A stretch of 38,113 bases of DNA, from NCBI GenBank assembly GCA_024696355.1, contig JAILGV010000186.1:1-38113 (forward strand), in the 5' to 3' direction. The notes under the pieces are model-generated. The model was given only the letters and a program-made list of their open reading frames with translations. It was not told where the DNA came from and made no database searches. The position numbers and the translations under genes are program-made. Positions 1 to 38,113 of this stretch are shown piece by piece. The number at the start of each line of letters is the position of its first letter. Positions within the stretch are counted from its first letter, which is position 1. This DNA is from Solobacterium sp. (GTDB taxonomy: Bacteria > Bacillota_I > Bacilli_A > Erysipelotrichales > Erysipelotrichaceae).

Positions 1-11
1 AGTGCGAATAT

Positions 12-350
12 TTATAAATAATAAAGCACGGCGGGCAGGCCTTCCCGCATGTGGATGTAAATGTAATAAACAAGTGACAGCGTCAGCATGGTCCAGTACA
101 TCAGAAAATACTTTTTCTTCTGTGCGAACACGGCGGTCAGATAATTACGGTATGTCATTCCTTTTCCGGCATAGTGTTTTTCATAGCTCTTTTTCATGAA
201 CCAGCCGGAAAGAATATAGAAAAATGATACTGCCTCCGCTCCGCCTGCCAGTGCGGATACAATTCCGCCGGGACCTGAAAACAGCTCAAAATGTGTAAAT
301 ACAACATAAACCAGCATAATCAGCCGGATATATTCAAATGAATAGTTCAT
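12..350 (-). pseudogene. Truncated acyltransferase-3-like membrane protein (N-terminal fragment)
   Basis: The reading frame encodes 112 residues, begins with ATG and has an AGAGG ribosome site about 9 nt upstream. The N-terminus (EYIRLIMLVYVVFTHFELF, then an FFYILSGWF segment) resembles the first membrane helices of integral membrane acyltransferases that modify sugars or peptidoglycan. Three hydrophobic segments lie roughly at residues 7-25, 38-52 and 84-104. Family members are normally about 330-380 residues. This frame stops at a TAA (plus-strand 12-14) but stays open again to the window edge, so I read it as a gene broken by a nonsense change. A genuinely short protein or a sequencing error is possible. 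The family call rests on pattern only. Confidence 0.45.
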
Positions 351-435
351 AGGCGGAAACCTCTGTATTCAGCAATATCATTTACGGAAAGCCGCATCAT
401 GTCTTTCTGTAAATATAATATTATTTCAAAGATGA

Positions 436-441
436 TATAAT
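436..441 (+). promoter_or_regulatory. -10 box TATAAT upstream of the mutarotase gene
   Basis: A perfect TATAAT lies 30 nt before the chosen ATG at 471. No convincing -35 box is present at 16-18 nt spacing. Confidence 0.5.
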
Positions 442-470
442 CAAATCAGTTGACAGGAGAAAAGATAATT

Positions 471-1298
471 ATGGCTGAATTTGAAATGAAAAATGAACTT
501 GCGTATGTCAGTGTCGATGAGCATGCTTCGGAGATTACAAGCTTCAGGGATCTTTCAACAAAGACGGAATATATGTGGCAGGGAGATGCCGGGTACTGGA
601 AGGGAAGAAATCCGACGCTGTTTCCGGTGGTCGGAAGCACATACGACAAGATCCTGCATATCAACGGAAAAGAGTATGTGACAGGGAATCACGGCTTCAC
701 GAGAAACAGTGATTTTACCTGTATTGAACATACGGAAAACTGCATCATTATGGAACTGAAGGATTCTGCGGAAACGCTGGAACAGTATCCCTACCATTTT
801 GTGCTTCAGAACAGGTATGAGCTTGACGGTAAGCAGCTGAAGATCACAACGACCGTAAAGAATACGAATGATGAGGTTATGCCGTTCAATTTCGGATACC
901 ATCCCGCATTCAACTGTCCGCCGGGTGAGTACGGAAACTACGATGACTACAAACTTACATGGAACAAAGAGGAAACCTACAGGGTTGAAGAGCAGTACGT
1001 ATGCAATGTGACGGAAACGGCGCTCAATCCGGACGATCTTCACAAGACCATTGTCATCACGGCACCGCAAAGCGATGTATTCTCACTGACAAACGGAGAG
1101 CACGGCGTGCGTGTTTACGCGGAAGGATATCCGTGGGTTGCCTTCTGGAGTCCTCATGCACCGTTTGTATGCATTGAGCCGTGGCATTCACACGCTGATT
1201 TTGAAGAAGTCAGAGTGCCGTTTGATGAAAGAGAAGGAACGCTGAAACTCGGTCCGGGTGAAGTTTTCTCAACTTTCTATGTAATAGAAATATTCTGA
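471..1298 (+). CDS. Aldose 1-epimerase family protein (LacX/galactose-mutarotase-like)
   Basis: This 275-residue cytosolic protein has the beta-sandwich mutarotase signature: NPTLFPVVG near residue 45, an HGFTR histidine near residue 75, GYHPAFNC near residue 145 and CIEPWHS near residue 240. In this family conserved His residues and a Glu catalyse ring opening and anomer interconversion of aldoses or hexose phosphates. The ATG at 471 is preferred over an upstream TTG at 450 because it has AGGAGA at a good distance. The TATAAT at 436-441 would also leave a TTG start almost no leader. The neighbour nagB fits a role in sugar catabolism. The substrate is unknown. Confidence 0.85.
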   Translation: MAEFEMKNELAYVSVDEHASEITSFRDLSTKTEYMWQGDAGYWKGRNPTLFPVVGSTYDKILHINGKEYVTGNHGFTRNSDFTCIEHTENCIIMELKDSAETLEQYPYHFVLQNRYELDGKQLKITTTVKNTNDEVMPFNFGYHPAFNCPPGEYGNYDDYKLTWNKEETYRVEEQYVCNVTETALNPDDLHKTIVITAPQSDVFSLTNGEHGVRVYAEGYPWVAFWSPHAPFVCIEPWHSHADFEEVRVPFDEREGTLKLGPGEVFSTFYVIEIF

Positions 1299-1311
1299 TG
1301 ATCTTCAATTA

Positions 1312-1320
1312 TGATATGAT
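1312..1320 (+). promoter_or_regulatory. Extended -10 (TGnTATGAT) for nagB
   Basis: TG-A-TATGAT lies 27 nt before the nagB ATG. The AGGAGG ribosome site at 1337-1342 follows the expected transcription start. The stretch ATGATTTAC (1316-1324) is the reverse complement of part of the 13-mer that flanks the nitrogenase-like operon. Confidence 0.45.
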
Positions 1321-1347
1321 TTACAGGAACTAAATCAGGAGGAAAAC

Positions 1348-2073
1348 ATGTTTAAAGTAGTCGTCAAAGATACATACGAAGAAGTATCAAGCGAAGCATT
1401 TAAAGTAATGAAGGAAGTACTCAGCCAGGATAAGCCCGTACTGGGTCTGGCAACAGGTTCAAGTCCCGTCGGACTTTACAAGAAGATGATTGCAGATCAC
1501 AACAGCAACGGAACATCCTACAAAGATATCCTTACATGGAATCTTGATGAATATGTAGGCATTCCGCGCAGCCATGATCAGTCATACTGGACATTTATGC
1601 ACGAGAATCTGTTTGACCATATCGATATCCCCGACGAGAATGTTCATGTTCCGCTGGGTGAAACAGACGATCTGGAAGCTTCATGCAAAGCATATGAAGA
1701 ATCAATGGAAGGCCATCAGATTGACCTTCAGGTACTCGGAATCGGTTCCGACGGCCATATCGCATTCAATGAGCCGGGCACTCCGTTTGATTCCCTGACA
1801 CATGTCATGGATCTGACGGAACAGACAAGAAAAGACAATGCGCGCTTCTTCGGAGATGATATCAGCCAGGTTCCGACACAGGCTGTCACAATGGGACTTG
1901 CATCAATTATGAAGGCAAAGAAGATTATCGTGATCGCCACAGGTGCCAACAAGGCGGAAGCCGTCAAGGGCATGCTGCAGGGTCCGGTTACAACCGACTG
2001 CCCTGCGTCAATTCTGCAGAACCACCCCGATGTCTGTGTATTCCTGGACAAGGAAGCCGCAAGCCTTCTGTAA
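1348..2073 (+). CDS. nagB: Glucosamine-6-phosphate deaminase
   Basis: The 241-residue protein matches NagB: GLATGSSPVGLYKKM near residue 34 (phosphate-binding loop), TWNLDEYVG near residue 68 (catalytic Asp region) and GIGSDGHIAFNEPG near residue 131. It converts glucosamine-6-phosphate to fructose-6-phosphate and ammonia in the cytosol, feeding amino sugars into glycolysis. The length is typical of the short Gram-positive form, which lacks the C-terminal allosteric extension of the E. coli enzyme. An AGGAGG site lies 5 nt before the ATG. No nagA is adjacent. Confidence 0.97.
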   Translation: MFKVVVKDTYEEVSSEAFKVMKEVLSQDKPVLGLATGSSPVGLYKKMIADHNSNGTSYKDILTWNLDEYVGIPRSHDQSYWTFMHENLFDHIDIPDENVHVPLGETDDLEASCKAYEESMEGHQIDLQVLGIGSDGHIAFNEPGTPFDSLTHVMDLTEQTRKDNARFFGDDISQVPTQAVTMGLASIMKAKKIIVIATGANKAEAVKGMLQGPVTTDCPASILQNHPDVCVFLDKEAASLL

Positions 2074-2106
2074 GAGGGCAGATGAATTGTTGCCGCTTCA
2101 GTTCTA

Positions 2107-2115
2107 TGGAATAAT
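2107..2115 (+). promoter_or_regulatory. Possible extended -10 for trxA
   Basis: TG-G-AATAAT lies about 27 nt upstream of the trxA start and is followed directly by the AGGAAGTGAGGA ribosome site. No -35 element is visible, so this is weak. Confidence 0.3.
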
Positions 2116-2141
2116 AAGTACAGGAAGTGAGGAAATAAAAA

Positions 2142-2456
2142 ATGGTTGATGTAATCAGTACAAGTGAAGAGTATGACAGCATACTCAAAAATAACAAATC
2201 CGTATTTGTGGATTTCTATGCAGACTGGTGCGGTCCCTGCAAGATGGTAGGACCCCTTGTTGAAAAGATTTCCAATGAGGAAAAGGACGTTAAGTTCATC
2301 AAGGTAAACGTTGATGATTTCGGAGACATTGCCCAGAGATACGGAATCATGTCCATTCCGACACTGCTCGGTTTCAAGAACGGAGCTCTCGAGGCTACTG
2401 TAGTCGGATTCCAGCCTGAAGCAGGACTGAGGTCCATCGTTGAAAGAATCAAATAA
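2142..2456 (+). CDS. trxA: Thioredoxin
   Basis: A 104-residue single-domain thioredoxin with the redox motif W29-C30-G-P-C33-K and the cis-proline region MSIPTLLGFKNG. It reduces protein disulfides in the cytosol using electrons from thioredoxin reductase. Its length is typical of bacterial TrxA. A GAGG ribosome site is 9 nt before the ATG, and a terminator follows directly, so it is the last gene of its transcript. Confidence 0.97.
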   Translation: MVDVISTSEEYDSILKNNKSVFVDFYADWCGPCKMVGPLVEKISNEEKDVKFIKVNVDDFGDIAQRYGIMSIPTLLGFKNGALEATVVGFQPEAGLRSIVERIK

Positions 2457-2464
2457 GGAAAGAG

Positions 2465-2489
2465 AACTGTCCTGAGGACAGTTTTTCTT
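2465..2489 (+). terminator. Rho-independent terminator after trxA
   Basis: AACTGTCC and GGACAGTT form an 8-bp stem around a TGA loop, followed by a T-rich tract. Confidence 0.85.
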
Positions 2490-2539
2490 TTTTGACAGGC
2501 ACTGTTTTGATAAACTGAAACGGAAAGGAACCTGCAGTT

Positions 2540-3913
2540 ATGGAAAAATACAGAACAGAACACGATACCATGGGAGAGATTGCTGTCCCTGCAGATCATC
2601 TGTGGGGTGCACAGACGCAGCGCTCCCTGCAGAATTTCAGAATTTCAACGGAAACCGTCCCTGCGGAAGTGATCAGGGCATTTGCTGTTTTGAAAAGTGC
2701 CGCAGCGTCTGCGAATTATCAGCTGGGCAGACTCGACAGGGGAATTGCCGAGGCGATTGAAGATGCCTGCGCGGATATTATTGCCGGAAAGTACCCGGAT
2801 GAATTTCCGCTGAAAGTATGGCAGACCGGCAGCGGCACGCAGTCCAACATGAATGTGAATGAAGTGATTGCACACATCGTCAGAAAGGACACCGGCCTGA
2901 ATATCCATCCCAATGATCATGTCAATATGTCGCAGAGTTCCAATGATACATTTCCCACGGCGATGCATATTGCGGCAGTCACGGCGGCTGAGGAACGTAT
3001 CATTCCGGAAATCGATGCAATGATCGAAACGCTGAAAAAGCTGGAGGAGGACAATAAGGATGTGATCAAGATCGGCAGGACGCATCTGCAGGATGCCGTT
3101 CCCCTCGGATTCAGCCAGGAACTTTCCGGATACAGAGGAATGCTGGAGGAAAGCAGAAAAATGATCAGCGGGGCTGCCGGACATCTGAAGGCTCTGGCAG
3201 TCGGAGGGACTGCCGTGGGCACAGGGCTGAACTGTCCCGAGGGATTTGACAGGATCTGCTGTGAAAAGATCAGTGAAATGACGGGAATTGCCTTCACACC
3301 GGCAGACAACAAGTTCCATGCGCTCACTTCAAAGGACGGCTATGTATATCTTCACGGGGCAATGAAGGCCCTGGCAGCGAATCTGATGAAGATCGCCAAT
3401 GATATCAGATGGCTGGCCAGCGGACCCAGATGCGGCATCGGTGAAATCACTATTCCGGAAAATGAACCGGGATCGTCCATCATGCCGGGAAAAGTCAATC
3501 CGACCCAGTGCGAGGCAGTCACGATGATTGCCGTGCAGGTGATGGGAAATGACGCTGCGGTGGGTTTCGGCGCATCACAGGGAAATTTTGAACTGAATGT
3601 ATTCATGCCGGTTCTTGCCTACAACATGATGCAGTCTGCCGCGCTTCTTTCCGACGGCATGCGTTCATTCAATGAAAACTGTCTGAAGGGACTGAAGGCA
3701 GACAGGGAGAAAATGAAGGAGAATCTGAACAGGTCACTGATGCTTGTGACATGTCTTTCTCCATATATCGGATATGAAAAAGCGGCGGAATGTGCCCACA
3801 GGGCATACAGGGAAAACAAGACGCTGAGGCAGGCTGTCACAGAGATGGGCCTGATGTCGGAAGAGGAGTTTGACGAACGCGTCCGGCCGGAAAAAATGAT
3901 CGGGAAACTGTGA
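2540..3913 (+). CDS. fumC: Class II fumarate hydratase (fumarase C)
   Basis: A 457-residue protein of the fumarase/aspartase superfamily that interconverts fumarate and L-malate without an iron-sulfur cluster. It has the substrate-site motif GSGTQSNMNVNEV near residue 96, TGRTHLQDAVP-like sequence (IGRTHLQDAVPL) near residue 179, and the superfamily signature GSSIMPGKVNPTQCE near residue 312, which holds the catalytic Ser. The length is normal for FumC. The related enzyme AspA has the same signature, but the SGTQSNMNVNEV and HxNDHVNMSQSSND context fits FumC. It stands alone between two terminators. Confidence 0.95.
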   Translation: MEKYRTEHDTMGEIAVPADHLWGAQTQRSLQNFRISTETVPAEVIRAFAVLKSAAASANYQLGRLDRGIAEAIEDACADIIAGKYPDEFPLKVWQTGSGTQSNMNVNEVIAHIVRKDTGLNIHPNDHVNMSQSSNDTFPTAMHIAAVTAAEERIIPEIDAMIETLKKLEEDNKDVIKIGRTHLQDAVPLGFSQELSGYRGMLEESRKMISGAAGHLKALAVGGTAVGTGLNCPEGFDRICCEKISEMTGIAFTPADNKFHALTSKDGYVYLHGAMKALAANLMKIANDIRWLASGPRCGIGEITIPENEPGSSIMPGKVNPTQCEAVTMIAVQVMGNDAAVGFGASQGNFELNVFMPVLAYNMMQSAALLSDGMRSFNENCLKGLKADREKMKENLNRSLMLVTCLSPYIGYEKAAECAHRAYRENKTLRQAVTEMGLMSEEEFDERVRPEKMIGKL

Positions 3914-3932
3914 TCTTCACAGAAAAAATAAT

Positions 3933-3969
3933 AATGCCTGTCAAGTAAAAAACCTTGACAGGCATTTTA
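3933..3969 (+). terminator. Terminator after fumC, overlapping the rpsP promoter
   Basis: AATGCCTGTCAAG (3933-3945) pairs perfectly with CTTGACAGGCATT (3954-3966), giving a 13-bp stem with an 8-nt A-rich loop and a T-rich tail. An A-rich run lies on the 5' side. The right arm contains the TTGACA -35 box of the next promoter. Confidence 0.85.
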
Positions 3970-3982
3970 TATCGGCTATAAT
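3955..3982 (+). promoter_or_regulatory. Promoter of the rpsP-khpA-rimM-trmD operon
   Basis: A consensus -35 TTGACA (3955-3960) and consensus -10 TATAAT (3977-3982) are separated by 16 bp. The start codon of rpsP is 27 nt further, after an AGGAGG site. This is the best-matched promoter in the window, as expected for a ribosomal protein operon. Confidence 0.85.
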
Positions 3983-4009
3983 AGAGCATGTTCGTTAGGA
4001 GGAAATACT

Positions 4010-4294
4010 ATGTCTGTAAGAATCAGATTAACAAGAATGGGTGCGAAGAAGGCTCCCAGATACCGTATCGTAGCTGCTGACAGCCGTACAGCAAGAGACG
4101 GAAGAGTCATTGAAACTCTTGGTTATTTTGATCCGACAAGCCAGCCTGAGACGATTCATGTTGATGAAGAACTCGCTATGAAGTGGCTCAAGAATGGCGC
4201 TCAGCCGTCCGATACTGTTCGTAATATCTTCTCAAAGCAGGGTATTATGAAGAAGTTCCACGACGAGAAAAAAGTCGGAAAAGAGAAGAAGTAA
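4010..4294 (+). CDS. rpsP: 30S ribosomal protein S16
   Basis: A 94-residue basic protein starting [20 protein letters not shown] and containing [12 protein letters not shown], both diagnostic of S16. It binds 16S rRNA in the body of the small subunit and aids assembly. An AGGAGG ribosome site precedes the ATG. It heads the conserved order rpsP-khpA-rimM-trmD. Confidence 0.98.
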
Positions 4295-4300
4295 TCCGAA

Positions 4301-4552
4301 ATGGCACAGCTGGATAAAGTACTGCTGGACCTGGTCACTCCGATGGTAGATGACAAGGAAAGCCTCAGCGTCAAAGAAATGCCCAGCGCAAACAATCGTG
4401 AGATTGTTCTTCATGTATATGCAAAAAATGAAGATATCGCAAGGCTGATCGGCCGCAAAGGTTCCATGGCATCAGCGCTGCGCCAGGTTATGTCTGTTGC
4501 ATCACACAACGAGGACAAAAAGGTTACAATCAAATTCGAAGAGATTCAGTAA
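4301..4552 (+). CDS. khpA: KH-domain RNA-binding protein KhpA
   Basis: An 83-residue single KH domain with the RNA-binding loop IGRKGSMA. In Gram-positive bacteria KhpA partners with KhpB (EloR/Jag) and affects cell elongation and RNA regulation. Position directly after rpsP (6 nt gap) is the standard one for this gene. No khpB is visible in the window. Confidence 0.93.
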   Translation: MAQLDKVLLDLVTPMVDDKESLSVKEMPSANNREIVLHVYAKNEDIARLIGRKGSMASALRQVMSVASHNEDKKVTIKFEEIQ

Positions 4553-4553
4553 C

Positions 4554-4577
4554 GGGGATGCGGATGCATCCTCTTTC
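4554..4577 (+). terminator. Weak hairpin between khpA and rimM
   Basis: GGGGATGC and GCATCCTC form an 8-pair stem (one G-T pair) with a GGAT loop, followed by only TTTC. It could reduce transcription into rimM-trmD, or be an RNA processing or stability element. Confidence 0.35.
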
Positions 4578-4595
4578 TGACATGGAGGCACTGGT

Positions 4596-5105
4596 ATGGA
4601 ATACATAGAGATAGGAAAAGCAGTTAATACACACGGACTCAAAGGAGAACTTAAGATCGAAAGCTGGTCTGACTTTGATGAAATACGGTATGAGGCAGGG
4701 AATACAGTATATATTGAATACAAAGATGAGCTGATCCCGATGAAGGTGAAAACATACCGCAGTCACAAGGGATTTGCCCTGGTGTCTTTTGAGGATTACC
4801 AGGATATCAATCTGGTTGAAAAATTCAAGGGCTGCATCCTTCTGGTCAATGCCGAAGACAGGCCTGATCTCGAGGAAGGCGAATACTATTTTGATGAGCT
4901 GATCGGTTTTCGTGCGGTTGACGAAGAAGGAAATCCGATCGGTGAAGTCATTGATGTCGAGGAGACTGCAGGCGCGCAGAACAATCTGCGTGTCAGAAGG
5001 GATGACGGAACAACAGTTCTGATTCCCAATGTGCCTGCCTTTGTGACAGAAATCAATGACGAGGAAGGAATCATCACCGTGCATGTAATCGAGGGTCTGT
5101 TATGA
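4596..5105 (+). CDS. rimM: 16S rRNA processing protein RimM
   Basis: A 169-residue protein with the RimM N-terminal barrel (IGKAVNTHGLKGELKIESWSD) and a C-terminal PRC-barrel (YYFDELIGFRAVDEEGNPIGEV, then VLIPNVPAFV). It helps mature the 3' domain of the 30S subunit and binds S19. It is translated just upstream of trmD, with which it overlaps by 4 nt (ATGA). Confidence 0.96.
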   Translation: MEYIEIGKAVNTHGLKGELKIESWSDFDEIRYEAGNTVYIEYKDELIPMKVKTYRSHKGFALVSFEDYQDINLVEKFKGCILLVNAEDRPDLEEGEYYFDELIGFRAVDEEGNPIGEVIDVEETAGAQNNLRVRRDDGTTVLIPNVPAFVTEINDEEGIITVHVIEGLL

Positions 5106-5845
5106 GAATCTCCGTCCTTACCCTGTTTCCCGAGATGTTTGAAAACTTTGTTCAGACGTCAATCGTCGGAAGAGCTGCCGCGAAGGGTCTTGTATCCTTT
5201 GATTTTGTGCAGATCAGGGATTTTGCGCATGACAGATACAGGCATGTGGACGACAGTCCCTTCGGCGGAGGGGCAGGGATGGTTATGAAATGCCAGCCGG
5301 TGCTTGATGCACTTGATTCAATCAGAACGGATGACAGTTATGTCATTATGACCGCAGCCTCAGGTACGCCGTATACACAGTCCAGGGCCCGTGAACTGGC
5401 ACGGAAAGAGCATCTGATTATCCTCTGCGGTCATTATGAGGGCATGGACGCCAGAATCAATGATCACGTGGATGAAATCATATCTATCGGTGATTATGTG
5501 CTGACCGGCGGGGAACTGGCGAGTATGGTGATTTCCGATTCGGTGGTCCGGCTGCTGAAGGGATCGATCAGGGACGATTCGGCAAATGACGAATCATATG
5601 AGAACGGTCTGCTTGAGTATCCGCAGTATACACAGCCCGCGGATTACAAGGGAGAAAAAGTTCCTGAAGTGCTTTTATCGGGAAATCATGCAAAAATACG
5701 TGCATGGAGACTCAGACAGTCACTGAAGCTTACAAAGGAAAAACGGCCGGATCTGTTTGAAAAACATGAATTCTCCAAAGAAGAACTGAAACTGCTGAAA
5801 GAGCTTGAAGAGGAAGAAGAAAACGATGTCGGAGATGACAGTTGA
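5102..5845 (+). CDS. trmD: tRNA (guanine-37-N1)-methyltransferase
   Basis: A 247-residue SPOUT-family enzyme that methylates G37 of tRNAs to prevent frameshifting. Visible motifs are MRISVLTLFPEMF at the start, DDSPFGGGAGMVMKC near residue 50, CGHYEGMDARI near residue 110 and the S-adenosylmethionine knot SIGDYVLTGGELA near residue 130. The C-terminus is very acidic. It overlaps rimM by 4 nt and the next gene by 20 nt. In many Bacillota rplS follows, but here it does not. Confidence 0.97.
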   Translation: MRISVLTLFPEMFENFVQTSIVGRAAAKGLVSFDFVQIRDFAHDRYRHVDDSPFGGGAGMVMKCQPVLDALDSIRTDDSYVIMTAASGTPYTQSRARELARKEHLIILCGHYEGMDARINDHVDEIISIGDYVLTGGELASMVISDSVVRLLKGSIRDDSANDESYENGLLEYPQYTQPADYKGEKVPEVLLSGNHAKIRAWRLRQSLKLTKEKRPDLFEKHEFSKEELKLLKELEEEEENDVGDDS

Positions 5846-6770
5846 TATAAGCGTCAGACGTAAATTTGTGCCGCACGCTGAATATCCTGCAGAGGCGATT
5901 ATCACCGGGGATATGACATACGGCGCTTTTCATAATGAGCGTTTTGAGGAGTATCAGAAGTCATCAGAAGGCTATATTGCGTATAACAGGAACAGGATCG
6001 GCAGGGGGATTATTGTCAGACACAGTCCTGATTTCAGCGTATATACATTTACGCTGGGACTGCCGGCAAGCAGTGAGGACATTGAGGAGCTGTTTACCTG
6101 TGCCTACGGGGTCATGAATCTGCTTTCTGCCGTGACGGTAAACGGCAGACCTGTTTCCAAACTGAATCTGGAGGAAGTCTGTGAAACGCTGCAGGAATAT
6201 AACCTGAAGCTGCTTCATGAGATGATGGGGAAGGTGCTGAACGGGGAATCTGATTTTGTTTCCATCGGCTGTGCAAGAAACAGACTGTCTGCCGGCACAG
6301 AGGAAGCTGAGCAGATGTGGGCAGGTGTAAATACTGATGTATACCGCGACTGGATGCACAGGCTTCAGAGCAGTGATGCGGATATCGCCGAGACAACACT
6401 GCTGGAGCATAAAGTGACAAAATCCGTTACACTGCTGTATACGGTTAAAAAGGACAGACCTTTCCTGCTTCCCAGGAAGCCTGCGCTTCCGGTGCAGTAC
6501 TATGATACGGAAACCGGACGTCCCTCCTGTCAGGTTGACCGCTATATGATATGTTTTACCGGAAGCGGCGAAAAGGACGTCATCGCTTCGGCTGATTATG
6601 AAGCGTTTGAAGAAATGATACCGGACAGTAAAAAAAGATATTTTGATGCGGAAAAATGGTATATCAGCGGATTTTGTGCCGACGAAATCAGAGAACTGGC
6701 CGCAAAAGCCGTGGAGTTTAAATATGGAAAAGATTATCCTGACGGAACATCTGATTCTGAGACCGTTTGA
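5826..6770 (+). CDS. Unrecognised 314-residue protein downstream of trmD
   Basis: I do not recognise this protein. It begins MSEMTVDISVRRK, is soluble with mixed alpha/beta character, and has no signal peptide or membrane segment. A segment near residues 60-90 (GRGIIVRHSPDFSVYTF then LGLPASSEDIEEL) gives a weak resemblance to Firmicutes DUF4299-type proteins, which I cannot confirm. The ATG at 5826 is chosen because AGGAAG lies upstream. The alternative ATG at 5835 has its only purine-rich site too close. It overlaps trmD by 20 nt and the GNAT gene by 47 nt, so all three are probably translated from one transcript. Confidence 0.75.
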   Translation: MSEMTVDISVRRKFVPHAEYPAEAIITGDMTYGAFHNERFEEYQKSSEGYIAYNRNRIGRGIIVRHSPDFSVYTFTLGLPASSEDIEELFTCAYGVMNLLSAVTVNGRPVSKLNLEEVCETLQEYNLKLLHEMMGKVLNGESDFVSIGCARNRLSAGTEEAEQMWAGVNTDVYRDWMHRLQSSDADIAETTLLEHKVTKSVTLLYTVKKDRPFLLPRKPALPVQYYDTETGRPSCQVDRYMICFTGSGEKDVIASADYEAFEEMIPDSKKRYFDAEKWYISGFCADEIRELAAKAVEFKYGKDYPDGTSDSETV

Positions 6771-7248
6771 GATCACCGATGCCGAAAGCATGTACAGGAA
6801 TGTGCACGGCGACAGGGAAACAGCTTTGTCTCTGAATGAAGAGGCATTTACCGATATTTCGCAGACTGAACATTTTATTGCGCAGCGCATTCCTCATTAC
6901 GGAAGAAGGCATTTCTATGACTGGGCAGTAATAGTGAAGCAGACCCGGCAGGCTGTCGGAGAAATCAATGCGGCATATTCTTCTTCTGAAAACGCGGCTG
7001 ATATCGGATATGTGATCGGCGCTGCATACCGCAGGAGGGGATATGCATCGGAAGCAGTGAAAGCTGTTTCTGAATTTCTGTTTGACGAAGGCATTGAGAC
7101 GGTCTACGGTGCCTGCAGAACAGACAATACGGCAAGTATCCGGGTGATGGAAAAAGCCGGAATGAGAAAAACAGATCAGGTGCCGGAAAGAATCAGGGAA
7201 GCGGAAGATCATGATGATCTTCAGTGGTACTGCATGAAACGGAGATGA
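6724..7248 (+). CDS. GNAT-family N-acetyltransferase (RimJ/RimL-like)
   Basis: A 174-residue acetyltransferase. It starts MEKIILTEHLILRPFEITD, typical of RimJ/RimL-type GNATs, and contains the acetyl-CoA loop region IGAAYRRRGYASEAVKAV near residue 98 and the late motif RTDNTASIRVMEKAGMRK near residue 130. It transfers an acetyl group to an amine. Whether that is a protein N-terminus or a small molecule is not evident. The ATG at 6724 has GGAG 7 nt upstream, although it lies inside the end of the preceding gene. Its terminator overlaps the stop codon. Confidence 0.88.
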   Translation: MEKIILTEHLILRPFEITDAESMYRNVHGDRETALSLNEEAFTDISQTEHFIAQRIPHYGRRHFYDWAVIVKQTRQAVGEINAAYSSSENAADIGYVIGAAYRRRGYASEAVKAVSEFLFDEGIETVYGACRTDNTASIRVMEKAGMRKTDQVPERIREAEDHDDLQWYCMKRR

Positions 7249-7259
7249 TCCGTTTTTTA
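7237..7259 (+). terminator. Rho-independent terminator overlapping the GNAT stop codon
   Basis: AAACGGA and TCCGTTT form a 7-bp stem around GATGA, followed by TTTAT. Confidence 0.75.
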
Positions 7260-7340
7260 TTCGGCCTGGTACCGGGACCTGCCGGGCACTGCAGCGGAAA
7301 ATGTATGTTATTTTTAGTTTCAAAAAGGGCGGTGTTCTTA

Positions 7341-7346
7341 TATAAT
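7341..7346 (+). promoter_or_regulatory. -10 box TATAAT for the phosphodiester glycosidase gene
   Basis: A perfect TATAAT sits 20 nt before the ATG at 7366. It rules out the TTG at 7348 as a start, because transcription would begin downstream of that codon. Confidence 0.5.
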
Positions 7347-7365
7347 ATTGATTCACGGGGTGTTT

Positions 7366-8841
7366 ATGGGTAAAAGTTCTGTTTCAAAACTGTTTGCAAA
7401 GATGATTGCTGCTGCGGCAGCGGTTGTTTTGGCATTCGGCATGACAAAGCCTGTTCAGGCTGAACTTCTTACATGGCACTATAACGAAAGAACGCGTGCA
7501 CCGGGTCTGGGAAGGAATATTCCGACGGCAATCAATGTATATACAGACGGCGCATATGATATTGACGTAACGCATGAGAGAGGATTCATCAGCGGTGTAC
7601 AGTATGATATCATCCGTGTCATTCCCAACGAGCATGCATTCGTACAGGTTGACTACAGCCCGTATCCCGTAGGTATGGGAGAACTGGCGGACTGGGAAAC
7701 AATCTCAAGAGGTTATTCATATGCCGGAGGCATCAACGGCGGTTATTTTTCAAATACTGAATATGAATACGGAAGACCGGTCGGTGCGGTGCGCAGGCAC
7801 AACGCCTGGACATACTGGAACGGGATAGAAAACACGCCTTCCTACGGTACGGGATATGCCACGGCATACATTGACGGAGAGGACATGTGGATCCGCTATC
7901 ACGGATGGATGTGGAATGACTGGTACGGCGATGACAGCTGGCACTGGTGGACCGGATATCTGATTAATGCAGAATACGGGATTTCCGGGTCATTCACATA
8001 CTTCGTTGACGGCGTTCAGCAGGATATCACCGGCGGGGCAAGCGGTTACCATTATCAGAACAGGGCAATTACGATACTGGCCCAGAAGGCCAATAACGAA
8101 TATATGCTGATAACTATATTCGGCGGGCTTTCCGATGAGACGCTGATCAATTTCCTGTATGAACTCGGTGCCTATGATGCAATCCGCATGGACGGAGGCG
8201 GAAGCACGCAGATGATTTATGAAACAGACGTGATCAGGGAAGTCCTTCCGGAACTCGCATGGACAAGGCTGTCTCAGATCGATCCGGGAAACTTTTCTGA
8301 GGAAATCGGATATGTTTCCGTAAAGAAGGATGATGCTGTTTTCCATCTCAGCCCGAGCATCAACAGCATAAAGGCGTCAGACGCAGTCAAAGGAGAAACA
8401 TATCCAGTCTATTCGTCCGAAGAAAATGAGGACGGTCTGTGGTACTGTGTCGCGGAAAATACATGGATTCTGTCTGAAGCGGGTGTAAGTTATTCCGACA
8501 GACTGTCACTTGAACAGGCAGCCAGACGTGAGCGCTGGGCGGGCATTGAAGCAGAAAGAGCGGCGCTGGCCAGAGCTGAAAGAGATGCTATGAATGAGCC
8601 GGAGATTATTGATACCGGAGAAGAAGTGATCATGGGTATTGAAATCAATACCGAAGGTCTGTACATCTACTCTGATAAAAGTGTGAATTCCGATGTTCTC
8701 GGCCAGGCCATTGAAAACAAAACATACAATGTGTATGAAGTGAAAAGTATTGATCAGTATATCTGGTACAGGATCGGCAGTTACATGTGGATCGCCGACG
8801 CAGACGGTCAGGTATCTGTAAAACTGTATGAAGAAGAGTAA
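7366..8841 (+). CDS. Secreted phosphodiester glycosidase (NAGPA domain) with SH3-like C-terminus
   Basis: A 491-residue exported protein. A signal peptide covers residues 1-32 (basic start, alanine-rich core, VQA before the likely cut). The catalytic region carries GGINGGYFS near residue 122 and IRMDGGGSTQMIYE with D276-G-G-G-S, signatures of the family that removes alpha-linked N-acetylglucosamine or similar sugars from phosphodiesters. Two SH3-like repeats follow, near residues 325-372 and 425-490, each ending in a Trp-rich WYC/WYR...W-I strand. These may bind the cell wall. A charged helical linker near residues 385-415 separates them. The target in this organism (teichoic acid or exopolysaccharide) is unknown. 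Confidence 0.88.
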   Translation: MGKSSVSKLFAKMIAAAAAVVLAFGMTKPVQAELLTWHYNERTRAPGLGRNIPTAINVYTDGAYDIDVTHERGFISGVQYDIIRVIPNEHAFVQVDYSPYPVGMGELADWETISRGYSYAGGINGGYFSNTEYEYGRPVGAVRRHNAWTYWNGIENTPSYGTGYATAYIDGEDMWIRYHGWMWNDWYGDDSWHWWTGYLINAEYGISGSFTYFVDGVQQDITGGASGYHYQNRAITILAQKANNEYMLITIFGGLSDETLINFLYELGAYDAIRMDGGGSTQMIYETDVIREVLPELAWTRLSQIDPGNFSEEIGYVSVKKDDAVFHLSPSINSIKASDAVKGETYPVYSSEENEDGLWYCVAENTWILSEAGVSYSDRLSLEQAARRERWAGIEAERAALARAERDAMNEPEIIDTGEEVIMGIEINTEGLYIYSDKSVNSDVLGQAIENKTYNVYEVKSIDQYIWYRIGSYMWIADADGQVSVKLYEEE

Positions 8842-8876
8842 AGCAGGGAAAATCAATGATAAACCCTGCTTTTATA
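8841..8876 (+). terminator. Rho-independent terminator after the glycosidase
   Basis: AAGCAGGG pairs with CCCTGCTT across a 15-nt loop and is followed by TTTATAA. Confidence 0.7.
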
Positions 8877-8949
8877 ATGACAGAGCGTGCAATTCTTTTT
8901 AAAATAAATCTTAAGCAGTAAAATACAGAAAAAACGGGGGATGCACACT

Positions 8950-10791
8950 ATGTCAATGGGTGGACCGGGAATGGGCCGCGGCGGACGCGGTTTTATGAGC
9001 GAAGAAGAAAAAGCAAATGCTCCGAAAATAACATGGCCGCTTGTAAAGCGGGTTCTTTCCTACCTTAAGCCGTACTGGAAACAGATGATTCTTGTGCTTG
9101 CGGCGATTGTCCTGTCATCTGTCTTTAACCTGATGCCCAGTGTTCTGACCGGCCGCATCATAGACGAAGGACTGATCGGCAGAAACATGAATGCTCTTGT
9201 CAGACTGATACTTCTTTCACTGGGTGTTACGCTCGGAGCGAATCTGATCGGTGTGCTGGAGTCATATCTCAATACCTGGATTGCCCAGCATATTACCTTT
9301 GATATGCGCAATCAGATGTACAGGCATCTGCAGAAGATGTCTCAGCGCTTTTTCACCACCAGCAACCAGGGAGATATCATCACCAGAATGACCTCTGATA
9401 TTGACGGCGTCAGACAGGTGATCACCAATACATTTACGTCAATTCTTTCGAATGTCATCACGCTGATTGTGGCACTGGTTGCCATGTATCAGAAAAACTG
9501 GATTCTTGCGACCATCGGCATCATAATCGTTCCTCTGTTTACCCTTCCGACCAGGGCGGCCGGAAAAACAAGATGGCAGCTGACCAGGGAAGCACAGGAA
9601 TGCAATGATGAGATCAACGGAATTCTGAATGAAACAATGTCTGTTTCGGGACAGACGCTGGTCAAGCTGTTCTGCATGGAGGACAGGGAATACAAAAAAT
9701 ATGAGGATGTCAACACCAAAATGATCAAACTCTATATCCGCGAATCCATGGCGGGACGCTGGTTCAGGGTTGTGATTACGACGGTTGCCTCCATCGGTCC
9801 GATGCTGCTGTATCTGGTGGGCGGAATACTCATCATGAAATACGATTCATCTCTGTCGGTCGGTGATATTACGGTACTTGTGGCGCTGCTCGGAAGAATG
9901 TACGGTCCGGTCAACAGTCTGCTGAACATCCAGGTGGACTGGCTCCGTGCCATGGCAATGTTTACAAGAATATTTGAGTATTTTGATATGCCGGTGGAGA
10001 TTGAGGATCAGAAGAATCCTGTCAGACTGTATTCACCGAAGGGAAATATTACGTTTGATCACGTGTTTTTCCAGTATGAGCCGGACAGAATGATACTTAA
10101 GGATATCAGCTTTACACTGCGAAGCGGCAATTCCGTGGCAATTGTAGGACCGAGCGGTTCCGGCAAGAGCACAATGATCAATCTGATTCCGCGCCTTTAT
10201 GATGTCACGGGCGGATGCGTGAAATTCGACGGTGTGGACGTCAGAAAGCTGGGCCTTAAGCAGCTCAGGGAGAACGTCGGCATTGTTACGCAGGAAACAT
10301 ATCTTTTCAACGGGACAATCAGGGAAAATCTCCTTTATGCAAAGCCTGACGCAAAAGAGGAGGAACTCATTGAAGCATGCAAAAAGGCAAATATTCATGA
10401 CTTTATTCTCAGACAGCCGCAGGGCTATGACACTGTTGTCGGAAACCGGGGTCTGAAGCTTTCGGGAGGAGAGAAGCAGAGACTTTCCATAGCCAGAATT
10501 CTGCTCAAAGATCCCAGTGTCATGATCTTCGACGAGGCGACTGCATCTCTTGACTCTATTTCGGAGAATGCCATCCAGGAAGCGATTGATCCGCTGATTG
10601 AAAGCAGAACCAGCATTCTGATTGCCCACCGTCTTTCCACGATTCTTGCGGCGGACGAGATTCTTGTTCTTAAGGACGGGGAGATTGTCGAAAGAGGAAC
10701 GCATGAAAACCTGGTCAGACTCGGCGGAGTATATACGGAACTTTATAATACCCAGTTCAAAAAAGCGCTTGAAGCAGAAGTGAAGGATTAG
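8950..10791 (+). CDS. ABC-type multidrug/lipid exporter, fused membrane and ATPase domains
   Basis: A 613-residue half-transporter expected to work as a dimer. Six membrane helices occupy about residues 35-330, and the ATPase domain follows with Walker A GPSGSGKST (from G400), signature LSGGEKQR (from L504) and Walker B IFDEATAS (D528, E529). The N-terminal tail is rich in Gly, Met and Arg (MSMGGPGMGRGGRGF). The ATG at 8950 is chosen because the GGGGG site is 9 nt upstream; at the ATG at 8941 it would touch the start codon. No second half-transporter is adjacent, so a homodimer is likely. The substrate cannot be read from sequence. Confidence 0.93.
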   Translation: MSMGGPGMGRGGRGFMSEEEKANAPKITWPLVKRVLSYLKPYWKQMILVLAAIVLSSVFNLMPSVLTGRIIDEGLIGRNMNALVRLILLSLGVTLGANLIGVLESYLNTWIAQHITFDMRNQMYRHLQKMSQRFFTTSNQGDIITRMTSDIDGVRQVITNTFTSILSNVITLIVALVAMYQKNWILATIGIIIVPLFTLPTRAAGKTRWQLTREAQECNDEINGILNETMSVSGQTLVKLFCMEDREYKKYEDVNTKMIKLYIRESMAGRWFRVVITTVASIGPMLLYLVGGILIMKYDSSLSVGDITVLVALLGRMYGPVNSLLNIQVDWLRAMAMFTRIFEYFDMPVEIEDQKNPVRLYSPKGNITFDHVFFQYEPDRMILKDISFTLRSGNSVAIVGPSGSGKSTMINLIPRLYDVTGGCVKFDGVDVRKLGLKQLRENVGIVTQETYLFNGTIRENLLYAKPDAKEEELIEACKKANIHDFILRQPQGYDTVVGNRGLKLSGGEKQRLSIARILLKDPSVMIFDEATASLDSISENAIQEAIDPLIESRTSILIAHRLSTILAADEILVLKDGEIVERGTHENLVRLGGVYTELYNTQFKKALEAEVKD

Positions 10792-10827
10792 GAAACCGTA
10801 CAGCAGGTTTCGCAGTAAAATATACGC

Positions 10828-11454
10828 ATGACACTTCTGGATAAAGACATCAGGGAACCGCTGTTCGACTGGCTGGAGGAAAAATACGGGAGAATCAGGA
10901 TACTGGAGGAAAAGGAAACCGGAAGATCCAGGGCGGATGCTGTCATGGTCACCGAAAACAGCCTGTACGGAATTGAAATCAAGAGTGATGCGGATTCATA
11001 TGCAAGACTGAAGCGGCAGGTCCGTGATTACAGCCGGTTCTATGACTACTGCTATATTGCCGTGGGAAGCACACATGCAATGCATGTTGCGGAACATGTG
11101 CCGTACTGGTGGGGAATTATATCAGTGGAGCTGTATCAGAACAAAATCGATTTCTATCTGGTAAGACCTCCGGAACGGAATGAGGAATGCAGCATCGAAA
11201 ATAAGCTGTCTCTTCTGTGGAGACCGGAGCTTGCCGTGATTCAGGAACGGTTCGGCATGCACGCATATAAGGAGAAATCAAAAGCATTTGTGCAGGAAAA
11301 AATCCTGCAGACTCTGGACCGCGGCGAGCTGGACAGTGAGATTTCACGGACACTGTTTGAAAGGGACTATACGCAGATCAGCCGGCAGATCAATGAATAC
11401 CGCCGCACAAAGGGGAAAAGGGCGCGGAGAAAACCGCCGAAAAGGAGAAAATAA
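10828..11454 (+). CDS. PD-(D/E)XK nuclease-like protein (sce7726-type)
   Basis: A 208-residue protein whose N-terminal half carries RSRADAVMV with D37, then LYGIEIKSD with E50-I-K52. This D...E-x-K pattern belongs to PD-(D/E)XK nuclease folds and resembles sce7726/MmcB-type proteins. The following RLKRQVRDYSRFYDYCYIAVG also fits. The C-terminus is a strongly basic tail (KGKRARRKPPKRRK) that could bind nucleic acid. No ribosome site is visible near the ATG. TAAAAT at 10816-10821 places the transcription start close to the ATG, so the mRNA may be leaderless. It overlaps the next gene by 1 nt (TAATG). The activity is an inference. Confidence 0.78.
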   Translation: MTLLDKDIREPLFDWLEEKYGRIRILEEKETGRSRADAVMVTENSLYGIEIKSDADSYARLKRQVRDYSRFYDYCYIAVGSTHAMHVAEHVPYWWGIISVELYQNKIDFYLVRPPERNEECSIENKLSLLWRPELAVIQERFGMHAYKEKSKAFVQEKILQTLDRGELDSEISRTLFERDYTQISRQINEYRRTKGKRARRKPPKRRK

Positions 11455-11708
11455 TGGAGCTGATTCACGAAGAAAACCGTATTTATGCCGAAGATCAGGC
11501 CGGCAGAATTATTGCGGAAATAGACTTCCCGTCAGAGGACGGGGTCTATTATATAACGCATACCTTTGTGGATGAGTCTCTGCGGGGTCAGGGCATTGCT
11601 TCGCTTCTGGTGCAGGAGGCTGTATCGGATATAGAAAAGCACGGCGGAAAAGTGCAGGCAGTATGCTCATACGCAAAGCGCTGGCTTGAGAAAAGACAGC
11701 AGGGGTAA
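11454..11708 (+). CDS. Small GNAT-like acetyltransferase (YjdJ/Gtn-type)
   Basis: An 84-residue protein with the compact GNAT fold of the YjdJ group: EIDFPSEDGVYYITHTFVDESLRGQGIASLLVQEAV contains the acetyl-CoA loop RGQGIASLL. The length is typical of this single-domain family. Substrates are mostly unknown. Translational coupling to the nuclease-like gene through TAATG suggests joint expression, and a strong terminator follows. Confidence 0.85.
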   Translation: MELIHEENRIYAEDQAGRIIAEIDFPSEDGVYYITHTFVDESLRGQGIASLLVQEAVSDIEKHGGKVQAVCSYAKRWLEKRQQG

Positions 11709-11715
11709 ATAAATG

Positions 11716-11753
11716 AAAAAACAGAAAATGTGAACAGCACTTTCTGTTTTTTT
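11716..11753. terminator. Bidirectional terminator between converging genes
   Basis: AAAAACAGAAA and TTTCTGTTTTT pair around a 13-nt loop, with A and T runs on both sides, so it can serve the plus-strand GNAT gene and the minus-strand gene at 11773-12159. Confidence 0.75.
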
Positions 11754-11772
11754 GAGCATTTCTCCTTCAGTA

Positions 11773-12159
11773 TCAGTGCATGATATTCAGACTGCCGGGT
11801 GCCTGCGTGAGGTAGCTGTAAAACTCTTCAGTGGCTCTGCCGAGCTTCCGGTAATAAGTAGTACGGCTTTCATACTGCAGATACCACGTATCATCTGCCG
11901 GAGGATTGAGATAAACATTGTCGATGTACTTTCTCAGTTCCGGCTCAAGCATACTGCGGTAGAGTTCAACTGTATGGATAATCTGTGCATCATGCATGAA
12001 CGTATCATCCAGAACAGTGAGACTGTTTGTCTTCTGTCTGAACTCCTGTCTGGCTTTCGCCTCGGAGTATAATCTGACAACAGCTCTGATAGCGCGTTTC
12101 ATTTGTCTGACGGATGGCTGAGAGCCCGTCAGAGCGGCATTTTTGATTCTTTTTGTCAT
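11773..12159 (-). CDS. Small putative DNA-binding protein (ArpU / MG284-MPN403-like)
   Basis: A 128-residue basic protein. Residues 70-115 (LRKYIDNVYL then WYLQYESRTTYYRKLGRATEEFYSYL) resemble the C-terminal helix-turn-helix of ArpU- or MG284/MPN403-type sigma-like proteins, in which a WY..YS.STYYR helix is conserved. This match is from memory of the pattern and is tentative. An AAGGAGGT ribosome site lies 11 nt upstream of the ATG. An out-of-frame ATG nearer to that site would give only three codons. ArpU-like genes are often phage-linked, but no other phage genes are visible. Confidence 0.7.
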   Translation of the reverse strand: MTKRIKNAALTGSQPSVRQMKRAIRAVVRLYSEAKARQEFRQKTNSLTVLDDTFMHDAQIIHTVELYRSMLEPELRKYIDNVYLNPPADDTWYLQYESRTTYYRKLGRATEEFYSYLTQAPGSLNIMH

Positions 12160-12187
12160 TTTTTCATTTAACCTCCTTCATAGGTAT

Positions 12188-12282
12188 AATTCACAAACGC
12201 GCCTGTATGATTAGATTTTGAACCGTTTTTTTCCTGCATGCAACTGTTTATTCTGTAACAGAAACAGTCGGAATTCACAAAC
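12188..12282. repeat. Pair of 11-bp direct repeats
   Basis: AATTCACAAAC occurs at 12188-12198 and again at 12272-12282, 84 bp apart, on either side of the ACTGT/ACAGT dyad. The first copy is just upstream of the minus-strand gene. Confidence 0.4.
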
Positions 12283-12422
12283 ATTTGAAAAAACGGCTTG
12301 TTTAAGGCATTTTTTGCGATTTTAAAATTCCGAAAAAATTTTTTTGCGTCACGGAAAATAGTTCATCAGTCACAGCAAATATTCGCAGAAAATGAATTCC
12401 GGCGGATAAAAAGAGCATGGAT

Positions 12423-12451
12423 TTGCATTTTTTGTATGAAATGTATAGAAT
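12423..12451 (+). promoter_or_regulatory. Possible promoter of the 70-residue gene
   Basis: TTGCAT (12423-12428) and TAGAAT (12446-12451) are separated by 17 bp and lie 40 nt before the ATG at 12492. Confidence 0.4.
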
Positions 12452-12491
12452 ACCTCATGGCAGTCATGAACTGCCTTCAGAGGTGATTAGG

Positions 12492-12704
12492 ATGACAAAA
12501 AATCCCGGATACCGAATCGGTGATCAGATAGTATTCAAAGCTGACCGCCGGCTGAAAGGCCGCATATTTGCGGTATCGGCGAATGAATGCAACGGAATCA
12601 CAGAATTCTTTTATGACATATTTGTAAACAGGCATCCCGACTATCCGGCGGGAGTGATTTACAAACATGTCAGGGAACGTCATGTTCTCAATCTTTCTGT
12701 CTGA
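12492..12704 (+). CDS. Small hypothetical protein, 70 residues
   Basis: I do not recognise this protein. It starts MTKNPGYRIGDQIVFKADRRLKGRIFAV and continues with an alternating beta-strand pattern, which would suit a small barrel (SH3- or KOW-like) of the kind found in hypothetical Firmicutes proteins. The ATG at 12492 has AGAGGTG a few bases upstream. It has its own candidate promoter and a strong terminator, so it is probably a single-gene transcript. Confidence 0.6.
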   Translation: MTKNPGYRIGDQIVFKADRRLKGRIFAVSANECNGITEFFYDIFVNRHPDYPAGVIYKHVRERHVLNLSV

Positions 12705-12714
12705 TCCGGTTCTG

Positions 12715-12741
12715 ATGACACGTAAGGCGTGTCATTTTTTC
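12715..12741 (+). terminator. Rho-independent terminator after the 70-residue gene
   Basis: ATGACACG and CGTGTCAT form an 8-bp stem with a TAAGG loop, followed by TTTTTTC. Confidence 0.88.
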
Positions 12742-12749
12742 TTTGGGAA

Positions 12750-12758
12750 TGCTATGCT
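12750..12758 (+). promoter_or_regulatory. Extended -10 for the glycosyltransferase operon
   Basis: TG-C-TATGCT lies 18 nt before the ATG at 12777, and an AGGGAG ribosome site follows. No clear -35 is seen. Confidence 0.35.
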
Positions 12759-12776
12759 TTACAGGGAGTGTAAGAT

Positions 12777-14072
12777 ATGACAAAAGTAACGATAATTGTT
12801 CCGGTATATAACGCCGAGGCGGCAGTGGGAAAATGCATCGAGAGTATACTCGGGCAGGAATTTGAGGATTTTGAACTGCTTCTGATGGATGACGGAAGCA
12901 GGGACGGGTCTCCGGCAATACTTGACTTCTACGCTCAGAAGGACAGCCGGGTGAAGGTGGTGCACAAATCCAACAGCGGGGTGTCAGACACCAGAAACAT
13001 GGGACTGGATATGGCACAGGGTGAATACATTCAGTTTCTGGATGCGGATGACTGGATGACGCCGGATTCCACCAAGATGCTTGTCAGGACCGCGGATGAC
13101 AACAATGCCGATCTGGTTGTCGCAGACTTTTACCGTGTTGTAGGGAAAAATGTTTCCAGAAAAGGAAGCATTCTGACGGACCGGCCGCTGAACAGGCAGG
13201 AATATGCAGAGTGGCTGAAGGAAAGTCCGGCAGATTATTATTACGGCGTTATCTGGAACAAGCTGTTCCGGCGCAGCATCATCGAGGAACATCATCTGCG
13301 TTTTGACAGGAAGATGACCTTCTGCGAAGATTTCATCTTTAATCTCGAATACGTTCTGCACTGCAGCGTCATTATGCCTCTGCAGGTGCCGGTCTACTAC
13401 TATGTCAAGACCGACGGTTCGCTTGTTTCCCAGAACATGAATATCCAGAAAATCGTCAAGATGAAAACGAGCGTCTATCAGTACTACGACAGATTCTTCA
13501 GGGATATTCTCGATGAGGATGATTACTACAGACAGAGACTGGATATTGCCGGCTATCTGGTCAGTGTCGCCGGTGACGAAATGGCTCTGCCGATGGCTCC
13601 GGGAACCAAAAAACTCGGGGAGGAAGGAATTGAAGCATATTTCAGGCCGATTGTCAGTACGGACTGGATTACGGTTTCGTATTATATGAACAAAGTATAT
13701 ACAAGGTATCTGAATACGATTGCCCTCAAGAATTCCCTTGATGTCAGGGATATCAAGGTATTTGATGCGGTCATCAAGAGTGCCGGTGCCGATCAGAAAC
13801 AGATCAGCGACTATACGGGAATTTCCGTTCCGATGGTTATTGTTTCTCTGGAACGTCTGTCCGCAAAGAAACTGGTCACACTCAGTGTTGATATGAAAAA
13901 CGGTGTGAGTGCTGAGGCCGCACCGGAGTCAGGGCAGCTGAAAGAGGAAATCGAAGATGCAAAGGCGGATCTCAGGACACTGAGCCTGAAGGGATTCAGC
14001 GAAACAGAAAAGAAACAGTTTGCGGACCTCGCAGTACGCTTCGCCGCAAATCTGAAGGACGCAATGATATGA
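12777..14072 (+). CDS. Family 2 glycosyltransferase with C-terminal MarR-like winged helix
   Basis: A 431-residue protein. Residues 1-110 form a GT-A fold: VTIIVPVYNAEAAVGKCIESIL, MDDGSRDGS near 39 and FLDADDW near 86 (the DXD-type metal and nucleotide-sugar site). The middle part to about 315 is typical of EpsH/EpsJ-type enzymes. Residues about 320-380 (DIKVFDAVIKS, QKQISDYTGISVPMVIVSL, LSAKKLVTLS) read as a winged helix-turn-helix of MarR type. The last 35 residues (LKGFSETEKKQFADLAVRFAANL) resemble the MarR dimerisation helix. Such a fusion is unusual. It probably makes or modifies a surface polysaccharide. It overlaps the GH3 gene by 4 nt. Confidence 0.88.
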   Translation: MTKVTIIVPVYNAEAAVGKCIESILGQEFEDFELLLMDDGSRDGSPAILDFYAQKDSRVKVVHKSNSGVSDTRNMGLDMAQGEYIQFLDADDWMTPDSTKMLVRTADDNNADLVVADFYRVVGKNVSRKGSILTDRPLNRQEYAEWLKESPADYYYGVIWNKLFRRSIIEEHHLRFDRKMTFCEDFIFNLEYVLHCSVIMPLQVPVYYYVKTDGSLVSQNMNIQKIVKMKTSVYQYYDRFFRDILDEDDYYRQRLDIAGYLVSVAGDEMALPMAPGTKKLGEEGIEAYFRPIVSTDWITVSYYMNKVYTRYLNTIALKNSLDVRDIKVFDAVIKSAGADQKQISDYTGISVPMVIVSLERLSAKKLVTLSVDMKNGVSAEAAPESGQLKEEIEDAKADLRTLSLKGFSETEKKQFADLAVRFAANLKDAMI

Positions 14073-16414
14073 AAGCAGACTCTCTGACAGATGAGGAAAA
14101 AGCGAAGCTTTTTACCGGTTCGGACAACTGGCATACTTTTTCCGTGCGTGAAAAGGGACTGCGGCCTGTTTCCATGGCGGACGGTCCGCACGGCCTGCGG
14201 ATTGAAACGAAGACCGGTCTCGGATTCAATGAATCGAAGCCCGCTGTATGCTGGCCGACCGCTTCCGCACTCGGCTGTACGTTTGACAGGGAGCTGATCC
14301 GCAGAATCGCGGAAAAGCTGTCGGAAGAATGCCGCAGTGAAAATATCGACCTGCTGCTTGGTCCGGGCATCAATCATAAGCGCAGTCCGCTCTGCGGAAG
14401 AAATTTCGAGTATTATTCCGAAGATCCGTACCTGTCTTCGGAACTCGGCACAGCTTTTGTCAGAGGACTTCAGAAGAACGGAACAGGTGCCTGTGTCAAA
14501 CACTATGTCTGCAATTCAAGAGAAATGGGAAGACTGGTTCAGGACAGTATTATCGATCAGAGAACACTGCACGAGATTTATCTGAGGCAGTTTGACCGTC
14601 TGATCCGGCAGGCGCATCCGGCGGCTGTCATGGCGGCATACAACAGACTGAACGGAATTTACTGCTGTGAGAATGAGCAGCTGCTTTCACATGCAAGAGA
14701 TGAAGGGTTTGACGGCATCTTTATCAGCGACTGGGGAGCGGTCAGCGAACCGGTTGAAAGTCTGAAGGCAGGGCTGAATCTGCAGATGCCCGGCGGTGAT
14801 CACGGCACTTCAAAAAGAATCCTCAAAGCTCTCAGCCGGGGAAAACTCGATCAGGCAGAGATTGATGAAAATGCGGAGCGCATGTGTGAATTTGCGGCCC
14901 GGTTTGAAGATCATCCGGCATCGGCTTTCGACATCGGCGGACACCTTGAAGGATGTCTCGATGCGGCGCTGGAAAGCTGTGTGCTTCTGAAGAATGACGG
15001 TATTCTGCCGATGAAAAATCAGACGGTCGCAGTGATCGGAGAACTTGCCGTGCGTCCCAGATTTCAGGGGACCGGTTCATCCAAAGTAAACAGTATCGTC
15101 AGTGACAATCTGTACGATGAGCTCATTAAAGCAGGATATGAAGCGGAATATGCACAGGGATATCATCTGGATGATCATCTGATTCATCCGAAGCTGATTG
15201 CCGACGCAGTATCCCTGGCAAAGAAAAAAGAACTTGTCATTGTTGCGGCAGGACTGAATGAAGGCGATGAGGCGGAGGGACATGACAGAACCACGATGTC
15301 GCTTCCGCTTGTACAGAATCTTCTGATCAGGGAACTGATCCGCGTCAATCCCAATACTGTCGTGATTCTGCAGGCGGGTGCACCTGTTGCCATGCCGTGG
15401 ATTGAGGAGGCAGGTGCGGTGCTGATGGCATATCTTTCGGGATGCAGAAGCTCGCAGGCACTTGTCAGACTGCTGAGCGGTGCTGTATCGCCGTCCGGAA
15501 AGCTTGCCGAAACATTCCCGCTGAAACTGGAAGATACACCGTGCTTCAGATATTTTGACAACTCGATCCTGCAGACCCAGTACAGGGAATGCATTTATAC
15601 GGGATACCGGTATTACGATACATTTGATATTCCCGTGCTGTTTCCTTTCGGATACGGTCTGTCCTACAGCCGGTTTGAGTATTCCGGCATGGAACTGAAG
15701 GAAGAGGAAAACCGGATCGATGTTTCACTGACAGTGACCAATACCGGTGAATACAGGGCAAGGGAGATTGTGGAGATCTATGCATCCATGCCGGAATCTA
15801 AAATCGCCAGGGCGAAAAAGGAACTGGCCGGGTTTGAAAGCGTCATGCTGGAACCCGGAGAAAGCAGGCGGGTCACGATACCGGTGCTGAAGGAAGACCT
15901 GAAGTATTATGACGTGAATGCCGGCTGCCGGCTTCTTGAAAAGGGAACATATCTGATCCGTGCCGCAGCGTCTGTCAGCGACATCAGGCTTCAGGCTGAG
16001 ATCACACTGGACGGAACAGAAAACCCGTACAGTCCGTTTGCGGTTGAATTCATGAAATGGAAAAACGGCACCGTTCTGATCGACGATGAAACATATGTCA
16101 GGATTCTGGGAAATGATCTGCCGGAGGAACGTCAGCCGCTGCCGTTTACAAAAGATACAACACTCGGCGAACTGAAGGCCACCAGGGCCGGCCGTCTGGT
16201 TCATCATGCGGTCAGCCGTTATATCAGAAAATCACCCGTCAGGGATGTACGTGATTCAACTGTCTTTGAGTCGCCGCTCCGCCTGGCACTGATGGCCTGG
16301 AGAGGATTTACATGGGATACGGTCGATGAAATGGCTGAGATTCTGAACGGAAGACTGCACAGAATCTTCAGATTTGTCAGGACACTTGACCACAGGAGGA
16401 ACAGGAAAAAATGA
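14069..16414 (+). CDS. Family 3 glycoside hydrolase (beta-glucosidase-like)
   Basis: A 781-residue cytosolic enzyme without a signal peptide. It has the GH3 N-terminal barrel (ADGPHGLR near 35, LLGPGINHKRSPLCGRNFEYYSEDP split across 94-120, VKHYVCN near 143) with the catalytic Asp in FISDWGA (D221). The C-terminal sandwich (VIGELAVRPRFQGTGSSKVN near 320) and a fibronectin-like domain (LTVTNTGEYRAREIVEIY near 555) follow. Family members hydrolyse beta-linked glucose, xylose or related sugars. It overlaps both flanking genes by 4 nt, so the glycosyltransferase, this enzyme and the HD protein are co-translated. Confidence 0.94.
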   Translation: MKADSLTDEEKAKLFTGSDNWHTFSVREKGLRPVSMADGPHGLRIETKTGLGFNESKPAVCWPTASALGCTFDRELIRRIAEKLSEECRSENIDLLLGPGINHKRSPLCGRNFEYYSEDPYLSSELGTAFVRGLQKNGTGACVKHYVCNSREMGRLVQDSIIDQRTLHEIYLRQFDRLIRQAHPAAVMAAYNRLNGIYCCENEQLLSHARDEGFDGIFISDWGAVSEPVESLKAGLNLQMPGGDHGTSKRILKALSRGKLDQAEIDENAERMCEFAARFEDHPASAFDIGGHLEGCLDAALESCVLLKNDGILPMKNQTVAVIGELAVRPRFQGTGSSKVNSIVSDNLYDELIKAGYEAEYAQGYHLDDHLIHPKLIADAVSLAKKKELVIVAAGLNEGDEAEGHDRTTMSLPLVQNLLIRELIRVNPNTVVILQAGAPVAMPWIEEAGAVLMAYLSGCRSSQALVRLLSGAVSPSGKLAETFPLKLEDTPCFRYFDNSILQTQYRECIYTGYRYYDTFDIPVLFPFGYGLSYSRFEYSGMELKEEENRIDVSLTVTNTGEYRAREIVEIYASMPESKIARAKKELAGFESVMLEPGESRRVTIPVLKEDLKYYDVNAGCRLLEKGTYLIRAAASVSDIRLQAEITLDGTENPYSPFAVEFMKWKNGTVLIDDETYVRILGNDLPEERQPLPFTKDTTLGELKATRAGRLVHHAVSRYIRKSPVRDVRDSTVFESPLRLALMAWRGFTWDTVDEMAEILNGRLHRIFRFVRTLDHRRNRKK

Positions 16415-16857
16415 TCTATACGGAACTGACATCAAAAGCAGCGAAGCTGATGTTTGAAAAACACAGGGAACAGACGGACAAAAGCGGTCTTCCGTATGTC
16501 TTTCATCCGTGGCATGTTGCGGAATCCATGACGAATGAATACGAGACCTGTGCAGCGCTTCTGCATGACGTTCTCGAGGATACCGATACCACGGCTGAGG
16601 ATCTTCTGAAGGAGGGATTCCCGCAGGAGGTTGTGGATGCGCTTGTGCTTCTTAAGCATGACGAAGGGCTCAGCTATGACGAATATATTAAAAGAATGGC
16701 CGGAAATCCGATATGCCGTGCCGTGAAGCTGTCGGACCTGCGGCATAATGCGGATCTGACCCGGCTTGCAGCGGTTACCGAAAAAGACCTCAGGCGAAGG
16801 GAAAAATACCTGAAATATATTGATTTTCTTACCGGAAAGGAAGACTGCGGCGGTTAA
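16411..16857 (+). CDS. HD-domain hydrolase of the small alarmone hydrolase (SpoT/MESH1-like) type
   Basis: A 148-residue HD protein with ligands H32 (FHPWHVA), H52-D53 (LLHDVLEDT) and D109 (KLSDLRHN). The HDVLED string matches the (p)ppGpp hydrolase half of RelA/SpoT proteins, and no synthetase domain is present, as in small alarmone hydrolases. It may hydrolyse (p)ppGpp or another nucleotide in the cytosol using Mn2+. Coupling to a glycosyltransferase and GH3 enzyme by a 4-nt overlap is not an obvious pairing. An AGGAGG site lies upstream. Confidence 0.85.
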   Translation: MIYTELTSKAAKLMFEKHREQTDKSGLPYVFHPWHVAESMTNEYETCAALLHDVLEDTDTTAEDLLKEGFPQEVVDALVLLKHDEGLSYDEYIKRMAGNPICRAVKLSDLRHNADLTRLAAVTEKDLRRREKYLKYIDFLTGKEDCGG

Positions 16858-16925
16858 GGGAACATCATGACTGCCCGGCGTGCCATCCGTCAGTTTAAGA
16901 AATGCATAAAGCAGAAGGAGAGATT

Positions 16926-17558
16926 ATGGACAGCTATCAGATGGAATACAAGTGCCCGTCATGCGGGAAAAAGCATTATATGACTGCGTGGTCTGCAGTA
17001 AATGTCGGAACTCATCCCGAACTGAAGGAGAAGGTGCTGGATACGTCTCTGTTTGAGTTTCAGTGTCCGCACTGCGGATATACGTCGGGCATCCTGTATG
17101 ACTGCCTGTACCATGATCCCGAAAGGAAGATCATGATTGTGCTTACCGGCCAAGAGACGGAGAATGCCTTTGAAAATCAAGGAGACATAAGTCAGAGCAG
17201 ATACCGGCTGCGCACGGTTCATCTGCCGAATGAACTTGTGGAGAAAATTCTGATTTTTGAAAGCGGACTTGATGACCGGGCCGTTGAAATAATGAAGCTG
17301 TCGGTGAAAATATCACTGATGACGGATCATGAGGATCTTGATGTCAGAAATCTTTATTTTTCCGTAAATGATTCCGGATACGGATTTGTTGTGGAAACCG
17401 ATGAGGGATTTGTCGGAGAAGTGCCGGCTGATGAAAGCGTGTACCGTGAAATTGAACGGAATATGCTGAAGAAAATGAATATCATGCAGGCGGAACAGAC
17501 ACTGATCAATGAAGACTGGGCAGTGAACTTCATAAAGACCACGGAAAGGATGAATTAA
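16926..17558 (+). CDS. CpXC zinc-ribbon domain protein
   Basis: A 210-residue protein with two zinc-binding knuckles, C10-P-S-C13 and C47-P-H-C50, followed by a mixed alpha/beta region. This pattern defines the CpXC domain found in Firmicutes, whose function is unknown. The ATG at 16926 is preferred over the ATG at 16902 because AAGGAGA is at normal distance. It lies 69 nt after the HD gene without a terminator between them and may be read from the same transcript. Confidence 0.85.
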   Translation: MDSYQMEYKCPSCGKKHYMTAWSAVNVGTHPELKEKVLDTSLFEFQCPHCGYTSGILYDCLYHDPERKIMIVLTGQETENAFENQGDISQSRYRLRTVHLPNELVEKILIFESGLDDRAVEIMKLSVKISLMTDHEDLDVRNLYFSVNDSGYGFVVETDEGFVGEVPADESVYREIERNMLKKMNIMQAEQTLINEDWAVNFIKTTERMN

Positions 17559-17590
17559 AAACAGACAGCTGCGGGAAACCGGTTTCTGTC

Positions 17591-17599
17591 TGATATGAT
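17591..17599 (+). promoter_or_regulatory. Extended -10 for the transglutaminase-like gene
   Basis: TG-A-TATGAT ends 7 nt before the ATG at 17607, so transcription could start at or next to that codon. No ribosome site is present. Confidence 0.4.
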
Positions 17600-17606
17600 A
17601 TTGACG

Positions 17607-18641
17607 ATGAAAAAGATTCTGCGCATTTTACTGCCGGTTCTGGTTCCGGCGCTGATTGTATGCGGGTTATACCGCTTCAATGAAGATGCACGCTCCTTTA
17701 TGCAGGATACGCTGTATGATCTTAAGATCATTGTATCCGGCACAAAAGAGATTATTTCCGATGCTTCCCAGTCACTTTACCAGATGGTATCCGAAGGGGC
17801 TATGATCTCCGACGATGAGGCTGAAAGCCTTCAGGCATCAGAACTGAGAGGGGAAGAACTGGAGTTTGACGAGCTTTACTGCATCTGTTACGGCATGCTG
17901 AATGATGTGCAGAAGTCATTTTACAAACAGCTGTATGCAAATATCACTGCCATGAACAGCGATGTTGTGCCGTATATGGATATTCCCGATGAAGAGGCGG
18001 TGGATACCGTCATGGCGGTATTCAATGATCATCCGGAACTGTTCTGGCTGGATACATCATTTACCTACCGTTATACCCGGGATCATCTGTGTGCCGAGAT
18101 TGTTCTGACCTTCTATACACTCAGTGAACACGCAGATGAATACAGGGAGAAGTTTGAAGCGGCCGCGGATGAAATCATTGCCGGAGCTCAGCTTCTCGAA
18201 ACGGATTTTGAAAAGGAAAAATATGTGCATGACGCCGTTATTGACCTGGCCGAATATGATCTGGAGGCTTCTTTCAGCCAGAGCGCGTTCAGTGCCCTGG
18301 TCAATCACAAAACGGTCTGCGCCGGATATGCAAAGGCATTTCAGTATATTATGAACAGACTTTCGGTTCCCTGTTATTATGCGGCAGGCACCGCAGAGGA
18401 GGATCATGCATGGAATATCGTCATGCTGGAAGGCGAGTACTATAACGTCGATCTGACATGGGATGACTGTGAGGAAGGAAGATATGATTTCTTCAACGTT
18501 CCGGACAGGATATTTGAACTGACGCATGAAAGGACGGGCATGTCCGTGAATCTGCCGAAATGCAGGGGAGAAAAATATGCCGGAAAGGGAGCTTCGGAAG
18601 CACCCGGGCATATCCGCAGGGAACATGAGGATGAATCATAA
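17607..18641 (+). CDS. Membrane-anchored transglutaminase-like protein
   Basis: A 344-residue protein with an N-terminal membrane anchor or signal (MKKILRILLPVLVPALIVCGLY) and an extracellular domain. The C-terminal half has a transglutaminase-like Cys-His-Asp triad: C238 in KTVCAGYAKAFQYI, H267 in EDHAWNIVML and D282 in YYNVDLTWDD. Such domains act as peptidases or crosslinkers at the cell surface. ATG 17607 is chosen because the extended -10 at 17591-17599 predicts a start at that base; ATG 17595 lies inside the -10 element. The mRNA is therefore likely leaderless. A hairpin without a T tract (18644-18663) follows the stop. Confidence 0.82.
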   Translation: MKKILRILLPVLVPALIVCGLYRFNEDARSFMQDTLYDLKIIVSGTKEIISDASQSLYQMVSEGAMISDDEAESLQASELRGEELEFDELYCICYGMLNDVQKSFYKQLYANITAMNSDVVPYMDIPDEEAVDTVMAVFNDHPELFWLDTSFTYRYTRDHLCAEIVLTFYTLSEHADEYREKFEAAADEIIAGAQLLETDFEKEKYVHDAVIDLAEYDLEASFSQSAFSALVNHKTVCAGYAKAFQYIMNRLSVPCYYAAGTAEEDHAWNIVMLEGEYYNVDLTWDDCEEGRYDFFNVPDRIFELTHERTGMSVNLPKCRGEKYAGKGASEAPGHIRREHEDES

Positions 18642-18643
18642 AA

Positions 18644-18663
18644 TGCTCCGGCAGACCGGAGCA
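18644..18663 (+). other. 8-bp hairpin without T tract between two genes
   Basis: TGCTCCGG and CCGGAGCA pair around a CAGA loop, immediately before the AAAGGAG ribosome site of the next gene. It lacks a terminator tail and may affect mRNA stability or translation. Confidence 0.5.
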
Positions 18664-18677
18664 CGGAAAGGAGTTTT

Positions 18678-18944
18678 ATGTACAGAAGGGTATGTATCTA
18701 TACGCTGAAAGACGGTGATGAACTGGAAGCTGCGCTGGACTGCATCGGAAGATGGGTGTCGGAAAGCCAGACGGTCAGGGCATATGAGACCGGATTCGAC
18801 ATGGATGCCGGCACAGTCTGCCTGATTATGGATTTTGATACGGCAGCCGACTGCAGCGGCTTTTCATGCAGCAAGGAATACATCAACCTGAAATATGAAA
18901 TGCCTGACGCCGATATTACGGAAACCGCCTATCAGAGGCCGTAA
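18678..18944 (+). CDS. Small hypothetical protein, 88 residues
   Basis: I do not recognise a family with certainty. The start MYRRVCIYTLKDGDELEAALDCIGRWV has the strand-helix order of small ferredoxin-fold (Dabb-like) proteins, but that is only a fold guess. The sequence is acidic, with five cysteines. AAAGGAG lies 6 nt before the ATG. Its stop codon is separated by one base from the stop of the converging GH13 gene, and no terminator lies between them. Confidence 0.6.
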   Translation: MYRRVCIYTLKDGDELEAALDCIGRWVSESQTVRAYETGFDMDAGTVCLIMDFDTAADCSGFSCSKEYINLKYEMPDADITETAYQRP

Positions 18945-18945
18945 C

Positions 18946-20256
18946 TCAGTCCCAGGAACTGTAGATGAACTTTGCGGATTTAGCATCCAGATCAATGCCG
19001 CTGCGCAGACTGACAGCGGTTTTTTTAATGAGATCTATGCCGTCCGTCACTTCGGCATTGAAGTCCATATGACAGGGACTGTCATCGATGTTGATGCAGA
19101 ATGTCAGCTGTCCTTTTGAATCTCTTCTGCGGAAGGCGAGCTGTTTGTTCCGGATGTAAAGCTGAACATAATCACCGTCTGTGAACACATGATAGAAGCG
19201 CCTGATTTCATTCATCTGTGCGATGCAGTCACACAGGCTGTTCCACTCCGGACCTTCAAAACACGGACGCAGGGGACGGTCCGACCATTTTGTCCGTTTT
19301 CCTTTTGCGCCCCATTCACTGCCGTAGTAAATGCAGGGGATACCGGGCATGGCACAGATCATGGCATAGACCAGCGGAAGATCGCGGGGGTCTTCGAGCA
19401 CAGAGGCAATTCTGTCAACGTCGTGATTGTCCGCAAAGGAAAGCAGATGCTTTCCCGTATAAAGACACCAGGGATCACGGCCGAACTGCCGGTTGAGGGA
19501 ATAGCCGATCTCAAACATGTTTTTTGAATTCATGCTTGAGAAAAGACCCTTGCGGCATTCATAGTTTGTGACACTGTCAAGTTTGTCATCGCCGAGAATG
19601 GCGTTGTAGTCACCGCCGATCATTTCACCGAGCAGGAAGAAATCCGGCTCATGACGTTTTGTGTAGTCATGAAGCTCCCGGATAAAGTCTCTGTCCAGGC
19701 AGTAGGCAACATCCAGCCGCAGTCCGTCAATTCCGAACTCTGCCACCCATTGGTCAATTCTTTCAAACAGCCAGCGCCTGACCGCCGGATTCTGAAGATT
19801 GAGCTTCACAAGTTCCCGGTGGCCTTCCCAGTCGGCATAGGAAAATCCGTCACTGTTCCGGTTGTTTGCAAAATCAATATAAAACCAGTCTTTGTAGGGA
19901 CTGTCCCATTTGCGCTCAAGAACATCTCTGAAGAAGGTGAATCCCCGGCCGACATGGTTGAAAACACCGTCAAGAATTACCTTGATGCCGTTGTCATGAA
20001 GAGCATCGCAGACAGCGGCGAAGTCCTGATTGGTGCCGAGCCTGCAGTCTGTTTTCGCATAGTCTCTTGTATCATATCCGTGTCTGTCGCTTTCAAATAC
20101 GGGATTGAAAAGAACAGCAGTGATCCCGAGCTTTTTGAAATGCGGAATCCAGTCTTTGACCTTCAGAATTCTTGATACGGTGATTCCGTCATTTTCAGGC
20201 GGTGCACCGCAGAACCCCAGCGGATAGATCTGGTAGATAATCTGATTGAATTCCAT
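18946..20256 (-). CDS. GH13 alpha-amylase family glycosidase (cyclomaltodextrinase/neopullulanase-like)
   Basis: A 436-residue cytosolic amylase barrel. Conserved regions are DGVFNHVGRGF (region I, residue 96), GLRLDVAYC with nucleophile D182, FFLLGEM with acid/base E211 and FADNHDVDRI with D279. The lack of a signal peptide points to intracellular breakdown of maltodextrins or glycogen fragments. The protein is shorter than neopullulanases with an N-terminal carbohydrate module and matches barrel-only enzymes. An AAAGGGG site precedes the ATG. A TATAAT (minus strand, 20307-20312) and a small GC hairpin (20281-20294) lie in the leader. Confidence 0.93.
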   Translation of the reverse strand: MEFNQIIYQIYPLGFCGAPPENDGITVSRILKVKDWIPHFKKLGITAVLFNPVFESDRHGYDTRDYAKTDCRLGTNQDFAAVCDALHDNGIKVILDGVFNHVGRGFTFFRDVLERKWDSPYKDWFYIDFANNRNSDGFSYADWEGHRELVKLNLQNPAVRRWLFERIDQWVAEFGIDGLRLDVAYCLDRDFIRELHDYTKRHEPDFFLLGEMIGGDYNAILGDDKLDSVTNYECRKGLFSSMNSKNMFEIGYSLNRQFGRDPWCLYTGKHLLSFADNHDVDRIASVLEDPRDLPLVYAMICAMPGIPCIYYGSEWGAKGKRTKWSDRPLRPCFEGPEWNSLCDCIAQMNEIRRFYHVFTDGDYVQLYIRNKQLAFRRRDSKGQLTFCINIDDSPCHMDFNAEVTDGIDLIKKTAVSLRSGIDLDAKSAKFIYSSWD

Positions 20257-20280
20257 GTTTTTCCCCTTTAAAAGAAAATT

Positions 20281-20294
20281 GCCCGTTTCCGGGC
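20281..20294 (-). promoter_or_regulatory. Small GC hairpin in the GH13 leader
   Basis: On the minus strand GCCCG-GAAA-CGGGC is followed by AATTTTCTTTT and then the ribosome site. The stem is only 5 bp, so this could be a weak attenuator or just a leader hairpin. Confidence 0.3.
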
Positions 20295-20306
20295 CCCAAC
20301 ATATTC

Positions 20307-20312
20307 ATTATA
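20307..20312 (-). promoter_or_regulatory. -10 box TATAAT for the GH13 gene
   Basis: A perfect TATAAT on the minus strand about 50 nt upstream of the ATG. No good -35 is seen. Confidence 0.5.
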
Positions 20313-20338
20313 GTAGATATAAAAATAAAATAACAGAC

Positions 20339-20366
20339 TGTTCAGCAAGTTTATTAATGCTATATT
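20339..20366 (+). promoter_or_regulatory. Promoter of the candidate structured RNA
   Basis: TATATT (20361-20366) is preceded by TG at the extended -10 position. TGTTCA (20339-20344) at 16 bp spacing is a poor -35. Confidence 0.45.
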
Positions 20367-20416
20367 GAAAGTGCAAAGAGGAAGTAAAACTCCATAAGCA
20401 AAGGAGGTTACTTATT

Positions 20417-20443
20417 ATGAAGAAGGTACTTCTCGAATATTAA
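20417..20443 (+). CDS. Possible 8-codon ORF in the 5' part of the candidate RNA
   Basis: ATG followed by seven codons and TAA (MKKVLLEY). It is preceded by AAGGAGG at a 9-nt distance, the strongest ribosome site nearby. An upstream CTCC (20390-20393) could pair with the GGAG of that site. It could encode a leader or signal peptide, or simply tether ribosomes to the RNA. No known peptide is recognised. Confidence 0.25.
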   Translation: MKKVLLEY

Positions 20444-20753
20444 TACCGGTTCTTCGAAATAATTGCAGAAATATTTCGGAGGACCGAAATAGAAAAATCT
20501 GTTGAATGCAAAAAATAAATGATTAGATGTAAATAAATAAAGTAATTGCAGTAAAACAGATAAAAGAAAAAAGCAATGAAAGGCAGAAAGTGAAAGTCTG
20601 CATGAGGGTGGACCAATGGACAGATTTCACAGCATCACCAAAAACTGAATAAAAAAACAAAGCGGTGAAAACCGCAGAATAAAAGGAACCAATTCCTGAT
20701 CGTGCAGTGGTGAAAGCACTGTTACGTGAAACATACTTATTTGATAAGTTAAT

Positions 20754-20819
20754 AAAAGGATTCCCCAAAGACAGCCGGACGACGATGAGAAACAGCAGGG
20801 CTGTACGGAATCCTTTTTT
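20754..20819 (+). terminator. Large two-tier terminator ending the candidate RNA
   Basis: AAAAGGATTCC (20754-20764) pairs with GGAATCCTTTT (20807-20817). An inner stem ACAGCC/GGCTGT (20771-20776 and 20799-20804) sits on top, and the T run reaches 20819. Confidence 0.8.
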
Positions 20820-20853
20820 AATGCGTTCGGAAGGAATCATATCTGTTTTGAGG

Positions 20854-20859
20854 TATAAT
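20854..20859 (+). promoter_or_regulatory. -10 box TATAAT for aminopeptidase P
   Basis: A perfect TATAAT lies after the terminator and 20 nt before the ATG, with the GGAGGT ribosome site in between. The -35 is not recognisable. Confidence 0.5.
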
Positions 20860-20879
20860 GGCGCTTGGAGGTCATTGCC

Positions 20880-22682
20880 ATGCTATCTGTAAATGACAGG
20901 ATCAGAGAACTTCGCCGGATTATGAAGGCGAAGAAAATAGATATTTATTATATTCCCAATGAGGATGATCATCTTTCCGAAGAATATACGGCCGGTTATT
21001 TCCGTTGCAAATCATTTATCAGCGGTTTCAGCGGGGAAAGCGGCTGTGTCATTATTACGCAGAAGTTTGCCGGTCTGTGGACTGACGGCCGGTATTTTAC
21101 CCAGGCCGAGAAGGAACTGGAAGGTTCGTGCGTCGAACTGATGCGGCTGAAGCAGCCCGGCATCCCGGATCCGGAAGATTTCCTGATTCAGAAAACGCCC
21201 AGGGGAGGCATCCTCGGCTTCGACGGACAGGTCGTATCCGCTGCCGCAGCCAGACGGCTTGAACAGGCGCTGCTGCAGAAAAATGCGCATATTTATATGG
21301 AGGAAGACTTGGTATCGGCCATATGGAAGGAAAGACCGTCCATGCCGAAAGATGAAGTGTTCGTTCTTTCGGAAAAATATACGGGGGAAACCGCAAAAGA
21401 ACGGATCCGCCGCGTCAGGGAAGTCATGAAGGAAAGAAAGGCAGATGTTCTGGTGCTTACGGCTCTGGAGGATCCCTGCTGGCTGTTCAATATCCGCGGA
21501 AATGACATTCCGTGCACGCCGGTCGTCTATGCGTTTGCGATGATTACCAGAACAAAAACCTATTATTATGTTGATCTTTCGAAGGTGCCTTACGGCGTGA
21601 AGAATGCGCTGAAGGAAGCAGGTGTCACAATCAGGCCGTACCGGGCGCTGGGTGATGATCTTGCGACACTGAAGGATAAAGTGATCTGGGCCGATCTGAA
21701 CAGGCTGAATGCCGGTCTGTATCTGAAACTGGATGCCGGGAATACGATTCTGAACAATCCGTCGCCGGTTCTTGCTTTCAGAGCTGTCAAAAACGAAACG
21801 GAAATCAAAAATACATACAATGCCCATGTCAGGGATGCGGCGGCTGTATGCAGCTTTATCTGCTGGCTGAAGCAGAATGCCGGAAAGGGTGATCTGACGG
21901 AAGTCAGCGTCCAGAATGTGCTTTACGGTCTTCGGGCTGCGCAGAAGGATTATATTGAGCCTTCCTTTGAAACAATCTGTGCATACAGGGAAAACGCTGC
22001 CATGATGCACTATACGGCAAAAGAGGACAGCTGTGCGAAGATCCGTCCCCAGGGATTCCTGCTTGTGGATTCCGGGGGAACATACAGGGACGGCACCACG
22101 GATATCACAAGGACGATTGCCCTGGGAGATGTCAGTGTTAAGGAAAAGAAGCTGTATACGCTGGTTCTGAAGGGACACCTGGACCTTGCGGCAGCCAGAT
22201 TCCTTTACGGAACGACCGGAAACAATCTGGATATTCTGGCAAGAAGGCCTTTATGGGATATCAACATCGATTATCAGTGCGGAACAGGACACGGCGTAGG
22301 GCATGTTCTGAGCGTGCATGAGGGGCCCCACGGCATACGCTGGGGCATGCCGACGGTTTCCAGACCTTCCGCCATACTGGAGGAAGGCATGATTGTGACG
22401 GATGAACCGGGCATCTATCTTCCCTCACAGCTGGGAATCAGAATCGAAAATGAGCTGCTGGTCGTAAAGGATTCGGAAAACTTCTACGGGAAATGGCTGA
22501 AGTTTGACCAGCTGACATTTGTGCCGTATGAAAGGGATGCAATTGATGTTTCCATGCTGGATGACACGGAACTGAAGCAGCTGAATGACTATCATAAACT
22601 TTGCTGGGAAACCGTTTCCCCGCATCTGAACGGAAAGGAAAAGGCGTGGCTGAAAAAAGCAACTGCCAGGATGAGCCGATGA
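20880..22682 (+). CDS. Aminopeptidase P family metallopeptidase (Xaa-Pro aminopeptidase, M24)
   Basis: A 600-residue cytosolic peptidase of the long, three-domain type. Two creatinase-like N-terminal domains precede a pita-bread catalytic domain with the dinuclear metal ligands D397 (LLVDSGG), D408 (TTDITRT), H471 (GTGHGVGH), E509 (TDEPGIYL) and E523 (IRIENEL). It removes an N-terminal residue that precedes proline. The ATG at 20880 has GGAGGT 7 nt upstream. The gene overlaps exonuclease III by 4 nt. Confidence 0.95.
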   Translation: MLSVNDRIRELRRIMKAKKIDIYYIPNEDDHLSEEYTAGYFRCKSFISGFSGESGCVIITQKFAGLWTDGRYFTQAEKELEGSCVELMRLKQPGIPDPEDFLIQKTPRGGILGFDGQVVSAAAARRLEQALLQKNAHIYMEEDLVSAIWKERPSMPKDEVFVLSEKYTGETAKERIRRVREVMKERKADVLVLTALEDPCWLFNIRGNDIPCTPVVYAFAMITRTKTYYYVDLSKVPYGVKNALKEAGVTIRPYRALGDDLATLKDKVIWADLNRLNAGLYLKLDAGNTILNNPSPVLAFRAVKNETEIKNTYNAHVRDAAAVCSFICWLKQNAGKGDLTEVSVQNVLYGLRAAQKDYIEPSFETICAYRENAAMMHYTAKEDSCAKIRPQGFLLVDSGGTYRDGTTDITRTIALGDVSVKEKKLYTLVLKGHLDLAAARFLYGTTGNNLDILARRPLWDINIDYQCGTGHGVGHVLSVHEGPHGIRWGMPTVSRPSAILEEGMIVTDEPGIYLPSQLGIRIENELLVVKDSENFYGKWLKFDQLTFVPYERDAIDVSMLDDTELKQLNDYHKLCWETVSPHLNGKEKAWLKKATARMSR

Positions 22683-23440
22683 AACTGATCTCATGGAATG
22701 TCAACGGATTGAGGGCCTGTGCAAAGAAGGGCTTTCCGGAATTCTTCAGGGAGTGTGATGCAGACCTGTTTGCCCTGCAGGAAACAAAAATGCAGCCGGA
22801 GCAGCTGGAGGATGCCCTGAAGTTTGAGGGATACCATCTGTATATGAACAGTGCCGAACGTAAGGGCTACAGCGGCACTCTGGTATATGCGAAGCAGGAA
22901 CCGCTGAGTGTCTCCTATGAAATTGAGGGAGATGTAAGCAGGGAAGGCAGGGTCATTACCCTGGAATATCCCGAATTCTATTTTGTGTGTGCCTATGTTC
23001 CCAATTCCAAGGAGGGACTGCTGAGACTTCCCTACAGGATGGAGTGGGAGGATATGCTCAGGGCACATCTGAAGAAACTGGATGAGAAGAAACCGGTCAT
23101 TTACACCGGTGACCTGAATGTTGCACATGAGGAAATCGATATCAAAAATCCTGATACAAACCATAAAAATGCGGGATTCTCGGATGAGGAACGGGCAAAA
23201 TTCACGGAACTGCTGGCTGCCGGGTTCAGTGACAGTTTCCGGGAACTTTATCCTGATACCGTAAAATACAGCTGGTGGAGCTACCGTTTCAATGCCAGGA
23301 AGAACAATACAGGATGGCGGATTGACTACTTTGTGGTATCCGACCGTCTGATGCCGAAAGTTAAGGACAGCATGATATTTGACGATGTTTTCGGTTCAGA
23401 TCACTGTCCTGTCGGACTTATCATGGATATTCAGGGATAA
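22679..23440 (+). CDS. xth: Exodeoxyribonuclease III (AP endonuclease)
   Basis: A 253-residue Mg2+-dependent enzyme of the ExoIII/ExoA family that cuts at abasic sites and digests 3' ends in base excision repair. Motifs are SWNVNGLRA (N7), ALQETKMQ (E35), TGDLNVAHEEIDIKNPD, NTGWRIDYFVVS and the catalytic GSDHCPVGL near the end. The start MKLISWNVNG at 22679 forms an ATGA overlap with the peptidase gene, and AGGA lies upstream. Longer upstream frames only extend into the preceding gene. Confidence 0.96.
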   Translation: MKLISWNVNGLRACAKKGFPEFFRECDADLFALQETKMQPEQLEDALKFEGYHLYMNSAERKGYSGTLVYAKQEPLSVSYEIEGDVSREGRVITLEYPEFYFVCAYVPNSKEGLLRLPYRMEWEDMLRAHLKKLDEKKPVIYTGDLNVAHEEIDIKNPDTNHKNAGFSDEERAKFTELLAAGFSDSFRELYPDTVKYSWWSYRFNARKNNTGWRIDYFVVSDRLMPKVKDSMIFDDVFGSDHCPVGLIMDIQG

Positions 23441-23480
23441 GTTTGGTAATATTATTACAAGTATTATTCCGGAGGAATTT

Positions 23481-24842
23481 ATGGATGTAAAAACGATTGT
23501 TGCCGGTTACCGTGATGAACTGGTGCAGAAACTGTCAGAACTAGTTGCCATAGACAGTACTGAAGGAAAACCTCTTCCCGACGCGCCGTTTGGACCGGGT
23601 CCCCGCAAAGTGCTTGAGACAGCACTGGACATGATGGATAAGGACGGATTTAAAACCGTCAATCTTGATAATTATGCCGGATACGCTGAAATGGGAAGCG
23701 GCGATCAGGTGATCGGAATTATCGGTCATCTGGATATCGTGCCGGCTCAGAAGGAAGACGGATGGGATACCGATCCTTTTACATGCGTGGAAAAGGACGG
23801 AGTACTTTACGGCAGAGGCGTCAGTGATGACAAAGGCGCTGTTGCCGCAAGCATGATTGCCATGAAGATCGTCAGAGATTCAGGCATTGAAATGAACAAG
23901 CGCGTGCGTCTGATCATGGGAACAAATGAAGAATCAGGCTCGAGATGTCTGAAACATTATGTCGAGAAGGAAGGACATGTAGACTTCGGCTTCACACCGG
24001 ACGGTGAATTCCCCGGCGTCCACGGAGAAAAGGGAATGATCGGCGGTGTTTACCGCTCCAGGAAGACATCTATTCTGGATATCAGAGGCGGAACAGCAAG
24101 GAACATTGTCTGCGGCAAATGCACTGCCAAAGTCGAGAAGCTGACATACAGCAATAAGAAGCTGACAGACTGGTTCAACAACAACAGCATCAGTTTTGAA
24201 ATCGAACCGGCTGAGGACGGTGATGTAATCACGGTTTACGGAAAGGCTGCGCATGCATCGCTGCCGCATCTCGGCGTCAATGCGATCTCGGCACTGATGA
24301 CAGGCCTCAAGGAAGCCGGTCTTCAGGATCCGTTTGTTGATTTCTACTGCAGCCATTTCGGCATGGATTACAACGGAAAAGGCTGTCATGCGGATCTGAA
24401 GGATGAATACGGTGAACTGACCTGGAACAACGGTGTGATTGCCATGAAGGACGGTGTAATTACCGGCTCCATCGATATCCGTTTCCCGGTGACGATGACA
24501 AGCAAGCAGGTCATCAAGGCCATGAGTGACAGGCTCAGCGACGAAAACGGAGAGATCGAAATTCTCGGTTCGCACGAACCTCTCTTCTTCCCGATCGATT
24601 CCCCGCTGGTTGCCAATCTTCTTGAGGCATATCAGGAGGTCACAGGTGACACCGAACACAAACCTATGACCATGGGCGGAGGAACCTATGCGAAGGGCAT
24701 CAGGAATACAATCGCCTTCGGCTGTGCATTCCCGGGTGTTGACTACAGGATTCACAATACGAATGAATTCTGTCCGGTGGCTGATCTTCTGCTCCAGACG
24801 GAAATCTACGTAAATGCAATCATCAAACTTCTTGAAATCTGA
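23481..24842 (+). CDS. pepV: Sapep-family dipeptidase (PepV-like, M20)
   Basis: A 453-residue zinc dipeptidase. The M20 motifs are GIIGHLDIVPA near residue 84, GRGVSDDKGAVAA near 113 and GTNEESGSRC near 146, and GGGTYAKGI lies near the C-terminus. This matches PepV/Sapep enzymes that cleave dipeptides in the cytosol and complete peptide use. The ATG at 23481 has GGAGGA 4 nt upstream. A strong terminator begins at the stop codon. Confidence 0.95.
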   Translation: MDVKTIVAGYRDELVQKLSELVAIDSTEGKPLPDAPFGPGPRKVLETALDMMDKDGFKTVNLDNYAGYAEMGSGDQVIGIIGHLDIVPAQKEDGWDTDPFTCVEKDGVLYGRGVSDDKGAVAASMIAMKIVRDSGIEMNKRVRLIMGTNEESGSRCLKHYVEKEGHVDFGFTPDGEFPGVHGEKGMIGGVYRSRKTSILDIRGGTARNIVCGKCTAKVEKLTYSNKKLTDWFNNNSISFEIEPAEDGDVITVYGKAAHASLPHLGVNAISALMTGLKEAGLQDPFVDFYCSHFGMDYNGKGCHADLKDEYGELTWNNGVIAMKDGVITGSIDIRFPVTMTSKQVIKAMSDRLSDENGEIEILGSHEPLFFPIDSPLVANLLEAYQEVTGDTEHKPMTMGGGTYAKGIRNTIAFGCAFPGVDYRIHNTNEFCPVADLLLQTEIYVNAIIKLLEI

Positions 24843-24866
24843 ACGCCGTCATTAACGGCGTTTTTT
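24842..24866 (+). terminator. Rho-independent terminator after pepV
   Basis: AACGCCGT and ACGGCGTT form an 8-bp stem around CATTA, followed by six T. Confidence 0.9.
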
Positions 24867-24878
24867 ATATATAGGTCG

Positions 24879-24887
24879 TGATATAAT
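24879..24887 (+). promoter_or_regulatory. Extended -10 (TGnTATAAT) for the HAD-HU operon
   Basis: TG-A-TATAAT matches the extended consensus and lies 16 nt before the chosen ATG at 24904. Confidence 0.55.
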
Positions 24888-24903
24888 GCATTAGGTGATG
24901 AAA

Positions 24904-25740
24904 ATGAAAAAAGCAGCCATCCTTTATGACTTTGACAAAACACTGTGCACCAGGGATATGCAGGAATACAGTCTGATTCCTTCGCTGGGATATGATGAAC
25001 CCGTAAAATTCTGGAAGGAAGTCGGGGAACTGTCCAGGATTAATCATATGGACAGCATCAGCGCATATCTTTATTATCTGAAGAAGTGCTACGAAGATCA
25101 GGGAAAGCCACTGAAGAAAACTGATTTTACGGATCTCGGAAAGAATATTGTTCTTTATCCGGGTGTGGATACATGGTTTGACAGGATTAATGAATACGGC
25201 AGGTCCCTGCAGCTGGAAATAGAGCATTATGTAATTTCAAGCGGAATGAGTGAGATTATCGAGAGTGTGCCGATTGCCGGCAGATTCAGGAAGATTTATG
25301 CATGCCGTTATTATTACGATGACAGCGGCACTGCCCAATGGCCTGCACAGATCATCAATTACACGACCAAGACGCAGTATATATTCAGAATCAACAAGCA
25401 GGTGCTTGATGAATCAAACGATGATGATCTGAATGCATATGTACCGATGGATGCACGTCCGATTCCGTTTACCCGCATGATTTACGTGGCAGACGGACTT
25501 ACGGATGTTCCCTGCATGCGTCTTGTGAAGGAATACGGGGGAAAATCCATAGCGGTATACAATCCGAATTCAGCGAAGGCGGGAATGACTGCCCAGAGAC
25601 TGATGAATGAAGGAAGGGCAGATTTTATGTGTTCTGCAGCATATACAGAGGGTTCGGACATGGAGAATCTTGTAAAGATGATTCTGGATCATATGGCTGC
25701 CGATGCAAAACTGGAAGATCTTGAAGGTATCAGCAGATGA
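24904..25740 (+). CDS. HAD-family phosphatase
   Basis: A 278-residue haloacid-dehalogenase-type hydrolase. The nucleophile motif YDFDKTLC carries D9 and D11, the second motif is VISSGMSEII near 113, and the acidic motif IYVADGLTDVPC carries D197 and D201. The architecture resembles phosphoserine-phosphatase-like HAD proteins. The substrate is unknown. The ATG at 24904 has AGGTG 6 nt upstream; GTG 24895 and ATG 24898 lie inside that site. It overlaps the next gene by 4 nt. Confidence 0.88.
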   Translation: MKKAAILYDFDKTLCTRDMQEYSLIPSLGYDEPVKFWKEVGELSRINHMDSISAYLYYLKKCYEDQGKPLKKTDFTDLGKNIVLYPGVDTWFDRINEYGRSLQLEIEHYVISSGMSEIIESVPIAGRFRKIYACRYYYDDSGTAQWPAQIINYTTKTQYIFRINKQVLDESNDDDLNAYVPMDARPIPFTRMIYVADGLTDVPCMRLVKEYGGKSIAVYNPNSAKAGMTAQRLMNEGRADFMCSAAYTEGSDMENLVKMILDHMAADAKLEDLEGISR

Positions 25741-26486
25741 AAAAGAAAAAGAAGAGAAAAGTGAGGACAATGCGTCTGCTTGCAGTGCTGCTTGTACTTG
25801 TTCTGCTTGCGGAGGCGGCACTGTTCGCCGCAAAAAAACTGTCGCAGACACTGCTGAAGGATACAACAATCCATATCGAGCTTGACAATGCGCACGGCGG
25901 TGATCAGAGCGGTGTCAGCGGATATATTACCGAGGATGATTTCAACGATCTTGTCATTACGAAGATGACGGAACTGCTGGCGGAAGATAAAAAGTTCACC
26001 GTGATCAGGACACATGAAGCAGGCACGGCGATGAATATGGTCAGCAAAGTCGAAAAGATCAATGAAGACAGGCCTGACATTGTATTTTCTCTGCAGTGCA
26101 GCTGGTCTCCGGATGAAAATGTCAGCGGGATGCACATCTATGCCGAAAAGCCGTCTTCCAGATATCATAAGGAAAGTCTTGCATTTGCCGGAAAGATCAG
26201 CGAAGCATATGCCGCAGCCGGCCATGAGGCACCTGTTCAGTATTACTACTACACGCCGATCAAGAACGGAAACGCTTTTCAGGAGCGTATTGTCAGTTCC
26301 GATGATACAAATGATTACGGTGAAGAAACTTTCACTCTGATGGAAAAAACGAACGTGCCGGTTGTGATCGCATCACAGATGTATGTGACATCTGAATCCG
26401 ATACCGCGTACTGGAATAATGAAGAAGCGGCCGCAGAAGCTGCACGGCTGTACTGCGAAGCCATTAAATCCTATTATGATAAATGA
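25737..26486 (+). CDS. Membrane-anchored, catalytically degenerate amidase_3-like protein
   Basis: A 249-residue protein with a polylysine start and a membrane helix at residues 13-32, then an extracellular domain laid out like N-acetylmuramoyl-L-alanine amidase (type 3). The zinc-site pieces H53 (DNAHGGDQSG) and E66 (ITEDDFND) are in place. The third ligand motif, usually SIHAN, reads S118-L-Q120-C-S, and the late catalytic Glu region reads IASQMYVTS. It is therefore probably inactive as an amidase and may bind cell wall or a partner. It overlaps the HAD gene by 4 nt. Confidence 0.75.
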   Translation: MKKKKKRKVRTMRLLAVLLVLVLLAEAALFAAKKLSQTLLKDTTIHIELDNAHGGDQSGVSGYITEDDFNDLVITKMTELLAEDKKFTVIRTHEAGTAMNMVSKVEKINEDRPDIVFSLQCSWSPDENVSGMHIYAEKPSSRYHKESLAFAGKISEAYAAAGHEAPVQYYYYTPIKNGNAFQERIVSSDDTNDYGEETFTLMEKTNVPVVIASQMYVTSESDTAYWNNEEAAAEAARLYCEAIKSYYDK

Positions 26487-27177
26487 AGAAAAATCTAATG
26501 CGGAACGTTTTCTGGATGCGTATGCCTCGATTGAATCCTCGCTGAACAGGATTCTGGGAAAGGTGGATTATGTTAATTTCAGCATTCTGCTGAAGCAGGG
26601 TGCCCGTGCCAACAGTGTCGTCAAGAACCATCTTTCGGAACTGAAGGAGTATGCGGAACTGCGGAATGCCATCGTTCATCAGCGCGGGAACCATGAAGAG
26701 ATCATTGCCCAGCCCAGCGACAGTGTAACCATAACAATTGAGAGGATTGCATACCTTCTGGAAAAAGATCAGCGGATGCTGAACTTTGCAACAACGCCGG
26801 TGAAATATGCATATATGGATACGACACAGAAACAGCTGCTGGATATGATGCTGAAGTCGCATACAACCAAGATTCCTGTATACGGGAGTGAGGGATTCTG
26901 CGGCCTCGCCACGATGGAAACCATTGCCAAAAATGCCATGAACGGCAAAACAGATCTGACGGCAGCGGACCTGATCGACAGGACAAAGGACAACCGTGTG
27001 GTATTCTTTGACAAAACACAGAAAATCCAGGCTGCCATATTTGAGTTTGACGAGGCTATGTCTTCCGGCAGGGCTGCACCGATTATTCTGATTACGGAAA
27101 ACGGAAAGATGACGGAAAAGCCGATGGGCATCATATCATCGTTTGATCTTGCCAGAATTATCACGGCACTGTCATAA
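26476..27177 (+). CDS. HEPN-like domain fused to CBS domains
   Basis: A 233-residue protein. Residues about 5-75 are helical, with the motif LRNAIVHQR, in which R63-N64-x3-H68 matches the R-x4-6-H signature of HEPN-fold proteins, many of them RNases. Residues about 100-233 read as a pair of CBS domains (TPVKYAYMDTTQKQLLDMML, KIPVYG, then APIILITENG and GIISSFDLARI) that usually bind adenine nucleotides. Nucleotide-controlled RNA cleavage is a possible role but is unproven. The start at 26476 overlaps the previous gene by 11 nt and has no strong ribosome site, so coupled translation is likely. Confidence 0.72.
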   Translation: MINEEKSNAERFLDAYASIESSLNRILGKVDYVNFSILLKQGARANSVVKNHLSELKEYAELRNAIVHQRGNHEEIIAQPSDSVTITIERIAYLLEKDQRMLNFATTPVKYAYMDTTQKQLLDMMLKSHTTKIPVYGSEGFCGLATMETIAKNAMNGKTDLTAADLIDRTKDNRVVFFDKTQKIQAAIFEFDEAMSSGRAAPIILITENGKMTEKPMGIISSFDLARIITALS

Positions 27178-27188
27178 AGGGGGTAACC

Positions 27189-27491
27189 ATGGTCGTCAAA
27201 GCAAGGAAAATCACCAGGAAGGATCTTGCACTGCGTCTTGCCGAAGAGCAGGGAATGACAAAAAAAGCTGCTTCAGATGCCGTTGATTTCATCTTTTCCG
27301 AGGCGGCGTCGGAACTTCAGAAAGGAAGTACCGTGGAAATCAGCGGATTCGGCAAATTCACTGTCTCGCTCAGAAAAGCGCGCAGCGGCGTCAATCCCCT
27401 GACGAAGGAACCGATCAGGGTGAAGGCCCGGAAGGTGCTGTCCTTCAGGGCGGCACAGAAGCTGAAGAATCAGGTCGCCGGAATTAAGTGA
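27189..27491 (+). CDS. hup: HU family DNA-binding protein
   Basis: A 100-residue histone-like protein with KITRKDLALRLAEEQGMTKK at the start, the arm-base motif VEISGFGKFTVSLRKARSGVNP and the C-terminal VLSFRAAQKLKNQV. It forms dimers that bend DNA and compact the nucleoid. The motif GVNPLTKEPI stands for the usual GRNPQTGEEI of the DNA-wrapping arm, with the tip proline kept. A GGGGG ribosome site precedes the ATG, and it ends the HAD operon. Confidence 0.94.
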   Translation: MVVKARKITRKDLALRLAEEQGMTKKAASDAVDFIFSEAASELQKGSTVEISGFGKFTVSLRKARSGVNPLTKEPIRVKARKVLSFRAAQKLKNQVAGIK

Positions 27492-27505
27492 ACAATCATA
27501 AAAGA

Positions 27506-27520
27506 GCAGAAAATTTCTGC
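27506..27520 (+). other. 15-nt palindrome upstream of the lactonase gene
   Basis: GCAGAAA-A-TTTCTGC lies just before the AGGAGG ribosome site at 27522-27527. There is no T tract, so it is not a normal terminator. It may be an operator or an mRNA hairpin. Confidence 0.4.
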
Positions 27521-27533
27521 ATCAGGAGGAACC

Positions 27534-28487
27534 ATGAAAAATCTGATATTAAGCGGAACTTACAACGATCACGGCAGTGAAGGAATTTATTCCTTTGAAC
27601 TCACAGACGGTATTCTGCAGAAGCCGCAGGTATTTTCAAAAATCAAAAGTGCAAAATATATTGCCGTAAACGGAAACCGTATTGCGTCCATCGGTGAATT
27701 CCCGAACGGATGCGGTGTGGCTCTGATTGATGAAAACGGAAATATTCTTGACACGATTGCATATGAGGAAAGAACCTCCTGCTATGTGGTTTTCCATGAT
27801 GACAAAATCTACACTGCCAATTATCATCTCGGTCAGTTCACGGTACTCAGGGCGGAAAAGGACAGGCTCAGACTGATCAATACGGTGATGATCAGGGAAA
27901 AGGCCGGATGCCATCAGGTGCTGTTCTCACAGGACAAAATCCTGATCCCGTGCCTGTTCCTGGACCGGGTCATGATTTACAGCAAAGACCTGGTATATCA
28001 GGGTGCGATCAGATTCCCTCAGGGCACAGGCCCGCGGCACGGCGTTTTTTCTGCCGACGGAACGGAACTGTATCTGGTATCGGAATTAAGCAATGAACTG
28101 TTTGTCTTTGATACCGCGGATTTTTCACTGAAGTACAGCATGCCGGTGCTTCCCGACGGTGAGACGCATGTACGTGACACGGCAGCCGTAAGGCTGAGCG
28201 ATGACGGAAAGCTCCTCTATGTTTCAACCCGCACCAAGGATGTCCTGTCGGTCATCGATCTTTCCGGACGGAAGCTTCTGCAGGCGCATTACTGCGGCGG
28301 AAGGCATCCGAGAGACTTTATCATTGTTCAGAATCATGCAGTTGTTGCCAACAGATTCAGTGACAATGTTGTTTCGTTCGAACTGAATGAAGACGGCACG
28401 CTGGGAAAACAGACAGGTACGATTATTGTGCCGCAGGCAGTTTCTCTGGCAGTGCTTGAAAAGGAGAGCACCCGTGAATCTGACTGA
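27534..28487 (+). CDS. Seven-bladed beta-propeller lactonase (6-phosphogluconolactonase-like)
   Basis: A 317-residue cytosolic beta-propeller of the YbhE/Pgl type. Visible pieces are LSGTYNDHGSEGIYSFEL at the start, TANYHLGQFTVL near 105, GTGPRHGVFSADGTELY near 163 and a GGRHPRDFII blade near 260. Family members hydrolyse 6-phosphogluconolactone in the pentose phosphate pathway, although several have other or unknown lactone substrates. AGGAGG precedes the ATG. It overlaps the nitroreductase gene by 14 nt. Confidence 0.88.
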   Translation: MKNLILSGTYNDHGSEGIYSFELTDGILQKPQVFSKIKSAKYIAVNGNRIASIGEFPNGCGVALIDENGNILDTIAYEERTSCYVVFHDDKIYTANYHLGQFTVLRAEKDRLRLINTVMIREKAGCHQVLFSQDKILIPCLFLDRVMIYSKDLVYQGAIRFPQGTGPRHGVFSADGTELYLVSELSNELFVFDTADFSLKYSMPVLPDGETHVRDTAAVRLSDDGKLLYVSTRTKDVLSVIDLSGRKLLQAHYCGGRHPRDFIIVQNHAVVANRFSDNVVSFELNEDGTLGKQTGTIIVPQAVSLAVLEKESTRESD

Positions 28488-29055
28488 ACTGTTTGAATAC
28501 AGAAGATCCTACCGGCGTTTCATAGAAGAAAAGCCGGTTGCGCCGGAATGCATCAGAGATATGAAAATGTCACTGCGGCTGGCTCCCTGTGCGGGAAACC
28601 TTCAGCCGCTCAGATATATTTTCGTATCGGACAGGAAGCTTCTTGAACAGCTCTGGCCGTGCCTGCACTGGGCAGCGTATCTGCCGCCTCAGCTGGGCAC
28701 TCCCGCAGAAGGGGAGCGTCCTCCTCTTGTGGTCATGGTGCTTTACGAAGAGGGAAAGGCAGGAAGGATGGTAAGTACGGATGCCGGCATTGCTTTGTGC
28801 AATATGACGCTTGCGGCAGCCGCCCACGGCGTCGGAAGCTGCATCCTGGGCAATATCGAACGTGACAGGATCAGGGCGGTTCTTGGACTGGATGAGCATA
28901 CGGTTCTGTTTGCGGCAGCGGCGCTTGGATATCCTGCGCACCGTTCAACCGTGACCGATATGAAGGAAGACGGAAGCGTGAAGTATTATCTGGACGAAAA
29001 CAGGGATTATTATGTTCCGAAAAGAAAAGAAGAGGATTTCATATCCGAAAGGTGA
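28474..29055 (+). CDS. Nitroreductase family flavoprotein
   Basis: A 193-residue FMN-dependent oxidoreductase. The N-terminus EYRRSYRRF is the usual phosphate-binding start of nitroreductases. APCAGNLQPLRYIFV (residue 34) and AAAHGVGSCILGNI (residue 121) are conserved blocks. Physiological substrates are unknown; family members reduce nitro compounds, quinones or enones with NAD(P)H. The start is GTG 28474 with AAGGAGAG 6 nt upstream. No terminator is seen until 29204, about 150 nt downstream. Confidence 0.9.
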   Translation: MNLTELFEYRRSYRRFIEEKPVAPECIRDMKMSLRLAPCAGNLQPLRYIFVSDRKLLEQLWPCLHWAAYLPPQLGTPAEGERPPLVVMVLYEEGKAGRMVSTDAGIALCNMTLAAAAHGVGSCILGNIERDRIRAVLGLDEHTVLFAAAALGYPAHRSTVTDMKEDGSVKYYLDENRDYYVPKRKEEDFISER

Positions 29056-29087
29056 TGCATTTTCATTTATTTTTATCTGAATATGCG

Positions 29088-29093
29088 TATAAT
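29088..29093 (+). promoter_or_regulatory. -10 box TATAAT of the nitrogenase-like operon
   Basis: A perfect TATAAT lies 147 nt before the nifH-like ATG. The -35 region is T-rich without a clear match. The expected transcription start near 29100 falls inside the 13-mer repeat at 29097-29109. Confidence 0.5.
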
Positions 29094-29096
29094 TGG

Positions 29097-29109
29097 TTTC
29101 GTAAATCAT
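29097..29109 (+). repeat. 13-bp repeat, left copy (operon flank)
   Basis: TTTCGTAAATCAT is identical to 37996-38008, just past the terminator of the same operon. The core CGTAAA also recurs 15 nt downstream at 29115-29120. It may be an operator shared by the operon and the RpiR-type gene, or a duplication left by insertion. Confidence 0.45.
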
Positions 29110-29239
29110 CCGACCGTAAAGATTCGTTCTGAGCGGGAAGTGTTCATGAAGTGCCGATCAGAATGGGAAGTCCAGACTGAAAGGAAACCAAATGACTGAC
29201 AACACTGCCGGATGACGGCAGTTTTTTTAGGAGAAATAT
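29100..29239 (+). promoter_or_regulatory. Leader with candidate attenuator or riboswitch before the nifH-like gene
   Basis: A leader of about 140 nt folds into TTCTGA-g-CGG (29127-29136) paired with CCG-a-TCAGAA (29154-29163), a small GGAAACC element (29183-29189), and a terminator (29204-29228) that touches the AGGAGA ribosome site. CGGgaAGTG (29134-29142) can instead pair with CACTgCCG (29203-29210), the left arm of the terminator, which would block it. Mutually exclusive folds of this kind are the hallmark of attenuation. No known riboswitch consensus was recognised. Confidence 0.45.
29204..29228 (+). terminator. Terminator hairpin abutting the nifH-like ribosome site
   Basis: ACTGCCG and CGGCAGT pair around GATGA, followed by seven T, and the ribosome site AGGAGA begins right after. 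It could end nitroreductase transcription, act as a regulated attenuator, or both. Confidence 0.8.
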
Positions 29240-29998
29240 ATGTATCGTTTTGCAGTATACGGAAAAGGCGGCATCGGAAAATCTACGACATGCACGGCAC
29301 TGTCCTGTGCTTTTGCAGAAATGGGCTACAGAGTCATGCAGATCGGATGTGATCCCAAGGCGGATTCCACGCTTTATCTGCATGAAGGGAAACGGATTCC
29401 GTCAATTCTTGAAACATTAAAAAAGAAAAGATCCACGGCTGAACTTGATGACCTGATTGTGACAGGATACCGCGGCATCGTCTGCGCGGAAAGCGGCGGC
29501 CCCACACCGGGACTGGGATGTGCGGGAAGAGGCATCGCGGCCGCTTTTGAAGCGCTGGAGGAGCGTGAGGCGTTTGAAATACTGAAACCGGATATCGTGA
29601 TCTACGACGTTCTCGGTGATGTTGTGTGCGGCGGTTTTGCCATGCCGATCAGGGAGGGATATGCCGATCAGGTTTATATTGTCACTTCCGGGGAAAATAT
29701 GGCGATTTATGCGGCAGCGAATATCGCGGTTGCAGTGGAAAACTTCAGGGAGAGGGGCTATGCATCTCTCGGCGGTGTGATCCTGAACCGCAGAAACGTA
29801 CCTGACGAAAGAAAGAAAGTTGAAGTGCTCTGCGAAGATATTCATACACAGATCGCTGCAGATCTGCCGAGAGACAATCATATAGCGGAGGCTGAAAGTC
29901 AGCTCCGTCCGGTCATGGAAATGTATCCGGACTGTGAATACGCAGTTCAGGTCAGAAAACTCGCGGAATATATGATTGAAAACGGGGTGAACCGATGA
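29240..29998 (+). CDS. NifH-like nitrogenase reductase-type ATPase
   Basis: A 252-residue homolog of nitrogenase iron protein and protochlorophyllide reductase L protein. The P-loop is G8-KGGIGKST16. The two cysteines that hold the inter-subunit [4Fe-4S] cluster are present: C94 in GLGCAGRG and C130 in [12 protein letters not shown]. The conserved Arg after the first Cys (R97) is also kept. It should hydrolyse ATP to deliver electrons to the partner complex encoded next. It is about 20-40 residues shorter than true NifH. It overlaps the next gene by 4 nt (ATGA). No nifE, nifN or nifB is nearby, so nitrogen fixation is unlikely. Confidence 0.92.
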
Positions 29999-31296
29999 AT
30001 ACGCCGTATCAGCTGATCAGGGATATGCCGTACAGATACAATGCGGATATCGGACTTGCTTATTCAAGTCCCTGCCGCGGCGTCTGGAACATCGTGCATT
30101 ACGGAACGCTCGTTCCTCAGGGACATCAGATTTTTGTATGTCCGACATCCTGCCTCAGGGGCGTCGTACTGACAACTGCGGAAATGGGCAGGGAGGCGAT
30201 GAAGAAGCTTTCCACGATTACCGTCGGGGAAGACAACATTCTGAACGGGGATATGGAGGAACAGCTCCTGCACGGTACGGAAAAGATTATCAATACGCTT
30301 CATGAAAGACCGCGCATGGTTATGATTTTCACCAGCTGCATCCATCATTTCATGGCTGTCAATTACCAGCGTGTCTACCGGATTCTGAGAAAGGAATACC
30401 CGGACATCGATTTTATTGACTGTTATATGGATCCGATTATGCGCCGTACCGCACCTCCGGATCCGAGCCTGCGCAGGCAGGTTCTCCGGGTGCTGAAGCC
30501 GGCTGAGCATGACAGTCACCGTGTTTCCTTTGTCGGAAACTGCTATCCCATGACGGAATACTGTGATCTCTATGTCCATCTGAAGCGGAACGGAATCGAA
30601 GTCAGTGATCTGACGACAATGAAGAAGTATGACGAGTTCAAGCTTATGGAGCAGTCCTGTCTGAACTTCACATTCAACAACGCAGCCGCCATGGCAGGAA
30701 GGGATCTCAGCATAAGACTGAAGCAGCCCGAAATGAAGATGCGGCCGACATATTTCTATGATGATATTGATGCAGATATGCAGAACGCTTCAGAGACACT
30801 GCAGATTCCCGATGTCTCTGATGAAGAAAAAGCCCGGCTGAGAAAAGAAACAGAGGAGGCGGCGCTGAGACTGAGGGAGAAACTGAACGGGGTTCCTGTT
30901 TCCGTTGATTACACCGCTGTTGTCAGACCGCTTGAATTTGCAGTGTATCTGCTTGAGCACGGCTTCAATGTCGAGTCGGTTCTGATTGATGTCATAACTG
31001 AATCCGAAGAGGTATTCAGAAAGCTTGTTGAAATCAAACCGGATCTCAAAGTATATTCATCGCTCGGATGGAATATGAGGACTGCCGACCGGACGCATGA
31101 GGGGAAGATCCTTGCCGTCGGACAGAAGAGTGCATATTTCAATAACACGAATTATTTTGTCAATGTAGTGGAAAATGCCGGCATGTACGGGTACAGAGGC
31201 ATACTGCATCTGCTCGGACTGATGGAAGAAGCGTTTGATTCGGAAAAGAACATGCCTGTCCTGATACAGGAAAAGGGATGGGGGTGCAGAGTATGA
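29995..31296 (+). CDS. Nitrogenase component 1-type oxidoreductase, NifD-like subunit
   Basis: A 433-residue member of the nitrogenase component 1 family. Candidate P-cluster-type ligands are C27 (SSPCRGV), C49 or C53 (VCPTSCLRG) and C115 (FTSCIHH), spaced like NifD C62, C88 and C154. C222 ([17 protein letters not shown]) falls where NifD C275 anchors the active-site cofactor. In the region matching the NifD H442 loop ([10 protein letters not shown] against GPYHGYDG) the His is replaced by Tyr. The active-site metal centre, if any, should therefore differ from FeMo-co. The protein ends in GWGCRV. It overlaps both neighbours by 4 nt. The alignment was done by eye. Confidence 0.88.
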
Positions 31297-32435
31297 GAGA
31301 CTGGCATACACATGTATATACATCCACCTATACGGCAGATGTCTCCGGTGTCTGCTCTGCCATGTATGAACTCGGCGGAATGACCGTGCTTCATGATCCT
31401 TCCGGCTGCAATTCGACTTATACGACACATGACGAACCGCGCTGGTATGATTCGAAATCACTGATGTTTGTCTCGGGCCTTGATGAACTCACGGCAGTCT
31501 ACGGTGATGATTCCGTCCTGATCAATGATGTGAAAAAGGCCGCAGAAGACCTGAAGCCGCGCTTCATCACCCTGTGCGGTGCATCGATTCCGCATATTAT
31601 TGCTTTTGATTACCGGGGAACGGCAAGGCTGATCGAAAAAGAAACAGGGATTCCCGTGCTTCCCGTGGCAACAGACGGACTGAAGTCCTATGTAAGCGGT
31701 GTGGATCTTGCCCTGCGTGAGTGGATCAGAAGATTTGCGGATGAAACGGAGGAACCGGTGAAGAACTGCATCAATCTTCTCGGTGTCACGCCGATTGATT
31801 TCTCCGGTCCGGCAAACGTAAAGGCAATGAAGAAAACATTTGAAGATCTCGGATTTACCGTAAACGGCTGCTTTGCCATGGAAGATTCCTTTGAGAATCT
31901 GACGCATGCATACCGTGCCTCGGTCAATGTCGCGGTTTCTTCGGCCGGACTCAAAACCGCACGCTATATGAAGGCAAGAAAGAACATCCCGTATGTCGTC
32001 GGACTTCCGGTCGGCAAATATATGGCAGGACGTATGGCGGATGCCATCCTGCAGGCACAGGAGGACGGCAGAAACAGGACAGCCTTTGATGAGCGCACGG
32101 AAGGAGATATTCTGGTAATCGGTGAAGAGGTTTATGCAAAGTCCATGGCCGAAGCCGTCAGCCGTACCGGATTCGCAGCCGGAAGAGGACTGGCTGCCGC
32201 GGCTTTATGGCCCGATACGGATGAAGGACTGGACGAGGACGATCTGTATGACAGGGTTAACCGGTCACAAATCGTCATCTGCGATCCGCTGTTCTTCAAT
32301 GTGTTCGCGGATGAAAAAACAAAAATGATTGAACTTCCTCATGAAGGATATTCGGGAAGAATCTTCAGAGACAGGATTCCCGTATTTGCCTCCGGGGAAT
32401 TTGATGCAGAAGCATTTATAGAAAGAGGAAAATGA
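31293..32435 (+). CDS. Nitrogenase component 1-type oxidoreductase, NifK-like subunit
   Basis: A 380-residue partner of the preceding subunit. C21 (SGVCSAMYEL), C39 (DPSGCNS) and C95 (TLCGAS) lie at spacings like NifK C70, C95 and C153, so a shared iron-sulfur cluster between the two subunits is likely. The rest has the repeated alpha/beta layout of component 1 proteins (INLLGVTPIDFSGPANVKAM near 160, VVGLPVGKYMAGRMADAI near 232). The ATG at 31293 forms the same ATGA overlap as the gene pair before it and has GGGGG upstream. An ATG at 31278 would add five residues. It is much shorter than NifK. Confidence 0.87.
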   Translation: MRDWHTHVYTSTYTADVSGVCSAMYELGGMTVLHDPSGCNSTYTTHDEPRWYDSKSLMFVSGLDELTAVYGDDSVLINDVKKAAEDLKPRFITLCGASIPHIIAFDYRGTARLIEKETGIPVLPVATDGLKSYVSGVDLALREWIRRFADETEEPVKNCINLLGVTPIDFSGPANVKAMKKTFEDLGFTVNGCFAMEDSFENLTHAYRASVNVAVSSAGLKTARYMKARKNIPYVVGLPVGKYMAGRMADAILQAQEDGRNRTAFDERTEGDILVIGEEVYAKSMAEAVSRTGFAAGRGLAAAALWPDTDEGLDEDDLYDRVNRSQIVICDPLFFNVFADEKTKMIELPHEGYSGRIFRDRIPVFASGEFDAEAFIERGK

Positions 32436-32436
32436 A

Positions 32437-33627
32437 ATGAACAGAACTTTTCGGAAATTCCTGGCTGCCGTGCTGTGTGCCGGCATGCTGGCAGGATGCG
32501 GATCATCCGCATCTTCCACAGGGGAAAAACCTGCGGAATCCGGTGCGGAGCAGACCGCGGAATCAGCGGCTGAAGAGACTGCCGGAGAAGCTGAGAAAGG
32601 TTTTGTGACAATTACGGACCACGCCGACCGTACCGTTGAAGTTCCGACGGATCCCGAAAAGGTTGCGGTTCTCGGAATTCTGCCGCTGCCTTCGGTACTG
32701 ACGGTGTACCTCAACAGTGCGGAGACAATCTGCGCCATGGAACCGGCAAGCATGAATGCCGCAAAGAACGGCATCCTGAGTCAGCTGTATCCGGAAATTC
32801 TCAATGTCAGCACTGACATTATGGACGGTGACGATGTAAATATCGAAGCACTTCTGGCTATGGAGCCGGACATCGTATTCTTCAATGCCGGCAACAAGGC
32901 CGAACTGGAAAAGCTGGAAAATGCCGGTATGACAGCTGTCGGCGTATCACCGACAAAGTGGTCCTATGACTGCATCCGCACATACAACGAATGGATTTCA
33001 CTGCTGAATCAGATCTATCCGTCCCGGGCAGCCGGAATCGAAAGAAGCGTTGATGATACTTCAAATAAGATCTATGAAGAGATTCAGGCAAAAACAGCGG
33101 ATATCCCGCAGGAGGAACGGCAGAAGGTTCTTTTCCTGTTCCAGTATGACGAAAATACGATGATTACATCCGGAAAGTCCTTCTTCGGTCAGTGGTGGTG
33201 TGACGCCGTCGGTGCGCTCAATGCCGCAAACGAAGTGGCCGCAGACAACTCCAACGCCAAGATCACGATGGAACAGGTATATGCCTGGAATCCCGATGTC
33301 ATTGTAATTACCAATTTTACGGGAACACAGCCGGAGGATCTTTACAATAACGCAGTCGGAAGCGACGACTGGAGTACGGTCAAAGCCGTTCAGGATCACA
33401 GAGTATACAAGATGCCGCTGGGCACATACAGAACATATACGCCGGGCGTCGATACACCGATGACGCTGAAATGGCTTGCCCAGGCTGTCTATCCTGATCT
33501 GTTTGAGGATTACGACATCATTTCCGATGTAAAGGAATACTACAATGCACTGTACGGGATTGCCCTGACGGATGAGCAGATTGAAAGCATGTACAATCCC
33601 AACCGCGCCGCCGGAAGCTGGCATTGA
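32437..33627 (+). CDS. ABC transporter substrate-binding lipoprotein (FecB/BtuF type)
   Basis: A 396-residue exported lipoprotein with lipobox LAGC (lipid-modified C21) and a low-complexity Ala/Glu/Ser linker to about residue 50. Its fold is the two-lobed type with a rigid helix that captures iron-siderophore, heme or cobalamin-like ligands (FVTITDHADRTVEVP, KVAVLGILPLPSVL, ALLAMEPDIVFFNAG, YAWNPDVIVITNF). The ligand is not evident from sequence. It starts 1 nt after the NifK-like gene, so it is co-transcribed with the reductase. It probably brings in a metal, cofactor or substrate for it. Confidence 0.92.
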   Translation: MNRTFRKFLAAVLCAGMLAGCGSSASSTGEKPAESGAEQTAESAAEETAGEAEKGFVTITDHADRTVEVPTDPEKVAVLGILPLPSVLTVYLNSAETICAMEPASMNAAKNGILSQLYPEILNVSTDIMDGDDVNIEALLAMEPDIVFFNAGNKAELEKLENAGMTAVGVSPTKWSYDCIRTYNEWISLLNQIYPSRAAGIERSVDDTSNKIYEEIQAKTADIPQEERQKVLFLFQYDENTMITSGKSFFGQWWCDAVGALNAANEVAADNSNAKITMEQVYAWNPDVIVITNFTGTQPEDLYNNAVGSDDWSTVKAVQDHRVYKMPLGTYRTYTPGVDTPMTLKWLAQAVYPDLFEDYDIISDVKEYYNALYGIALTDEQIESMYNPNRAAGSWH

Positions 33628-33642
33628 TGAACAGAGGTTGTT

Positions 33643-34653
33643 TTGAATACTGAAAGACGCTACAAAATATGGATGACCGTGACAGCCGTGCTGATTGTTT
33701 TCAGCGCGGCTGCTGCTTTGTGCATGGGTCAGTTCCGTATTCCGCTTGACAAGGTAATCGCCGAGCTCACCGGCAGGGGATCAGACATGGCCAATGCACA
33801 TACCGTGCTGTTTCAGATCCGGATTCCGAGGATTCTGCTTTCCATGCTGGCCGGAGCGGGACTTGCGGTATCGGGTGCTGCCTTCCAGAGTCTGTTCTCC
33901 AATCCGATGGCCACACCGGACACCCTGGGAACTGCAAACGGGGCAAGCTTCGGTGCGGCACTGGGCATTCTGCTCGGTTTCGGGGCGTTCAGAGTGCAGC
34001 TGACAGCGCTGGTTTTCGGAATTTCGGCAGTGATGCTGGTATTTGCCGTAACCAGGAGCGCTTCCGGTCAGTCGTCACCGTCGATGATTATGGTGATTCT
34101 CGGCGGCATGGTGATCAGCTCGCTGTTTTCGGCGCTGACCACACTGATCAAATTTGTGGCAGACCCGCAGGATGTTCTGCCGGTGATTACGTTCTGGCTG
34201 ATGGGAAGCTTTTCATCAACGACACAGAAGTCGTTCCTTTACGGATCACCGCTGATTATTGCCGGAACGGCAGTGATCTGCCTGCTGCGCTACCGTCTTA
34301 ACGCACTGTCTTTATCAGAGGATGAAGCCAGATCGCTCGGTGTGAACCTGCCTCTGGTCAGAGGACTGGTCATTGCGTCGGCATCGGCTGTCACTGCTTC
34401 GGTTGTGGCGATGTGCGGCGTGATCGGATGGGTGGGACTGCTGGTTCCCCATATTGCCCGGATGGTGCTGGGCAATGACAACAGCAGGGTCGTGCCTGCC
34501 TCGGTTACGTTCGGGGCTTTGTTCATGCTGGTTGTTGACACAATTGCTAGATGCGCCGCATCCTCGGAAATCCCTGTATCTGTTCTGACTGCCGTGATCG
34601 GAGCTCCGGTATTTATTCTTCTTCTGAGAAGATCGGGAGGTATCGGCAGATGA
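33643..34653 (+). CDS. FecCD/BtuC-type ABC importer permease
   Basis: A 336-residue polytopic permease with about nine to ten helices. It carries the family signature GAAFQSLFSNPMATPDTLG near residue 85 and the cytoplasmic coupling stretch SLSEDEARSLGVNLP near 222. It should form a dimer as the channel for the ligand bound by the upstream lipoprotein. The start is TTG 33643 with AGAGG upstream; the first downstream ATG (33670) would cut into the first helix. It overlaps the ATPase gene by 4 nt. Confidence 0.93.
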   Translation: MNTERRYKIWMTVTAVLIVFSAAAALCMGQFRIPLDKVIAELTGRGSDMANAHTVLFQIRIPRILLSMLAGAGLAVSGAAFQSLFSNPMATPDTLGTANGASFGAALGILLGFGAFRVQLTALVFGISAVMLVFAVTRSASGQSSPSMIMVILGGMVISSLFSALTTLIKFVADPQDVLPVITFWLMGSFSSTTQKSFLYGSPLIIAGTAVICLLRYRLNALSLSEDEARSLGVNLPLVRGLVIASASAVTASVVAMCGVIGWVGLLVPHIARMVLGNDNSRVVPASVTFGALFMLVVDTIARCAASSEIPVSVLTAVIGAPVFILLLRRSGGIGR

Positions 34654-35447
34654 AGTTCGAAGTGAAAAACGCCTCCTTTTCATTCGGGAGCGAACAGGTA
34701 TTCAGAAATGTCAGTATGACTGCGGAAAAGGGAAGAATTGTTTCCGTGCTGGGGCCCAACGGAGCCGGAAAGACCACGCTGCTGCGGTGCATGCTGGGCT
34801 TTCTGAAACCCGATCAGGGGGAAATCCTGATTGACGGAAAACCGAAGGCACAGATATCAAATACTGAATTCTGGAAAAAGACAGCCTATGTTCCGCAGGC
34901 AAGAATGCAGTCGTTTCCCTACAGTGTGGAGGAAACCGTCCTGATGGGCAGAAGCCCGTATCTTTCGATTTTCCGGATGCCTTCGGAGAATGACAGGAAG
35001 ATTGCCGAAAAGGCAATGGAAATGGCGGGAATCCTGCATCTGAGAAACAAGAACTGCGCCAGGATATCGGGAGGTGAGCTGCAGCTTACCCTGATCGCAA
35101 GAGCGCTTGCCCAGCAGCCGGAGATGCTTGTCATGGATGAGCCGGAAACCGGACTGGATTTCCGCAATCAGCTGATCGTAATCGGGCTGATCGAAAAGCT
35201 CTGCAGAGAGGACGGCCTGTCGATTATTTTTAATACCCATTATCCGGAACACGCATTCGGCATCAGTCATGATACACTGTTGCTGAAGGCAGACGGCACT
35301 GCACTGTTCGGAAATACCTCCGAAATCCTGACACCTGAAAACATGAGAGATGCGTTCGGTGTGGAAATCCGTATGGTTTCACAGACAGTGGACGGAAGGA
35401 ATGTATCATCAATCATACCGGTAGGGCTGGTACAGAAGGAGAACTGA
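34650..35447 (+). CDS. FecE/BtuD-type ABC importer ATPase
   Basis: A 265-residue ATPase with Walker A G35-PNGAGKTT43, an ABC signature that reads ISGGELQ (from I139, in place of LSGGQ) and Walker B LVMDEPETGLD (D163, E164). It powers the importer made with the two genes before it. The ATG at 34650 overlaps the permease stop (ATGA) and has GGGAGG upstream. The substitution of the usual Arg after the signature Gln/Glu by Leu-Thr is mild. It ends 1 nt before hydF. Confidence 0.93.
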   Translation: MKFEVKNASFSFGSEQVFRNVSMTAEKGRIVSVLGPNGAGKTTLLRCMLGFLKPDQGEILIDGKPKAQISNTEFWKKTAYVPQARMQSFPYSVEETVLMGRSPYLSIFRMPSENDRKIAEKAMEMAGILHLRNKNCARISGGELQLTLIARALAQQPEMLVMDEPETGLDFRNQLIVIGLIEKLCREDGLSIIFNTHYPEHAFGISHDTLLLKADGTALFGNTSEILTPENMRDAFGVEIRMVSQTVDGRNVSSIIPVGLVQKEN

Positions 35448-35448
35448 G

Positions 35449-36645
35449 ATGGAAACACCTTCATCAAACAGAATACATATTGGTTTTTTCGGGCGGATGA
35501 ATGCGGGGAAGTCTTCCCTGATCAACGCCTTTACCGGACAGCCTGTGTCGATCGTAAATGAAACTGCAGGCACAACGACCGATGTTGTCAGAAAACCCAT
35601 GGAAATACACGGAATCGGTGCCTGTACGCTGCTTGACACAGCCGGTTTTGATGATGCCGGGGAGCTCGGAAGACAGAGAACCGCGGCAGCCGAAAAAGCA
35701 GCCGCGGCCGCAGATCTTGCCGTGGTCCTGTTCGGAAACGATGATTATGAAGCCGAAAAGCAGTGGATCAGACAGTTCAGGGAACGCAGAACGCCGGTGA
35801 TCGGCGTATTCTCGCAGATGGATGTCCGCAGCCGTGAAAAAACATTTGAAGCAGCCGCGAAGCTGGAAGAGGAGCTGCATATTCCGGTATGCACCGTCAG
35901 CAGCAAAACAGGAGAAGGACTGGAAGAACTGCGCAGAACCATGGTTGAAGTCATGCAGGGGACAAAGCGCAGAAGCGTCACAGCCGGCCTGGTCAAAGAG
36001 GGGGACGTTGCCGTACTGGTCATGCCGCAGGACAAACAGGCGCCGGAGGGAAGACTGATCCTGCCGGAAGTTCAGACGATCAGAGATCTTCTGGATAAGG
36101 ACTGCATTGCGGTATGTACATCGGTTGAAAAGCTTCCTGCCGTCCTGGCGGGACTGAAGAAAGATCCGGATATTGTAATCACGGATTCCCAGGCGTTTAA
36201 GGAAGTGTATCCGCTTGTGCCGGAATCGGTGAAGCTGACGTCTTTCTCAATCCTTTTTGCTGGTCTGAAGGGGGATATACGCTATTATGCGGAAAGTGCG
36301 AAGGCAATTGCCCGGCTGAATGAGAATTCCCGCGTGCTGATCGCCGAATGCTGCACGCATGCACCGATGGAGGAAGATATCGGCAGGGTGAAGATCCCGC
36401 GTCTGCTGAGAAAAAAGGCAGGACAGAACCTGCAGGTGGATATTAAGGCGGGAGTTGATTTTCCGGAAGATGCTTCGGATTATGATCTGATCATCCAGTG
36501 CGGGGGATGTATGTTCAACCGCAAATATGTCATGTCAAGAATTGAAAGTGCGAAACAGGCCAATGTTCCCATGACCAACTACGGAATCGCAATTGCGTAT
36601 CTCAACGGCATTCTGGATCATGTGACACTGCCTGAGGAAGGATAA
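35449..36645 (+). CDS. hydF: [FeFe]-hydrogenase maturation GTPase HydF (variant)
   Basis: A 398-residue HydF, the GTPase and iron-sulfur scaffold on which the H-cluster diiron unit is assembled before transfer to HydA. Domains are a GTPase (P-loop GRMNAGKSS, ETAGTTTDVV, DTAGFDD), a dimerisation domain, and the C-terminal cluster domain with C302-T-H304 and Q350-C351-G-G-C354. The usual His before the CGGC pair is Gln here, and the GTPase G4 motif NKxD reads SQMD. Both changes may alter cluster ligation and nucleotide binding. It starts 1 nt after the ABC ATPase, with AAGGAG upstream, and is 4 nt ahead of the next gene. Confidence 0.93.
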   Translation: METPSSNRIHIGFFGRMNAGKSSLINAFTGQPVSIVNETAGTTTDVVRKPMEIHGIGACTLLDTAGFDDAGELGRQRTAAAEKAAAAADLAVVLFGNDDYEAEKQWIRQFRERRTPVIGVFSQMDVRSREKTFEAAAKLEEELHIPVCTVSSKTGEGLEELRRTMVEVMQGTKRRSVTAGLVKEGDVAVLVMPQDKQAPEGRLILPEVQTIRDLLDKDCIAVCTSVEKLPAVLAGLKKDPDIVITDSQAFKEVYPLVPESVKLTSFSILFAGLKGDIRYYAESAKAIARLNENSRVLIAECCTHAPMEEDIGRVKIPRLLRKKAGQNLQVDIKAGVDFPEDASDYDLIIQCGGCMFNRKYVMSRIESAKQANVPMTNYGIAIAYLNGILDHVTLPEEG

Positions 36646-36649
36646 AAAT

Positions 36650-36898
36650 ATGGAAGAGACAAGAATCGCAGTCATTGCCGTTATTGTGGAAGACGGCACC
36701 AAGGTATCAATGATGAACGAAATACTGCACGAATATGCGGACAGTATCATCGGCAGGATGGGCATTCCCTACCGTGCAAAAAATCTCAGCCTGATCTCTG
36801 TGGCTGTCGATGCGCCTCTGGATACGATCAATGCTCTGACCGGAAAGCTCGGAAAGATTGAAGGCATTTCCGTCAAGACAGCATTATCCAAAGCGTAA
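36650..36898 (+). CDS. TM1266-family small protein (iron-only hydrogenase system putative regulator)
   Basis: An 82-residue protein of alternating strands and helices (ACT-like, as in NikR C-termini): RIAVIAVIVEDGTKVSMMNEI, then IIGRMGIPYRAKNLSLISVAV and INALTGKLGKIEGISVK. It matches the small protein commonly encoded with hydE, hydF and hydG. Its role, probably ligand sensing, is not established. It is placed between hydF and hydE with gaps of 4 and 1 nt. Confidence 0.9.
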   Translation: MEETRIAVIAVIVEDGTKVSMMNEILHEYADSIIGRMGIPYRAKNLSLISVAVDAPLDTINALTGKLGKIEGISVKTALSKA

Positions 36899-36899
36899 T

Positions 36900-37958
36900 A
36901 TGAACAGAGTAACAGAACTGATTGATGAGCTGTTTGAAAAGAAGAATCTTTCAAAGGAAGACTTCATATTTCTGATCAATCACAGAAGTGAGGAAGCGGC
37001 ACAGTATCTTTTTGAAAAGGCAGGTATCCGAAGAAGGGAAAACTTCGGGAACGGGATTTACATCAGAGGAATTGTCGAGTTTTCCTCATACTGCAGGTGT
37101 GACTGTTTTTACTGCGGTCTGCGCAGGTCAAATCAGCATTGTGAAAGATACCGTCTGAGCAGGGAGGATATACTGCAGTGCTGCCGGAGCGGTTATGAAT
37201 ACGGCTTCCGTACATTTGTTCTGCAGTCAGGGGAAGATCTGACCTACAGTGATGACGATATCTGTGACATAGTAAGACAGATCAAACAGGAAATGCCTGA
37301 CTGTGCCGTCACTCTGTCCATCGGTGAAAAGAGCTTCGAAAGCTATCAGAAGTACTATGATGCCGGTGCAGACAGATATCTTCTGCGCCATGAAACAGCC
37401 TCCCCGGAGCTTTACAAACGGCTGCATCCGTCCGGACAGACGCTTGAAAACAGAATCCGCTGCCTTTATGACCTGAAGAAGATCGGCTATCAGGTCGGTG
37501 CGGGAATGATGATTCAGGCGCCTTATCAGACCGCCGAAGATCTTGCTGAAGATTTTGTGTTTCTGAAACAGCTCGAACCGGATATGATCGGTGTCGGTCC
37601 GTTTATTCCCCACAGGGATACCCCGTTCAGGGACTTCAGTGCCGGAAGCCTGGAGCTTACCCTGTTTGTCCTGGGGATTCTGCGCTGCATGTTCCCGAAG
37701 GTTTTGCTTCCGAGCACAACCGCACTGGGGACAATTGATCCTGCGGGAAGGGAAAAAGGAGTTCTAGCCGGCGGAAATGTTATTATGCCCAATCTTTCGC
37801 CGCAGCGGGTCAGGGGAAAGTATCTCCTGTACAACAACAAGCTCACAAGCAGTGATGACGCAAGGGGAAGCGTGGAAAATCTGAGAAACAGGATGGAGAC
37901 AATCGGGTGTGAAGTGGTGATTTCAAGAGGCGACGCACCCGGAAAAGGTCCGCATTGA
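36900..37958 (+). CDS. hydE: [FeFe]-hydrogenase maturation radical SAM enzyme HydE
   Basis: A 352-residue radical S-adenosylmethionine barrel enzyme. The cluster motif is C65-x3-C69-x2-C72 within SSYCRCDCFYCGLRRSN; the CGLRR tail distinguishes HydE from BioB and PylB. HydE works on the cysteine-bound iron complex supplied by HydG during H-cluster synthesis. The optional second cluster of some HydEs would need several C-terminal cysteines, and only one is present. The ATG at 36900 follows the previous stop by 1 nt. No hydG is found on either side within the window. A terminator follows. Confidence 0.93.
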   Translation: MNRVTELIDELFEKKNLSKEDFIFLINHRSEEAAQYLFEKAGIRRRENFGNGIYIRGIVEFSSYCRCDCFYCGLRRSNQHCERYRLSREDILQCCRSGYEYGFRTFVLQSGEDLTYSDDDICDIVRQIKQEMPDCAVTLSIGEKSFESYQKYYDAGADRYLLRHETASPELYKRLHPSGQTLENRIRCLYDLKKIGYQVGAGMMIQAPYQTAEDLAEDFVFLKQLEPDMIGVGPFIPHRDTPFRDFSAGSLELTLFVLGILRCMFPKVLLPSTTALGTIDPAGREKGVLAGGNVIMPNLSPQRVRGKYLLYNNKLTSSDDARGSVENLRNRMETIGCEVVISRGDAPGKGPH

Positions 37959-37970
37959 CAACAGGGATGG

Positions 37971-37992
37971 GAAAGCGGCTGTGCCGCTTTTC
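37971..37992 (+). terminator. Rho-independent terminator after hydE
   Basis: AAAGCGGC and GCCGCTTT form an 8-bp stem with a TGT loop and a short T tail (TTCTGTTTT), closing the nine-gene operon. Confidence 0.8.
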
Positions 37993-37995
37993 TGT

Positions 37996-38008
37996 TTTCG
38001 TAAATCAT
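37996..38008 (+). repeat. 13-bp repeat, right copy (operon flank)
   Basis: TTTCGTAAATCAT is identical to 29097-29109. It lies between the hydE terminator and the RpiR-type gene. Confidence 0.45.
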
Positions 38009-38036
38009 GAGAGAATACAGACGGAGGCAGAAGTAT

Positions 38037-38113
38037 ATGACACTGATCAGACAGCTGCAGAGAAAACAGGGATTTACATCCAGCGAGACGGTTATCGCAG
38101 ATTTCATACTGAA
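38037..38113 (+). CDS. RpiR/MurR-family transcriptional regulator (5' fragment)
   Basis: Only the first 25 codons are in the window. They read MTLIRQLQRKQGFTSSETVI and then ADFIL, matching the start of the RpiR helix-turn-helix domain, which is usually joined to a phosphosugar-binding SIS domain. GGAGG lies 9 nt before the ATG. Its target is unknown, but it sits next to the second copy of the 13-bp repeat. Confidence 0.7.
   Translation, partial: MTLIRQLQRKQGFTSSETVIADFIL

Follow-up and report, generated by a model that had tools for sequence, protein, structure and literature searches.

The window, a 38,113-nucleotide stretch of Solobacterium sp. DNA, carries nine plus-strand open reading frames between positions 29240 and 37958, in the order nifH-nifD-nifK-SBP-permease-ATPase-hydF-TM1266-hydE. 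The ORF list and profile searches confirmed an earlier note on this DNA, which had described nine co-directional genes with 4-nt overlaps or gaps of at most 15 nt, closed by a terminator. The genes and signals are as follows:

29088-29093, +, TATAAT, likely -10 element of the operon promoter (read directly; a TATAAT-like sequence is aligned in relatives)
29109-29141, +, conserved leader element with a covarying hairpin, candidate cis-regulatory RNA (alignment covariation; covariance model R1)
29204-29222, +, terminator-like hairpin followed by T7, attenuator candidate (hairpin scan; directly before the nifH ribosome-binding site)
29240-29998, +, nifH-like ATP-dependent reductase (Nif1 H; profile searches, and alignment in which the cluster cysteines C94 and C130 are conserved)
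29995-31296, +, nifD-like subunit (Nif1 D), which defines the clade (C49, C53 and C115 conserved; 4-nt overlap with nifH)
31293-32435, +, nifK-like subunit (Nif1 K; best start ATG 31293, 4-nt overlap with nifD)
32437-33627, +, lipoprotein substrate-binding protein (SBP) of FecB/BtuF-like fold (Peripla_BP_2 and fold comparison)
33643-34653, +, FecCD/BtuC-type permease (FecCD; TTG start; 15-nt gap after the SBP gene)
34650-35447, +, FecE/BtuD-type ATPase (ABC_tran; start ATG 34650; 4-nt overlap with the permease gene)
35449-36645, +, hydF, H-cluster scaffold GTPase (TIGR03918, 512 bits, cut-off 326)
36650-36898, +, TM1266-family putative regulator of the [FeFe]-hydrogenase system (TIGR03959, 112 bits, cut-off 60.8)
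36900-37958, +, hydE, radical SAM H-cluster maturase (best start ATG 36900; TIGR03956, 530 bits, cut-off 254.6)
37972-37990, +, terminator-like hairpin and T-rich tail after hydE (read directly; not on the list of the hairpin scan)

The first three products belong to the nitrogenase superfamily, as judged from the NifD/K fold and the NifH ATPase (Pfam and Foldseek). NifH scored 296 bits against Fer4_NifH (PF00142), and NifD and NifK scored 39.7 and 99.6 bits against Oxidored_nitro (PF00148), all above cut-off. The Foldseek neighbours were VFe, NifEN and MoFe (each at E ~1e-15), Mar (9fmg, 9d9u) and BchNB. NifHDK and NifEN thus have the same fold, and the window's NifH retains the cluster cysteines, but membership of nitrogenase groups I-III was rejected: NifH reached 311.8 bits where the nifH equivalog cut-off is 394, and NifD matched no NCBIfam family. 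On a tree that included no Mar reference sequence, the clade stood apart from NifD, NifE, NifK and NifN. BchLNB, BchXYZ and CfbCD are superfamily members acting in cofactor biosynthesis; however, the window proteins fell far below their cut-offs (CfbC, 303 versus 402 bits; NifK to the CfbD profile, 22 versus 268; BchL, 191 versus 345; BchX, 173 versus 331; BchN, 21.5 versus 420), and their genes sit among those for maturing hydrogenase, not for making tetrapyrroles. The best match of NifK among curated families was BchB, yet with a mere 54 bits where 490 are required. Mar and the Nfl isethionate system are likewise NifHDK-like two-component reductases of anaerobes, but they are sulfur-salvage enzymes, and we found no report in the literature that links either to HydE, HydF or HypFCDE. 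The proteins therefore lie outside every named equivalog family tested, as had been proposed, and the system is probably novel.

HydG is the tyrosine lyase that supplies the CO, CN- and Fe synthon, and reviews hold that all five diatomic ligands of the H-cluster must come from it. The HydE, HydF and TM1266 proteins of the window are canonical members of the HydEFG system, above the NCBIfam cut-offs, and HydA substrates are encoded in the same genome: a group A6 [FeFe]-hydrogenase (855 bits, cut-off 765) and a B1 enzyme (526 bits, cut-off 450). The profile search for [FeFe]-hydrogenases covered the window's genome; for the acetogens discussed below their presence was taken from the literature. 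The HydE of the operon was the only copy found. HydG, in contrast, was not found in a profile search of this genome, which is 83% complete; the only match (62 bits) was HydE itself. What the window system has in HydG's place is a nitrogenase-like complex.

A corresponding pattern was seen across genomes. Among 316 genomes of the order, those with HydE comprised 18 with HydG, 19 with the NifD clade and one partial outlier, without overlap; all 19 NifD-clade genomes had HydE and none had HydG. Using an independent draw of 283 Clostridia, we found the clade in 13 of the 17 genomes with HydE but no HydG, versus none of the 177 with both (12 of 16 after removal of the chosen centre; Fisher 4.6e-16). 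Four Clostridia genomes had HydE with neither HydG nor the clade. HydG was missing from 48 of 50 genomes found via NifD alone, the two carrying both being C. drakei and Agrilactobacillus. Ten of these 50 encode ThiH-like proteins (170-217 bits to the HydG profile), and the remaining matches to that profile scored ~46-76 bits and lay in HydE-sized frames.

In 54 of 80 related loci, homologs of hydE, hydF or TM1266 were present no more than 10 kb from NifD. All but one of the 127 such genes were co-directional, in many different gene orders. The hydE/hydF linkage was to be regarded as accidental if homologous operons usually lacked these genes and relatives kept them with hydA elsewhere. We checked for this, and the linkage stood: the neighbourhoods, the shuffling of gene order and the co-occurrence rule out an accident. 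On the HydE tree, HydE of Nif genomes interleaves with HydE of HydG genomes. The Nif label needs 11 changes on this tree, at least eight of them forced by supported branches; the HydG/Nif swap has therefore recurred.

The anti-correlation with HydG and the repeated switching strongly support the view that the NifD clade has most likely taken over from HydG the supply of CO, CN- and the Fe synthon. We regard it as likely that the operon encodes HydG-free [FeFe]-hydrogenase maturation, in which Nif1 HDK would make a CO/CN-bearing iron precursor from which HydE and HydF would form the H-cluster's [2Fe] subsite. The gut-type bacterium of the window and several hundred others seem to build the iron–carbonyl–cyanide centre of their hydrogen-making enzymes with a nitrogenase-like complex and not with HydG. 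We found no precedent for such a replacement in the literature consulted. As to the chemistry of this takeover, we infer that NifHDK makes the ligands or an Fe(CO)2CN-type synthon; the simplest way would be to reduce CO2, or a C1 compound related to it, to Fe-bound CO at the expense of ATP.

The earlier note had the metal centre of the reductase itself depend on HydE/HydF. This did not hold up. Given the A6 and B1 hydrogenases, a sole HydE, HydG not found and the trade-off between clade and HydG, the simplest reading is that the nitrogenase-like complex makes HydG's product, and the dependence probably runs in the opposite direction, with the reductase acting upstream and feeding HydE/HydF. 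It is improbable that NifHDK reduces an external substrate brought in by the importer while HydE/HydF mature the metal centre or partner of NifHDK. The operon linkage fits such an enzyme, and a sister clade whose NifHDK-importer units lack hyd genes makes it plausible for the fold, but it explains neither why these genomes have lost HydG nor the swap of the importer for HypFCDE and a second NifHDK, and the HydE of the operon must serve the canonical HydA proteins of the genome.

This swap distinguishes two builds of the system. In the window, the clade is combined with a FecB/C/E-type importer; in the other build, it is combined with a second NifHDK (Nif2) and a distinct hypF-C-D-E clade, as in C. 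ljungdahlii and C. carboxidivorans, acetogens whose missing HydG a paper of 2022 had left unexplained. The importer and the Nif2-Hyp block never occurred in one genome (23 versus 28 genomes). The second build includes super-operons of the type nifHDK2-hypFCDE-(TM1266)-nifDK1-hydF-hydE; no hypA or hypB was seen in the block. In [NiFe]-hydrogenase maturation, hypF-C-D-E is the route to Fe-bound cyanide, in which carbamoyl phosphate gives Fe-CN on HypCD. The block resembles that system in having HypF, HypC, HypD with the CGTH motif and HypE, which ends in an intact PRIC tail in all complete copies. It differs in that the Nif2-linked HypD proteins form a clade of their own (support 100/100 on the HypD tree) and in its position between nitrogenase-like genes and hydF/hydE; the window lacks the block.

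We suggest that in the second build the Fe-cyanide part would be made in the cell by the dedicated HypFCDE together with Nif2. In the window, the importer replaces the Nif2-Hyp block and probably brings in an equivalent; an iron complex or a cyanide source is our guess for the cargo. The nearest fold neighbours of the SBP were 4ovk (ligand not known; 28% identity) and MolA (21%), then siderophore and heme binders. In a sister clade, NifHDK and importer likewise occur together (Treponema plasmid pTS1; genomes G428, G482, G490 and G496), but no hyd genes lie alongside, and HydG is present in three of its four genomes. The importer-NifHDK pair is therefore not tied to hydrogenase as such, which weakens the case for an importer specific to hydrogenase.

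The usual product of HypCD is Fe(CN)2CO (PMC12130793), whereas the H-cluster unit is Fe(CO)2CN; this stoichiometry needs explaining and counts against our proposal. The same product, together with the different ligand source and machinery, would suit a chemically different H-cluster with other ligands or another stoichiometry. We see little likelihood of this: both HydA proteins encoded in the window's genome pass the cut-offs of their groups, A6 and B1, and the HydE and HydF are of the canonical kind, with HydE intermingled on the tree as described above. Very unlikely is a HydG substitute encoded elsewhere (ThiH-like or another divergent radical SAM enzyme), with NifHDK merely sharing regulation, e.g. 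for low-potential electron use or disposal: the ThiH-like proteins mentioned above and the atypical HydG candidates proposed in acetogens (PMC9431212) speak for it, but ThiH-like proteins are missing from most Nif1 genomes, where the other matches are the low-scoring ones, none is found in the window's genome, and the switch follows NifD1 almost exactly.

Replacement of HydG by Nif1 HDK would give the nitrogenase superfamily a new function, as hydrogenase maturases, and reveal that a metal centre among the most unusual in biology can be reached by a second route, so far unrecognised. A wider proposal, which we put forward tentatively and which may well prove wrong, is that this route to H-cluster CO and CN- is evolutionarily independent and combines nitrogenase-like reduction of CO2 or C1 compounds to Fe-bound CO with a repurposed HypFCDE, while gut species of the importer type take up an organometallic iron precursor, or a cyanide source, that other cells have made. 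HydG was reported in 2022 to be missing, without explanation, from five of eight Clostridium acetogens, several of which have hypCDEF but not hypAB (PMC9431212). The replacement would explain how [FeFe]-hydrogenases mature without HydG in C. ljungdahlii and other acetogens used in industry, and in many rumen and gut bacteria. It would also link [FeFe] and [NiFe] maturation via HypFCDE and provide a concrete candidate for the anaerobic CO ligand source of [NiFe] maturation. An organism amenable to genetics is at hand for a direct test of the replacement, and hydrogenase biotechnology could use the genes as a maturation toolkit.

Finally, we analysed the leader of the operon. In the alignment of the hairpin in the element at 29109-29141, 95.5% of the cells were paired and three pairs had changed on both sides; the covariation exceeded that of all 500 shuffles and all slides. 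This one candidate leader RNA lies upstream of both builds. It had no match in Rfam, known riboswitches included. Leader matches at the SBP start of Mogibacterium-type loci (L109, L113, L115, L116, L118, L120, L121, L127-L129 and L136) were discarded, because the match in L118 consists of the SBP start codon and signal-peptide codons and those of the other loci lie in the same place. The second hairpin, at 29204-29222, had not figured in the earlier note. Its position immediately upstream of the nifH ribosome-binding site suggests that expression of the operon is probably attenuated. Most close relatives have a similar hairpin ahead of nifH, at a distance of 41-50 nt.

The earlier note described a run of nine co-directional genes (29240-37958, + strand), overlapping by 4 nt or separated by no more than 15 nt, and this was borne out. 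By profile search, the products are homologs of NifH, NifD and NifK, a FecB/C/E-type importer (lipoprotein substrate-binding protein (SBP), permease and ATPase), HydF, a TM1266 protein and HydE; the last three passed curated cut-offs. In the same search, the NifHDK proteins stayed below every nitrogenase, Cfb and Bch equivalog cut-off, and NifD matched none of the NCBIfam models. AlphaFold (pLDDT 89) and Foldseek gave NifD the nitrogenase component-1 fold, the Foldseek matches including VFe, NifEN, Mar and BchNB. Since cysteines are kept in NifH (C94, C130), NifD (C49/C53/C115) and NifK (C44, mostly also C26), the sequences make metal-cluster binding plausible. A nitroreductase-family gene (28387-29055) lies immediately upstream, with the operon promoter and leader in between.

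The window is one entire contig (C150), and its assembly (2.63 Mb) is 83% complete. HydA presence was determined by profile in this genome alone: [FeFe]-hydrogenases of groups A6 (855 bits) and B1 (526 bits) both exceeded the cut-off. The operon's HydE was the sole HydE detected in the 83% complete assembly, in which HydG was not found (top match 62 bits, HydE itself). Thus, HydE and HydF have hydrogenases to serve and lack their usual feeding partner. Two additional Fe_hyd_lg_C domain proteins (L038 and L039; G000:C106:9837-10493 and G000:C71:2730-2996), far below the A and B1 cut-offs, may belong to a sensory or another [FeFe]-hydrogenase group.

To place this pattern, we counted NifD relatives (E < 1e-60) in 316 genomes of the order. 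The NifD clade (Nif1) was present in 19 genomes, HydG in 19 and HydE in 38; the HydE genomes comprised the 19 with the NifD clade, 18 with HydG and one with a partial HydE. Nif1 and HydG occurred together in none (Fisher 1.1e-9, kinship ignored). A draw of 283 Clostridia genomes gave 13 with the clade, each of which had HydE and lacked HydG, and the clade was absent from all 177 HydE+HydG genomes (12/16 versus 0/177 without the centre genome; Fisher 4.6e-16, kinship ignored). Four Clostridia genomes (G422, G505, G550 and G607) had HydE with neither HydG nor Nif1; either their assemblies are incomplete or a third solution exists. A search from NifD alone found relatives encoded at at least 573 loci of a species-level collection (one assembly per species, many incomplete), and HydG was absent from 48 of 50 tested genomes found in this way. 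Both systems were present in C. drakei (G353) and Agrilactobacillus yilanensis (G363), either as natural redundancy or as a switch in progress.

Because the Fisher p-values ignore relatedness, we built a tree of 90 HydE sequences labelled Nif or HydG. HydE proteins of the two kinds of genome interleave; the label needs 11 changes, of which supported branches force at least eight, and one genus holds both states (G206, Nif; G207, HydG). The two systems have been swapped repeatedly while HydE stayed, the signature of functional equivalence. Judged from these genomes, HydG has very probably been replaced by Nif1.

In the neighbourhoods, hydE, hydF or TM1266 lay within 10 kb of nifD at 54 of 80 loci, on the same strand for 126 of 127 such genes, in many gene orders. 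Several loci (L101, L108, L110, L125 and others) carry two TM1266-family genes, the second sharing 34-45% identity with that of the window, possibly a paired regulator. At Clostridium acetogen loci, hypF, hypC, hypD and hypE are sandwiched by two nifHDK sets, the second termed Nif2. The full form is nifHDK2-hypFCDE-(TM1266)-(nifH)nifDK1-hydF-hydE (for example L215, L209, L210, L217 and L224), with somewhat varying order. We searched 80 genomes for HypD and read its surroundings. Where the Nif1 locus lacked an importer, the genome had a Nif2-hypFCDE block, adjoining Nif1 or elsewhere (28/28), whereas none of 23 importer-type genomes did, 11 from the window's genus included (Fisher 6.8e-14). HypD in four importer-type genomes was of the ordinary type, without Nif2; 2 of 23 HydG control genomes had HypD, and one further genome (Agrilactobacillus) had neither importer nor block. 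Hence Nif1 is constant, and the importer occupies the position held elsewhere by Nif2 and Hyp. Nif2-linked HypD forms a single clade (support 100/100) with ten other HypD sequences outside it, some sharing a genome with it; G339 (C. carboxidivorans), G316, G318 and G306 each have two hypD copies, one from the Nif2-linked clade and one ordinary. The Nif2-linked HypE ends in PRIC in all complete copies, and no nickel genes hypA or hypB were seen in the blocks.

The two builds also share a leader:

29109-29222, candidate for a regulatory RNA: two hairpins ahead of nifH, the first covarying, the second a terminator

The covarying element (33 nt) begins 15 nt past TATAAT, and the terminator hairpin immediately precedes the nifH ribosome-binding site. 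Covariation in the 33-nt element was higher than in any of 500 shuffles or any slid control, in an alignment of few (16), related rows. No Rfam family matched. The covariance model also placed the element upstream of hydE (L101), TM1266 (L134) and, in one distant member of the clade (L226), nifH1. In six genomes of the Hyp type (L211, L212, L220, L223, L224 and L232) it was placed ahead of nifH2, with E of 0.005-0.04 each, an identical position and a terminator hairpin after each. This common leader suggests that one signal governs both builds. In Mogibacterium-type loci, matches where SBP starts were discarded as coding sequence.

HydE couples two Fe(CO)2CN-cysteine units, and HydF hands over the product. 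HydG forms such a unit, taking its CO and CN− from tyrosine (PMC9431212). Nif1 HDK would supply an equivalent one. Nitrogenase-type enzymes reduce CO2 to CO, and also cyanate and thiocyanate. In [NiFe] maturation, HypF and HypE convert carbamoyl phosphate to cyanide and HypCD is the iron scaffold (PMC12130793); the proposed CO precursor on HypCD is Fe-bound CO2, via a CO2-reductase-like step (PMC4161419), and the anaerobic CO source has been termed unresolved, perhaps needing a further enzyme (PMC12130793). In the Hyp build, cyanide would plausibly pass from carbamoyl phosphate via HypF/HypE to HypCD-bound iron, and CO would come from reduction of CO2 or a different C1 substrate. Nif2 accompanied hypFCDE in each such block observed and would be the natural candidate for the CO-forming reduction. 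The importer build may instead take up an iron complex or a cyanide source; class III binding proteins of the SBP fold carry metal chelates. There is a mismatch in product stoichiometry, Fe(CN)2CO for the Hyp route but Fe(CO)2CN for the H-cluster route. The CO/CN− chemistry proposed for Nif1, Nif2 and Hyp could equally well prove right or wrong.

Each part comes from a known superfamily, and HydE and HydF are ordinary. To our knowledge, however, no known system uses a nitrogenase-like complex as a hydrogenase maturase; the open-licence literature, to which our search was confined (subscription papers lay outside it), yielded no report of the link. Of eight Clostridium acetogens, five, including C. 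ljungdahlii and C. ragsdalei, yielded no HydG; these two and three others have hypCDEF without hypAB, and C. carboxidivorans has two hypCDE sets (PMC9431212). We located the nifHDK2-hypFCDE-nifHDK1 block in all three named species, its hypF-hypC-hypD-hypE order being that of the locus tags in PMC9431212. As each also has one [NiFe]-hydrogenase (PMC9431212), the C. ljungdahlii Hyp set may serve both [FeFe] and [NiFe] enzymes.

In a sister clade, the SBP, permease and ATPase genes come after nifHDK, with no hyd genes alongside (Treponema saccharophilum plasmid pTS1, L251 9001-15297; L252-L255). The importer-reductase pair may therefore have had a different job first. Besides the spirochaete plasmid, the sister clade is represented by Clostridia (G428, G482, G490 and G496), three of these four with HydG. 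A further NifHDK clade, without importer or hyd genes, was seen at two loci of the window's genus (L256 and L257) in genomes without HydE; it is separate from Nif1 and Nif2 on a tree of nitrogenase-like proteins.
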